A stretch of 64,000 nt of DNA. It comes from Craspedostauros australis. Taxonomy: Eukaryota; Bacillariophyta; Bacillariophyceae; Mastogloiales; Achnanthaceae. Positions 1-64,000 of this stretch are shown one piece after another. A model generated the notes under the pieces. The model was not told the DNA's origin and made no database searches. It saw nothing but the letters and a program-made list of their open reading frames with translations. The translations under genes and the position numbers were made by a program. The stretch is taken from NCBI GenBank assembly GCA_026770025.1, contig JAMXDE010000040.1, positions 434,001 to 498,000 of the forward strand, read 5' to 3'. Position 1 is the first letter of the stretch. Each line of letters begins with the position of its first letter.

Positions 1-1776
1 TCTTCCAATGTCTTGCAGAACTCCTCTCTGTGTTGGTGAAGAGTTAGATACCGATTGCACAGCGAGATTGTCACGTTTGGTGCACGTCACGGTGGAGATT
101 GCAATGGCGAAGCATCAGTTGAGTAATGTGAGATGATGATGCTGAGTTTCCTCCTGGACATGCGCGCATGCGAACGTGCGCAAACCCACCCAACCATGAA
201 CCCAAAGCATGCTTCAATAGATGCACACAAATATTATGGTACACACTCAAATGCAAGTACGCGTAATCACATATGGAACACCGCATCGACACGCAATCAC
301 ACCGCGTACGTACCCATGCGCCTTGGATCGCTCTTCATATCGCTGCTGCGGCGTGATGTAGCGGACACTGCCTTCACCGAATCGACGACCCGATCCGACC
401 GAATCATCCTCAAAGTCTTCCGGCAGCGCATCACCATCTTCCGCGTCTTCATCTTCCAGCGGCGGCGGATGCTCCTGCAGACTGTTCCAATCGAGGTAGA
501 GCAAACCGCCGCATCCCAGACCGGGACACAGCGACATCCATTTCTGGTGGATGTTGCGCGAGTTGGGTGTGAGACGTCGTTCGCGCGTGCTGGATTGGTG
601 GCTGCCATTTCCGCCCAAGGTGCTGAAGCTCTCATCGAAGGGCGGTGCGAACGAGGACGAGGAAGCATGCAAGGAGGAGGACGAGGATGTGTAGAGGGAT
701 GGATCACGGGAGGATGTGGTGATGGGGTCGGTCCTGCCCGGGATGTAAGCAACGCGGCAGACGATGGATTCCAGCTGCGACAGCGCCGCTGTCATGAGTC
801 CTTCCAATGCAGAATTCTCCTCTCTGGAACGGTTGTAGAATGGCGAACTGAGCAACTTCTTGTGTGCGGCGGCCTGGCTGGACTGAAAGAGCGAAGAGGC
901 GGAAGAGTGGAACTGACCGTGCTGCGAGTAGTGACTTGAGCCGTCATGGTTGGACACTGATGAGTACATGGTCGTGTTCCTCCGGCGATTCGGCTGTTGA
1001 TGACCGTGATGCTGGTGATGTTGTTGTTGCTGCGGCTGCTGCTGTTGGTGATGAGGATAGTGGTGATTCTGCGCTTGTTGACTGTGACTGTTGGCAGACC
1101 GCCGCCCGTAGCGATCTTCCGACGCAGCCTGATGCCCGCCTGCCTGCATCGCACCCGCACGATGCGCGTAACGTTGCTGACGCTGCTGCTTCGCCATGAA
1201 CCGCTTCCGCTGCCTGCCCTGGTAGTAATGCTTCAAGTCCTCATCTCCGCAGAAGGGCCCGCACGCGATGCAGAGATCGACGCGATCCAGCAGGTTGCCC
1301 TCGCCGCTCGGTTGCGCCGGCGACGCATTGTAATCCGGATTGTAGTACGCATCCACCGTGGCTTGCTTCGCCCGCGCCGCCGAATCCGCGGATGCCGCCA
1401 GCGCGCTCTCCGCCAAGGCCGACGCCGATTCGAGGTCCACGTCGGAAACGATGAGAATTCGGATCGTCGGGGGGTTGGTGGTCGCGTTCATGGTGTGCGG
1501 CGATGGCATCTGCGGCAGCTGCAGGCTCATGAGCTGGCGCACCAGATCCTCCTCCTCCTCTGGAGTGAGGGCGGGCGACGGCATGGACGACGACTGCCTC
1601 CGTTTGCTGGTGCGGCGCTTCAGGGTTCTGGAGGACGATTGTCTGCGCGTGCGTCGTCCCGAGGATGGCGATCTGGAGCTGCGGCGCTGCTGTCTGGTGG
1701 ACGATGACCGACGGGATCTCCTGGCCGCGACATCGGATGATTCCTCATCGGTTCCGGAGTTGGCTGCGCTGCTCAT
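1..1776 (-). CDS. Metallophosphoesterase-like protein with degraded metal-binding motifs (3' partial, 3 exons)
   Basis: Coding exons read on the minus strand are 1776-314, 153-91 and 27 to beyond the window edge. The introns (313-154 and 90-28) begin GTACGT and GTGACG and end CAG, and joining them keeps one frame. The first ATG in a good context is at 1776; the frame is open further upstream without support. The first ~75 residues are Ser/Arg-rich and probably disordered. Next comes a calcineurin-like phosphoesterase pattern: a beta strand ending in SDVD, then LCIACGPFCGDED, then VCRVAYIPGRTDP, then LTPNSRNIHQKW and a Gly-rich LGCGGLLYLD segment, and IIISHYSTDASP in exon 2. A ~190-residue His/Gln/Ser-rich insertion separates the second and third motifs. 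In active family members the motifs read DxH, GDxx and GNHD; here the metal-ligand His/Asn positions are replaced, so catalysis is doubtful. The family call is inferred from motif order. The 3' end lies outside the window. Confidence 0.6.
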
Positions 1777-3397
1777 GGTCACGCCTTTGTGCTTGCAATT
1801 GTCTCTGTGTGCTTGTCTCTCTGTTTGTCTTTGCCCCTGTCCGAGTATGAGTCTTATCGGCTTGGAAGCGCTGGTGACGATGCCCACTGCGACAATGTGA
1901 AAGGCAGCGCACAGTGCAGTGGTTGTTGAGATCGTACGACAACGACCGTTCGCGGTGCTGATCGTTTGTGCACAACAACTTCGGGAGTTTGTGCGTCCAA
2001 CGATCGTCGCTGCCTTCGGACACGTTCTGCGTCGGTCTTCTGGTGGAAAGCAGCGAGTTAATCGGCGTTCTCTCTGCTGCTCCACTCTGTTCTATTCGAC
2101 GAGAGTATCTGAGATGAGCACTTGGCAAGCGATGGCATCCGTTGCCATGCCGGAGAATTGTGGTTGGGGATGGAGAATAGATCGTCCCCCTCCGCTTCTG
2201 CTCGTAGTCGTGCTTGGCGCGTTGGTCGGTGAAGATCAACGGCAGATGGCCATGGTCATTCCTTTTTCGGGTTGCGCTTGTTGCGTTTCTTTTGCATAGT
2301 GGACGGTCGCAGTACAGACATGCCTGAGTCATGTGAAACGGAGTCACGAAACGATTTTGCGACAACAACAGCGACGATGTGGACCAAGATGGTGCTGAAC
2401 AGCATGTCACCACAAATCGGCCAGGCGCTGCAAATTCGGATATGGCTCGAAGGCCACGCCGCAAGGCCACGTTGCCGCGCAGGAGAAGGACGAAGGATGA
2501 GACAGCGCAGGTCAGCGATGCCAAGACGAGCCTCGATGCATCGCGGTCCACCGATGGGCCGAATCCAACGCATGACGTCTCGAACTCGAATCATCCTCGC
2601 GACTGCGATTGCCTTGGCAAGCGGGGGCTTTTCTTGCCGCCGGGTGTTGGGGAAGAAGAGGACGATGATGCCAACCGCGGGGGTTCTTCCAGAGCTTGAT
2701 AGAGTATCGAGGATTTTCATCGTCCATCCAACGACAGATGCTGAAGCAGCCAATGCAGGTCAGAAGGCAAGGGAAGAGAATGGACCCGCCATGTCTGCGT
2801 CGCACCATCGACGTGAATTGACTCGTTGGTCCTTCAATTCACCCAGAGAAGTGATAGTTCCAAGGTGCCATGCAACAGCCAGCACATGCGCCCATATGAC
2901 GATGGGATGCGCCGGAGTACAGCGGTGCTCCCATTGTAGTGAAGGTATTTTCAATCCGCGTCCACTTTCTGCGCCCAGCCTTGCTTGCGTGGGGTTTCGC
3001 GACGCACGGGAGAACAGCTCGATTTGGAACACAAGCAAGGGATACCGAAAGGAGAGAGCTTCCATTTGCGAACCGACAAGTTTCGGAGGAATGCTGATTT
3101 GAAGCAAACAGCACGCGTTCATACTAAGCAGGTGGAAAGGAGCCAGCTGTTCAACTTAGACCGGCAAAGGCGAAACTGGGATCCGATGGCTGCAAGTCCC
3201 ATCATCTACGGGCTTACATTCCTCCTGGCAAGCGTTGTCTGTACATCGATTGAAATGAAAGGGTTCCAAGCAGTTGGCGACATCATTCGATTCGCACCAT
3301 CCAATAAATGCAACGGCTTCAAGTCCCCACCACTCTCTTCAGCACACTGCTGCACAATAAGCAATGGAATAGAACAGAATGAAAACAATAGTAGAAC
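1777..3397. other. No convincing gene; possible small hydrophobic ORF on the minus strand
   Basis: About 1.6 kb upstream of the phosphoesterase-like gene. Several overlapping open frames occur on both strands (for example 2272-3102 plus and 2753-2256 minus), but none shows a recognisable domain, and GC-rich DNA here yields long chance frames. The minus frame 2753-2256 has two hydrophobic stretches and a Lys-rich tail, and a frame starting at 3122 ends just before it. A spliced small membrane protein is therefore possible, but I found no good donor site to join them. Confidence 0.3.
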
Positions 3398-3420
3398 GAT
3401 AGATAGACAGATAGATAGAC

Positions 3421-3496
<76 letters not shown>
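3398..3496. repeat. GATA/GACA tetranucleotide microsatellite
   Basis: About 99 bp of almost pure GATA units with two GACA variants near the left end. It lies roughly 350 bp upstream of the HtrL-like gene start and is probably length-polymorphic. Confidence 0.97.
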
Positions 3497-3842
3497 TCAA
3501 TATAACGTCAACCCACCTGGTGGTTGCGTTGGCAACTCTGGTCAGCAGCTCTTGTTCTTTGCAATCTATCTCCTGGACTCCAGACAGTCGTCCGCTTTGT
3601 TATTTCGCCAAAACGGAGGTAGTCATGCACGACTTGGAATTGCATTGCTCCAAACTTCGAAGCACGATCGAAGACCACACAACCACCACGCCAAGTCCTT
3701 GCGCACGAAAGAGGGAAGAGGTGACAATGGTCTTCTGCCGTCCCTCTCACCAACAACAACAGCAACAACAGCAAGAGTAACAGCCAGACAGAGTGATACA
3801 GACCATCGTCAGAGCAGCAACAGCAGCATCGCGATCGTTGCC

Positions 3843-4943
3843 ATGACGGTCATCTCCGCGAATACGAACAATGGCGCCACCCGTTTCAGCAGCCACACCA
3901 ACACCAGCAACAACAAGCGCTGCGCAGGTCGCCGTCGATCGTATCTGGCAGCATGCGCCGTGCTGGTGATCTCCGTTGCTGCGTGGTGGAATACCTATGT
4001 CTTCTCGAGCTCCAACGAGATGCTCCGATCGTTGGACATGGAAGTGGCGGCTGCGTATCCAGCATCGAACGCGGTGATCCATCCGGCTTCATCATCGCAA
4101 CACAATGGGCCTCCGCCCACGCTGGTCACGGCGTACTTTGAGATTCCGTCCAAGCATTCCAGCGACGAGTACTCCGTGTGGATGAAGAACATGCTCAGCT
4201 TGCACGATGCCATGGTCATCTTCACGGAGGAGAAGCACGCATCGACGATCCGATCGCTGAGGCAGCACGCCATCGATCGGACGGTCATCATCACGGCGCA
4301 ACTTGGGGCGCTGCCTGCGGCGAAGCTCACGTCCGCGCAACTTGCGGATCCAACCGCGTTCTGGAAGCATCAGCTGGAGATTGATCCGGAAAGTGGCATT
4401 CATCAGTCCTACGAGCTGTTCTGGATATGGCTCAGCAAGACGTATTGGGTCAACGAGGCCATTCGGGCCAATCACTTTGCTTCCGATCTGTTCCTGTGGG
4501 TGGACATCGGATCATTCCGCGAACCGCAGTACAACAGCAAGACGCTAGTGCGGTACCCCGACGCCGTGCCGCAGGACTCCATGCTCTTCATGGCGCATCA
4601 CAAACCAAGGCCGCATCGCATACCGAAGGATCTCGTGTGGTTCGACAAAACGAAGCATAGCGAGCACTTTATCCACAGCGGCTCGTTGATCGCAGGGCGT
4701 GCGGCGACATGGCGACGGTTCCTGGCTGCCTTCACAGCAACGGTCGATGGTTACATTCAGCGCGGTATGTTCATCGGGGAAGATCAGACCGTCCTGCAAA
4801 GCACGTGCTTCCAAAATCCGAACCTCTGCACGTACATCAACTCCAAGGAAGTGCGGCAAAAGGACAATGCGTATTTCGGCATCCGGTACGTCGTGCATCA
4901 CGGCAGGCCGTACGAGACATGGAGGCCTGGTGGTGGGCAATGA
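3843..4943 (+). CDS. HtrL/YibB-family type II membrane protein
   Basis: A single open frame of 366 codons from the ATG at 3843; the frame is open upstream, but the Asn/Thr-rich start MTVISANTNNG precedes a clear basic stop-transfer signal (KRCAGRRR) and a membrane segment at about residues 40-58. The lumenal part begins PTLVTAYFEIPSKHSSDEY, the hallmark start of the HtrL/YibB family (Pfam HtrL_YibB). It continues with conserved-looking patches FLWVDIGSFREPQ, FIHSGSLIAG, GEDQTVLQSTC and a terminal YVVHHGRPYETW. Members occur in bacterial surface-polysaccharide loci and in algae and animals, and are thought to be glycosyltransferase-like; the reaction is not established. The single N-terminal anchor suggests a Golgi or ER lumenal enzyme. 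It is one of few plus-strand genes in this half, and no intron is needed. Confidence 0.8.
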   Translation: MTVISANTNNGATRFSSHTNTSNNKRCAGRRRSYLAACAVLVISVAAWWNTYVFSSSNEMLRSLDMEVAAAYPASNAVIHPASSSQHNGPPPTLVTAYFEIPSKHSSDEYSVWMKNMLSLHDAMVIFTEEKHASTIRSLRQHAIDRTVIITAQLGALPAAKLTSAQLADPTAFWKHQLEIDPESGIHQSYELFWIWLSKTYWVNEAIRANHFASDLFLWVDIGSFREPQYNSKTLVRYPDAVPQDSMLFMAHHKPRPHRIPKDLVWFDKTKHSEHFIHSGSLIAGRAATWRRFLAAFTATVDGYIQRGMFIGEDQTVLQSTCFQNPNLCTYINSKEVRQKDNAYFGIRYVVHHGRPYETWRPGGGQ

Positions 4944-5396
4944 TATGTACCATACTCGCACAAGTCTTAGTGTGATAGCAATGGCCATATTCGTACATGC
5001 GATACGAGTAGCTCCAAGACTCTCTCATGCGCTACCCCATGCTGAGTTCAACCATGCAACACTGCCAGCGAACTTGAAGACGAAACACCAACGAATCAAA
5101 CTGCTCTCTACAAGTCGCGTTTGCGACAGCACGATGTAACGGAGCGGCAAAGAAGGGATATACGTAATATGTACTCTCTAGGGCACTCTATTCTCTCAGT
5201 GCCATACATGCAGTGTGTTATTTTGCTTCCCTCTCCTTCCCCGTGCTCCGCTCCATTTGCAAGCTGTGAGGGTCCGCACCTGCGCGGCGTTTGCCAAAAT
5301 TGGTTCAAGTTCCATGGCGCCCATTAAAAAGGAAGTTGGAGATCGCAGTACCAGAATCAGCACAGGTCCCAAATCAATGCGGATGTGGATGTTCCT
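4944..5396. other. Convergent intergenic stretch
   Basis: Lies between the 3' ends of the HtrL-like gene (plus) and the CRAL-TRIO-like gene (minus). I see no domain, RNA gene or notable repeat; it presumably holds both 3' UTRs. Confidence 0.6.
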
Positions 5397-7037
5397 TCAT
5401 TGGCAATCCATCTTCGCATCCATTTGCAGGTGCATCCCCATACTGTCGGTCAATGCATACTCTCCGGGATGGCAGTCGTCAAAGAAATCATCCCCTCGTA
5501 GCTGTTCCTCGATCCATACCTTGTGATCATCCAGCGATATCTCCCCATCGTCTGCGAACGGCAATGACAATCTCGGTATGCCCAGCGCCATGAGACTGTA
5601 CAAAACTTCTTGCGGAGAACCTGTGGCGAGCATCACAGATGAAGGCGAGTGGGGAGACACGAATGAGATTGTGAGGCGAGTGTCCGTAATGCAGTACTCG
5701 AGGTGAAAGTGCACACATGGTGCACACAGGAGACGCGTAACAGAGTGGTGCAATGCACAAGCAGCGCATATAACATGCCATGCCATGACATGCCATAACA
5801 TGCTATGATGCACACGTACGTACCATGTATCGTCCTTAACCGCATGCGGAGCGTTGGACTGACCATGTGCGATATGAGATCGGCAATCGGCAACCAAACG
5901 GATGAGCTGAAGCAGATGTAGGTTGATACGAAACGAACGGGGATGCATTTCGTCATCGCGATGAGCTGCCGTCTCAATTCGCAGTCGTAGGAGCTGTGTC
6001 GCTGTCCGATGTGGTAGGACACGTCCACGATGCCCAGTCTTTGCCCGTCTTCTTGTTCCATCGCTGTCATGAGGGTGTACCACATGGTTCGCAGCTGCGT
6101 ACGTTGGGATGTTTGATGCAATCATGCGTTCGGTGAATTGATCGATTGGGCAAGATGGTGACGAAGGACAGTCCAAATGAAGATTGCGTTAGCATGCGTA
6201 GCACACAAAAGTGAGGCGACAGAGGTCTGCGATCCATTCGTAGTCGCACGTACCCGTCTCAGTACAAAACACAAAAATTGATGAAGAGTGTCGAGTACTC
6301 AAACCAAGTACCCTGCACGTGCTTCAGTATTCGAACAATCATGCTGCACTCACCATGTTGCTGTGCTCCTTGTATCGAAAACACGTGTTGCATGTAAAGA
6401 TGATGGGACGGCCTGCTCGATCGGGGTCTGGTAGGATCTGAATGCCACCGGCCCGGAGCGACTGTAAATCATCCTCGTCGAAGTCGTGGATGTCAATGTC
6501 CCTGGTCAGAGCAGCCTCCCCGAACAGCTCGAGCTTGGCATTGAAGTGATGGACCATCCTGGCGGCCGCAGCGTCGATCTTGTATTCGTCCGCCCGAAGG
6601 AACATCAGCCGGAATTGCGGATGACGAAGGTAGCCAGGATCTTGCTTGCAAGCCTTGTCGTAGGCTGGTTTGTCGACGATGGCGGCGATCTCGGCTTCCA
6701 ACTTGGATAGGCATCGGCTGATGAATTCCGGCGTCTCCACCATCGGAGCGTAGTTGGAGAGGAGAGGGTCGCCCGTCATGTCCGCCCAGACCTTCTCCCG
6801 TTGGGATGTGGGAAGCGCCCGGAGTTCTCGTGAGGTCCTTGCTTGGGTGGGGAAGCACAAGATTCGCTTGGCGATGTCCTCCACTGTGAGGTGGTCCTGC
6901 GTGGAGGACGGTGCGGACAGCTTGTTGTACGTCGATTCACTGGCGGAGGAGGAAGAAGAGGTTGTCGAGCTGACGCTGGTATCGGCGCCATCGTTGATGT
7001 CGACAGGCATGCTGCTGTTGTTGTTACTGTTGATCAT
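5397..7037 (-). CDS. CRAL-TRIO/Sec14-like protein (3 exons)
   Basis: Exons read on the minus strand are 7037-6354, 6094-5864 and 5696-5397, giving about 404 residues. Intron 1 starts GTGAGT and ends CAG; intron 2 starts GTCAGT and ends GAG. All junctions are phase 0. The true ATG is at 7037, since the frame upstream starts only with GTG. Residues 1-40 are Ser/Asn-rich. Then come KVWADMTGDP, FRLMFLRADEYKIDAAAARM with HFNAKLELFG (the small N-terminal helical domain typical of Sec14-like proteins), GGIQILPDPDRAGRPIIF (strand and turn of the lipid-binding core), and across intron 1 LRTMWYTLMTAMEQED with GIVDVSYHIG. The last exon has LYSLMALGIPRLSLP. Large families of this architecture occur in diatoms. 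Expected role is binding or transfer of a lipid-like ligand; the ligand is unknown. The exact position of the second donor (GTCAGT) is the weakest part. Confidence 0.72.
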
Positions 7038-8346
7038 AGTACCTTGTGGCACGGCGTTGACGCATGTACGAGGCGAATAGATGATGGAGAAGGAATGGGC
7101 AGTTGGAGGGTGGAAGAATGATGGATGAATGGCGGATGGGTCGACGAAGGTGTCTCATTCAGACTTTCTCAATGCACTCTTTTGTTCCGTTTGTAGTAGT
7201 TGTGGCTCTTGTTGTTGCCGCAATTCTCGCTGCGTGAATTGATTGTGATGAGGATGACAAGAACAATGACAATGGCGATGTTGATGTTGATGGATGTGGA
7301 TTGCAATTGATGGCTCTGCGCGACCGCACGGCATCCATCCAAAATGTGAACCAACACTGTGGACTACATCCACCTCTACAGATGGGAGTGCCGGACGGCA
7401 ATCAGCTCTGTGGTGGAAAACGTGATGTACAGTGTTGTTGTTGCATCTGGTTTGCCCTTGCCTCGTCATCTTCGAAAACACGCCATTGGTGTCTTTGAAG
7501 TTGGACTTTGTCATCGATTAGATGTAAGTGGTGCTCGTGTTGTTTTGGGAATGTTGCTTCAACAGCGTTCACGTCAGTGCTTGACACGTGGGCCATTGAG
7601 CCACGTGAACTTCGCGTTGTGGTCCATCGAGCCACGTGAGCTTCGCATTGTGTGCCACGTGTGCGCTTCTCCAAATAAGGCCGGGTCGCGATTGGCAGAG
7701 CCTTCGCAAAGTTCGACATTCGCCTATTGTCAGCTGTTGCCTTCTCATGTTGGCAATACGAACTCGTGGTTGTGACTACTTCGATACAACAATACAAGAT
7801 TCCAAGTGGAGATTCGTGAAGAATAGAAAATTGTTTATAATTTTACCCCAACTCCCGTTGTCCGACTGAACATCGCTCACAAACTCCACCCGCGCTCTTC
7901 CTGACCTCGACCTTTGGATATGTCGGCCATAGGCCTGCGAGGAAGCCCAGTGGATCCGTCGTGCTCATCCTACCCAACGCAGCCTCGAGCAAGGAATGAT
8001 CAAATGTAACTCTTTGTACTGAGAGTGTCGAAGCTACATCCTGCAATACGGTGCCACTTTGTCACTATCACTGTGTCTTCATACTCGTATGGTACGTGAG
8101 ATGTTCCCCTTCCTGGCTTTCGGCGAGAGTATCTCTGTGGTGCAACCCGCAACACGTACATATTCATGGCACATCAATCTGCAAAGACAGACTGAACATG
8201 AAGGGAATGGTGGCTGCGCAAGGTGTTCACATGTCACATCGTCTTTCTATGATACTTGTTACATATAATCCAATACATCACGGGGCTGTGCTGATCGTCG
8301 GGGCGATTGCCGACTGTGCTTTGTTTGCTGCGCATTCCCTGCGCAG
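7038..8346. other. Upstream region of the CRAL-TRIO-like gene; no gene seen apart from the G-box cluster
   Basis: Contains only short open frames on both strands, with no recognisable protein. It holds the CACGTG cluster and the 3' flank of the F-box/Sel1 gene. Confidence 0.5.
7585..7661. promoter_or_regulatory. Cluster of four CACGTG (G-box/E-box) palindromes
   Basis: Perfect CACGTG hexamers at 7585-7590, 7602-7607, 7633-7638 and 7656-7661. The two middle ones share the longer context GAGCCACGTGA, so part of this is a short duplication. They lie about 550-620 bp upstream of the CRAL-TRIO-like start on the minus strand. CACGTG is the classical site for bHLH and bZIP factors; a regulatory role here is inference. 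Confidence 0.5.
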
Positions 8347-9411
8347 TTACACATTCAGAAGAGTGGCAACGCCTGGGACGACGATGCGGGCAATGTCGTA
8401 GAGGCGCTTCAGGGCGACCTTGCTGTCCTCGTCGCCCACCATGGCAGCGCGGTAGTACCACAGGCAGGCTTCTTCGTCGCTTTGCGGGACGCCGCGTGCC
8501 TCCTCGAAGGCTTCGCCGACCGAGAATTTGGCAGTGACGTTGCCCTCGTTCGCAGCCTTGGTGTACCAATCCAACGCAAGCTCGTCGTCTTGTTCCACGC
8601 CGCAACCCAGCTCGTAGCAAAGGCCCAGCTCCGCCATGGCATCGACGTGGCCAGCGGTGGCCGCCTTTTGGAACCATTCGTAGGCTGCCACAACGTCGAC
8701 TGCCACATGGTGCTTGCCGTACTCGTAATGCAGCGCCAATTCGTGCGCGGCGTCGGCATCATCTCCCAGATCATGCGCGGCCTGCAACCACGCCGTGCCC
8801 AGCTTGGAGAGCTGCTCGTTTTGCTGTTGGATGGTGGTGGTGCTGTTGCTGCTATCGTGCTCGTCTTGAGTTTCGTCGGCGTAATGGTTTTCCATGTTGT
8901 CTGTCAACATCGAGAATTGATGCGCCGCAAGCTGTCTCATCGCAGGCGCGTATGGCTTATTGTCGCCGCTGCCATCGCCGTGAATGGCGAACGTGCCTGT
9001 CTGCTCGTCCATATCCACGCAGCTCAATTCGCGGAAGTAGCGCATCGCCTTTTCGGGATCCTGCTGCAATCCGCAGTCTCCATGCAAGTAGGCTTGCGCC
9101 AGCTGCCACTTGGATTGCTGGTCGGTGTTCGCTGCCTCGTCAACAATGTCCTTCCAGGAAGACTGGACGCATGCCAGCTTGGCCAGGTCGCCCCAATCGG
9201 CGCACTCCAGCAGGCACATGGACATGAGCTCGTTGGGGAGCTGGACCGTGGCGCCGTCTTGGCCGTCGACGAGGCCTGCGCCAGCGTTCGTGGTCTCGAA
9301 GTATGACGCCGCCAGCTTGGGCTGATCGTACTGTCGTCCTTCAGCTGGCGGCTCTGCCGATGTCTTGGCGGCCGATGCCGCTGTGATTGTTGATCTCATT
9401 GCCGATGCCAT
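8347..9411 (-). CDS. F-box-like and Sel1-repeat protein
   Basis: 354 codons, no intron needed, starting at the ATG at 9411; the frame is open to 9612 but begins with a non-ATG codon and is repetitive. After a Ser/Ala-rich leader, residues ~55-95 read LPNELMSMCLLECADWGDLAKLACV followed by SWKDIV, a pattern like an F-box (Leu-Pro start, helices ending in Val...W). It is followed by Sel1-like (SLR) repeats, each about 36 residues: WQLAQAYLHG...DPEKAMRYFR, then AAHELALHYEYG...AAYEWFQKAA, AMAELGLCYELG...LALDWYTKAA and AKFSVGEAFEEARG...ACLWYYRAA. F-box proteins recruit substrates to SCF ubiquitin ligases and SLR repeats form a helical protein-binding solenoid, so a substrate adaptor is the likely role. 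The ends of the repeats are clear; the F-box call is weaker. Confidence 0.75.
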   Translation of the reverse strand: MASAMRSTITAASAAKTSAEPPAEGRQYDQPKLAASYFETTNAGAGLVDGQDGATVQLPNELMSMCLLECADWGDLAKLACVQSSWKDIVDEAANTDQQSKWQLAQAYLHGDCGLQQDPEKAMRYFRELSCVDMDEQTGTFAIHGDGSGDNKPYAPAMRQLAAHQFSMLTDNMENHYADETQDEHDSSNSTTTIQQQNEQLSKLGTAWLQAAHDLGDDADAAHELALHYEYGKHHVAVDVVAAYEWFQKAATAGHVDAMAELGLCYELGCGVEQDDELALDWYTKAANEGNVTAKFSVGEAFEEARGVPQSDEEACLWYYRAAMVGDEDSKVALKRLYDIARIVVPGVATLLNV

Positions 9412-9420
9412 TGTTACTGC

Positions 9421-9486
9421 CGAATGTGTTGAATGCGTTGACCTTGTTGAATTTGTTGACCTTGTTGAATGCGTTGAATGCGTTGA
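9421..9486. repeat. Short GTTGAATGC/GTTGACCTT minisatellite
   Basis: About seven imperfect 9-bp units (GTTGAATGC, GTTGACCTT, GTTGAATTT) lie directly upstream of the F-box/Sel1 start codon, probably in its 5' UTR. If translated they would encode Thr-His-Ser/Thr-Arg-Ser triplets. Confidence 0.8.
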
Positions 9487-11725
9487 AGTGGCGGGGGTAA
9501 GTTGAGTGGTCGTCCGAACGGTTGTGGAGGAGGGTGTTGTGGTTTTATGGGACAGTGCGGAGGAGAGAGGTCTTCGCACGAGAAGCAAAAAGAAAACAAT
9601 GACAGAACGCAAATCGGGTTTGGTTTCTGTGTTGTGCGTGGTCTTGTCTGTGATGTCGCTAGTTGTGGCTGCAGTCTTTACTGCTCCGAACCGCGTACTT
9701 TGCTCGTGTGTGCAAATTGTTCTGTCTTGGGTGTCTTTTGGCGTCGTGTGATGGGTGGTTGTGGTGTTGTCGTGGTTTGCGTTGCGTTTTTGAAGTTGCG
9801 TCTTTTCGCCCTCTGTCGCGAATTCTCATTCGTGGTAGACCCCGCGAAAGAAACCGGAGTAAAAGTTGCGCAGGAGGGCTTACGCGTTGTCGTATGTCAG
9901 CCAACACCACGTCGGCCCATTGATGACCACCAAAACACACGCGCAAACGCCATTGGTCATTTCATTCCGTTGTTGGTTGTTGGATGACGCTTTCCATTTC
10001 TGTCATCGTCATTGGTTGTATTCTCTGTGCGGTCGGTCTAGTCGTATTCGGCGGAAGGACTAACTGAGATACTGTTTGATTCAGCTTCGGACAAACATTG
10101 GAAACTACGTGAAATAAGATATAGAAATGCAATTGTGATGTTGTTGTTACTCGAAGGAGTCAGAGACGTGTACATTGACATTGAAGTCAGACATGCGAAA
10201 AACGGAACACGAATGAATGCCAACGCGAAGATAGGATAGTTGTTGGTCGTAACGTTTATTGACATCGGATCAAGAAGGGAGCTTTCTTGTTCATCTTCAA
10301 ACAAAAGGAAAGGTAGAGCCGAGCGAAAATGCGTTGCCGGAAAGGGCCATGGTGGCTGTGATTCTAAAAAGCTGTGTGATACTCTGCCACGATCGTGTGT
10401 ACCAGTCGCAACAGTGTTGCTGGGCATTCTCTGTCTCTCAACGCAGAGCGAAGTGTGCTCGTGCAGGCTGTTCATTGTCGTTGTTGTTGTTGAGTTTGCG
10501 TGTGTTACAGATGACTAAAATCGTCGACAAGATTCAATAAAATCACACGCGTGACAAAGCCCAACGCGCAATCCTTGAATTCTTGTCACATTTTGTCGCC
10601 GAACTTTCAAATCATCAACCAACGTCAACAGTTGGAATGCCTTGTACCTGAATGTGTTTCATCCCCACTCATGATGTCGGAGGGGGAATGTGGAAGGGAT
10701 GGAAGAGAAGGTGTGAGGTGAAGCGCGGTACCATACGTTGCTGCAGCCATCCAGGGTGCGCGCATCATGCTCGTCACACCGAGGCTGTGGACGAAGTGTA
10801 AACGGCTGCAACCAACGCGAGAAAGGATCTACGCAACACGGCACAAGCGAAACGAGACAACAGAGAAGCGAGAGGAGGCAAAGGAAGGAATACGAAGGCA
10901 AGACCAACGAAGTTTCACAGTCTTGGACGGAGATGACGGAGCCGCGCTTCTCACGCCATCAACGCTGCGGACAACAGCACACGATCCTTCTCCGACCATC
11001 TCCCAACGGATACCGTCCAAAGCACATGATACAACGGGATCAGCGCGACAACACCAACAGGACGGATAAGGTCAATAACAAGGACAACAAGGAGGAACTC
11101 GCACAAGAGAGGCGACGCCAAAAGGAACGAACAAGACAGCGACAAAGCATCAAATCCCAGAGCAATTATTACCCGTACGGACGCAGATACAATTACCAGA
11201 CACGCGCACTCATACGAACTGCTATACCATCTCAAAGGACTACTATACTCTGCTCTACTGGGCTCTCCGAACTAATCGTACGGGGGTGAGTAGGGCTGAA
11301 CAGATGGAACGGAGAGGCATAACGGCATCCATCGCCCTCGACAACGTCAACGGCATCAAACGGCGCCACAAACATCAGCAACGCTTATCCTCATCACAGA
11401 CAGGGTTAAGAAGAACGACGAAGCATCTGCAATTGTTGGCGACGAGCTGCAAGGTCTTTTGAGTTTCTCACAATCTCTGAGGAAAGCAACTGCGACTGCA
11501 ACCGCCGTCAACATCAACATAACATACTGTACCATACTATACCACACGATACAGTAGGAATACACACCAACAACAAACTGATCATCTGATACCAGTTTGC
11601 GGTTCGCCCTCACAAAATCGACAGCCAGCACAAAAACAGGTCTCCGCCACTGCACAACTCAAGCAGTCAAGTTGTTGGCATACCAGTCAAACAATCAAGA
11701 GCATTACCAGAAGTACGATTCTACT
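9487..11725. other. Divergent intergenic region
   Basis: Lies between the starts of the F-box/Sel1 gene (minus) and the Ser/Arg-rich gene (plus), about 2.2 kb. Open frames of up to about 180 codons exist on both strands (for example 10738-11289 plus), but none has a domain or a codon pattern unlike shadow frames. It presumably holds two promoters and 5' UTRs. Confidence 0.5.
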
Positions 11726-13498
11726 ATGAAGAAGACCAACAACACCAGCAGCAACAACGAGTCGTCATCCGCGATGTCAGCCATGTCGGCATCCACGAGC
11801 TTCATGCCGCAGCTGGAATCGTACTTCTCCGACCTGAGAATGGCGGCGTACAACCGCAACAAGCGCAAGTCTCCGAAACCCTACAACCAGCTTGCCGATG
11901 ACATGTCGGTCTCCGTCATGTCCGGCATCACGGGCGAGGAGTCCACGTCGACGCATGCGAGTGAAGAGAAAGAAGGCGAGGCCACGCAACATCCCTACGC
12001 CACAGCTGCCGCGGCTGCCGCAGGCGATCGCAATGGCTGCACCGCAGCGACCGAAGGTGCCGCCGATGAACGCGAGCAAGTGAGGTATCGCCAGCCGTCC
12101 AAGTCGCAGTACCAGCACAAGCGCCCCCAACGACAGCATCGACAAAGGCCGCAGCATGTGCCGAGGTCCCCGGGCGCCCAGAGACGCAGCAGGTCCTTGT
12201 CGGGCTCTGTCGTCGCCGAGATGAACGCCTCCTTTGCAAGCTCGTCGCAAGACCAGTCAGGCGATGTGACCGACGACAACCAATCGCAGACACGCGTCCG
12301 CAGATCGCGTTCGTTGACATCCAACTCGCAGTCGGTGCAAAAGGCGCGTTCGTCTTCGTCGGCTCCTCTGCGTCGCGGCTGCAGGAAGAAGGCCTCGAAG
12401 AGCACGACGTCGCAGCCCAACCAAACCGTCGGTTCGCCGTCCAGGAGGTCGCGAGGTTCGTCGCAACCACCGCCACCACCGAGCTCGCCGCCGTCCGCGT
12501 TGCAGCTGCGTCTGGAATCGCATCAAGGCACCGATGCGGATACCGTGCATTCGGACGATGCCACGCTCATGGTCTCCAACACCGGCACCATGGCCCTGAG
12601 AGGCGGCAGCAGCAAGCCCAGGGGCAGACACGTCACAGGCCCGCGCACTCCGACGAGCGGCCGCAGCCGTAGATCGCCTGGAAGGCACTCGGCGGCATAC
12701 CGTGCCAAGCGCCGCACGACGTCGTCCAACACGTGTCCAAAGACGCCGCCCTCTGTCGCCTCTGACGTGTCGTCTCCGATCCGCTCCGAGACGTCTCCGG
12801 GTCGCAAAGCATCGCCTCCGGCGTCGCCCAACGCCGAGGACGCCACCGGCAATGGCTGCCTCCAAATTGACTTTGGCAGGGCAGGCCAAGTCGTGGAGAT
12901 GTCATCGGGCCAAGACAAGCCGCGTCAGGAACCCCGCAGTGGCAGAAGCATGGACGATGCCGATTCAAGCACGAGGAAGCAGCGATCGCGCCGATCCAAA
13001 TCTCGTCAGCGCGCTTCCTCCGCCAGCAGCCGCTCACGCCTCAAGCCACGCAGACGCAGCCGCTCCAGATCGGGCAGAACCAGTCGCACGACGAAGACCA
13101 ACGACGACGATGATGACATGTCGTCGCCAACATCCGTCACGACCGATATGCAATGGGTGCGCAGCAACAGACGCGCACGTCCGGCACGTGAAACCATCGA
13201 CAGCGCCAGCGGCATTCCCAAATCCATGAGGGCCACGCCCAAGTCCGCCGGTCGGCGTAAGGTGATGCCGCAGGAGCAAAAGGAAGCGTTGGATGCCAAT
13301 CTTTCGGAACTGGCGCACATGCTGTCACCGCGCGGCTCGAAGCCGGGCGTGGGCAAGTTGCTGTCCGCGAAGCATAGCCGTGTCGGGGTCGTTCCCATCA
13401 ATGAGGAGAAGAACAAGCTTCCGTTCATTGCGAATCTGCGGTTGCCGCAGCTACCGCAGTTGCACGTTGCCCGGGATGGGAGGAGTCAACATGATTGA
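11726..13498 (+). CDS. Disordered Ser/Arg-rich protein of unknown function
   Basis: 590 codons from the ATG at 11726, uninterrupted. The composition is dominated by Ser, Arg, Pro, Gln and Thr, with many SRS, RRSRS and SPxR-type patches (for example RRSRSLSGS, KPRRRSRSRSGR), short poly-Pro and poly-Asp tracts and an Ala run near residue 85. The only segments that look folded are the N-terminal MPQLESYFSDLRMAAYNR and the C-terminal ALDANLSELAHMLSPRG with LPFIANLRLPQLPQL. Many Ser-Pro/Thr-Pro sites suggest phosphorylation. RS-like composition is typical of splicing-associated or chromatin/cytoskeleton-binding proteins, but there is no RRM or other domain, so no function is assigned. Long chance frames on the opposite strand are shadows. 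Confidence 0.65.
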   Translation: MKKTNNTSSNNESSSAMSAMSASTSFMPQLESYFSDLRMAAYNRNKRKSPKPYNQLADDMSVSVMSGITGEESTSTHASEEKEGEATQHPYATAAAAAAGDRNGCTAATEGAADEREQVRYRQPSKSQYQHKRPQRQHRQRPQHVPRSPGAQRRSRSLSGSVVAEMNASFASSSQDQSGDVTDDNQSQTRVRRSRSLTSNSQSVQKARSSSSAPLRRGCRKKASKSTTSQPNQTVGSPSRRSRGSSQPPPPPSSPPSALQLRLESHQGTDADTVHSDDATLMVSNTGTMALRGGSSKPRGRHVTGPRTPTSGRSRRSPGRHSAAYRAKRRTTSSNTCPKTPPSVASDVSSPIRSETSPGRKASPPASPNAEDATGNGCLQIDFGRAGQVVEMSSGQDKPRQEPRSGRSMDDADSSTRKQRSRRSKSRQRASSASSRSRLKPRRRSRSRSGRTSRTTKTNDDDDDMSSPTSVTTDMQWVRSNRRARPARETIDSASGIPKSMRATPKSAGRRKVMPQEQKEALDANLSELAHMLSPRGSKPGVGKLLSAKHSRVGVVPINEEKNKLPFIANLRLPQLPQLHVARDGRSQHD

Positions 13499-13892
13499 AT
13501 TCATGAAGGAATGGGAGATGTCATCGCATAAAGACCGACGGCTCAATCGTTGGAGCCTCTCATGAGGATGCTGTGTGCAAATGAAGCAGCAGCGTATCGC
13601 TGGCATCTCCGAAACTTTACACTTGCATGACGTACATGCACTCACGACATAATGAATACATAATTTACACATATTGCATTTTACAGCCGAATAGTGTCAT
13701 GTTCAACTGGAATGGAGTATGCGACATACTCTACCATGCTGCAGCTGTAGCTGTAAATGCAGATGCAGATATGGGTGTTCAGATCTTGCGTGTGACGCCT
13801 CCAACCTGTGCCTCTCATGACATCCCATTGAAGCTGACATGCTGACGTTGGTGTTGGTGTTCACCCCATCACGCATCATGATTGTGGATGCA
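13499..13892. other. Convergent intergenic stretch
   Basis: 3' ends of the Ser/Arg-rich gene (plus) and the MazG-like gene (minus) face each other. I see no feature here. Confidence 0.6.
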
Positions 13893-14951
13893 TCACGCCA
13901 CCTTCTCTTGACAGGCTGCTTCCAGTCGCGATGCTAGACCAACCACTGTCGTCAATCGCAGCAAGTAGATCGTGACATCGGCCAATTCCTGGGACAGCTT
14001 GTCACGTTCCTGCAAGGACACGGTGGACGCCGCTTCATCCCCATGCCACTGCACCACCTCCGCCAACTCCCCCACTTCTCCCAACAATGCCAAGACGATA
14101 TTGCGCGGCAGATGGTACTTGGACCACAACCGTGCCACCGCGAATTCTTCGAGATCGTCGCACAGGATGCGGATATGACCCACGAAGGTTTGGGACATCG
14201 TCTGTTTATCAAACCCGGACGATGCGACGTCGTCGTCGTTGTTGTCTGCTTGGCCATTTGTATCTGGTTGCGTTTCGTCCAGCGTGGATTGGTTGTCCTT
14301 GGTAACGCCGGTGACATTTGAATACTTGGTGTACTTGCCCGCTTTGCCCTGTTGGCTCGATCATTAGTATGTTTGGTTGTGGCGTTGTAGTTGTGACGTT
14401 ATAGTTGTGACGTTGTAGTTGCGATTGTGAAGATGTAGCCCAACATGTTGACGACAAATAGGAGACGATGGGAACATATGAGTTAATGAATGATGATTCG
14501 CACAATACTGCCAGCAATGCCTGCGTTCATGGAGAGATCTCCACATGGCTCTGATCGCTCCCACCTGATAGCATCAACGAAGTATCAACGCCGCCGTTCC
14601 AAACAGCGCACAATTGCCCAAATCCTTCCTCACCTTGCATAACTCCACCGGGTACTTCTTGGCGTTCAACGCAAGCTTGCTGCGAACCGACGTCAGCAGA
14701 TCCAACTCGAGGATCGCCGTTGTCTCCAGCAACGAGACGAGCAGTTCGACGATGGCGGACAGAACAACCTCCGGCTTCGACAATGACGTGCAGGTGTCCT
14801 TGGCTGGTTGTTCGTCTGCGATGGATCCCGGCATGTGCAGATTGGCGACATGACACAGCCGACCTGCTTTGACACCGACCTCCAGGATGGCCGATCGCAA
14901 AGCCTGGGTGTCGTACGCGTCTTTCTGCGAGTGCCTCGTGTCATTGCTCAT
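13893..14951 (-). CDS. Two-domain MazG-like dCTP pyrophosphatase family protein (2 exons)
   Basis: Exons read on the minus strand are 14951-14634 and 14348-13893, joined in phase 0 across an intron starting GTGAGG and ending CAG; about 257 residues. The junction reads YPVELCK then GKAGKYTKYS, which matches the end of dCTP-pyrophosphatase-like chains. The second exon carries a canonical MazG-fold half: WSKYHLPRNIVLALLGEVGELAEVVQW (with the metal-binding ExxE) and LSQELADVTIYLLRL (ExxD). The first exon carries a second, divergent copy: LRSAILEVGVKAGRLCHV, VVLSAIVELLVSLLETTAILELDLL, SKLALNAKKYP, in which the acidic pairs are largely replaced. The family hydrolyses noncanonical or excess dNTPs (house-cleaning). 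An in-frame ATG at 15347 would add 132 residues with a hydrophobic stretch; I prefer 14951 because the domain starts just after it. Confidence 0.75.
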
Positions 14952-15654
14952 GGTGCCTGTGGATTGAAGCTCGTTGTCGCCGTTTGTGGCGGTCTTGCGT
15001 TGGATGTCGTTGCCTTGTGCTTGTTGAAATAGCCGAGAGGTTGTGGCAGATAGAGTTGGAGTCGCAGCTGGAGCAGACCTTCCTTGGACAGTGATGGTTC
15101 CGAAGGAAAGGATGAGCGCGGATGATGGCTGTCCAAACACTTGTGAAGGTGCGGATGCGAATGTGAGTGTCAACACCAAGGTCAGCTGGGAAGGATCGAT
15201 GATGCAAGTGAGCAAGGCTAAGCACAGCACCAAGCGTGGAGGGATTGCTGTGGGTGCGGAGGCAGTTGTGTTCTGCGTTTGCTTCAGCAACGCTTGTGAT
15301 GTGCGCTTTTCCGGCTGCGTGTCATCACTGTGTTTGTTCTGTGTCATTGGATGCTGTGCGTTGTACGTGTACTTGTGGAGTAGTCAGTGCAGGAGTTGTA
15401 CTGTTTGACTGGCACCAACAACTCCTAATTGCATGATAATACTTCACTGTCGAGTGCAGAGAGGATCCACCACAACTCACTTGTCTTCCTTCTGCTGAGT
15501 GAACCATGCTGGTGTCTGTGGAGACTAATCTACCAATGAGGATAGAGAGAACGTGGAAAGAACAGACCCCGCAACTGACAAGTCCGCAGTTCGCCCATCA
15601 CATTCCATTGCAGTAGCTAGCACACATTATCTATCCAGTCTTCTATCCTTTCCT

Positions 15655-18600
15655 CTACCACACCAACGACGTTACGTTGGACCCAAATAGCAACGGCAGA
15701 TGCTGTGGACCGCGCGTTTCCAACAGGTTGATGAAGTTGCGACCACGCCGCGGTCCCACCAGAATCTCATAACTTTCGTAGATGCGACTGTAGTCTCCGA
15801 CGAACAGCACGGCATCGCGGAACATGCGCTTGTACGACGAACCAAACAGGCCCACCAATACCATGTCATTGAACGGCAGCTCGTCCTCCTCCGAGATGAC
15901 GGGCGCCGTCATGATCCAGAAGCAGAACTTGGCGAACTGCCGATCCGAATTGGAGGCCGCCAGACCGACCGCGCGGTCATGATCGGGCAGTTCCAACGCT
16001 TGCTGTCCATTTCCATCAAGCGACACCCCGCCGTCTTCTTCGTCGTACGGAAAGAAGTACGGCGACGAGAACGTGATGTCGTACTGGAAGGCGGCCTCGG
16101 CGGAGACCGGGACATCCATTGCCACATCGACCTCTCCATTGCTCACCGCGAGCAAGAGCTCCTCGTGTGCCTCGTACCAGACCCACTCCACCCTCGCATC
16201 CGGCACGTCCGAAAAGATCCCGGCGGCGATGGCCAAGCAAAATCCTTCACCAAGCGAGGTTTGGTTCGTCATCATGCCGCATCGGAGCTTCTGGGCCACC
16301 TGGATGGCGTTCAATTTGCTGCCTTCCGCCGGCCTTGGGCCCTCCTGTTCGGGATATCCGTGAGGCAAGGCGTACAGCATCCCCGTGCCACTGTTGATGG
16401 CGTTCATCCTTTTGGCGAGACCCGCGGATCGGATGTTCGTGCTGTACAACTCCAGATAATTCCCCACAGACGCAACCGCATCGGCGTACATGCTGTCGAA
16501 ATCTCGGATATGCCAAACCGATTTGGGAAAGCTGCTGGCCGTCGATTGCGTGACCCCCATCTCGGCCGCCGCCATGAGGCCTTGCAAGATGGCGTCCACG
16601 TAGGAGGACCATTCTGAATCGTTTTCTCTCGTCACCATGCACAGCGGTTCCTTCGTCCATATGTGCCTGCCGTATTCCAAGCTTCCGTTGTAGCCATGGG
16701 ATCGGATCACCTCGTCCGATACTTCGTGGCTCGTCCCGGCGATCACATTGCATTCGCCTGCCACGAAATTGTCCACGCGGTCATCAGCCTCGCCAACGAC
16801 GATTTTGGTGCTCGGAAAGAACAGCCTCAATGTGTCGTAATGCGTCGAGTTGACGAAGCTGCACACGTTGAGATCTTTGCACTCTCCAACGAATTCGAAA
16901 TTCTCCGCGCAGCTTGTGAATGGAGGTTTGCCGTTGATTTGCAGACCATCGTGAAGGTACGGAGTGGAGAAGGTGTACCCGCGTTTCGTCGGGGCGTGGT
17001 ACACGCTCCTCTCCATCGTGTGCGTGGTTGTACGAGTCACGACATCGATCTCGTAAGTCGCAAGGGCTGTCCATCGTTCCAACGATGCCACGACCTTGAC
17101 CTCGTAGTGACCCTCATGCGTGCCAAATAAGCCGGCAGCGAGGGCCTTGCAGAGATCGACCTCAAATCCCTCCCGCGTCTGGGTGGTTGCATTGAACGCG
17201 CTGAATCCACGCAGATCTTCCTGCACGCCGCAGACGACCCTGCCTCGTTTCATAATCGTGTTTATCGTCTGCCCTGGAGCCATCATCGGCGGTGGCGTTA
17301 CTTTGTCGTTATCAACGCCTACACCTGGAGGATCCTCCGAGTCGCCACCCGATCCCAAATCAATGCCCCGCTGTATTCCCAGTGTGACCCCAACCCCGAG
17401 AATCGCAATGGCACCAATAATCCCAATTACTATCTGGCAGTATCGTTTCGAAGTGCAGCCGCGAATGGCTTTCGCATACGCCAGCGGGCGTTCCTCGCTT
17501 TCGTCCACACGGATTGCTTCCAAGATGGTGGTTTGCGTCTGCTGCTCCGATGGGTCTTCTTCATCATAGTGGACATCGAAGGTCTGAACATCCTGTTGTG
17601 ATTGGCGGGTGGTGACGGATGCCGTTACTGCGGAAGCTTGTGCATCCATGCCTTGCACGGCGACCGCGCCAGGGTGGGCAACAGCGTTGCTGCTTTGTCC
17701 TGACAGGCTGGAGGTTGTGGTTCTGCCGTCTGTTTGGTCCATCGTGTCGTGCCGCGTGTGCAAAGGACCGTTGGTTCCATCGTCGTTCGCAGCTTCTTCG
17801 TCGCCATTGCCAGTGGCAGTAGCGTCCCTGGCGGTGTTCGACACGGGCAGTGGCAATGTGGACGCGCCTGTTCCTGCTCCTGATTCGACCGCCACAGCTT
17901 GAATGGGCCGCATCGGTGGAGGTTGCGGTGGTGACGAAAGCCTCTGAGCGCTTGCGAACAACACTGTCGAAGCTGCGCTGTGGCGGTACACCGACTTTTC
18001 ATCTGACGTCGATGTCGAAGTTGATGTCGAAGTTGATGCCGAAGTTGATGCTGACGGCAATGCAGCTACCGATGCCCTACTTGGACCTGATGGAGGCGCC
18101 GATGCCAGTGCCGATGTTGACGCTGAGGCCAGCGCTGGTACTGATCTGGACCTTGACCATGATGCTGCAGCATAAGACCTCCCTGAGTGTTGCGGGAGAT
18201 CAGCAGGTAACGCGGGTGGTATCTGTCTCGGTATCGGAAGTACCATCGATGCATGTGACGAACCGGCTGTTGCATCTGGGACGCCCTCAACTGTATCGCC
18301 TTCGGCATCGTTTGCAGCAACGTCGTCCTGTCCATCTTCATTGCCGTCGCCATGCTCAGATTCATGCTGCCTCAGCGGTGCCGAGATCAGGGAAGCATTG
18401 CTAACGTTGTCGTCGCATGCAGAGTGACTTGGGGGGATTGCTGTGGCTGCACGTGGAGACGCGGTGCCTGCCTGGCCGTTGCTTTCGGTCGCAGCATGAG
18501 CATCGCTGTCGTCATTGGTGTCAACCTCGATGCAAGGCTGCTGTCCTCGCGCGGAAGTATCCTCTGCACACCGCGCACTTCCGTCGTTTGTCATTGCATC

Positions 18601-18672
18601 CTCCTCGTTCTCGAAACCAACCGCCTCCTGCTGCTGCTGATCGTTCCGCCATTCCTCTCCGTCACTCGACAT
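15655..18672 (-). CDS. Single-pass membrane protein with tandem solute-binding family 3 ectodomains
   Basis: 1005 codons from the ATG at 18672 (MSSDGEEW); the upstream open frame runs through a TC microsatellite. Residues ~1-400 are low-complexity Ala/Ser/Thr/Asp and probably cytosolic. A membrane segment (YCQIVIGIIGAIAILGVGV) lies at about 409-432. The extracellular part has a bacterial periplasmic amino-acid-binding protein pattern: GRVVCGVQEDLRGFSAF, REGFEVDLCKALAAGLFG, VVTRTTTHTMERS, FSTPYLHDGL, then lobe-2-like stretches up to IRDFDSM. A second, partial copy follows: LRCGMMTNQTSLGEGFCLAIA, GEVDVAMDVPVSAEA and ITFSSPYFFPYDEE. Membrane-anchored SBP_bac_3 proteins are common in diatom genomes; a surface receptor or scavenger for amino-acid-like ligands is the natural guess. 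The ligand is unknown and no intron is required. Confidence 0.75.
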   Translation of the reverse strand: MSSDGEEWRNDQQQQEAVGFENEEDAMTNDGSARCAEDTSARGQQPCIEVDTNDDSDAHAATESNGQAGTASPRAATAIPPSHSACDDNVSNASLISAPLRQHESEHGDGNEDGQDDVAANDAEGDTVEGVPDATAGSSHASMVLPIPRQIPPALPADLPQHSGRSYAAASWSRSRSVPALASASTSALASAPPSGPSRASVAALPSASTSASTSTSTSTSTSDEKSVYRHSAASTVLFASAQRLSSPPQPPPMRPIQAVAVESGAGTGASTLPLPVSNTARDATATGNGDEEAANDDGTNGPLHTRHDTMDQTDGRTTTSSLSGQSSNAVAHPGAVAVQGMDAQASAVTASVTTRQSQQDVQTFDVHYDEEDPSEQQTQTTILEAIRVDESEERPLAYAKAIRGCTSKRYCQIVIGIIGAIAILGVGVTLGIQRGIDLGSGGDSEDPPGVGVDNDKVTPPPMMAPGQTINTIMKRGRVVCGVQEDLRGFSAFNATTQTREGFEVDLCKALAAGLFGTHEGHYEVKVVASLERWTALATYEIDVVTRTTTHTMERSVYHAPTKRGYTFSTPYLHDGLQINGKPPFTSCAENFEFVGECKDLNVCSFVNSTHYDTLRLFFPSTKIVVGEADDRVDNFVAGECNVIAGTSHEVSDEVIRSHGYNGSLEYGRHIWTKEPLCMVTRENDSEWSSYVDAILQGLMAAAEMGVTQSTASSFPKSVWHIRDFDSMYADAVASVGNYLELYSTNIRSAGLAKRMNAINSGTGMLYALPHGYPEQEGPRPAEGSKLNAIQVAQKLRCGMMTNQTSLGEGFCLAIAAGIFSDVPDARVEWVWYEAHEELLLAVSNGEVDVAMDVPVSAEAAFQYDITFSSPYFFPYDEEDGGVSLDGNGQQALELPDHDRAVGLAASNSDRQFAKFCFWIMTAPVISEEDELPFNDMVLVGLFGSSYKRMFRDAVLFVGDYSRIYESYEILVGPRRGRNFINLLETRGPQHLPLLFGSNVTSLVW

Positions 18673-18798
18673 GCCTCCGCTCGTTGGCTTTATGGAAGCC
18701 TTAGCGACGTGCTCTACTAGCCACGCCGGCGAAGATAAGCTGACGACGTCTACGTGCGTTGATGCGTTTCTGATGGAGTATAGCTGTTGCTTCCAAGT

Positions 18799-18837
<39 letters not shown>

Positions 18838-19203
18838 GTTTGTATTTGAAGTCGTCCCTGGTTTGTGCTGTTTTGTGTTCCGTTGGTTGTCGAGTTGCCC
18901 GTTTCTTTTGTGACTGTTTCTCCACTTCCCCAAACGCGTCGTGTTCATTCGAACAATGTGGGGTGACCGGCTCACGACTCAATCAAACAACACGAGATTT
19001 GGTGGGACCAGAGAGCAGATTAAAAAACGCCAAGGGCTACACTTGAGTTGTAGCCTAATCATCACATTGCAATTCCTGCCCAGGAGCATCATACCAGAAT
19101 AGGTACCACAGACCAGCATCATATAATACTTCGACGGATGTCATGTTGTACCATGTTTACGAATTACATTTTCCTTGCAACATCCCCATCTCAGACTTTG
19201 CAA
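18673..19203. other. Short intergenic region between two co-directional genes
   Basis: Holds the 5' flank of the solute-binding-domain gene, including the TC tract, and the 3' flank of the condensin gene. Nothing else is recognisable. Confidence 0.6.
18801..18833. repeat. (TC)n microsatellite upstream of the solute-binding-domain gene
   Basis: About 16 TC units, i.e. a GA tract on the coding strand roughly 130 bp upstream of the ATG at 18672, so probably in the 5' UTR or core promoter. Confidence 0.95.
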
Positions 19204-22200
19204 TCAACCTCGAATGACAAAGTCGTCCAAGCCCTTCGATTCCAACGCGAGGCCCTTCTCGTTGGCGAGGTGGAGGAGACAGATGAAGTAGAACGGGAGA
19301 GTGACGTCGCCTTGGGATTGGGACGCTTGCATGTCCTGCACAGTGTCGTAAAAGGACAGGGCGTCCTTGGATGTGCGCATATCCTCACCGTCCACCATGT
19401 CGTCGTCATACTCAGCGCTTTCGGGATCTGTCTCTGAGCGCGATTCATCGTCATCCTCGACGGTATCATCAGTACCTTCCTTTGCCTCATCATCATTACC
19501 ACCTCCTTCTTCGTCTTGTCGCAGTTGCTTCTTTCCCAGGGCTACTTCCAGTTCCTCCCACAGCTCAATCTTAAGCTTCTTCACGTCGACCTTCTTGGCG
19601 ACGGTGGCGTATCCAACGCGGATCTTCTCAACCTTACGGACACCTTCCAACTCTTCGATGGTGAAGTCATCCTTCGATTCATTCATGTTATCATCGTTGA
19701 AATGGAACCCTCCGCCGCCGTTGTCATCATCGTCGAAGTCCCCGTCGTAGTCCCCGTCGTTGTTGACATCGTCATCACCGCCCCATTCCATCATCTCGAC
19801 GCCGCCAAAACCAACGCTCTTGGTGGGCGCGGAGACGCTTCGCTTCAGGTCATCGACATCCACATTGGGGCGCAGGAACAGCGAGGAAAGTTGCTGCACT
19901 CCGACATCCGCATCGATGGGGAGCAAGTTGTCTGCCTTCGAATGCTTCGTTCTCACGGCCTTCGACAGCTGCAAAGGGTCAACCCCCTTGCGTCCCTTCG
20001 GTGGTTTGCGGAGAAGATCTCCCAGGCTCTCCACTTCGATGTCGGACTGGAATGATACCAACACCGTGGAAGGATCCTTCTTCGATCGGCCCTTCTTTTT
20101 CTTCTGGCTTCCCTTCGGCAGAGAGTCGGTGCCATCTTCCTCCTCGGTTGCCTTGAGTTTTGCCGCTCGTCGGCTCGACTTTCTCCAATGCATGGATCCT
20201 GCCCACGCGTTGCTGTGCTGCAGCTTCTCCAATGCCTGCGAATTCAGATACTCGTAGTTTGATTGAGAGGTGGAGATGTCACCAGACGCGATGGCGTCTA
20301 GCAACACCGATGCCTGCGATGACTCTGCTTCAGCGGGCACGGCCTGGAAACTGGAGGAGGAGAAGCGATGATCCCCATCGGTGAAGAGGCTCCCACCTAC
20401 GCCATCAGCTCCGCCTCCAAACATATCGAAACCGCCTGCGTTGTCTCCATCATCGAAGCCGTCGTCGTCGTCGTCGCCATCCCCACCAAGCTCGAAGCCT
20501 CCGCCGAAGTCGTCATCAGCGCTGAACATGTTCGTCCCTTCGCCGGATCCATCATCCATGGTTTCGTCGTTGCTGTACGAACGACCAAACGCTCCAGCGG
20601 AAGCCCGGCTCCTCTCCAAAGCCTCTTGATGAATGGAACGATCGGCCTCGTTCTCTTCCTCTGGTGAACTTGCGTATCGGTTGCGCTGTTGTCATATGAA
20701 ATCGATGGATGGTGTGTATGGTATGAAAGGGCGCGGATAGAATGCAAGATGAGCGTATGGATATATGACCGTGAGCATGTGCGTTCACGTGAGCGTATAG
20801 TGGCCAGTTGTGCTGAATGCGTTCATACCGTCCAAGGCCACTGTCGTCACAGTGGCGAGAGTAGCAACACCGACACCATCTCGTGATTGTTTCAGGTTGC
20901 TTACCTTGACATTGTGATCAACAAAGCCTTCTTCTTCCAGCTGCGAGTACTCGCCTCTCAACCCAGCGAGTTGCGGCACCAGGGGCTGCGATTCGAGGGA
21001 CTTGCCTCCCAAGAGGCCGTCGAGGTAGGTGTTGAAGCCGGAAATGTCAATAGTGCCATCGCACGTTGGGTCTGCTTCCTCCTTGTCCTCATCTGGACCC
21101 CTGTACTCGTCGCCTTCGTTGCTATTGCTGTTGCTGTTGCTCTCATTTGTTGCTGTTGGTTGAGTTGCCTTTTCGTCGTCCAACGTGGAATCGAACACGA
21201 TGTTGCACCCTTTTGGTCCGACGGCGAGATTCGCCAAGAGCAGACCTTTGGCACCGCCTTCGTCAAAGGCCTTGGACATCTTGTGGAACAACGGATCGAT
21301 GTCGAATGCGGAGTCCAGCTTCTGCATGTTGATGTTTGCTGTTGCCCGTTGAACGGAAGTTGAAGAGGTCGTTGCAGGGATACAACCAGAAGCATCATGA
21401 TGTGTCCAATGCACATAGTGGAGCGAATGGTGATACGAGTACGAGTGGAATGGGTGAAGTAAACAAGGCACATTGATGTGAGAAACGATGTCAAAAGAAG
21501 ACAGTGGCAACAACGGCAAAACTATCATCGACGATGTCACGCAGCAACCGGCTGTCGACCGCGAAATGGCATGAAGCATACGCGCACGGATACATACACG
21601 TGAACAATACGTGGATCCATGAATTGATCAGAAGTTGAGTTCGAAGTACACGTGCCACGCACCCATGTTCCGCTCCAACGTGTCAACATTGGATGACTTG
21701 CGGCTGCTCTTCTGCTTGCCAGAGTCGTCGCCAGAACCATCGGCACCGTCACCTCCGCCTTGGCTCTTCCTGCTCTTCTTGCCTGTGTCGGAGCGATTTA
21801 AGTTGGCCAAGACCTTGTACGATGTGAGATGAATATCGTCCACGCGGTATGAGTAGATCTTAACGGATGCATCCAACGTGCAGCTCGCACGTGTGAAGTT
21901 GACCTTGGAACCAGGCTGTGTTTGGTTCATTCGGCCATCGTCTTCGTTGCCGTGATGGTGGCCGTGCGATGAGGAGGAATGGTGCGCGTTGTGCGAGTGC
22001 ATGTCATCCTTCAAGAACCTATCCATGTGATCGATCAACGACAGGCTCCAGGTGTTGTTGACGTTGATCTTGTTCTCCGCGTTCATTCGGATGACATTCT
22101 GATAGAGTTCACCCAGGTTGGTCTTTCTCCGGCTGCTACCGCCGCCGTTGCCACCGATGGTGCTGGAGAGCGTGGCATTCGTTGCCATGGTGGCCACGGT

Positions 22201-22458
22201 GGCATCATCGTCGTCGTCGCCACCATTTCCCAACTGCAGGAAGCGGGCAGAGGAACGTCGTCGACGTTTCGTCATCATGGATGCTCCTCCGCCATGCGCC
22301 ATGCTGCTCCTGCTCTTCCTGCGTGCCAACGTCTTGCGTCGCAACGAAGCGCCCAGATCATCGGGTTCGGCCGGAGCCCCACCGTCCTCATAGTCGTTCG
22401 TGACATCTTGCATCACTCGGGAGCGCATCGACAGCGCGTTGAGATCAACGGACGTCAT
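19204..22458 (-). CDS. NCAPH: Condensin complex subunit 2 (CAP-H/Barren, kleisin), 3 exons
   Basis: Exons read on the minus strand are 22458-21663, 21338-20905 and 20685-19204, about 903 residues. Intron 1 (GTGCGT...CAG) is phase 1 and the junction gives TLERNMANINMQKLD; intron 2 (GTAAGC...CAG) is phase 0. Exon 1 has the kleisin N-terminal helix region LGELYQNVIRMNAENKIN and NFTRASCTLDASVKIYSYRV. Exon 2 has FDIDPLFHKMSKAFDEGGAKGLLL and CNIVFDS, strongly diagnostic of Barren. Exon 3 is acidic and ends with VGYATVAKKVDVKKLKIELW and LPFYFICLLHLANEKGL, the winged-helix end that binds the SMC head. CAP-H bridges SMC2/SMC4 and recruits the HEAT subunits for mitotic chromosome compaction. A long Asp/Gly-rich insert in exon 3 is a lineage feature. 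All three parts are in the right order and the gene looks intact. Confidence 0.93.
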
Positions 22459-23611
22459 CTTGTTCGCCGTCAATGTGTTTGCTTGTGTGAACACTGTCGG
22501 TCCATGTACTCTCCTCCACTGTCGCGTCCTTGTGTGGAAAACAAGGCTTCAATGAAGTTTGCTTTGGTGGTGATGGCGATGGTGATGGTTTGATGATGAT
22601 GATAGCGAAAGTGACAGTAAAGGTGAAAGTGTGAATGCTGATGATGAAGATGGTCGTGAATGTTGTCTGAACGAATGTGTCTGGTGTGCGATGTCGCGTT
22701 GGAGACGGCTTGTGTTCGTTTGTGGGTTTGGTTGGGTGATGTTTTGAAATGTGGCGGTTATTTTCACGAATTTCAAAACACGAACATTCGGATGAGTCGA
22801 CCGCGCGACAGTCTATGCAATCAAGGCTAGATATGTTGGGAGACAGAATCAAGGTGTGCTTGGAGGCAAGACCGAAGACAAAAGGAGAAGCGATATCTCA
22901 GGACAATGAGTGATTGCCTTGCATACCACAATCTAATTGCTAATTATGATGATGAGTGCGTGAGCTCGATCATATCGTTGAGAGAATTGTTTCTCTGTCT
23001 ACCGTGCTTTCGTGTGCCTTGCCTTTCTTTGCTGCGCTCGTCCTGTTCTGCTCGCAGTGGTGTCGACCGCCACGGAACATGAGTAGACCAGGAACATCAG
23101 AGAATAGGCTGTTGTCCTGATCGCAGCGATGAGTTCTTCTCTCATCGTTCTGGCCTGCCACATGCCGCACGTGCAAACGTTGTCCTGTCTTCACCCGCTC
23201 GCCGAACTGTTGTAATTCGGTTGCTCCGGGTGGGATTAAGTCGAATGGTCGTGGTTGCTATCGCTATCGCTGTTGCTCCTTGCCTCATTCTCGTACGTAC
23301 TCACTGGTCTTCCGGTGAAATCACGTATAATATGTTCCACTGTTCTGCAAGGAGCATCAGAGCAGAATCGGCGTGATGACCCCTGTCAGAAAGCAGGCAG
23401 TGTGCCCACAATTGGTTGCTTGTGTTCAGCAATCCAAGTACTCGCTGAGGTCGAAGACGAGGTCATCGTACTCGTACCATAAGGATTCTCATTCCACGGC
23501 ATCGTTCAAATCGCATCATGGATCATCATCGCCGTTGCATGCATCGTCCCATTTGCCACGACCATCAGCATCATCATTGGCGTCAGTAGCAGCATCATCA
23601 TACTCGTGTAA
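22459..23611. other. Intergenic region between condensin and kinesin genes
   Basis: About 1.1 kb. It contains a purine-rich GATGGT/GATGAT-type low-complexity stretch near 22560-22640 and short frames only. I see no RNA gene or domain. Confidence 0.5.
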
Positions 23612-25813
23612 TCACATCACATCGATCAATATCGCTGTCAATTCCGGCAATATGCCCAAGTCGCGCGTCTTGCCCTGCCGCAGCGTCTCGAGTATCGTGT
23701 CTACAACTTCCGATCGGCCCGTAATCTTGTCCTCAACTTCCAGGAACCGTTCCTGATAAAAATTGATATGCTCCGTCAAGAGTTTCTGCCGCAGCGCCAT
23801 CTCCTCCTGCAATCCTTCCGCCAAGTCCGTTGCCGCCGACGCCGAATTCCACCACCGTTTGCGAGGCATGCTACCATCCGAGTTGCGCATCTGCTGTTGC
23901 TGACGCGGCAGCATCTTCAATATATCCGGCGAGTCGACGATTCTGGAGACCATCTCGAAGTAATCGCCGAGCTGCCTCATGTTCTCCTGGAATGTGTTGA
24001 GCACCATGAAGACGAATTGGACCCATTGAATTTCCATCTCATGCTGGCTGGCGAATTGGACCTTCTCTTCGTCGCCCTCCGATATGGACAGGTGGGTCTC
24101 GGCGGAGGCTTCGTTCTTCTCGAGGATATTGGTGAGACGCTTGGCCACGGCTTTGGCGGCATGCGCCTCAGCCTTCGCCTCTTCGAGTTCCTGGTGCAGG
24201 TCGTGGACTTCGGTGTTGATGGATTGGCTTTCGTGCAGCTCGTCCTCGAGGATGGCCATCTGCACCTTCATGGCAGGCAGCTCGATGGCGGTCTCGTGCA
24301 AGGATTCTCGGATGTCGCCGTTGGCCCGTCTGAGATCTCGCTTCAACGTCTTGACTTCCTTTTCCAGTTCTTGTATTCTTGCATCCTTGGCACTGTGAGC
24401 ATCGTCCGTTCCTTTCTTGTTTTTGCTATCGACGGCGTCTTCGAGCTGCAGGGATTCCTCATCCGAGCTGCTTTCCGGGATCGTGAGTTGCTTCTCCATG
24501 TCCTTGATCGTGTTCTGCAGCTCGCCGACCTGCTTCTTGAGGAGCTGATTCTCCCGCTGCAGCTTGGCGGCCTCCTCGGGCGATATGGATTTGATGACGT
24601 TGCGCGTGGCTGAGTTCTGGATGTTCCTGGCACTGGTGGCGTAGCGCAGCGTGGTGACGGTCTCTTCTACGTTGAAATCGGCTGGACTGACGCAGGCGAT
24701 CATGATGGTGCGCGAATTGCCGCCCAAGGAGTCCTGCAGCAATCGGGTGAGCTTGCTGTCGCGATAGGGCGGTTTCCGCTTGAGCTTGGGCCTCTGCTCC
24801 GACAGGGCGCTGACGACCTGACCCAGCACGAAGAGCCCCTTGTTGATGTTGATTCCCTCCTGCGCGCGGTTGCCGCCAGCGCCGGTCTTCTTGATGCGCT
24901 CGGAACCGGCGAGATCCACGAGCGTGAGCTTGGCTTGGAATTTGGTGGAATCCTCGAGCACCCCCTTGACGCGCAGGACGCAGATGGCGTGGCTCCGACT
25001 GGACGTGGCGTTCATCTTGGTCGAGGCCACCACGCGGCGGCTGGATGCCTCCTCCATGAGCATGCCGATGTCGCCCGGATCCTTGACGACCTGCGATTGC
25101 AAGCCTCGCACGTAGACCTCGCCGTTGAGATTCTCGCGGATGCGGAGCATGGCGGCGCTGCCGCTGTCGCAGAGCAGGTCCCTGATCTCCTCGTTGTACA
25201 CCTCCATGTAGGAGAGCTCTACGGTGGCGTTGCCATCGCACTTGTCGTTGATCATCCTGTAGAGGTCATGGCAGGCGCGCGGGATGACTCCGTCCGATTC
25301 GCCGATCGTGGACTCCCCCGTCTCCCCATCGCGCTTGGCGGCCGCAGTGCCCATCGTGAATGTCTTTCCGGCCCCCGTCTGTCCGTAGGCCAGGATGGTG
25401 CAGTTGAAGCCCCGGAAGATGTCCTCGCACACCGCCTGCTGCGCCCCCGATGTGACGTACACGGCCTGCTGCGTGGAGGTGTCGTCGAAGACGGCGTCCA
25501 GCTCGAACCACCGCTTCTCGGGACTCTTGATCTGGAGGACTTCCGGGCCATCGGGGGCCTCGCCATCTCCGGACGACGGCACCTTCGCAACCACCTGCTT
25601 GCAGCCCTTCTCCTTCTCGTACTTTGCGAGCGGGCGGATGCGGCCCACCACCCTCACGTTCGACGATGACGGTGGTTTGCTTCGCTTGTTGCCTCCTGAT
25701 GATGACGAGGAAGACGCAGGTGTGGACGACGACGACGACGATGATGATGCCTTGGTCTTCTTCTTCTTCTTCACCGTCGGCGACGTCATCTTCTTTTCCA
25801 CCGGAGCTGTCAT
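23612..25813 (-). CDS. Kinesin with N-terminal motor and coiled-coil tail
   Basis: 733 codons, single exon, ATG at 25813 (MTAPVEKK). A Lys/Ser-rich leader precedes the motor domain (about 55-400): NVRVVGRIRPL, P-loop GQTGAGKTFTMG (near 143), switch I SSRSHAI (near 269), switch II LVDLAGSERIKKTG (near 299), NKGLFVLGQVVSAL, YRDSKLTRLLQDSLGG and the neck region LRYATSARNI. After it come coiled-coil stretches (ENQLLKKQVGELQNTIKDME; ELEKEVKTLKRDLRR; EAKAEAHAAKAVAKRLTNIL) and a short tail. All nucleotide-binding motifs are intact, so it should be an active microtubule motor. The motor leading into a ...AKLQRENQLLKKQ coiled coil resembles kinesin-4 (chromokinesin/KIF21) members, but the subfamily is not certain. 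The tail is short for that group. Confidence 0.9.
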   Translation of the reverse strand: MTAPVEKKMTSPTVKKKKKTKASSSSSSSSTPASSSSSSGGNKRSKPPSSSNVRVVGRIRPLAKYEKEKGCKQVVAKVPSSGDGEAPDGPEVLQIKSPEKRWFELDAVFDDTSTQQAVYVTSGAQQAVCEDIFRGFNCTILAYGQTGAGKTFTMGTAAAKRDGETGESTIGESDGVIPRACHDLYRMINDKCDGNATVELSYMEVYNEEIRDLLCDSGSAAMLRIRENLNGEVYVRGLQSQVVKDPGDIGMLMEEASSRRVVASTKMNATSSRSHAICVLRVKGVLEDSTKFQAKLTLVDLAGSERIKKTGAGGNRAQEGININKGLFVLGQVVSALSEQRPKLKRKPPYRDSKLTRLLQDSLGGNSRTIMIACVSPADFNVEETVTTLRYATSARNIQNSATRNVIKSISPEEAAKLQRENQLLKKQVGELQNTIKDMEKQLTIPESSSDEESLQLEDAVDSKNKKGTDDAHSAKDARIQELEKEVKTLKRDLRRANGDIRESLHETAIELPAMKVQMAILEDELHESQSINTEVHDLHQELEEAKAEAHAAKAVAKRLTNILEKNEASAETHLSISEGDEEKVQFASQHEMEIQWVQFVFMVLNTFQENMRQLGDYFEMVSRIVDSPDILKMLPRQQQQMRNSDGSMPRKRWWNSASAATDLAEGLQEEMALRQKLLTEHINFYQERFLEVEDKITGRSEVVDTILETLRQGKTRDLGILPELTAILIDVM

Positions 25814-26678
25814 CGTGGTGTTCTGCTGAAGCGCTGAAGTGCTGAAGTATTGGTATGGAGGGAGGACTTCCTGTGCTGCTTCTGTTGGTGCTGCCCACGC
25901 TGCTCGTCTGGACGGTTGACGATGTTGATGATGACGTCTCGGAAGTCGTGCTGTTGCGGAAGTCGTGCTATGGCGGAATGTTCCCTGAGAGTCAACGAGG
26001 GAGATCGCAGCAACCGTTCTTGCAGGAATGGAATCTTTTTGTTCTCTTCTTGCTTTGTTTGCTTTGCTTTGCTCTGTTTTGTTCTTGTTCTTCCTCCCCT
26101 TGCCTTTTGATTGCTGTCGATGGTGGTTTGTTCGGTCACCTCGCTTGCTTCCTCGATTCCTTCCTCGATTCCTTCCTCGATTCCTTCCTTGCCTTGGCTT
26201 TCTCGAACTCACCGGTCTTGGTTGCTCTGTGTTTTGTCGCGGGTCGCAGTGGTGGCACGATGTCTGTGCGTGCACCTTCTTGGATGCCAACAAGTGCGTG
26301 CGGTGGTGTGTTGCTTTCGCCTTGGGCGCAATCTCTCTGTTTGCCGAAGTACCTTTCCTCCTCTCTCTTCTGCCACCGATAACATCGCCGCTACCGTGTT
26401 CCGTGCATCTCCCACAAGCAAAAGGTTCTTCCACACACACGCGCAGCGCCTGTAGGTCGAATCACGTCTCCTTGTCGCACCCATCGTCGCTCCCATGAAG
26501 TTTCGATTAAATCGCTGTTCCATCAGTCATTTTCAATGCCGCTGTGGAACAACTTGTGTCCACCGAAACCGCACAAGACTCGAAACAGCACGAAGCGGCG
26601 AAAAAATATCATTGAGATTGAAAGACCGACGCGGTCGAATTGGTCGAAAGTACTGTACTGGTCGCTGCAAAAAAAAAC
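25814..26678. other. Upstream region of the kinesin gene
   Basis: The kinesin frame stays open upstream to 26440, but this part is repetitive (a 12-bp tandem repeat near 26149-26190, four copies of roughly TTCCTCGATTCC) and shows no domain. I treat it as 5' UTR and promoter. Confidence 0.5.
26669..26677 (-). terminator. RNA polymerase III oligo-T terminator
   Basis: Nine T residues on the minus strand, starting 2 nt after the 3' end of the tRNA-Asp gene; the expected Pol III stop signal. Confidence 0.85.
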
Positions 26679-26749
26679 TCCGACACGGGGAATCGAACCC
26701 CGGTCTCCCGCGTGACAGGCGGGGATACTAGCCACTATACTATGTCGGA
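26679..26749 (-). tRNA. tRNA-Asp (anticodon GTC)
   Basis: 71 nt reading TCCGACA...TGTCGGA on the minus strand, so the acceptor arms pair perfectly (7 bp). D-arm with A-box TAGTGGCTAGTA, anticodon loop CTGTCAC giving GTC, and a GGTTCGATTCC B-box T-arm with CCGGG/CCCGG-type pairing. No intron, CCA not encoded (normal for eukaryotes), followed by a T9 terminator. Confidence 0.97.
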
Positions 26750-27186
26750 AGTACTTGTTGTTGCCGTTTGCTCCTTCCAAATTGAACAATATGTTCTCTC
26801 GAAAACGATAACTCGCCAGCTTGAATCGAATACTGCAACCCGACAATGGTGGGTATGCTCTTTCGCAACAGTCCACGACAGTGGCCGACATTCATTCATT
26901 CACACCTGAGCTTCGAAGAGAGTACATTCGAACGAGAGTCCTGTTGAGTTATTTCCGGTTCGCAGCACTCCATCGATACATTGTTTCATTAGTTCTTCCA
27001 TTCGACCAAGTGCAAGATTTCCGTCTCATCAATGGCACGGAGAAACTGGGCAGGCCAGATGGTGACGGAGGGAGAGAGAGGATGACTGCTTCCTTGATGG
27101 GATCAATTGCACATCTGCGATTGCCGTTTTGAACATTCAACTCGTCGCTTGCTGTCAACCAGGTTACGTCCGTGTCTTCGTCCTGT
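26750..27186. other. Intergenic, nothing recognised
   Basis: Between the tRNA gene and the 3' end of the ankyrin-repeat gene. Only short frames; no feature supported. Confidence 0.5.
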
Positions 27187-28346
27187 TTAGCCCAGAGAGC
27201 TAAAGTAGTCGGCAATATCAGTGTGGTCCTCTATTTTCGCAAGATCCATTGGGATTCTCCCATAGTTATCCATGATGCTGATGTCTTCGTTGCACATTTC
27301 CACCCACAACTTCACAACATCCAGCTGTCCACACTCACTTGCGTAATGAAGTATCGCCCAACCGCCATAGTCGTTGACGGTCAAATCCATGTTGGGCGTT
27401 CCAATCAAATACTCGAGAGCATCGAAGCAGCTGTTGAGATATGCCCCGGAGATTGGAGTCTCACCCATGTGGTTTGAAGCGTTGATACAGGCTTTACCAG
27501 ACTCAACTAGACGCTTCACAATATAGAGACGGCCATTGGCGCTTGCGCAGTGAAGGGCAGTGTCGCCATTCCTGTCTTTGATATTGATGTCCACCTGGCC
27601 TGACTCCACCAACCATTTCAATGGCATCCAAATGACCATTTTTGCAAGCGACATGGAGCGAAATATCAAAGTAATTGTTCCGGACGTCCATGTCCACAGT
27701 ACGAGTCTCCATCACACACTTCAAGATATCAACATGCCCCCTTCAGACATGCATTGTGGATCGCAGTGTTACCGAAATCATTTTGCACATTGATCTCCAC
27801 TCCACATGATCCAATGAGGTACTTCACGGCATCCAAGTGCCCATGAAGACACGCGCCAAGGAGGGAATTCTCACCCTTCTCATCTTGCACAAGAGCGATT
27901 GCAGAATATGACTCGATCAGAACCTTCACGATGCACGCATGCCCCTTGGTACATGCGTCATGGAGTGCCATCTTGCCCAAGTTGTCCTGAAGGTTGACAT
28001 CTGCAGCATGCGACTCCACTAGATATTCCACGACATCGAGGTTGCCCTGCACGCATGCATAGTGGAGCGCAGTCTTTCCATCCATGGACTGGGCATTGAT
28101 GTCCGCTCTGCATGACTCCACCAACTGCTTGACCATATCAAGCTGACTGTTGGAGCATGCGAGGTGGAGTGCAGTCTTGTCGCGGTGATCCTTGATCGTG
28201 TCGATGGAGGTTTGTGAAAATGCCGTCTTCCATGCGGTGAGGGTCTCCACATCTCCTTGTTCTGAAGCGTGTAGGGGATCCTGGTCAGTGACGATTGGTT
28301 CGAACACATCGCCAGGGGTCGATTTCAGCAGGAGGATGAAGACCAT
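27187..28346 (-). pseudogene. Ankyrin-repeat protein gene interrupted by two 1-nt frameshifts
   Basis: ATG at 28346. The first frame (28346-27729) encodes ankyrin repeats such as DKTALHLACSNSQLDMVKQL, DGKTALHYACVQGNLDVVEY and GNTAIHNACLKG and then stops. Repeat homology resumes in a second frame from about 27740 (HVDILKCVME ... SLHVACKNGHLDAIE) and in a third frame from about 27625 (WLVESGQVDINIKDRNGDTA ... ALHCASANGRLYIVKRLV) down to a stop at 27187. Each break is explained by one surplus base: an extra G in the G5 run at 27737-27741, and an extra A near 27618. Without them there would be about 385 residues with some nine ankyrin repeats and a C-terminal KIEDHTDIADYFSSLG. It could be a recent pseudogene or assembly errors in short homopolymers. 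Ankyrin arrays bind proteins; no partner domain is present. Confidence 0.75.
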
Positions 28347-28594
28347 GGTGGTGGTTGCTTTGGCTTGTTGGTTGGAGTGCAGTAAGTGTGCAGGGATAGG
28401 TGAGGCAGAATGGAGTGTTGCCCAGATCAGATATGACGAGCTTGGACGAAGAGCTTGCCGGTGTGATTGACTTGATGCTTGTTTGATCGTGATCCCTTGA
28501 TCGCATCTCTATCTGATGATTATGAGGCTCGTTGTCTTCTTCTTGATTCTGTGTTATCCAGTGCTTTATTTCATGTAGTCTGTGTGGTGAAGCA

Positions 28595-29336
28595 TATTGG
28601 AAATCTGGGGTTATGATCGTAGTAGTAATCTAATCTCTTTTTTATCGTACCGTTTTAGAACTGTGAGCTCAAACTCATCTCTTTCAATTTCAATTTCACA
28701 TCAGGCATGTTCCGTGGTAGCATCATGAGATATCATTTCATTCATAGCTGCTCTTCATGGTGATCATCATCCCTTGCCTCATACATCCTTGTGTGCATTT
28801 CATCATGTCCTCATCATGACATCTCATCAAGCATATCTGCACACTCGTTGACATCTACATTCATGTGGTACGTTTCCGCAGTCATGCATCCATCTTGTCA
28901 CAGGTTTCGCATCGATCCCGTGACAATCAAGATTGCACCTGTTTTATGATTGGAGTCATCTTGATTGCTTTTCTGAATCGTTCTGATTGTCCAATCATAC
29001 GAATGATCTTGTCATTGGAGACAAGTGCATCACTTGTTTCTGTTTCTGCAAGTGGGATACGATTCCTACCCACTGCCCCTGCTCCCCTTCTGGATATACC
29101 TCACCGACCAAGAAGGTGTCTTGTCGGCTCGGGTCAGGACTCACTGTTTTGCATTGTCATGGTGTTCATGTCAGAGGAGGACAGGCTATCTTTCTTGGTG
29201 AGACTGAGTTCAGTCACGTTCGCGTTGGGTCAAGGGTGTGATCAACAAGAGTCGATTTGTTCAGTCGTGATTGATAACTTTGGGGGGTGCGGCAATCATG
29301 GGTATCTTGACAAAGTTGTACCCTGGATTCCTAACA
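28595..29336 (-). mobile_element. Decayed solo LTR of the E1 copia family
   Basis: Starts TATTGGAAATCTGGGGTT and ends GGATTCCTAACA, matching in order the LTR at 58086-58863 (shared internal stretches include GCGGCAATCATGGGTATCTT and CTTAGAACTGTGAGC-like sequence). Orientation is reversed relative to E1. No clear target duplication remains and sequence divergence is visible throughout, so it is old. Confidence 0.75.
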
Positions 29337-30163
29337 CAGATACAATAAAACAGCGCGAAGGACAGCGTCATGTCAGTGGCATACCGGATGAAGAACAGCA
29401 GCATGTCAGTGGCACACCAGGTGAAGAGAATTGTATAAGTGGAACAATGAATGTAAAGTATGAATACAAAAGTGCAGATGGGAAATTGAGTGACAAGATG
29501 GAAATCTTGGTCTCATAATTCGCCATCGAGAACAACAAACGATAACAACAAAACCAAACAAAAATAACACACAATTTGTGTGAAACAAGGACTCTCAATT
29601 TGCGCCAAGTGGATTTCTTAACACATCCGATCGTCGTGAAGCAGCGTGCATATTGGACCAAGAGGACCAAGAATCTACAAAGGTCCAAAACAATTAAAAT
29701 AAGACCTTAGAGAGAAATCGGCGTCCATTGAGCATCTAATAATGTTATCTAGTAAACTAATACATGAGTGTGTTGGTTGAAAGCCCCATATGTTGCCACC
29801 ACTCCAGGACGGACTGCAGGTCCCATCACTCAACCGGGTCATATGGGAATGATTCGCTTCCTCGTCCTGGGATTGTCATCACCGACGTTCTTTGGGTTGG
29901 CACATCCACTACTTTTAGGGGTACAGGCTGCACTGATACATCCTCAGCTGGCTGTGCTTTCTCCTCATCTGTTTGTGGTGCTGCTTCGCAGGTAATGTGC
30001 TTCGGACATTCCGGTTGGGCAGAAGCCATCGTGTGGACACGATGATGAGAGCAGCATCCGTCGGTGGCTCAAGCCCTTCAAGACTTGGGTTTGGCGTGGG
30101 GCTGATCCGATCAGAGAAATGGGTCGCTCCCTTGGTGCCGCCACCGGTGAGCAGACAAGCCGC
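29337..30163. other. Intergenic, no gene seen
   Basis: AT-richer DNA between the solo LTR and the 3' end of the secreted APT-repeat gene. Only short frames. Confidence 0.5.
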
Positions 30164-31963
30164 TTATGTGCAGGCTGGACAGGAGCTGCCGGACCCAATG
30201 TAAAAGAAGGCAGTGAGAGGAGTGCAGGAATTGGGGGCCTGGAGATCGTAGTAGCAGTAGCTACATCCGGAGTAGGGCACAACAGGTGTGTCGTTGCACA
30301 CGCCATCGGAGAGGTTGATGTCGGCGCTCCAGTAGAACTGGTAGCCCAAGTATCGGCAAGAGTTGGCTGACACGCAGGTGCCATCGCCAATCCTGGTGGA
30401 TCCCTCGAACTGGTTAAATGGGATGGCCGGGGAGACGTTAGTGTCGCTGACGTGGGCATTGACGTAAGAGCACGAATTGTTGTTGGTGCAGGATCCGGCC
30501 CCGACGATAGTGTCGGAGACACGTTTGTTGTCGGTGGTGCCGTTGCCCTGGGTTGGTGTGACGGTGGCGTAGCTGGTTGGTCCAGCACCCATCGCAGCAC
30601 ACGCACCGGTTCCGGTGCAGGAACCTGCGCCGACGATGGCATCACCATTGGACTGCTGGGCGAAGGCGTAGCACGAATTGTCTCCCTGGCATGATCCTGG
30701 AGCCACAACGGAGGCCTTGAAGGTTCCGGAGTTGAAGTTGAAGTACGCACAGGCGTTGTCGTCAGTGGGGCCGGGGCCGCTGATGCAGGATCCCTGGAAG
30801 ATGATGCTCTGGGGCTCGAGGCTGCTGCAGGCCGTAGTTCCAATGCAGCTGTTGGATGCGATGGATGCAATGCCCACCCAAGAGCAAGCGTTGGTTCCAG
30901 TGCAGCAGGGTCGTCCTCCTTCGGCGCACCAGGCGATGGCGTCGGCGTCAGTTCCGGTGAACATATCTCCGTCAGCGGCGAGTGCGGCAGTGAATGCCTC
31001 GAAAACACCGGTCTTTGTGCTGATGGCGTTGTAGAGGTCGAGAGCGTCATCGAGGGTGGCCTGGTTGGCGAAGATACCGACGAGGTCGTCCTTGCTCTCG
31101 ATGGCGGCGAGGAGAGCGCCTTCGTCTTCGGGGCCCAGTAGTTCGATCGCGTCCACGAAGGGGCCGATTTTGTCGACAGTTGGTGCGGATGTTGGGGCAT
31201 TTGTTGGTGCAGAAGTTGGTGCGGATGTTGGGGCATTTGTTGGTGCAAAAGTTGGTGCGGATGTGGGAGCGCTGGTTGGAGCCGATGTTGGTGCGGATGT
31301 GGGGGCGCTGGTTGGAGCCGATGTTGGGGTATGGGTGGGTGCCGAAGTTGGGGCGCCGGTTGGTGCGGATGTTGGGGCATTTGTTGGTGCGGAAGTCGTG
31401 ACAGTTGGTGCAGAAGCTGGGGCGCTGGTTGGGGCATTTGTTGGTGCGGAAGTTGGTGCAGAAGTTGGGGCGCTGGTTGGTGCGCTGGTTGGGCTCACGG
31501 TTGGCGCCGATGTCGGAGCGCTGGTTGGCGAGATACAGGTTGGGGCAGCGGGCATGTCGGTGGTATTGTTCTTATTGGTCTTCATGCCGCCTTTGCCTTT
31601 TCCTTTGCCTTTTCCTTCGCCTTTGCCGTTGCATATGGGTTTTCCGTCGCCTTTGCCTTTGCCTTTGCCATCGCCTTTGACTTGTTTGTCGCCTTTGCCC
31701 TTGCCCTTTTCATACTTAGATTCGTATTCGGAAGGAGGGCTTGTCGCGGTGTACTCGCTGATGCGGCGGAGCTTCTTGGTGATGCTGGTGACCTCCTCGA
31801 TCTTTCTCTCATTGTTTCCGTAGTAAGTCCAGGAGAGCTTGCTGTTTCCGGCGACCTTTTCTTCCTTGTTGGCTGGGATGCGTACGTTGGCGACGACCTT
31901 CTCGTCGGCGGTGGCGGTGGTGGCGATATGGGCCAAGATGAGGGAGCTGGCTGCGAACTTCAT
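30164..31963 (-). CDS. Secreted protein with Lys/Gly-rich region, APT-repeat linker and Cys-rich repeat domain
   Basis: 599 codons, ATG at 31963, no intron. Residues 1-19 (MKFAASSLILAHIATTATA) form a signal peptide. A small N-terminal domain follows (KVVANVRIPANKEEKVAG, LSWTYYGNNERK). Next is a basic low-complexity stretch of KGKG/KGDGK units (~95-140), a PTSAPTSAPT linker (~150-265), a helical segment (IGPFVDAIELLGPEDEGAL, DDALDLYNAIS), and a C-terminal Cys-rich domain of about seven repeats of the form (I/V)GxGSCxxxxxC (VAPGSCQGDNSCYAF; IVGAGSCTGTGACAAMG; IGDGTCVSANSCRYLG). The repeats suggest a disulfide-rich beta-solenoid. Signal peptide, Lys-rich and Ser/Thr/Pro-rich regions are reminiscent of diatom cell-wall or mucilage proteins; this is inference. 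A second, disrupted copy lies at 62638-64000 in opposite orientation. Confidence 0.85.
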   Translation of the reverse strand: MKFAASSLILAHIATTATADEKVVANVRIPANKEEKVAGNSKLSWTYYGNNERKIEEVTSITKKLRRISEYTATSPPSEYESKYEKGKGKGDKQVKGDGKGKGKGDGKPICNGKGEGKGKGKGKGGMKTNKNNTTDMPAAPTCISPTSAPTSAPTVSPTSAPTSAPTSAPTSAPTNAPTSAPASAPTVTTSAPTNAPTSAPTGAPTSAPTHTPTSAPTSAPTSAPTSAPTSAPTSAPTFAPTNAPTSAPTSAPTNAPTSAPTVDKIGPFVDAIELLGPEDEGALLAAIESKDDLVGIFANQATLDDALDLYNAISTKTGVFEAFTAALAADGDMFTGTDADAIAWCAEGGRPCCTGTNACSWVGIASIASNSCIGTTACSSLEPQSIIFQGSCISGPGPTDDNACAYFNFNSGTFKASVVAPGSCQGDNSCYAFAQQSNGDAIVGAGSCTGTGACAAMGAGPTSYATVTPTQGNGTTDNKRVSDTIVGAGSCTNNNSCSYVNAHVSDTNVSPAIPFNQFEGSTRIGDGTCVSANSCRYLGYQFYWSADINLSDGVCNDTPVVPYSGCSYCYYDLQAPNSCTPLTAFFYIGSGSSCPACT

Positions 31964-33129
31964 TGCGTTGGTTGTTTGGTTTGGTTAGCTTGTGAGGTTT
32001 CGGACGTTGATGTCTGTATTTGTTCGTTTGTCGTGAGCACGCGAGTTGCGGCCGTCGTCAGATGGGTAAATGAGAGATATAGAAGCAAGTCGATTGGTGT
32101 GAGCAAAGAGGTTGGAACGTGATGGCATATGTGGATGTGGCGCCGACAGCGTTTGTGATCTGCTCTGTGTTGGTTGGAGTCCGATGGGCGTGGCGAGTTT
32201 CATCATGTCGCCGCGCGTTGTCGTTGCGTGGTGCGGCATGCCACGGCCAACAGAACTTCAACTTCGTTGTGTCTGTGACACATGGTGGTTTTGGCGACGA
32301 ATCAAGCGAAGCGGGCACCAAGGGACGGTCGGGCGAGAAGTCCACGATTATTTCTTGCCGGTACAGGTGCGTGCCACAGTGATGAGGGTCGATGGGATCG
32401 TCGCGATTGTTGCTTGATAGCTTCGCCCCGCCAATCATCATGTTGGTCCTTGGTGCCCCTCACCACTATGGTCTGCGCCGCGATGGTCTGCGCCACCGTG
32501 TGGACGTCTGCGATGTTGAAGTCCTACTGTCATGGCGCTGCTGCCATTGCCGGCGCCGCCATGATGGCTGTGATTGTCATTGGAATGACGACTTGCTACA
32601 GCCACGGAGGCAGCGGCAGTTGCCATTGAGGGCGGAGTGCTGCATCTTGTCTTACCGTTTGTTTGTTGTGCAGCTGGCTGTATTTGCTGGTCGGTTTTGA
32701 TTGTGAGATAATCAAGTTTTGTGAGAAGAGAAGGTCGCTCTTCGACGTGTTTGCTTTGCTTTTGCTTTTGGTGACGACGATGTGCGAAGCTGCGATCGAG
32801 TCCGACCTACCAATAAGGTGGGGAAAGTGCACGGCAGAGTACAACTCGATGCGTGCTGGTGGAGTGCTGTGTGGCGTGGTGCGGTGCAGCATGGTGTGAT
32901 GTGGTGTGGCCCTCGCGCGAGTGGGTTGACCAAAGACGTCGTGGGGAACCACAATTGCCACAATCCTTTTGGTGGCGGCAGGGGATTGCCCCAAATTTGC
33001 ATTTGCGGGTTCGCGTCTCATGCGTGATCCTCGCAACAATTTCATCGGCGAACACACAGAAAACACAAAGCGAGAGCTGAAACTCAAGTTGATGTGTGGA
33101 ACACAAATTTGGAACGTTCAAGACACGCC

Positions 33130-33470
33130 GCAGCGAAAATGTGACACCTTTCTCGGGAAACCCTCTCAGATTTCCTGATAAATTGTTTATGTCGTTCCTC
33201 TCTGTGAGAAAGTTACGGACTGACCTTCCTTGAATTGCAAGAAATTATCTCTGACAAGTTATGAGGGCTTGAGTTGAGAAATCTCCCACAGTAGTCCGTG
33301 CTATAGGTGTTTTGCTTTCGGTCGCACATGAGCGCGACTCGTCATTTTCTTCGACTTGGACATCGGTTAGCGGAGAAACCGTTGTTGTTCTCTCTCAGAC
33401 GGACTCACAACAATGCGCCCGAAGCCGCCCTTGGACGTGTCTACAGCTGTGCGAACGAGCAGGTGTCTTT
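33130..33470 (+). repeat. Diverged direct repeat, copy 1
   Basis: Shares ordered blocks with 34285-34630: CTTTCTCGGGAA, TTATGAGGGCTTGAGTTGAG, CGACTCGTCATT and CTCTCTCAGACGGACTCACA. A third copy, inverted, is at about 60270-60590 as part of the large duplication. No coding capacity is evident. Confidence 0.75.
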
Positions 33471-34284
33471 TCTGCGACAAGAAGGTCTCCGCCTCCGTTT
33501 ACCTCGACTCCGAATGCCCGTTAAATGGGCGCTGATGTCAACTGCGATTGAAGTCTGCTTGAGCCACTTTCAGAGTCGAAGATGGAGCATCAGAAACCAC
33601 AAACCAACCTCCGCATGCAGGACGGATCCGTTCGCATCGTGTTGTGATGTGTGAAAGGTTGTCCCCATGGTGTTAGTGTTGCTTCGCATGATGAAATGAC
33701 ATTGGCTTACTTCAGCCCGTGTCCTTGTCTGTTCCTTCGCTCTTGTTTTTGTTTTCGCTCTCGGTCTCGCTTTTGGGCTGGGTCGTGTTCTGTGAATGCC
33801 GGAGTGTCATCAGAGAGACACTGTACTTCACTTCGAATTGCATCGGAGCCATGACGCACTTTCCCATCAATCAGACCGCAATACCATGCGCTGCAATCAT
33901 GCAGAAATCTGATGCAGTTTGTGGGAGGTTAGCGCGAAGGATCGATGGAGAAATGGAGCAATCTCTGCATGGAGTGCTCGTACTCGTCCTCGCACTGTAT
34001 GCGGGATTGATACGTTCGCACGTTGTGTTGATGGTGTCTGGAATTGCCATTGCGTTCCCGTGGCTGCGCCTGCATACGACCCCATTCAGGGTACGATGGT
34101 ACGTTCCTGTCGATTTTTAATCAGACAACATGACTTTTTTGCAAATGACGTGGCATTTTGTCCATTAGGGTTGGATACATCCACAAGGATTTTTGGTCGC
34201 ACAAAAGTCAAAAATTCGCGTGAGAATGCAACAGTCCCAGAAAATTTCGATTTCTTGCGCGTGGACGTAATGGGAGAAATAGTG

Positions 34285-34630
34285 TGCCTGAGCGAAAATA
34301 GTACGCCTTTCTCGGGAAGTCCTCTCAGAATTCCCTATAAATTTAATATGATGTTCCTCTCTATGAGAAAGTGACGGATTGACTTTCCTAGAATTGTTAC
34401 ACTTTATATTTTATAAGTTATGAGGGCTTGAGTTGAGAAATTCCCCGCAGTAGCCCGTGCTTTACGTTTTTAGCTTTCGATCGGACATGGATGCGACTCG
34501 TCATTGTCTTCAAGTTGGACGTCGGCGAGCGGCGAAAATGTTCTTTTTTCCTCTCTCAGACGGACTCACAGCAAGGCGCTCGAAGCTTAACTCAGACGTG
34601 TCTACAGTCGTGCAAACTGATCAACATTTC
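34285..34630 (+). repeat. Diverged direct repeat, copy 2
   Basis: Paralogous to 33130-33470 with many substitutions but the same block order and spacing. It lies beyond the end of the large inverted duplication, so this local duplication is the older event. Confidence 0.75.
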
Positions 34631-37515
34631 GGCTGTTTTTGGCCCCAATTGATTGCACGCAGTTTCTCGCAATGGACTCGGAACAAATGGTGTGGAGCAA
34701 AACTGCATCAGAATGCGATGGTACGTACGCGCACTGCGCCGTACCATACGACATTAGGATGGGATGGAGGTGCAGAGCTATCAGCATATTCCACCAGGTA
34801 TAGTGGGATGCTACTTTTGCTTTTGCTGATGCTGCTAGTACTTCGTGAGCGCAGGAACTGTGATCACTGGCAGGTTCGTCGGACCATGATCTCGCGCGTT
34901 CCACGTGTGGTCTCTCATTTCATACAAGGGGCACGAGACTCTGTGACAAGAGAGGTACAGCAGGATAAGGGTCCTGTTATGCGAAATAAAGTCAGCTGGC
35001 GACTACGGCACATTCCTGATGTACGCTGCTCTGCTCTTCTCGAGTTGCCGAGTCGCCGCGCGTTGCGCCTCTCAGACAGGATTTCGGTGTCTTGTTGTTG
35101 TTGTGGAAGTTTGTGAGTTCATTTTGCTCTTTTCTTGATCATGTTTCATTCCTTTTCCTGGTTTTACTCCATGTCGCACCCAAAGAATCGCTCTGTTCTA
35201 CTTCTGATTTCGGTGGACAGACAGACGTAGTATATGGTGTTTTGGTAGAAACATGCGTGGAACAAAACCAAATCAGATACTGCGCTCACGAATTCTGGAG
35301 TGCTTTGTGCGTGTTGATACGCATTCCCAGAAGAATCGTTTCTGGTGCGCCACAAAACTGCGGAGTGGCTCTGCGAGAACAGAATGATGTACCGCACTGA
35401 ACACAAGAAGGGGAGTACAGCAGTATATCATATAATACATCTGTTTTATCGTAGAATACATGCCCACGTTTGTATTATTTGCACATCGGAGGCTAATCAG
35501 GTTAGATCTTGTGATGGATCGGTTGACTTCCGCAGAATCAACATTCCACCGTCAATTCCAACCGTCAACGATGGTGTTGCATCCACAAGGTGCGCTTGGT
35601 GGTCAGCAGCGCAGGCAGACTTGGAGCGCGAGGATTGTCAGCATTGTTATCATCATAAGATAGGTATGACGATCAGTTCCATGGTGCGTTATCGTCTCCA
35701 GAGTTGTTGTGGATCAAAGACAAGGAACAACAACGTGCTGACCGTTTGGACGCTATATTGTGGATTGAGTTTAATGTATTTAAATTCATTTTGCTGCAGC
35801 AATGTGCAAATCAAACGTTCTGCTTGGCATTGGAGATAACCCGATAATAATTTTGCTCCTGGCGAAGACATCGATACTGACATGCGCGTGCGATTTTTTG
35901 CGCCCATGGATTTGGTATCATCACTCGCTCTCGCTGATCGTCATCATTCTCCGTTGTCTGCTGGGGATGTTCGTGGCAGTCTGGGTGGTCACAGAGCAAG
36001 CAACAGCCAGCGCCAAACATGAATGGCACCGGCAGTCTATGATTGGTGAACGCTGTTGCGCAGGCGGTTGCGATTTGTTGTCTCCCCCAGCGGTTGTTGG
36101 ATGAGTGACGGACAAGAAGCTGGTGGTGATCGTCTGTACGAAAGGGGCGTACGAGCTTCAGGTCGTAGTTGATGCACCAACGATAACACTAGTTGTGGAG
36201 TTTTGGCCCCTTGTTGCCACTGGTTTGCTTGCTTTCGGGAGAAACGGCGATTTAATATTTAGAGCTATTGTGTGTTTGGTCTCGCTGATCCGTCTTCTAC
36301 GTCACAGGGAACGGATTCCACGTCATGCAAAACAAGTCACAACAGAGGAAGAGACATCGTGTGACTCTTCCTCCACAAGACAACGTGATGACCATGTGCA
36401 ACAACAACAGAATGTGCCATGCCAGGACAGCCAACAACACTCCACATTGTAATAGAGCTAAACTAGTACCCAACTTAGAGAGAGAGACTACGAATCATCT
36501 GACCCGTCAGCATTCCAGTAGATCGAATGAATACTTCACCCGCCCCCACGTTTGGGGACAGATCGAGAACATTGAAGCAGATCTTTGGAACCCGTGTCAA
36601 GGAACCAGAAGGGTTCCAAGAACCAAGCCACTGACACTCACCATCGCCAAAACGCCGACGCATGGAAACAGTGCCCCAGCAACGCACATCATTGCCCCTT
36701 GTCTCTCACGGAGCACAGCCAAGGGATCTCGACCCACGGTACTTGGGCTACACGACCCATACACACTGTCACTCAGGACACCACAGGAGATCCTCCCCGC
36801 AGGGAAGAACTTTAGCACAAAACTCATAATCCGCACATTTCCTCACCATCTACCAGTATTCTCAATCGACTACTTGTGGAACAGAAGGCTCTTGTTTGGA
36901 CTGCTTGCCAATCAAGCCTCTGCCCTACAGCTAACAACAGCCAACAAGACAACAGCCATTACATTTGGGCTCTATTACACATGATGAGATTCAGAGCCCA
37001 TGTGATGGAGTCTGATGACTATGTTATGTGACCTATCAACCATGTGTGAGAAACGAGCAACCATGCATGAGAAACAAGCAGATCACCAAGAGGCAAGACA
37101 TCCAATTGTGCAGAAATATGAAGGCATGCCACTACACAGTGAACTGAGTAGAAATTGAAGAATGAAGTGGTTGATTCTGGTTGAGTAACTTTCAGAATGA
37201 CAGGATAAGACGTGGTGAAAGGCGATGATGAATCGCACATCAAGATCCAGAAAGCAGATGAAATGGAATTGATCTCATAATGAGCTGACAACAGAGCTGA
37301 CAACAACACTGACAACAATAACCACTATTAGTACAGACAACACAAACAAAAGACATCAATATAATCAGGGTCTACTGGGTCAGTGTTGAGCTACAAAGAG
37401 AGACCTGTTTCAACAAAGTGCTGCGAGTCGATTATGGGAGGAAGCTTGTTGAGCAGTCTGCCCTATCTCCTCCTCCGACTTGCCCCCACTTGTACACTCT
37501 GCTGCTCATCACTCT
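34631..37515. other. Gene-poor stretch
   Basis: About 2.9 kb with scattered frames (longest 36325-36984, plus) that have no recognisable domain and a composition unlike the neighbouring genes. Near 37000-37330 there are short repeats (GAGAAAC.AGCA; CTGACAACA). It is probably decayed repeat DNA. Confidence 0.45.
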
Positions 37516-40500
37516 CTAGCGGATGCAGAAATCAGTTCGGTCGCAACACAGCGTGCAGCATGTGCAATCGGTCTCTGGAGGCAAGATGCCATCGTCCGGT
37601 TCCTTGCAGTCTGAACTAAACAAAGAGAATTGGAATGATCCATCGCAGAACATTTCGGTGAGGTTCCCTGTGATCGAGTTCTCCTCCAATCGAAGGCTCT
37701 CCAAGTTCGTCAGATTCCCCCATTGGGGCGGGACCTCCCCGTTGATGGAGTTGCCTGAAACGGAGACGGCAACAAGCTGGGATAGATCACCAATTTCGAA
37801 TGGCAACGCGCCTGTGAGCTTGTTGTCGTCGAGGTAGAGCTCCCGCAGTGCCAACAACCTCCCGAGCTCTGACGGGATTTTCTCCCCGATGGAGTTGGAG
37901 CTGAGATCGAGAAGTCTGAGACTCGAAAGGTCTCCATATTCCGTCGGGATCGCACCAGATATGTCGTTAGATGAGAGGTTGAGTTCCTCAAGCCAATCCA
38001 GCTTCCCCATTTCTGTGGGGAGGGACCCGCGGATGAAATTGTTGGAGCAATCGAAGATGGTCAAGTTTTCGAAAAGAGCAATCTCGGAGGGAAGCTGGTA
38101 AGCGTCCACGTTTGAATCTGAGAGCATGATGGAGGTGACGCAGCCCTCGGCGTCGCATTGGATACCTTCTTCCCCATGCCACCATTCGCAAACGGATGAA
38201 GGCGACAAAACAGGAGCAGTCGTGTTCCAAGGCCCATTCATCACCGTCGCAATATAGAGCACAGCCAAGGCGTATCGCTCCACGACCACCTCATCTGCCG
38301 TGTTGGCGAGGTCGAGATCGAAGCTGTCGACATTTCCCAACCAGTAAAGGGCGCGGTATTGCGGGGTGTCGACGTTTTCGAACATCAACGGGTCCGTAAA
38401 GATTGGATCGCCCTGCAGATGTGGTTCCAATATGGCGAGTATGTCGTTCATCTTCTCGGCATTCACAATGCGACACTCTGTCTCAGTGTTGCAGCAGTTG
38501 CCCATGGCATCGCAGCAGTGCGAGCAGCAGGAACATGTCGTTGCTGCTGGGACTGTGCCATCGTCAGTGGCAATGCAATCTGCGTAGAAGTCATAAAGGT
38601 CGGGATGTGAGCCTGAGCAAAAGATTGGATTCAGGTTGCCCTGCAGCTCAGTTTGCTCCATACCGAGACGCTTCATGTTGGTAAGCTGGCCCCACTCGGT
38701 TGGGACTGTCCCGTTGAATTTGTTCTGATAGATCTGGAGGTTGATCAGGGCTTGCATCTTACCGACCTCGGTGGGCAACGCGCCTGTCAGGGAGTTTCTG
38801 GAGATATGCAGCAACTGAAGCAATTCCAGGTTGCCGATCTCGGACGGAAGCGTGCCGGTGAAACCGATTCTATCAAATCGAGCTTCCGTCAAGTTGGCCA
38901 GACGGCCGATCTCTGTGGGCACCGGGCCGGACATCGGGAGGAAGACTATCATGAGTTTCACCAAGTTTGATAATAGACCAATTTCGGTTGGCAGCGTTCC
39001 ACCGAGGGGGTTGTTGACGATGCGCAAGCTGGTGAGCTGTTCAAGGAGGAAGAGCTCTTTCGGAATGGTGCCAGTCATGAAGTTGGAATCAAACCTTGCT
39101 CCAGTCACCCTGTCAGCTTCATCGCACGAAACAATGCCGCCGAAGTTGTCACCACTGACATCACCCCATTCGCAGACGCTGCTGTTGGTAAGAAAGTTGA
39201 ATTTTTTCTCCCACGTGTCCTCGCCTGCGGTCGTGTAGTACAGAACGGCGAGTGCGTAGCGTTCGAGGAGTTCGGATGTGGGTGCTAAGGCCGGGTCGAT
39301 CTTTGCGACGTCTTGATTTGCGAGCCAATCCAATGCTCTGTACTGTGTGGTGGATCGGTCCTCCAGTACTTCGCGCCCGGTGTTTGCCGGTTCACCTTCC
39401 AGTATCTGCGCCAGACGATTGACGAGCGTGTCGAATTCTGCGGTCTGCGGTGTGAAGGTCGGGCTCGATGATGCGATGGGAGCTGTGGTTGGTGCCGACG
39501 TCACGAGCGATCCGTTGTCGGCATTGGAGGAGTTGTTGGAAGAGTTGTTGGAGGAGCTGTTGGAGTTGCGACCTGACAGTGTCACGCCGATTGCAGTGCC
39601 GATCCCTGCCAGCACCAAAGCGACGATGATGCCAATGCACCTCCTGCGCCTGCTTTGACTGCCGGAGTTGCTGTTTTCGTCGTCCTTCGTGACCTCCACC
39701 GCTTCGGCGGTGACAACTGCGCCACTCGCGACCGTGCTGCCGCCATTGCGCGTTTGCTCCAAGCGCATGCGCTCCTGTAACTGCGTCTCCATGCGCTCCG
39801 CGAACTCCTTCTCGAGACGCTCCTTGACACGATCCGCCACGTCCTCTTCGGTTGGAGCCAGCTGGGCCGTGATGGGGGTGGCGATCGTGGACAGGTCTTC
39901 GGTCTGGTCCGTGAAGACGGAGACGTTGGAAGGCCCTTTTTGGTGCACCTCCGAGACCGGTGACGCGTGAGATGGATCGGCGGAGAAGGTAGAGGCTGTG
40001 GACTGGCGCAAGTTGTCAACAATTGAAACGGCGCCTGGTTGGCTCGGGGCAGTCCGAGGCGTGTCATCCGTTGGCTGCAATAGCTCCTCGTCATCCTCCT
40101 CCTCCTTCGTTTCAACTGAGTTGCGACTGGGCATAGCGGCCCTGCTGGGATTGGAACCCCGTTGCGACAGCCGCGTGCCTCTGGGGTATCCAAGCTTGCT
40201 CCTCTCGTGGATGCCTGTGCCACCGGCGGTCCGTGTGCCAATCAAGGCCTCGGTGGTCCTGAGGGACATAGGGACAGCCCCGGCCTTCTGACACATCGTG
40301 TACGCTGCATTGGACGCATTGGAAGCTTCGATGTCTTCCATTGATGCGTCGACGCCCGAAACTGACATGGCTCCTGGTCGCAGCGGTGGCGGCGGAACGA
40401 CTGATGCTGATCCTGACACTCGCGACTGCATTGTATTGCGTCGCTCCGATCCAATGGGGGAGAAGAATCCGCTGGTGTTGGAGGACATGTCACTGGGTGG

Positions 40501-40770
40501 GAGCAGACCAGCAGCACGTTGCGCTCCAGCCCTGGCCTTCGCCTTCGCCTTGGCATCAGCATCAGCGTCGGCGGTAGAGTTGGTCCTGGTCGATCCACCG
40601 CTGCGACGTTGTCTATCTCGGTATCGACCGATGCGGACCTCCTGGCGATGGGCTGCAGGCTTTCTGTCGTCAGCAACACTGGAGGCGCCATCGTTGTCTT
40701 CCTTCTCCATCACGCCATTGCCTTCCTTGTCATCGCCAGGGCTCCTTGGTGGTGGCTTGCAGTCGTCCAT
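37516..40770 (-). CDS. Receptor-like membrane protein with two leucine-rich-repeat ectodomain modules
   Basis: 1084 codons from the ATG at 40770; the upstream frame has only a GTG start. Residues ~1-370 are cytosolic low complexity, ending in a charged helix (DRVKERLEKEFAERMETQLQ). The membrane segment CIGIIVALVLAGIGTAIGVTL is near 375-397, followed by a Ser/Asn/Thr/Pro stalk. Two similar modules follow. Each has an N-cap (QYRALDWLANQD..; QYRALYWLGNVD..) with ERYALAVLYYTT/ERYALAVLYIAT and SSVCEW, a run of plant-type LRRs (xxLPTEIGxLxxLxxLxLxxNxLxG), and a Cys cluster (TCSCCSHCC; DCTCCTLCC). No kinase or TIR domain is present. Such LRR membrane proteins are abundant in diatoms, and a cell-surface recognition or adhesion role is plausible. 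The module duplication is clear from the repeated cap, LRR and Cys order. Confidence 0.85.
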   Translation of the reverse strand: MDDCKPPPRSPGDDKEGNGVMEKEDNDGASSVADDRKPAAHRQEVRIGRYRDRQRRSGGSTRTNSTADADADAKAKAKARAGAQRAAGLLPPSDMSSNTSGFFSPIGSERRNTMQSRVSGSASVVPPPPLRPGAMSVSGVDASMEDIEASNASNAAYTMCQKAGAVPMSLRTTEALIGTRTAGGTGIHERSKLGYPRGTRLSQRGSNPSRAAMPSRNSVETKEEEDDEELLQPTDDTPRTAPSQPGAVSIVDNLRQSTASTFSADPSHASPVSEVHQKGPSNVSVFTDQTEDLSTIATPITAQLAPTEEDVADRVKERLEKEFAERMETQLQERMRLEQTRNGGSTVASGAVVTAEAVEVTKDDENSNSGSQSRRRRCIGIIVALVLAGIGTAIGVTLSGRNSNSSSNNSSNNSSNADNGSLVTSAPTTAPIASSSPTFTPQTAEFDTLVNRLAQILEGEPANTGREVLEDRSTTQYRALDWLANQDVAKIDPALAPTSELLERYALAVLYYTTAGEDTWEKKFNFLTNSSVCEWGDVSGDNFGGIVSCDEADRVTGARFDSNFMTGTIPKELFLLEQLTSLRIVNNPLGGTLPTEIGLLSNLVKLMIVFLPMSGPVPTEIGRLANLTEARFDRIGFTGTLPSEIGNLELLQLLHISRNSLTGALPTEVGKMQALINLQIYQNKFNGTVPTEWGQLTNMKRLGMEQTELQGNLNPIFCSGSHPDLYDFYADCIATDDGTVPAATTCSCCSHCCDAMGNCCNTETECRIVNAEKMNDILAILEPHLQGDPIFTDPLMFENVDTPQYRALYWLGNVDSFDLDLANTADEVVVERYALAVLYIATVMNGPWNTTAPVLSPSSVCEWWHGEEGIQCDAEGCVTSIMLSDSNVDAYQLPSEIALFENLTIFDCSNNFIRGSLPTEMGKLDWLEELNLSSNDISGAIPTEYGDLSSLRLLDLSSNSIGEKIPSELGRLLALRELYLDDNKLTGALPFEIGDLSQLVAVSVSGNSINGEVPPQWGNLTNLESLRLEENSITGNLTEMFCDGSFQFSLFSSDCKEPDDGILPPETDCTCCTLCCDRTDFCIR

Positions 40771-41756
40771 CACGGTGGCGTCTAACAAGTGGAGTTTAGT
40801 GGAGTTTAGTGGAGTTCTGTCCTTCTCGTCGTCGTTGCTCCTTGTGTTCCCGTCGCTTCTGTTGGTGGCGATGGTGGAGGCCGTCACCGTCGTCGTTGTG
40901 GGATGAAGAATCTTCTCATTTCAGTTGTACTGGAGCCACAACCAAATGCGTTCTCTGGAGGGTTCTATGCGCTTTGCACAAACTTTGTTGGGTTGCAGAA
41001 GGTGTTTGGACAATTCTGCGTTGTTGTGTGTTGTTGTTTCGTCCTTCCGTGGTTGGACTGGCATCATCCATGTTGGCATCAATTGGTCTTACCTCGAACA
41101 TCACCGGCACCCACAAGTCGCTGGTACTGCGCGCAGGCTGCGCCATACATCAAGATGTTTGAGTCCGAACACGATCGGGGACGAAAAAATGCGTTTCGAT
41201 GGCTTCACTCTCCCAACTTGGACACACAAATCATCACACCACCGTATCGAGAATTGTTTCGCCCAAATGACAAACAAACAGACGCGGTTCCAATTATAAA
41301 TGCTCATTGAGAGTTGAAGTTCACTTAAAAACACATGACTTTCAACTGGAGTGTGTCCCATGTCGTTCCATGAAATTTATTTTGGCGCGAAATCTTCAAC
41401 TACGACAACAGCAAAATCCTCCTTTCTCTTTTCCTCCTTTTCTCATTCACGGATCATCGCTGACTCAAATTGCACGATTGACTCGATCCAAGCCGTCCTG
41501 GGAACAATGTGCTCCCCTGAATCCTTGTATTGCAACTTGTCTTGATTCCCTTGTCAGCTATGACACCTGCTTTCACTCCACAGCCATAGCAAGGAGATCC
41601 AACCTGCTTCAACACAATCAGGGAATCCGACTGTGTAATCCAACTACCAATCTGCTGTGTCTCCACTTGCAACCTCAACAAGATGTCAAGCTCTTGTACT
41701 TCAATGCTGGAAGAATGTTAGATTCAATTTCATCAGTTGTGATAGTTACTGCACAG
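40771..41756. other. Upstream region of the LRR gene; left edge of the transposon nest
   Basis: Short AGTGGAGTTT triplication near 40793-40815 just upstream of the LRR gene. The rest has only small frames. No coding homology to copia pol is visible left of 41757, so the old pol fragment is truncated here. Confidence 0.5.
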
Positions 41757-41812
41757 CTTGTTGGCAAGTTCCGTGGACGGATACCTTGTGATCGTGGAAG
41801 ACAGTGTTGGTA
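41757..41812. repeat. Fragment of an E2-family LTR end
   Basis: TTGTTGGCAAGTTCCGTGG...GATCGTGGAAGA resembles the first ~55 bp of the LTR that starts again at 41813, so the LTR end is partly duplicated or two insertions abut. Confidence 0.6.
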
Positions 41813-42622
41813 TGTTGGCAAGTTTCGCTCACGGAAGCCTACGATCGTGGAAGATGGTATTGTTGATAGTTGTTCTGTTTGCTATTTCATTACATTGAGA
41901 CTCCGATCCTCTCGGTGTCTCTGTTGTCTTGCCCAATGCTCTTGGCGAATTTGACTTTTCTCGTAGATTCAGTCTCTGACTATGAGTCAGTGTGCAAGAT
42001 GCTCTCTCGCTACTCTTGGCATTCTCTCTCTCTCTCTCTCGACATCGTGTGCCTCGTGCTACACGATACTCCGTGTTCGATGCGTACTCCGCATTCGATA
42101 CTCCGTTCATTCAGTACTGGTTCCTACTCCATGAGTACTTACCATTTGAACTTCACCTCTCGTATCCATGATCTTGATGCCCTTCAGTCATTGGATCTTG
42201 GCCTCCTGCTCTGACTTGGAGACAGACGCCAACGTGGTGACACAATGACATCCTGTTGACGTCAGTAGGCGTCCTTCTGCTCTCCAGATGTCATGTTCCG
42301 TCAATGATACGATGGTCTGTCAGATGATATCGTCATCTGAGGTTTAGTTGGGAAGTACCTCAAGATTCGCTCGATACCATACGTTTCCATTGATGGATGG
42401 ACGGACGATGTTTCTAATTCTCTCAGAAATCGTCGATTGCAAATTTCCTCCAGAAATTCTGCTCATTTTCGTGTGTTCCATTCCCACTGTAATTCTGACG
42501 AATCACATCATACTATCTACACGAGTGTAGTTTTACCGTCCAAGTGCGTATGAGAGAATAACGGGTGAACGATGCACATATACACGTATATCTCGATATA
42601 TACTCACATTTACATCTCGACA
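41813..42622 (-). mobile_element. Solo LTR of the E2 copia family
   Basis: Aligns end to end with the E2 LTRs: begins TGTTGGCAAGTT and ends ACATCTCGACA (plus-strand reading), about 810 bp, with many more substitutions and small indels than the E2 pair. Same orientation as E2. No matching target duplication is seen (TTGGTA versus CGTATT), so it is old or its left side was rearranged. Confidence 0.8.
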
Positions 42623-43149
42623 CGTATTGTGTTGCGCCACGAATTGGTCATTTGAATGCTCTCTTTCACATGTTCGCATACCTCAAATCTCACGATCGTT
42701 CTCGCCTTGTTTTTGATGACGCATACATTGACAAACCGCCTGTGATGCAACCCAACTGGAACGATTTCTACCCCGATGCTCATGAACAACTACCTGCTGA
42801 CATGCCACCGCCACACGGAAAGGAAGTCCAAATGACGTGCTTTGTTGATGCTGATCATGCAGGTGACTGCGTCACGCGACGTTCACGCACTGGTGTGCTT
42901 TTGTTTTTGAATACATCACCAATACTGTGGTACAGCAAGAAACAGAACAGCATTGAGACATCCATATTTGGCAGCGAGTTCACAGCGCTCAAGGTAGCAA
43001 CAGAGATCATCATCAGAATGAGATACAAGCTCTGCATGATGGGCATCCCTCTGGATGGACCTGTGGATGTATGTGTCTACAATCAAAGCGTGGTGTACAA
43101 CTCATCACTACCAGAATCACAACTGCGGAAGAAAGCCAATGCCATTGCA
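42623..43149 (+). pseudogene. E0: old copia pol fragment (RNase H), left part
   Basis: Open frame reading CVAPRIGHLNALFHMFAYLKSH, MTCFVDADHAGDCVTRRSRT, GVLLFLNTSPILWYSKKQNS, IETSIFGSEFTALKVATEI, and ending LRKKANAIA. This is the end-of-RT/RNase H region of Ty1/copia pol, close to the CoDi type of diatoms. It is cut at 43149 by E1, and the frame resumes at 59304. The 5' part (gag, protease, integrase, most of RT) is missing. Confidence 0.85.
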
Positions 43150-43819
43150 TGTCAGGAATCGAGGGTACGACTCTGTCGAAAAGATACCCATGATTGCCGC
43201 AACTCCCAACATTATTCGTCACACCTTTGGATATTATTCGTCACACCATCGAATATTGTCCATTCCACCCACGACACGAATCACACGGGAATGACCTCAG
43301 TCTTACCAAGCAAACAAGCCTGTCCTCAATGAATCAAGAAAAGGCCACGACATCTAAATCATGTGAAGGAAGATGATGACCGACACATTGGTGATCACCC
43401 CATCTGGAGATCATGGCACGTGTCACCCACGGACTAGAACAACTCAGAAAGGGCATCATCCATGACACCAATCATGACACCAATCATAAAGTTCGATGTC
43501 AGGAGATCAAGAGAGAAACGCAAGACTGTGGAATCGTACCGCAGGGAGTGTAGAATAAGGATATGCACGACGAGGTGCATGGCAAGAATGCCTACGGATA
43601 TGCATGACAAGGATGCCTGCGGATATGATCTCATGCATGCAAGCGAAGATTCATGATGATGAGATGCATGAACGCAACAGTATAACATGATGCTGCTACA
43701 GAAGATGCTATATGAGAAACGAAAGGCAAAGGAGCTGAAGAGAATGAGCTCACAGTTCTGAACAGTACAATCTAACAACCAATTAGTTCTTACTAACATC
43801 AACCCCGGATTTCCAACAC
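43150..43819 (+). repeat. E1 5' LTR
   Basis: 670 bp, starting TGTCAGGAATCGAGGG and ending CCCCGGATTTCCAACA; the ends are imperfect inverted repeats. Collinear with the 3' LTR apart from the nested insertion. Contains a short tandem of ATTATTCGTCACACC-like units. Confidence 0.92.
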
Positions 43820-43831
43820 GTTTCGAAACGT
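43820..43831. other. 12-bp palindrome directly after the E1 5' LTR (primer-site region)
   Basis: CGTTTCGAAACG, a perfect palindrome abutting the LTR where a tRNA primer-binding site is expected. E2 has CGTTTATAAACG at the same place. No TGG-type tRNA 3'-end complement is visible. Confidence 0.75.
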
Positions 43832-43897
43832 TACGATTGAAATCCTACGTTTCCATCATCACCAACACAGCAACAAACGACTCTCACCATCATCACC

Positions 43898-45820
43898 ATG
43901 ACGTCCTTCCTCGGTAAGACCGATCGTTACATGATCATGTTCGATGGCAAGCGATCCTCCTGGAAAGCTTGGAGTGCGAAGTTCCTCGCCCGCGCCAACC
44001 GCAAGGGCTACGGAGACTTGTATCTCAAGGACTTGGGTGATGTGATTGTGAAGACCGAGGCCTTTGACCCCTCCCCTCTCGCCTCCATCGTGGGAGGCGA
44101 AGAGAAGAAGCTTAAGGCCTCGAAGTTATCTGCCATGTCTCTCGAGGAGAAGGCGGAGTACAAGATGGCTCTGGCCAAGTACGCGTTTGAAGAACTGACC
44201 ATGGCAATCAACCATGAAACTACTGAAGGCGATGTCGCTTTCATGGCTGTGTTGGGATGCGAGAGCAACATCTACGAGGGAGGAGACCCTCGCAAGGCGT
44301 GGAAGGCTCTCGAGCGCATCTACGAGCAACGCACTGCGCCAATGAAGGCAAAGTTGTTGGCTCAACTCAACGGGATGCGATTGAAGAAAGGCGAACATCC
44401 GGATACCTTCCTCACCAAAATGGAGGTGATCCGTAACCGCCTCAAGCACGCGGGAGTTAACATGGACATGGAGCAGTACCACATGCTCGTGCTCAACGCT
44501 CTCGGAAGGGACTACGAAATGGATGTGAAGCTCATCGAGCTCAAGTTCGAGAACATCGAAAAGCAGATGACTATCGAAGACATCCGTGAAGCAGTGAGTG
44601 CCACCTATGACGCACGTCACATCAAGCAAGGAGGTAGTAAGCGCGAGAACAATAGCAAGGAAGAAATGGCACTCGCCGCCACTGGTGGCTTCAAGGGCCA
44701 CTGCCGCAATTGCGGTGCCTACAGGCACAAGAAGGCAGACTGCCGCTCTGCGCCTAAGAACAAAGGAGGCAAGCCCACGAAGAAGAACAAGAGAAGTGAT
44801 ACTGAGGACAAGACCAAGTTCAACGGAAACTACAAGTACTGCGGTAAGAAGGGACACAAGATCCTCGAGTGCTTCAAGTTGAAGGCAGCGATGAGAGCAG
44901 CCGACGCCGCCAACGTGGCCACCGACGGCATGGACGGAACAGACGACGTCGCCCTCGTGATGGTCGACGAACCGATGTGGTTACCCGAAGACGCAGCGAC
45001 AGACAACGCTGCATTCGTTGTGGTAGATGAACCCATGTGGTTGCCTGCCAACGACGGAGCGGACGAAGTTGGTCTCGTGATGACCGATGAATCAATGTGG
45101 TTACCCGACGAAGACAAGTCGGTCAACAACGAAGAATTGGTGTGTTTCCCCACCAACGAGCTCGAAAACGACCCCGTTGAGGTCAAAAATGTGACCAACC
45201 CAAGAATCGTGACAATCGACGAAATCACGAACATCAAGAAAAACCAAACAATCAACACCACCAACATGGCGCACTACGAGTCGTTCTTCAACGACATGGC
45301 CCTTGCGACCACCAACGAAGACATGATCGGACTCGACCTCGAAGAAGAGGACGAGTACTCTGAAGAGGAACGAGAGGCCCACACCCCAAGTGTGTACGGA
45401 TACTACGGGCCCCCAGTTGCTGCAGTTGAGACCATCAACCGCGAGCAATTCCCATCAAGTGATGAAGACGATTACACCGACGAAGACAATCTCTTCGAGG
45501 GGATCGTCTACGAGGATGAACCCCTCAACGTCGGAGACATCATGGAGAATGAAGTAGCGATGCCTGGAGTCGACCATCGCGTCACCTCCACCATCTACTC
45601 TCGAACCGAACCAAGGACTCTGGTCGATCGAATGATTGAAGAGTCGTCCCGCAACGGGGGAAGCACCGCAGGATGGTGCCCGCTGTGTTTCCAGTGCGGC
45701 CCTCTCTACGCCATGTGCAAGACATGCCGTAACTCGCCGTTCCTCATCCAATTGGCAACCCCCCTCCCCCCCCCCCTCCCCCCGCCAGGGCGGTGCCTAC
45801 AACGATCCAAGACATCATGA
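43898..45820 (+). pseudogene. E1 gag region
   Basis: ATG at 43898. The first ~250 codons are a copia gag (UBN2-like) helical domain (MIMFDGKRSSWKAWSAKF, LLAQLNGMRLKKGEHPDTF, AGVNMDMEQYHMLVLNALG). Two CCHC zinc knuckles follow: CRNCGAYRHKKADC and CKYCGKKGHKILEC. Then an acidic linker contains a tandem repeat of about 23 residues with the core DEPMWLPE (three copies). The frame runs into a C-rich tract and stops at 45820; the pol frame continues one base earlier, so gag and pol are separated by a -1 shift. E2, the related element, has gag and pol in one frame, so this is probably a mutation or a C-run sequencing error. Confidence 0.85.
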
Positions 45821-47758
45821 CGCGCCGCCAGAAGCTCTGGACTGCAGGACCCCTGCACGTCGCAATGAGATACTCTCTCAGCAACATGATGGTTGCTGAT
45901 GAAGTACGCTCGGAGCTCGCCCTACTGTGCTGCAACGCAGCGCATGCGTACACTGAAGGAGGAGGAGAAAGCCTGAATCCTCGCACACTCTACTACATGA
46001 TGCACCGCATCGACGTGTTCACGCCACTGCAAATGGTGCAAGCCGTGCAACACATCAACGCAAGACTTGAGGAGCTCAACCTGCCTCCCATCCACAGAGG
46101 GCTCATCGACAGCCTGGTTCAGCACGCCGCAGAGATGCTGATGTGGATGCACCATCCAAGCGACCAAGGAGTCCGAGATCCTGAGGAATTCAATCAGCTC
46201 CCCATCTACCGAGCGGTCGATGCACAACCAGACATGGCCATGGTGATCGGTGACCTCGAAGACGCTCAACCAGACATGGCCATGGTGATCGGTGACCTCG
46301 ACGATGCAAGCGCACTCCGCCACACCATCGCCCCCGACCATCACGAAGCAAACACCTGACTGGGTGATTCCGGTGCCTCATGCCACCTCACCAATAGCGA
46401 AGAGGGCATGATTAACGTGCGAGTGGCCAACCACTCCATCAAGATCGGCAGTGGCCGATACCTCAAGGCAACGAAGGTTGGCGATAAATGCATGGTCGTG
46501 ATGCAGAAGAACGGGAACCAAGCTACCATCGTGCTCAAGCAAGTGAAGTTCGTGCCCAACCTGTGGGTGAACCTCTTGAGCATCAACAAGGCTCTCGAGA
46601 ACGGTTTCGACATCAGCAACCAAGGTGTCGTGATGAGCTTGGAGAAGCGCGGGCAACGCATCACGTTCGACAGACTCATGGCAACCCATAGCGGTTTTGT
46701 GAGTGGAGTGAACATGATCAGCGCCCCTCCCCACGAAGACCAAGCCAATGTCGGCGTGTCCACCGGGTCCGCGGTGGACATCAACCAAATTCATAAAATG
46801 TTAGGCCATGTTGACACTTACACGATCTCTCGCACAGCGGGACGATACGGTTGGAATGTCACAGGCAAGTTGCATGCATGCATTGACTGCGCAATTGGAA
46901 AACAGAAGCAGAAGTCAATGACAAAACGCCTGCAGCGCCGAGCAAAAGAAATTGGTGAGCGGTTGTTCATTGATACATCGAGTGTTCAAACGCACAGCTA
47001 CGGACAAGGAAAGTATTGGCTCCTTGTCATCGATGATTACAGTGATTACTGCTGGAGTTACTTTCTGAAAGAGAAAAGTGAAGTCGGAGAAAAACTGATC
47101 GCGCTCCTCCGATGGCTTCACTCCAACCAACAGACACATGTGAAAAATATCAGATGTAACAACGCGGGAGAGAATTACTCCGCGGAGAAACAGCTTCTCG
47201 ACGCAGGGTTCGGTCCAACGTTCGAATACACTGCCGCTTCCACTCCCCAACAGAACGGTCGCGTGGAAAGAAAATTCGCGACGTTGTACGGGAAAGTTCG
47301 CTCCATGCTCAACCAAACGCATCTACCCAAAGCAGTGCGTGGAAAATTGTGGGCGGAAGCAGCTCGAACCGCGACTCAGCTCGAAAATATTATCGAGACA
47401 AAGACAAGAGAACCAGCATGTGTTCTCTTCAACAACCGCATCCCAACATTAGTGGATGGATTACGAAAATTCGGAGAAATAGGTATGGTATACATCGGCG
47501 GTCGTACGATGAAGGCTAAGCTGGACGATAGATCCAGACCAGCCATGTTCGTTGGGTACGGCCAATCGCACGCGAAGGGAGTATATCGAATGCTGAATCT
47601 CGCAACAACCAAGATCCTAATCACGAGAGACGTGACATGGATGAATCAGTCATACGGGCAATTCAGAGGTATCGAGAATGCCAACAGATCTGTACTGATA
47701 GATCTAGAAGATGACGACTCTACGTCGGGAGTGAACACCCGAGCTACGAGAACAACTT
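45785..47758 (+). pseudogene. E1 protease and integrase region
   Basis: Continues gag-pol in the shifted frame: IQDIMTRRQKLWTAGPL, then a duplicated DAQPDMAMVIGDLEDAQ block. A TGA at 46357-46359 sits exactly where E2 has Trp in TWLADSGASCH; downstream reads LGDSGASCHLTN (aspartic protease). Next come integrase HHCC zinc finger residues (HKMLGHVDTY ... CIDCAIGK) and the catalytic core (RLFIDTSSVQ; YWLLVIDDYSDYCWSYF; CNNAGENYSAE). The third acidic residue region is STPQQNGRVERKF. The frame ends at the E2 insertion (47758), with ATRTT continuing as WERRSE at 55627. Confidence 0.85.
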
Positions 47759-48554
47759 TGTTGGCAAGTTCCGCTCACGGTAACCTACGATCGTGGAAGA
47801 TGGTGTTGGTTGATAGTCGTTCGTTTGCTATTTCATTAGTTGGCTACTCCGATCCTCTCGGTGTACGCCGTTCTCTTGCCCGATGCTCTCGGTGCTTCAA
47901 TCTGTTTCGCAGATTCAGTCTCCGACTATGAGTCGGTACGCGAGATGCTCTCTCGCTCCTCTCTGTATTCTCTCTCTTTCTCTCTCTCTCAACATCGTGC
48001 GCTCGTGCTACACGATACTCCGTGTTCGATACGTACTCCGCATTCGACACTCCGTTCATTCAGTACTGGTTCCTACTCCATGAGTACTTACCATTTGAAG
48101 TTCACCTTCAGTATCCATGATCTTCATGGGTCATCGGATCTTTGCCTCCTGCTCTGACTTGGAGACAGATGTCAACGTGGTGACACGATGACATCCTGTC
48201 AACGTCAGTAGGCGTCCTTCTGCTCTCCATATGTCATGTTCCATTGGTGATGAAGTGGTCTGTCAGATGATATCGTCATCTGAGGTTTAGTTGGGAAGTA
48301 CCTCGAGATTCTCTTGGTACCATTGATGGATGGACGGACGATCTTCCAATTCTCTCAGAAATCGTCATTTGCAAATTTCCTCCAGAAATCTTGCCCCTTT
48401 TCGTGTGTTCCATTTCCCCTGTAATTCTGACGAATCACAGCATACTATCGACACGAATGTAGTTATACCGTCCAAGTGCGTATGAGAGAATAACGGGTGA
48501 ACGATGCACATATACACGTACATCTCGACATATACTCACATGTACATCTCGACA
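47759..48554 (-). repeat. E2 3' LTR
   Basis: 796 bp; in element orientation it begins TGTCGAGATGTACATG and ends CTTGCCAACA. Preceded on the element strand by a purine run AGGAAGGG (48555-48562), the likely polypurine tract; E1 has the similar AATGGAAGGG at 57841-57850. Confidence 0.92.
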
Positions 48555-48574
48555 CCCTTCCTGTGTGCATTCGG

Positions 48575-51500
48575 TCATTCGAATGTTCTCGATGTGTCAA
48601 GGTACGACTTCTCATGTTCACGTTGCAAGTCGGCCTTGATGTTCTTGGTGAATCCGTTGCTTGTGTTCTGCTCGGATTTGACAAAAATGATTTCGATGGT
48701 TTTGTTGATTACCATGTTCCTCATGTAGTGATGGCGCACGTCGATGTGCCGCGATCGTTGGGATGTCGATGGGTTCTTGGCGATGAAGATCGCTCCGATA
48801 TTGTCCACACGGACCTTGATCGGTGTCTTCACTGGGACGCCCACACTTTCGAGTAGCTGTACGACGAAGAAGATTTCCTTTGCCGCTTCGGAAAGGGCAA
48901 CGTATTCTGCTTCGGATGAGCTGAGTGTGACGGCCTTCTGTGCCTTGGATCGCCAAAGGATTGGTACCTTGCACAGGTATAGAATGAATCCCCCTACGCT
49001 GATTCTTGTGTTCTTGTCTCCTGCATATTCGCTATCGCAGAAGAGCTCCATGTCCCAGCCGTCGTTGTCTGGACGTGCTGGATGGATCTTCAATCCATAG
49101 TCCTTTGTATCGATTACATACTTGATGATCCGATACATCTCCTTCATTGCGGCCTTGGTGGGCCCGATCAATACCTTGGAGAGTTCCCTCACAGGGTTCG
49201 CGATATCTGGTCGCGAGTGCTTGATGAGGAAGAGTAGCATACCGACGCCTCGGCGATATTTGGCATGTTCTTCCAGTCCGACCTTCTGCAATCCGTTATC
49301 TTCAGATGGTCATACGATGATCTGACCCGGGGTTCCCGGTGTCCCATAGCGTTGCATCTTCTCAACCTTGGTTCCGAATTCTTCGATGAGATGTCGGATG
49401 AGATGTGGTTGACGCAATGTCGCTCTAGTCTTGTCATGGTTCAGTTCGATATTGCAGCTGAGGTAGTCTCCAAGTCCGCGCTCGATTGTCACCTTGAACT
49501 TGCTGCCTTGGATGTCCTTCAGGAATGTCTCCAGTGCCTTGGAGTCTCCGCAGCAGAAGCAATCGTCCACGTAGATGGCCACGATCATGCTTCCTTCGTT
49601 CGTCTTCCTGTAGAACAGGCACGGGTCCGCCGCGCTCTGTTCGAAGTTGATATTCTTGAGGGTCGATACCAACATCTTGAACCATTGCCTGGCGCTCTGC
49701 ACAAGTCCGTAGATTGGCTTGTGTAGGGTCAGGGCTTCGTCTGGTTGATGATCCATCCCGTTGGGACAGTTCATGTAGATCTCCTCGTCGAGGTCTCCAT
49801 GTAGGAATGCCGTTACGACATCGACAAGTGCGCAGTCCATCTTCTTGACCAGCATGATCACCATCATGACCCGATAGGTCACGTCATGGATGACGGGTGA
49901 GTAGTGCTCTTGGAAGTCCACTCCTGCGACTTGTGAATAGCCACATGCAACGAGCCGCGCTCGATGTGTGCCGTCACGCTTCAGCTTGAAGACCCATTTG
50001 CATTTGCAGCATCTGCGGCCGCGTGGGATGGCGTCTCGTTTGATCTTGCTGTACACTTTGCGTGTGTCCATGGAGTCGAACTCTTTCTTGATGGCTGCTC
50101 GGTATCCCTTTCGATGGATAGGGTCTGGATGATTGAAGGCTCCATCGAATGTTGTAGGTTCGATGTGCTTCTCTGGTTCTTTGTTCTGGTCCTGCATCGA
50201 CAGTCCGATGTCGATCGCTGGTGATTTGGTAATGATTGCATTCATTCCGTACAGTCCTGTTGTGCTATAGTGAGTGATCTCAATCTCTCCTTCATCTGCA
50301 ATTTCTTCGTCATCTGTAGTTTCGTTGTTGAAGTCGTCGATCATCTCGTCGCTGAGTTCATCACTGTCTTCGTTGGATGATGGATCGCTTTCATATCCTT
50401 CTTCCTTTCGACCTCGTTCGTTGAAGTCTGCGAGCTCACGCAGAGCTCTGGGAATGCTCTTCCCTGTAGTTGACTTGGGATTAGCTTCTCCCTTCCTGCC
50501 TCGTGATTCGTGACGTCGGATCCTCTCCTTTCTAGCTATGTCATGCTTGCTTGGCTTGTTTGGTGGAGGTCTGGATGGTGTGCCATGTGTAGACCTCGCT
50601 GGTGTGTTCGGAGGAGTGACGCCTGTGTCATCGTTGGCTTCGTCGCCGGATGGTGTAATCTCGTCATCCTCATGATTGGATTCGCTCCGATCCTCCTCGT
50701 CGTTATGGACTGATTGAATTACTGTTCCGTCGTCCTCATTATCCTCATCGTCGCTGTCCGATAGGATGTAGTACATGTTGCTGTCAGCAAAAGATACTCT
50801 CTTTGCTTTCGATGTTTGACGCGTTGCCGTCCTTGGCGTTGCTCCCTTCCGTCCGATGGTTGTGAAGCCGTTTGCGTCTGTCATTCCTGTTTCGTTGGAT
50901 ATGTTCAGTGCTGGTGCCCAGCCACGGAACTGTCCGTACGATTGGTTGAGCCACTTGATGTCGCGTGAGCAGATGAGTGACTTGGTTGATGGTCTGTACA
51001 TGTTGTAGACCCCTGATGCATGTTGGTGTGCATATCCGATGAACACCATCTCTTCTCCTCTATTCTTGAGCTTGGCGGTAATCCCGCCGTAGGTAGTCTT
51101 CACAACACCCACCTCTCCAAATGTACGGAGTGCATCCGCGTATGGTGGATCGCTTCCGAAGAATTGGCGGTATGGTGACTCCTTCTGATTCTTCGCTACG
51201 GTGGTGTTGGCGATGGCGGTGGCAGTGCTAGCAGCTGCTGCCCACAGGCCATGCCTATACTCTTCGTCGAGCTGTGCTCCGTTGAGCATGGAGCGGATCT
51301 TGGTGTAGAGGTACGCGAACTTGCGTTCTACTCTGCCGTTCTGTTGCGGCGTGTTTGATGCTGTGAATTCGAATTTCACGTTGAGTCCTGCATCGATGAG
51401 AATATCCTGCGTGGATTTGTTCTCTCCGCTGTTGTCACCTCGGAAGATGATCTGTTGGTCACCAGTCTGTGACTTGATTGTTTGGATGAATCGTTTGATG

Positions 51501-54500
51501 TACCCTGGTTGATCACTCTTGTTCTTGAGAAAGAAACTCCAGCAGTGATCCGTGCAGTCGTCCACGATCAGGGTCCAGTAGCGTTTATCTCCGAAGCTTA
51601 TGTGTTTAGTGTAACTAATATCAATGAAGAGCCGTTCGCTGCGGCGAGTTGCTCTCGGAATGGTTGCCTTCGGAATGTTCTTCACTCTTGCGTTCGCGAC
51701 TGCGCAGTCGCGACATACCGGCATCTCGCCGATAATCTTCCATCCGTATTGGGCGGCTGTCCGCTTCATGGTTTCGAGTGGCGCGTGGCCGAGCATTCGA
51801 TGCAAGTTCACCGCGCTGATCTCCTTGGATGGATTCTTGATGAAGGCTGTGCAAGCCTTGTCGTCGTCCAATGGCATGATGGGATGCATCTGCACTCCCG
51901 TGATGAATCCGTTGGCTGTGGGGAAGACTCGGTCGAATACGATCTTCGTTCCGGATCCGTTGATGATATCCATCAGAATGCCGTTGTTACCAAGCTGGTA
52001 ACCGTTGTACAGAGCCTTGTTTGTTGAGAAAAGGTTCACTGCCATTTTCGGTGTGTACTTCACATCATCGAGCCGAATGATGTGGCCAGTGTTGTCTCGT
52101 TGCTTGACCTGCAAGCGAATGGATCCCATTTTGGGAGAGTCCAGTTTCGTGCTGTCTCCCACTTGGACGAAGGACTCGATGTGCCGCACGTTGAAGAGAG
52201 CGGCGTCTGAATTGACGATGTGACACGAGGCTCCACTGTCGGCGAGCCAAGTATTCTTGTTGACCTTGTCCTTGTGCTTGGTGTTTAGCTCGTGGAGCTG
52301 CTCCACGGCTGCCGCAGCTATCTCGTCGTCAAAGCTGCTGTCGTCGTCGTCTTCGTGAACTCCATCTTCGTTGTATGGATTGTGATCTTCGTCGTCGTCC
52401 ATGTTGTTGGGTAGTTGTGCGTAGTCCAATGGAATCGTGTTGCTTCGATGTGATCCTGTGGCTGGATCGTATGGGTGGACGCGTGATCGCTCTCGCAAGA
52501 GCACACGCATACATCCTCCAAGGATGTAATGCAGATCCGTCTCTGGGATCGTCTCTGTCTCGTTCGCTTCGAGTATGCGGTTGATGACGACCGAATTGGC
52601 GAGAATCTCTTCGATTGATTCGAAGTTCCCGGATAGGATTGATCCCATCATGTTCACCCATATCGGTCTGAGCACTCCTTGTACGTGCCCTGGGAAGAGT
52701 TTCGTTCCTGCTTCCATTACGGCATCGAAGATGAGTTGCTTCTGGATCACCAATGCTGTTGCTGTTGCATTTGGGATGATGTTGTGACGGAGGAGGTAGT
52801 CGGCGCTGTTGGGATCCTCAATATCTGGGAAGTCGATATTCGCTGGATAGACGACGCGCTCGTTTGGGTTGAAGCTGTCGTTCGGATGATTGTCGTCTTC
52901 GGATTCGTCGCTGTCATCTTCATCAAAGATGCCCGATCTGTTGTTCCCCGCCGCTGGAGGAGGCGGCGCCGCGCCGCGGTTCCCCTCGTCGTCTTCATCT
53001 ACGCCGTTCTCGTTGGTGTCATCGTCGTCATCGCTCATGGCCTCTTCGATGTCGCTATCGTTGGCCTCGTCGTCCATCTCAGCTTCGTCGCCGTATGAAC
53101 CGATCAGGTCGTGCGCGTTGAAGCAGCATTCGTAGCTCACTTCGCGTCTTGGATCCACCTCGTGGATGATTGGCTCCTCGCTGAGCCACTCTGGGACGAT
53201 CTCATCGTCCTGTACTTCGTCGTCACTTCCGACGCACTCGAAGTTATCGAAGAAGGAGTCTTCGATGTAGTCGTCGGACACCAACATGCAGAGCGACATG
53301 TCTTTCGCCGAGAGTACCATCTCGTGCCCGCTCTTGTCGTGTCCTTCCGTAGCCGCGTTGGCTTGTTCGTTGTTCTTTTTGCTTTCGTTGAACTTCTTCT
53401 TTCGGCACTCCGCCTCGCGATGTCCGAAGATGCCGCAGTAGTTGCACTTGCCCTTGAAGTCGCTTCCCTTGTTGCGCTTTCCGTTCATTTTGTTGTTGTT
53501 GTTGTTGTTTTTCTTGTTGTTCGATTTCTTGCGTTCTGGGCAATCGGCGGATCTATGGCCATACACGCCACAGTTGTGACAGGTACCCTTGAAGTTACCG
53601 GTGCTTGTGAAGCCGGTGTCGTTGCTCTTCGTGTTACTGTCTTGGAAGTCGTCGACGTACGCTTTGCCTCCTCTGTGAGTGGCGTATGCAGTGCAGAGTA
53701 CTCCTCTGATCGTGTTGATGGTAACCAGTTCCGGATTGAACGTGAGTTGGTGTTGGAAGTTCACGATGTGAGTTCTGTATTCGTTGCTCACCGTGCTGAG
53801 GATTTGCATGATCATTTCCTCGTCCGTGATCTCGTATTTGACATCGTGGAGACGCGATCGTAGACTCTCGAGTTGCGTGATGTAGATGTCGGGGTCCGTG
53901 TCTCTCTTCATCTTTTCGTTGTTGAATTGGCGCTTGAGTTTGATCTTCGTCACCGCATCGGATGGTCGGAACTTCTCCGCGAGAACGTTCCACGCTGCGT
54001 GTGTGTCTCCTTTGGGGTAGTCGTCGGAGATGCATTGGTTGATGTACTGGATGGCCTGCTTGCCTTTTCCTTTCTCTGCATCCATCATGAGGATCAGATC
54101 GCTGAAGCAGTCGCATCCCAGCTCGTAGATCTCTTCCATCGCTTCCTTGGCTTCATCGGCGGCTGCCGCGATCTCACTCACTGTTGGCACTTTGGTCTTG
54201 CCCAACATCACGTCTCTCGTCTTCTGTGCACGAGCGTATGCCTTCGCTTGGGACTCCCATGCGCTGTAGTTATCCTGTTCACCGCTGAACATCGGCGCCT
54301 TGATGCGTCGCTTGTTCACGTTGGCTGATGTCGCCATGTTGATTCGTTGTTTCGTTGTTGGTGCGCTCGCGCCCTTGATTTCCGTCTGTTTCTGTGTTGT
54401 CGATTCTTCGAATTTCGCTTGTTGTTTCGCGAGGGTTGATTTGCTCACAAATTCTCCTCCTGGTGGTGTCTCACTTTTACCACTTCGTTTGGCTGTGCGA

Positions 54501-54742
54501 ATGCTCTCCGTCACACCAGTCTCCTCTTGCTTGAACGCCTTGAGGATCCTCTCCTTCTCGCGATGTAGCCTTGCAGACCGTTCCTCTTCGGTCTCGTCGA
54601 TCGCGCTTGCGTCTGCGCCTGATAGGACAGTAGCCGCGGCTGCTTCCTTCTCTTCTCGTGGTGGAGTCTCACTCGCACCTTCTTCTTGCTTGATAGTCGG
54701 GTTGGACAGAGGGATGTCTCTCAATTCCTCTTCCTCGCTCAT
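48575..54742 (-). CDS. E2 gag-pol polyprotein with one in-frame TGA
   Basis: ATG at 54742. The first open stretch (54742-49310) is 1810 codons; after a TGA at 49310-49312 the same frame stays open to a stop at 48575. Domains in order: charged leader; gag helical domain (~145-330); CCHC knuckles CHNCGVYGHRSADC (~387) and CNYCGIFGHREAEC (~433); acidic linker; protease DSGASCH (~834); integrase zinc finger HRMLGHAPLETM...CRDCAVA and core RLFIDISYTK, LIVDDCTDHCWSFF, GENKSTQDI, NTPQQNGRVERKF; RT with CKWVFKLKRDGTHRARLVAC, AFLHGDLDEEIYM and the YVDDCFCCGD catalytic box (~1720). After the TGA comes RNase H with CDSEYAGDKNTR, SSSEAEYVALSEA and RSRHIDVRHHYMR. All catalytic motifs are present. Whether the TGA is a mutation or is read through is unknown. 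Confidence 0.92.
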
Positions 54743-54812
54743 TCAGCCTGCTGCTCTTGAATGATGTTCGTCTTCCTCGCACGATACGATTCGCGGGCTC
54801 GCCCTGATCTAT

Positions 54813-54824
54813 CGTTTATAAACG
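54813..54824. other. 12-bp palindrome directly after the E2 5' LTR (primer-site region)
   Basis: CGTTTATAAACG, perfect palindrome abutting the 5' LTR on the element strand. Same form as the E1 palindrome (CGTTTnnAAACG). Confidence 0.75.
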
Positions 54825-55620
54825 TGTTGGCAAGTTCCGCTCACGGTAACCTACGATCGTGGAAGATGGTGTTGGTTGATAGTCGTTCGTTTGCTATTTC
54901 ATTAGTTGGCTACTCCGATCCTCTCGGTGTACGCCGTTCTCTTGCCCAATGCTCTCGGTGCTTCAATCTGTTTCGCAGATTCAGTCTCCGACTATGAGTC
55001 GGTACGCGAGATGCTCTCTCGCTCCTCTCTGTATTCTCTCTCTTTCTCTCTCTCTCAACATCGTGTGCTCGTGCCGCACGATACTCCGTGCTCGATGCGT
55101 ACTCCGCATTCGACACTCCGTTCGTTCAGTACTGGTTCCTACTCCATGAGTACTTACCATTTGAAGTTCACCTTCAGTATCCATGATCTTCATGGGTCAT
55201 CGGATCTTTGCCTCCTGCTCTGACTTGGAGACAGATGTCGACGTGGTCACATGATGACATCCTGTTGACGTCAGTAGGCGTCCTTCTGCTCTCCAGATGT
55301 CACGTTCTATTGGTGATGCAGGAGTCTGTCAGATGATATCGTCATCTGAGGTTTAGTTGGGAAGTACCTCGAGATTCTCTTGGTACCATTGATGGATGGA
55401 CGGACGATCTTCCAATTCTCTCAGAAATCGTTATTTGCAAATTTCCTCCAGAAATCTTGCCCCTTTTCGTGTGTTCCATTTCCCCTGTAATTCTGACGAA
55501 TCACAGCATACTATCGACACGAATGTAGTTATACCGTCCAAGTGCGTATGAGAGAATAACGGGTGAACGATGCACATATACTCGTACATCTCGACATATA
55601 CTCACATGTACATCTCGACA
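54825..55620 (-). repeat. E2 5' LTR
   Basis: 796 bp, collinear with the copy at 47759-48554 with about 20 substitutions seen by eye. Its outer end adjoins the CAACTT duplication. Confidence 0.92.
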
Positions 55621-55626
55621 CAACTT

Positions 55627-57776
55627 GGGAGCGACGATCGGAGACCATGAAGAGCATGGAGGCCGACGACGTGGATCGCAGCAGCAGAGCGGAAGAAATA
55701 GAAGATACTGATGACGCTGCGCGAGGGCAAGATAGCTTGCTCCCTGCCCAAGGGGATAATGAATCGAACGAAAAGAACGACGATGAATTCGGAAGGGACG
55801 ACGAGGGGAATACAGACGAAGCGGCCGAGAAAGAGCCCAAAGGTACCCCTGTCGCAGAACCTGTAACACGCATACCAAGGATGCTGAGCGCTCTCGCAGG
55901 GTACAACAACGACCTCATCCCAGAGGAGGAGCGAGATCTCGGATCAAGTGATGAGTCAGAACCTAATGACAGCGAGGGATATGCGACGCCCGAAGAAACC
56001 ATCACAACTCCACCGGAAACAGGAGGACCCGACTTCCACGCAGACGGGTCAATATTCAACAGAGATATCGCAGGTACGATGATAGACACACCTCATGGAA
56101 TGATGAGACTAGATGACATCATCGCTGCGGACCAGGCATTGAAAGACGAACAAAATGAGTGCGGAGCAGAACACGCGAACGTCGCAATGCTCCTGGACCC
56201 TACCACATTCGAAGACTGCTGGGACCATGCGGATCCCAACAAAAGAAAGAAATGGCGCGAAGCTATCAACAAAGAGTTCTATGATATGGCCAGAAGGAAA
56301 GTATGGGAGAAAATCAAGAAGGACCAGATGCCGAAGGATCGGCGGTGTGTGAAGACCAAATGGGTTTTCAAGGAAAAGAGGAACGGGGTATTCCGCGCCA
56401 GACTCGTGGCATGCGGATACTCGCAGATCGCAGGAGTCGATTTCTCGGCACACCACGCACCAGTGATACATGATGCAACATACCGAATCATGCTCACGAT
56501 GAAGATGATATTACATATGGACAGTATCATCATCGACTTTGAGACAGCATTCCTGCATGGAGAACTCGATGAAGAGATCTACATGCAATGCCCAAAGGGT
56601 ATGAGGCACGAAGCCGACGAATGCCTGCTACTCAAGAAAACCATCTACGGACTCGTGCAGAGCGCGAGACAATGGAATAAGAAGCTCGTCGACATCCTAT
56701 TCAAATTGGGGTTCAGACAGAGCGAGGTGGACCCATGCCTGCTGATTCGGAATCAGGAAGGGAGACTGCTACTGATCGGCACCTATGTGGACGATTGCCT
56801 CTGCATCGGAGAGGAGCAGGAATTGAAGAAGCTTGTGAAGGATATCCGAGCGGAACGATTCGGAGTCAAGGTGGAAGAAGATCTCGAAGACTACCTGAGC
56901 TGCAAAATCATCTTCAATCACGACAAGACCAACTGTTGGGTGAACCAACCACACATCCTCAAGAACATCGTCGACACGTTCGGAAGTGACGTGGTGAAGC
57001 TACAACGATACAGAACACCAGGGACACCAGGGCAAGGTATCCAAAGGTAAAGTGATGCACCCAAGGTGGACAAGCAACGACACAGCAGATACCGAAGCGG
57101 AGTAGGTATGCTACTGTACCTGGTGAAACACTCTCGACCCGACATCGCCAATGCAGTGCGAGAACTGACCAAGGTATTGGATGGGCCAACGGCCGCAGCA
57201 TACAAGGAAATGCTACGAGTCATGAAGTTCGTGTGGGACACGAGAGAATATGGACTGAAGATGAAACCAAGTCTACTGACCAACGATGCATGGAAGATTG
57301 CAATATACACCGACAGTGAATTCGCAGGTGACAAAGACAATCGCATCAGCGTGGGAGGGCACATCGTCCTACTACAAGGAGTGCCGATCATATGGAGATC
57401 AAAGGCACAACGGAGTGTAACACTCAGCTCGACAGAAGCAGAGTACGTTGCCCTGTCGGAAGCAGGAAAAGAAATTCGCTTCGTGACACAATTGATGAGC
57501 GACATCGGACTGAGGATGCACAAGCCAGCAGATGTGATGGTCGACAATGTCGGAGCAATCTTCATCGCCTCCAACCCATCAACATCCGCCAGGACACGAC
57601 ACATCGACATCCAACATCATTTCATTCGAGAACTGATTACAAATGGAGAGGCCAGAACCAAGTTTGTGCGTTCTGAAGACAACATCGCAGACGGCTTTAC
57701 GAAGAATACCAAAAAGGAGACCTACGAAAAGCACAAGGATCACTACATCCAACTGCGTTCCACAATGGATCAGTGA
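55627..57776 (+). pseudogene. E1 reverse transcriptase and RNase H region
   Basis: Pol frame resumes after E2. An acidic linker leads into RT: KTKWVFKEKRNGVFRARLVA, CGYSQIAGVDFSAHHAPV, AFLHGELDEEIYMQCPKG, YGLVQSARQWNKKLV and the YVDDCLCIGE box. After RT the frame meets TAA (57048-57050) in the linker following GTPGTPGQ, then continues in the same frame: RYRSGVGMLLYLVKHSRPDI and RNase H with YTDSEFAGDKDNR, SSTEAEYVALSEAGKE and TRHIDIQHHFIRE, ending at 57776. Sequence is close to E2 but clearly a different family. Confidence 0.88.
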
Positions 57777-57840
57777 CGGAGAGGAGAGGACGCGAAATTA
57801 TGAGAATGTGAGAGTGTGAGTGATGTGTTGTCGATGCGAC

Positions 57841-57850
57841 AATGGAAGGG
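57841..57850 (+). other. E1 polypurine tract
   Basis: AATGGAAGGG immediately upstream of the 3' LTR, the expected priming site for plus-strand DNA synthesis; E2 has AGGAAGGG in the same place. Confidence 0.7.
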
Positions 57851-59303
57851 TGTCAGGAATCGAGGGTACGACTCTGTCGGAAAGATACCCATGATTGCCG
57901 CAACTCCCAACATTATTTGTCACACCTTTGGATATTATTCGTCACACCATTGAATATTATCCATTCCACCCTCGACACGAATCACACGGGAATGACCTCA
58001 GTCTTACCAAGCAAACAAGCATGTCCTCTATGAATCAAGAAAAGGCCACGACATCTAAATCATGTGAAGGAAGATGATGACCGACTGTTGGAAATCCGGG
58101 GTTACAGTAGTAGACTAATCTGTTATCAGTCTGTACCGTCTTAGAACTGTGAGCACAACATGCTCATCTTCTTTCGATTCCAATTTCACAACAAGCATGA
58201 TCTGCAGTAGCCACCCGAGGTTACACCCTTTAGCTTGGCTCCTTTCGTCTGCATCTTCATCTTGCTTTCATCGTGGTTCATCGCTTGCTTAGCTGAGGCT
58301 TGGAGAGTACCTACATTCGTCAAGTTCATACTCGTAGACCTGTAGGTACCTCTCCTTCGGTCTCCTGTCATCTCACTGGTCCCACTTCATTTCAGTTCCT
58401 CCCTCCGGTCATCTCGATGGTTGCCTTTGGATGTTTGGAACTTATTGTTGTCTGGATCGTGGTCTTGGGTGAATAGGGATCGCCTCTGTTTCGCTTTCTC
58501 ACATTAGGTTCTCAGGGACGCGTCGACTTGTTCAGATATATTGGTTGTCGCGCTCATTCGATTCACTCAGGGCTGGTGTGTTGCCATCGTCATAGATCTC
58601 TCGGTTCCCAACCGTTATCGGGACATGGCCGAGTAGGCCACTGGATGAGGGTGCTTGGATGTCGCATAAGACAGGTAAGGCCATTGGGCTGTCCGAGTGC
58701 AACGGATCGATTGCTAGGTTGCGGTTTGTCTGGGAGATGCTATTGGGGGTTGCGGCAATCATGGGTATCTTTGCACTTAATACCATCTCGGTTCCAGTCA
58801 GTCCTCATGGGAGCTGCGGTAGAGTGTGGTATCTTTGCAAAGTCGTACCCCCGATTCCTGACAACCGACACATTGGTGATCACCCCATCTGGAGATCATG
58901 GCACGTGTCACCCACGGACTAGAACAACTCAGAAAGGGCATCATCCATGACACCAATCATGACACCAATCGTAAAGTTCGATGTCAGGAGATCAAGAGAG
59001 AAACGCAAGACTGTGGAATCGTACCGCAGGGAGTGTAGAATAAGGATATGCACGACGAGGTGCATGGCAAGAATGCCTACGGATATGCATGACAAGGATG
59101 CCTGCGGATATGATCTCATGCATGCAAGCGAAGATTCATGATGATGAGATGCATGAACGCAACAGTATAACATGATGCTGCTACAGAAGATGCTATATGA
59201 GAAACGAAAGGCAAAGGAGCTGAAGAGAATGAGCTCACAGTTCTGAACAGTACGATCTAACAACCAATTAGTTCTTACTAACATCAACCCTGGATTTCCA
59301 ACA
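57851..59303 (+). repeat. E1 3' LTR (split by a nested solo LTR)
   Basis: The segments 57851-58085 and 58870-59303 together match the 5' LTR from end to end (669 versus 670 bp) with few differences. The intervening 784 bp is the nested insertion plus one target duplicate. Confidence 0.92.
58086..58863 (-). mobile_element. Solo LTR of the E1 family, inverted, inside the E1 3' LTR
   Basis: 778 bp, TGTTGGAAATCCGGGG...CCCCCGATTCCTGACA in plus reading; its reverse complement has the same termini as the E1 LTR. Perfect 6-bp target duplication ACCGAC at 58080-58085 and 58864-58869, and the uninterrupted site is preserved in the E1 5' LTR near 43384. It diverges strongly from E1's own LTRs internally, so it comes from a different subfamily. 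Confidence 0.9.
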
Positions 59304-59450
59304 AGTGCATATCACTTCGTCAGAGAAAGCATCGCTGTGGGTATACTGGTGGTCCAATACGAACCATCAGAGACCAACCTATCCGACATGTTAACGAAGC
59401 CACAACAAGGACCGAGACAAAAAGAACAAGCACAACAGGTCCTCTTTTGA
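59304..59450 (+). pseudogene. E0: old copia pol fragment, right part
   Basis: Resumes the RNase H frame cut at 43149: AYHFVRESIAVGILVVQYEP, SETNLSDMLTKPQQGPRQ, ending in TGA at 59448. YHxVRE and NLxDxLTK are the usual copia RNase H end motifs. Confidence 0.85.
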
Positions 59451-59800
59451 CCTCGGCGCTTCGCGACAGTACCCAAGGGTGGTCAATCATGGGCTCTGCT
59501 CATGATTGATGGGATGAGCGCCCTGCGGTGTCCACACATGGGGCATGCAGCAGGTACATCCCGAATGCAACCAAAATGTGACGATACGACGGCCAGCAGA
59601 GCCACCGTGAATCGAGGGGACCAAACCAGGATATGTATGAAACTGTTGAATTGGCGTTACGCTGTAGACACGCGCACCAGTCATGGACGACACAACATTG
59701 CAGCAGCTGCGCTGACTCATACGACATCGATAAGACTCATAATCTGCATCTTTACCCCTTTTCATCTTAATTGGGTTTCACGTGTGTAATAACTTGATGG
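59451..59800. other. Spacer between the transposon nest and the duplicated arm
   Basis: No gene recognised. Probably the 3' flank of E0. Confidence 0.5.
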
Positions 59801-61905
59801 CTCCGACGTGATGCGAAGTGAAGTGAAGTGTCTCTCTGATGACACTCCGGTATTCACAGAACACGACCCAGTCCAAAAGCGAGACCGAGAGTGAAAACAA
59901 AAACAAGAGTGTCTCTCTGATGACAATCCGGTATCCACAGAACACGACCCAGTCCAAAAGCGAGACCGAGAGTGAAAACAAAAACAAGAGCGAAGGAACA
60001 GACAAGGACGCGGGCTGAAGTAAGCCAATGTCATTTTCATGATGCGAAGCAACAGCAACACAGTGGGACAACCTGCCACACATCACAACGCGATGCGACG
60101 GATCCATCCTGCATACGAAGTGTCTTCATGGTTTCTGATGCTCCATCTTCGACTCTGAAAGTGGCTCAAGCAGACTTCAATCGCAGTTGACATCAGTGCC
60201 CATTTAACGGGCATTCGGAGTCAAGGTAAACGGAGGCGGAGACCTTCTTGTCGCAGAAAAGACACCTGCTCGTTCGCACAGCTGTAGACACGTCCGAGGG
60301 CGGCTTCGAGCGCATTGTTGTGAGCCCATCTGAGAGAGAACAACAACGGTTTCTCCGCTAACCGATGTCCAAGTCGAAGAAAATGACGAGTCGCGCTCAT
60401 GTGCGACCGAAAGCAAAACACCTATAGCACGGACTACTGTGGGAGATTTCTCAACTCAAGCCCTCATAACTTATCAGAGATAATTTCTTGCAATTCAAGG
60501 AAGGTCAGGCCGTAACTTTCTCACAGAGAGGAACGACATAAACAATTTATCAGGAAATCTGAGAGGGTTTCCCGAGAAAGGTGTCACATTTTCGCTGCGG
60601 CGTGTCTCGAACGTTCCAAATTTGTGTTCCATGCGCCAACTTGAGTTCCAGCTCTCGCTTTGTGTTTTCTCTGTGTGTTCACCGATGAAATTGTTGCGAG
60701 GATCGCGCGTGAGGCGCGAACCCGCAAATGCAAATTTGGGGCAATCCCTTGCCGACACGAAAAGGATTGTGGCAATTGTGGTTCCCCACGACGTCTTTGG
60801 TCAACCCACTCGCGCGAGGGCCATACCACACCACACAGCACTCCACCAGCATGCATCGAGTTGTACTCTGCCGTGCACTTTCCCCACCTTATTGGTAGGT
60901 CGGACTCGATCGCAGCTTCGCACATCGTCGTCACCAAAAGCAAAAGCAAAGCAAACACGTCGAAGAGCGACGTTCTCTTCTCACAAAACTTGATTATCTC
61001 ACAATCAAAACCGACCAGCAAATACAGCCAGCTGCACAACAAACAAACGGTAAGACAAGATGCAGCACTCCGCCCTCAATGGCAACTGCCGCTGCCTCCG
61101 TGGCTGTAGCAAGTCGTCATTCCAATGACAATCACAGCCATCATGGCGGCGCCGGCAATGGCAGCAGCGCCATGACAGTAGGACTTCAACATCGCAGACG
61201 TCCACACGGTGGCGCAGACCATCGCGGCGCAGACCATAGTGGTGAGGGGCACCAAGGACCAACATGATGATTGGCGGGGCGAAGCTATCAAGCAACAATC
61301 GCGACGATCCCATCGACCCTCATCACTGTGGCACGCACCTGTACCGGCAAGAAATAATCGTGGACTTCTCGCCCGACCGTCCCTTGGTGCCCGCTTCGCT
61401 TGATTCGTCGCCAAAACCACCATGTGTCACAGACACAACGAAGTTGAAGTTCTGTTGGCCGTGGCATGCCGCACCACGCAACGACAACGCGCGGCGACAT
61501 GATGAAACTCGCCACGTCCACCGGACTCCAACCAACACAGAGCGGATCACAAACGCTGTCGGCGCCACATCCACATATGCCATCACGTTCCAACCTCTTT
61601 GCTCACACCAATCGACTTGCTTCTATATCTCTCATTTACCCATCTGACGACGGCCGCAACTCGCGTGCTCACGACAAACGAACAAATACAAACATCAACG
61701 TCCGAAACCTCACAAGCTAACCAAACCAAACAACCAACGCAATGAAGTTCGCAGGGGCTTCCGGTAAACTGCCGGATATGGTGGTCCGAGTGAATTTTAA
61801 CGGACTGACGAACAATGTTAGTCGTGAACGAGATTTTATTAGTCTTGGTTGCCATGTCCTTCAGACATTGTCGTCGCCACTCGCGACTCGTATCTGTGCG
61901 ATGTC

Positions 61906-62081
61906 AAAAGATGCCCTAAAATAGGGCACGTTCTCAAACCATGCCCTAAATTAGGGCACCTTTTCAAAACGTGCCTTATATAGGGCATCTTTTGAAAACG
62001 TGCCTTATATAGGGCACCTTTTCAAAACGTGCCTTAAATAGGGCATGTTTTCAAAACGTGCCCTAAATAGGGCACCTTTTC
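61906..62081. repeat. Left array: six 29-30-bp units with a palindromic core
   Basis: Units start near 61912, 61942, 61971, 62000, 62029 and 62058. Each has a core such as TGCCCTAAATAGGGCA (arms TGCCCTA/TAGGGCA, sometimes TGCCTTA) followed by CCTTTTCAAAACG. Same orientation as the right array. Confidence 0.93.
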
Positions 62082-62296
62082 TCCCTCATCCACACGTCGC
62101 TGTTCGCAGCCGATTGGACGACAGAAAGAGCAAGAGCAAATCCCGCGCAACAACGCGACGACAGAGGATTATCAAAGTCATGTCACGCCAAGATGACGAT
62201 AAGTATTAGTGTTCTGATTCGTCATTCGGTGACGTCCACATCGTTCCCCGTTGATGGTTTTGTGGAATGTGCCCATCGTGGCTGGGCTGTTGTGAA

Positions 62297-62472
62297 ACAA
62301 AACGTGCCCTATTTAGGGCATCTTTTCAAAACGTGCCCTATTTAGGGCATCTTTTCAAAACGTGCCTTATATAGGGCATCTTTTCAAAACGTGCCTTAAA
62401 TAGGGCATCTTTTCAAAACGTGCCCTAAATAGGGCATCTTTTCAAAACGTGCCCTATTTTAGGGCATCTTTT
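62297..62472. repeat. Right array: six 29-30-bp units with a palindromic core
   Basis: Units start near 62304, 62333, 62362, 62391, 62420 and 62449, with core GTGCCCTATTTAGGGCA or variants and linker TCTTTTCAAAAC. Separated from the left array by a 215-bp unique core (62082-62296). Confidence 0.93.
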
Positions 62473-62637
62473 TTTCACTGCAGGCTAGAGACAATTCAAT
62501 CACGGATTGATATAACCAAAAATGCCAAGTACGACATTCCAACCAGGACTAAGAATTTCGCATTCACGACTAATATGGTCCGTTAACCAAATCATGATGC
62601 TGTTCGTTAGTCCGATAGTCCGTTTTACCGGAAGCCC

Positions 62638-64000
62638 CAGCCAGCTCCCTCATCTTGGCCCATATCGTCACCACCGCCACCGCCGACGAGAAGGTCGTCG
62701 CCAACGTACGCATCCCAGCCAACAAGGAAGAAAAGGTCGCCGGAAACAGCAAGCTCTCCTGGACTTACTACGGAAACAATGAGAGAAAGATCGAGGAGGT
62801 CACCAGCGTCACCAAGAAGCTCCGCCGCATCAAGGAGTACACCGCGACAAGCCCTCCTTCCGAATACGAATCCAAGTATGAAAAGGGCAAGGGCAAGGGC
62901 AAAGGCGACAAACAAGTCAAAGGCGACGGAAAACCCATATGCAACGGCAAAGGCAACGGCAAAGGCGACGGCAAAGGCGACGGCAAAGGAAACGGCAAAA
63001 GCGACGGCAAAGGCGACGACAAAGGCGACGGCAAAGGCAAAGGCGGCGGCATGAAGAACACGAAGGACAATACCAATGACATGCCCGCTGCCCCAACCTG
63101 TATCTCGCCAACCAGCGCTCCGACATCGGCGCCAACCGTGATCCCAACCAGCACCCCAACTTCTGCACCAACTTTGGCGCCCACCCGTACCCCAACCAGC
63201 GCCCCGACATCGGCGCCAACCGTGATCCCAACCAGCGCCTCAACTTCTGCACCAACTTCGGTGCCCACCCGTACCCCAACCAGCGCTCCGACTTCTGCAC
63301 CAACCAGGGCCCCGACTTCTGCACCAACCAGTGCTCCGACATCGGCGCCAACCGTGAGCCCAACCAGCGCACCAACCAGCGCCCCAACTTCTGCACCAAC
63401 TTCGGTGCCCACCCGTACCCCAACCAGCGCTCCGACTTCTGCACCAACCAGGGCCCCGACTTCTGCACCAACCAGCGCCCCGACATCGGCGCCAACCGTG
63501 AGCCCAACCAGCGCACCAACCAGCGCCCCAACTTCTGCACCAACTTCGGCGCCCACCCGTACCCCAACCAGCGCTCCGACTTCTGCACCAACCAGCGCTC
63601 CGACATCGGCGCCAACCGTGAGCCCAACCAGCGCACCAACTTCTGCACCAACTTCGGCACCAACAAATGACCCAACATCCGCACCAATTGCCACGACTTC
63701 CGCGCCAACAAATGCACCAACCAGCGCCCCGACATCGGCGCCAACCGTGAGCCCAACTAGCGCACCAACCAGCGCCCCAACTTCGGCACCCACCCGTACC
63801 CCAACATCCGTACCAACTCTCACGACTTCCGCACCAACAAATGCCCCAACATCCGCACCCACCGTCACAACCTCGGCACCAACCAGCGCACCAACTGTCG
63901 ACAAAATCGGCCCCTTCGTGGATTTGATCGGCCTACTGGCCCCCGAAGACGAAGGCGCTCTCCTCGCCGCCATCGAGAGCAAGGACGACCTCGTCGGTAT
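62638..64000 (+). pseudogene. Disrupted paralogue of the secreted APT-repeat protein (3' partial)
   Basis: The original start (MKFA, ATG at 61742) is separated from the rest by the inserted element. The frame downstream (SSLILAH-equivalent onward) has an in-frame TAG inside the insertion at 62616-62618, and no good ATG before the mature region. The remaining coding sequence is intact: KVVANVRIPANKEEKVAG, KGKG/KGDGK stretch with an extra run of KGDGKGNGKSDGK type, then a much longer APT-repeat linker (63098-63900, about 265 residues versus about 128 in the other copy), and IGPFVDLIGLLAPEDEGAL at the window edge. Expression would need the element to be spliced out or a new start. Confidence 0.82.

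Follow-up and report, generated by a model that had tools for sequence, protein, structure and literature searches.

Palindromic subterminal arrays in a probable PIF/Harbinger-type MITE of Craspedostauros australis and its 5.6-kb relative

Two arrays of short palindromic repeats lie close together in the window (the whole 64,000-nucleotide stretch of Craspedostauros australis DNA analysed here), raising the question of what kind of element carries them and what, if anything, they do for it. The carrier is a non-coding DNA transposon (MITE) of 883 bp, at positions 61755–62637. A first-pass annotation made from the letters alone had described a terminal inverted repeat (TIR) element with exact borders, perfect 14-bp TIRs, a 3-bp CAG duplication and a paralogous empty site. 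Each of these was recovered at the same coordinates: the TIRs read GGGCTTCCGGTAAA, CAG stands on both sides, and the empty site lies in the same window at 31951–31953 on the minus strand, where a joined-flank search spanned it with a contiguous 320-base match (99%). No open reading frame of 120 or more amino acids overlapping the element was found. The features are collected in Table 1.

Table 1 Features of the insertion and of the gene that it interrupts, in window positions.
Feature	Position	Strand	Remarks
Target-site duplication CAG, left copy	61752..61754	.	Flanks and empty site
Left TIR, GGGCTTCCGGTAAA	61755..61768	+	
Left subterminal region	61769..61911	.	First dyad from element position 158
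Left array, six dyads	61912..62081	+	Element positions 158, 188, 218, 247, 276, 305; period 29–30 bp
Core	62082..62297	.	Between left and right arrays
Right array, six dyads	62298..62472	+	Element positions 551, 580, 609, 638, 667, 696; same orientation as left array
Right subterminal region	62473..62623	.	Last dyad centre 178–180 bp from right end in 9/9 elements
Right TIR	62624..62637	-	
Target-site duplication CAG, right copy	62638..62640	.	
Interrupted host gene	61742..64000	+	Insertion near codon 5 of signal-peptide-like start
Inverted paralogue and upstream region without insertion (empty site)	31074..33822	-	

Twelve palindromic units had been proposed, and a dyad was found in all twelve, but the exact sequence TGCCCTAAATAGGGCA occurs in just two; the other units differ in central bases or in one left-arm base. 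Seven of the dyads have perfect 7-bp arms and five carry one T/G mismatch (the TGCCTTA form). TRF reported 29-bp arrays at 61915–62081 (5.7 copies) and 62298–62472 (6.0 copies). The spacer of the unit, TTTTCAAAA, is itself symmetric, so that the whole unit nearly equals its own reverse complement. Complementarity between the two arrays is 81%, although they run in the same direction.

We searched the genome (74.8 Mb, 90 contigs) for further copies. Exact TIR ends numbered 50, with none for a reversed-pattern control, and the unit pattern gave 137 matches, again with none for the control. The two explanations that the first-pass annotation had set against a transposon family both fell away. A single-copy feature is ruled out by the genome-wide copies, which include 13 independent complete MITE insertions, and satellite DNA by the position of the units: all 100 unit matches listed, of the 137 counted, lie inside copies of the element family (compared by eye). 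Together with four insertions of a 5.6-kb relative, the MITE insertions give 17 independent sites. All 17 show a CWG duplication, a class that makes up 3.4% of the 3-mers in the window, and no extended target preference beyond CWG was obvious among them. This set omits L021, L023 and L024, which have unequal sides, L022, the truncated copies L019, L020 and L025, and the copies with one fused array (the second copy at L021, L026–L029 and L045), several of which have common flanks and therefore reflect host duplications. Matching 3-bp duplications are present in 16 of the 19 complete copies, the remaining three (L021, L023 and L024) being older copies. Contiguous empty sites were found for all three insertions tried (window copy 99%, L001 96%, L008 95%). 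The L001 element is 100% identical to the window copy in different flanks, and among eight copies of 826/827 bp no aligned position differs. The family is mobile and, judging by these identities, recently active.

At the locus itself, the insertion interrupts a host gene whose intact paralogue starts MKFAASSLILAHI. Read from the original ATG, the frame ends within the element after 60 codons, and the downstream frame reaches 21 bases into it and has no ATG; the window copy is probably a knock-out of this host paralogue. The two paralogues belong to an inverted duplication (31074–33822 and 59908–64000; 95.7% over 1876 bp) that takes in a gene carrying long PTSAPT repeats as well as the region upstream of it; one copy of this duplication carries the MITE. 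The place of the window copy, directly after the host gene's start codon, and the 16–17-bp dyads, which may resemble the sites of dimeric factors, would be expected if the arrays bound a host protein and altered host transcription as a promoter, insulator or terminator, affecting where copies persist. We regard such a role as very improbable: the window insertion breaks the frame of the gene, and the unit matches listed (100 of 137) all fall within family copies, and the motif is therefore not a site found widely in the host.

The first-pass annotation had envisaged a longer relative encoding a transposase, and 5.6-kb copies with identical 14-bp TIRs and arrays of 7+6 units were found; the family thus has long and short forms with the same ends. 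Three of the long copies (L010, L012 and L013) match one another without a mismatch, each pair differing by one gap, and a fourth, on C1, is interrupted by L010 within its transposase gene. This nest spans C1:2396449–2407625 (L009, L010 and L011), with the full-length element inserted at CTG in the transposase gene of its sister copy. The transposase frame is intact (329 codons) and matches DDE_Tnp_4 (PF13359) with an E-value of 1.6e-14 and 54.3 bits, against a cut-off of 24.8; residues D167, D223 and E279 are invariant in all eight aligned transposases. An intact transposase frame suggests that the 5.6-kb element is autonomous. Searching solved structures with the transposase gave no match at E 0.1, and viral contigs gave none with a single-sequence query, which is sensitive to close relatives only. 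Scoring 122 of 459 candidates put the number of transposase matches in the genome at 125 or more, and many of the related frames have an internal TGA or TAG; by this measure its Harbinger complement is large and partly decayed.

A second conserved frame of the 5.6-kb element, of 374 codons, encodes what we call the accessory protein. Relatives of this protein lie within 7 kb of a transposase match in 32 of 43 cases, or 28 of 39 when the four copies of the 5.6-kb element are left out, compared with an expectation of about 2% for random places. The C-terminal part of the protein comprises two related domains, consistent with an internal duplication: comparison of this one pair (six sequences for the first domain and eight for the second, with borders chosen by eye) gave a local probability of 94.5% (E 8e-8) and a global one of 78.9% (E 1.9e-6). 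A Pfam scan of the protein and its relatives, apart from L093, which is close to L091, yielded nothing above the cut-off, and no Myb/SANT domain was found by Pfam in the accessory protein or in the other open reading frames scanned. For two further frames, of 192 and 231 codons (L012:2655–3926, plus strand), the only relatives are at three loci belonging to the nearest other transposase family. That family (L063–L065) is 55–57% identical and has long degenerate repeats upstream of the transposase, of CATCC type in L064 and L065 and with shorter units in L063.

The window element is almost certainly a PHIS-type (PIF/Harbinger) MITE. It is short and non-coding, has TIRs and a target-site duplication, and its ends are 82–86% identical to those of the putatively autonomous 5.6-kb element; the 3-bp length of the duplication and, through the 5.6-kb relative, the DDE_Tnp_4-type transposase are those of PIF/Harbinger. 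Within PHIS (PIF/Harbinger-ISL2EU-Spy), the NuwaI group is described as having CWG duplications, TIRs of 12–61 bp starting GGG, and a DDE transposase plus a second, Myb/SANT protein, and is reported from 16 animal genomes only in that survey (PMC4482050). The present family, which the first-pass annotation had not recognised, is by these marks PIF/Harbinger-type and nearest to NuwaI, given its CWG duplication (17/17) and a 14-bp TIR that starts with GGG. A DDE transposase accompanied by a second protein is a further likeness. It is unlike NuwaI in its second protein, where the scans detected no Myb/SANT domain, in its subterminal arrays, of which the NuwaI section of the survey makes no mention, and in its host, which has silicon-transporter and light-harvesting genes and, judged by these together with the PTSAPT repeat gene and the copia elements, has the look of a diatom. 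The CWG-targeting Harbinger type would thereby be extended beyond the animals of its survey (PMC4482050). Harbinger-like elements are known from Thalassiosira (PMC2806351), and Ectocarpus Harbingers are described with ANT or TNA duplications (PMC12477816).

Subterminal arrays are already known in PIF/Harbinger elements, from one Medicago subfamily. MtPH-A6-4, a PIF/Harbinger-like element of Medicago truncatula, has variable subterminal arrays of 60-bp units with a triplicated motif, placed in opposite orientation at the two ends, and TTA/TAA duplications (PMC2213677). The likeness lies in the variable arrays; the element described here differs from it in having 29-bp palindromic units (the searched text of that paper reports no palindrome), the same orientation at both ends, and CWG. 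The palindromic, same-direction form is a variant of this known arrangement. For subterminal palindromic or tandem arrays in MITEs we found no closer case than MtPH-A6-4 in the literature searched, and none of palindromic arrays in the same direction; subscription journals and Repbase lay outside that search.

The mPing/Ping and Harbinger3_DR systems are reminiscent of the pair of elements found here. In both, a DDE transposase mobilises a MITE in trans together with a second protein that binds DNA and has a Myb-like domain, and the Harbinger3 protein has been shown to bind TIRs and transposase (PMC2836001). Sequences of a MITE, a DDE transposase and a second protein are likewise present here, with the difference that Pfam found no Myb-like domain in the second protein. 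We propose that the MITE transposes by cut-and-paste into CWG sites, with the proteins provided in trans. Their probable source would be the 5.6-kb element found alongside it in the genome, whose TIRs and type of array are the same and which encodes a DDE transposase and a partner protein; cross-mobilisation of the MITE by this element is likely. The palindromic units could then serve as repeated sites for a DNA-binding protein that acts as a dimer, with the duplicated-domain accessory protein as the best candidate, and bound units may gather transposase near the TIRs. Since a unit is nearly its own reverse complement, arrays in the same direction can look alike from either end of the element. 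CACTA (En/Spm, TNPA) and hAT (Ac) elements have numerous short sites for protein binding immediately internal to their TIRs; the analogy is one of working only, their transposases and target duplications being unrelated, and no membership is claimed. To the combined explanation, a NuwaI-like PHIS MITE supplied in trans, with arrays that are candidate binding sites and that undergo deletion between one another, we assign a probability of roughly 0.7. Taken by itself, the proposal that the units are binding sites of transposition proteins stands at even odds.

How the arrays vary between copies bears directly on that proposal. The equal length of the two arrays had been offered as a clue to function, which was not borne out: unit number varies freely between copies, so equality is uninformative, and balanced arrays as a rule are ruled out by the counts in nine representative elements (6+6, 6+4, 5+5, 3+5, 2+5, 2+2 in three cases, and 7+6). 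These nine were drawn from the 19 complete elements, the other ten being near-identical to those used. In all nine, the first dyad is at element position 158 or 159 and the last dyad centre is at the distance from the right end given in Table 1, so that the outer edges are fixed and the variation falls on the inner side.

Such variability may instead mean that the same transposon carries passive arrays, grown by replication slippage or by gap repair after excision, with no job to do. The range of two to seven units per array fits this well, as does L018, which lacks three units and is otherwise unchanged; the repeats of MtPH-A6-4 have been attributed to abortive gap repair (PMC2213677), and at least two other families in this genome have arrays with unrelated motifs. 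Passive growth has more difficulty with the outer edge of each array, which is fixed in all nine elements, and with the dyad symmetry, which the MITEs and the 5.6-kb element have retained in spite of their divergence, since passive repeats need neither palindromes nor placement at both ends. We consider passive arrays possible, though the less favoured reading.

The proposed binding role is favoured by the same fixed distance from the TIRs (9/9) despite variable unit number, and by somewhat higher conservation of the arrays. Between MITE and 5.6-kb element, identity is 85.9% in the left and 90.7% in the right array, compared with 82.2% and 75.7% in the left and right terminal stretches outside them; the excess is modest, and homogenisation could yield the same difference. 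Overall, the MITE ends diverge from the 5.6-kb element by 14–25%, which tempers the case for cross-mobilisation; in alignment, the left part of the core (element 333–431) is 71% identical to it and the stretch from element position 513 to the right end 82%. Arrays with other motifs in two other local transposase families also favour a role. Both families are Harbinger-type and have tandem arrays near one end, with a 21-bp unit at 8/8 loci and a 20-bp unit at 2/2 loci (L074–L081 and L067–L068); these units are not obviously palindromic. Two further transposase families had no comparable array in the stretches examined. In the three families with readable ends, 14 of 14 ends adjoin CWG (by eye). 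Counting against binding are the lack of a detected Myb/SANT domain, the persistence of copies with just two units on each side or with a fused array of two or three, and the ability of tandem arrays to grow by slippage without function.

A more specific version, in which the arrays are a row of dimer sites for a novel two-domain accessory protein that replaces the Myb/SANT partner in an algal lineage of CWG-targeting Harbingers, and the element is its own MITE generator, is put forward only tentatively. If it were true, direction-neutral palindromic units would let two directly repeated arrays act as symmetrical ends, and one deletion between the arrays would make an autonomous copy compact and non-autonomous with its sites retained. 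More generally, the family points to an unnamed partner protein and bears on two questions: how full-length transposons give rise to MITEs, and by what means the PIF/Harbinger proteins recognise the two ends of an element.

The half-sites are unequally preserved. Among 72 units, the right half (TAGGGCA) is unchanged in 68 and the left half (TGCCCTA) in 33; most of the left-half changes are from C to T. The pattern is compatible with strict recognition of one half-site by a protein, or with G-U pairing in RNA; as the independent changes are few, we draw no conclusion. The first-pass annotation had expected a transcript to fold into a row of small hairpins. Minimum-energy structures showed long hairpins in its place, with neighbouring units paired together, at predicted energies far below those of shuffled sequences (z -15.0 and -14.7). 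Arrays that act through RNA, as long hairpins giving small RNAs that silence the family or as small-RNA precursors, would account for these energies, for several weak matches by shape to microRNA precursors, and for left-arm changes that keep a G-U pair. Any array of palindromes would fold likewise, though, and the C-to-T forms (TGCTCTA in the 5.6-kb element and TGCCTTA in the MITEs) stem from a small number of events and do not demonstrate selection on pairing; moreover, none of 20 weak Rfam matches reached the gathering score, which also rules out a known RNA family. An RNA role therefore appears unlikely.

Loss of whole units could be followed directly. L018 equals the 826-bp copies minus units 2–4 of the left array, exactly 88 bp. 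Copies of 402 and 363 bp consist of a left end, one array (three and two units, respectively) and a right end, with no core. The 363-bp form resembles the 5.6-kb element (85% left, 82% right) more than the MITEs (about 69–76%). A single two-unit array connects its left end to its right end, both of them ends of a relative of the 5.6-kb element, and the halves of the copy overlap inside that array. As the arrays are direct repeats, a single deletion between them yields just such a fused, core-less structure, and it is probable that the fused forms arose in this way. Both the lost units and the fused copies are most simply explained by recombination or slippage between repeats, and on the best reading of these sequences the arrays are also deletion hot spots. 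The sequenced copies of each fused form have common flanks and so represent two forms, not many events. Copies with two units per side, and the fused forms, have imperfect target-site duplications or flanks in common with other copies; they show that a large array is dispensable for persistence. The genome holds full-length, intermediate, unit-deleted and fused-array forms side by side, and several of these are the same or almost the same at different loci. With site numbers graded naturally from 2+2 to 7+6, the requirement for subterminal sites can be tested directly.

The window also contains other repeats. Frames at 55563–57776 presumably encode a copia-type reverse transcriptase and RNase H, and repeats of 87–99% identity link positions at 41.8–43.8, 47.8, 54.8 and 58.9 kb. 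The silicon-transporter family PF03842 has 88 matches in the genome, a very large family compared with diatom genomes, of which 28 cover at least 500 of the 513 positions without a stop; light-harvesting proteins have 61 matches.
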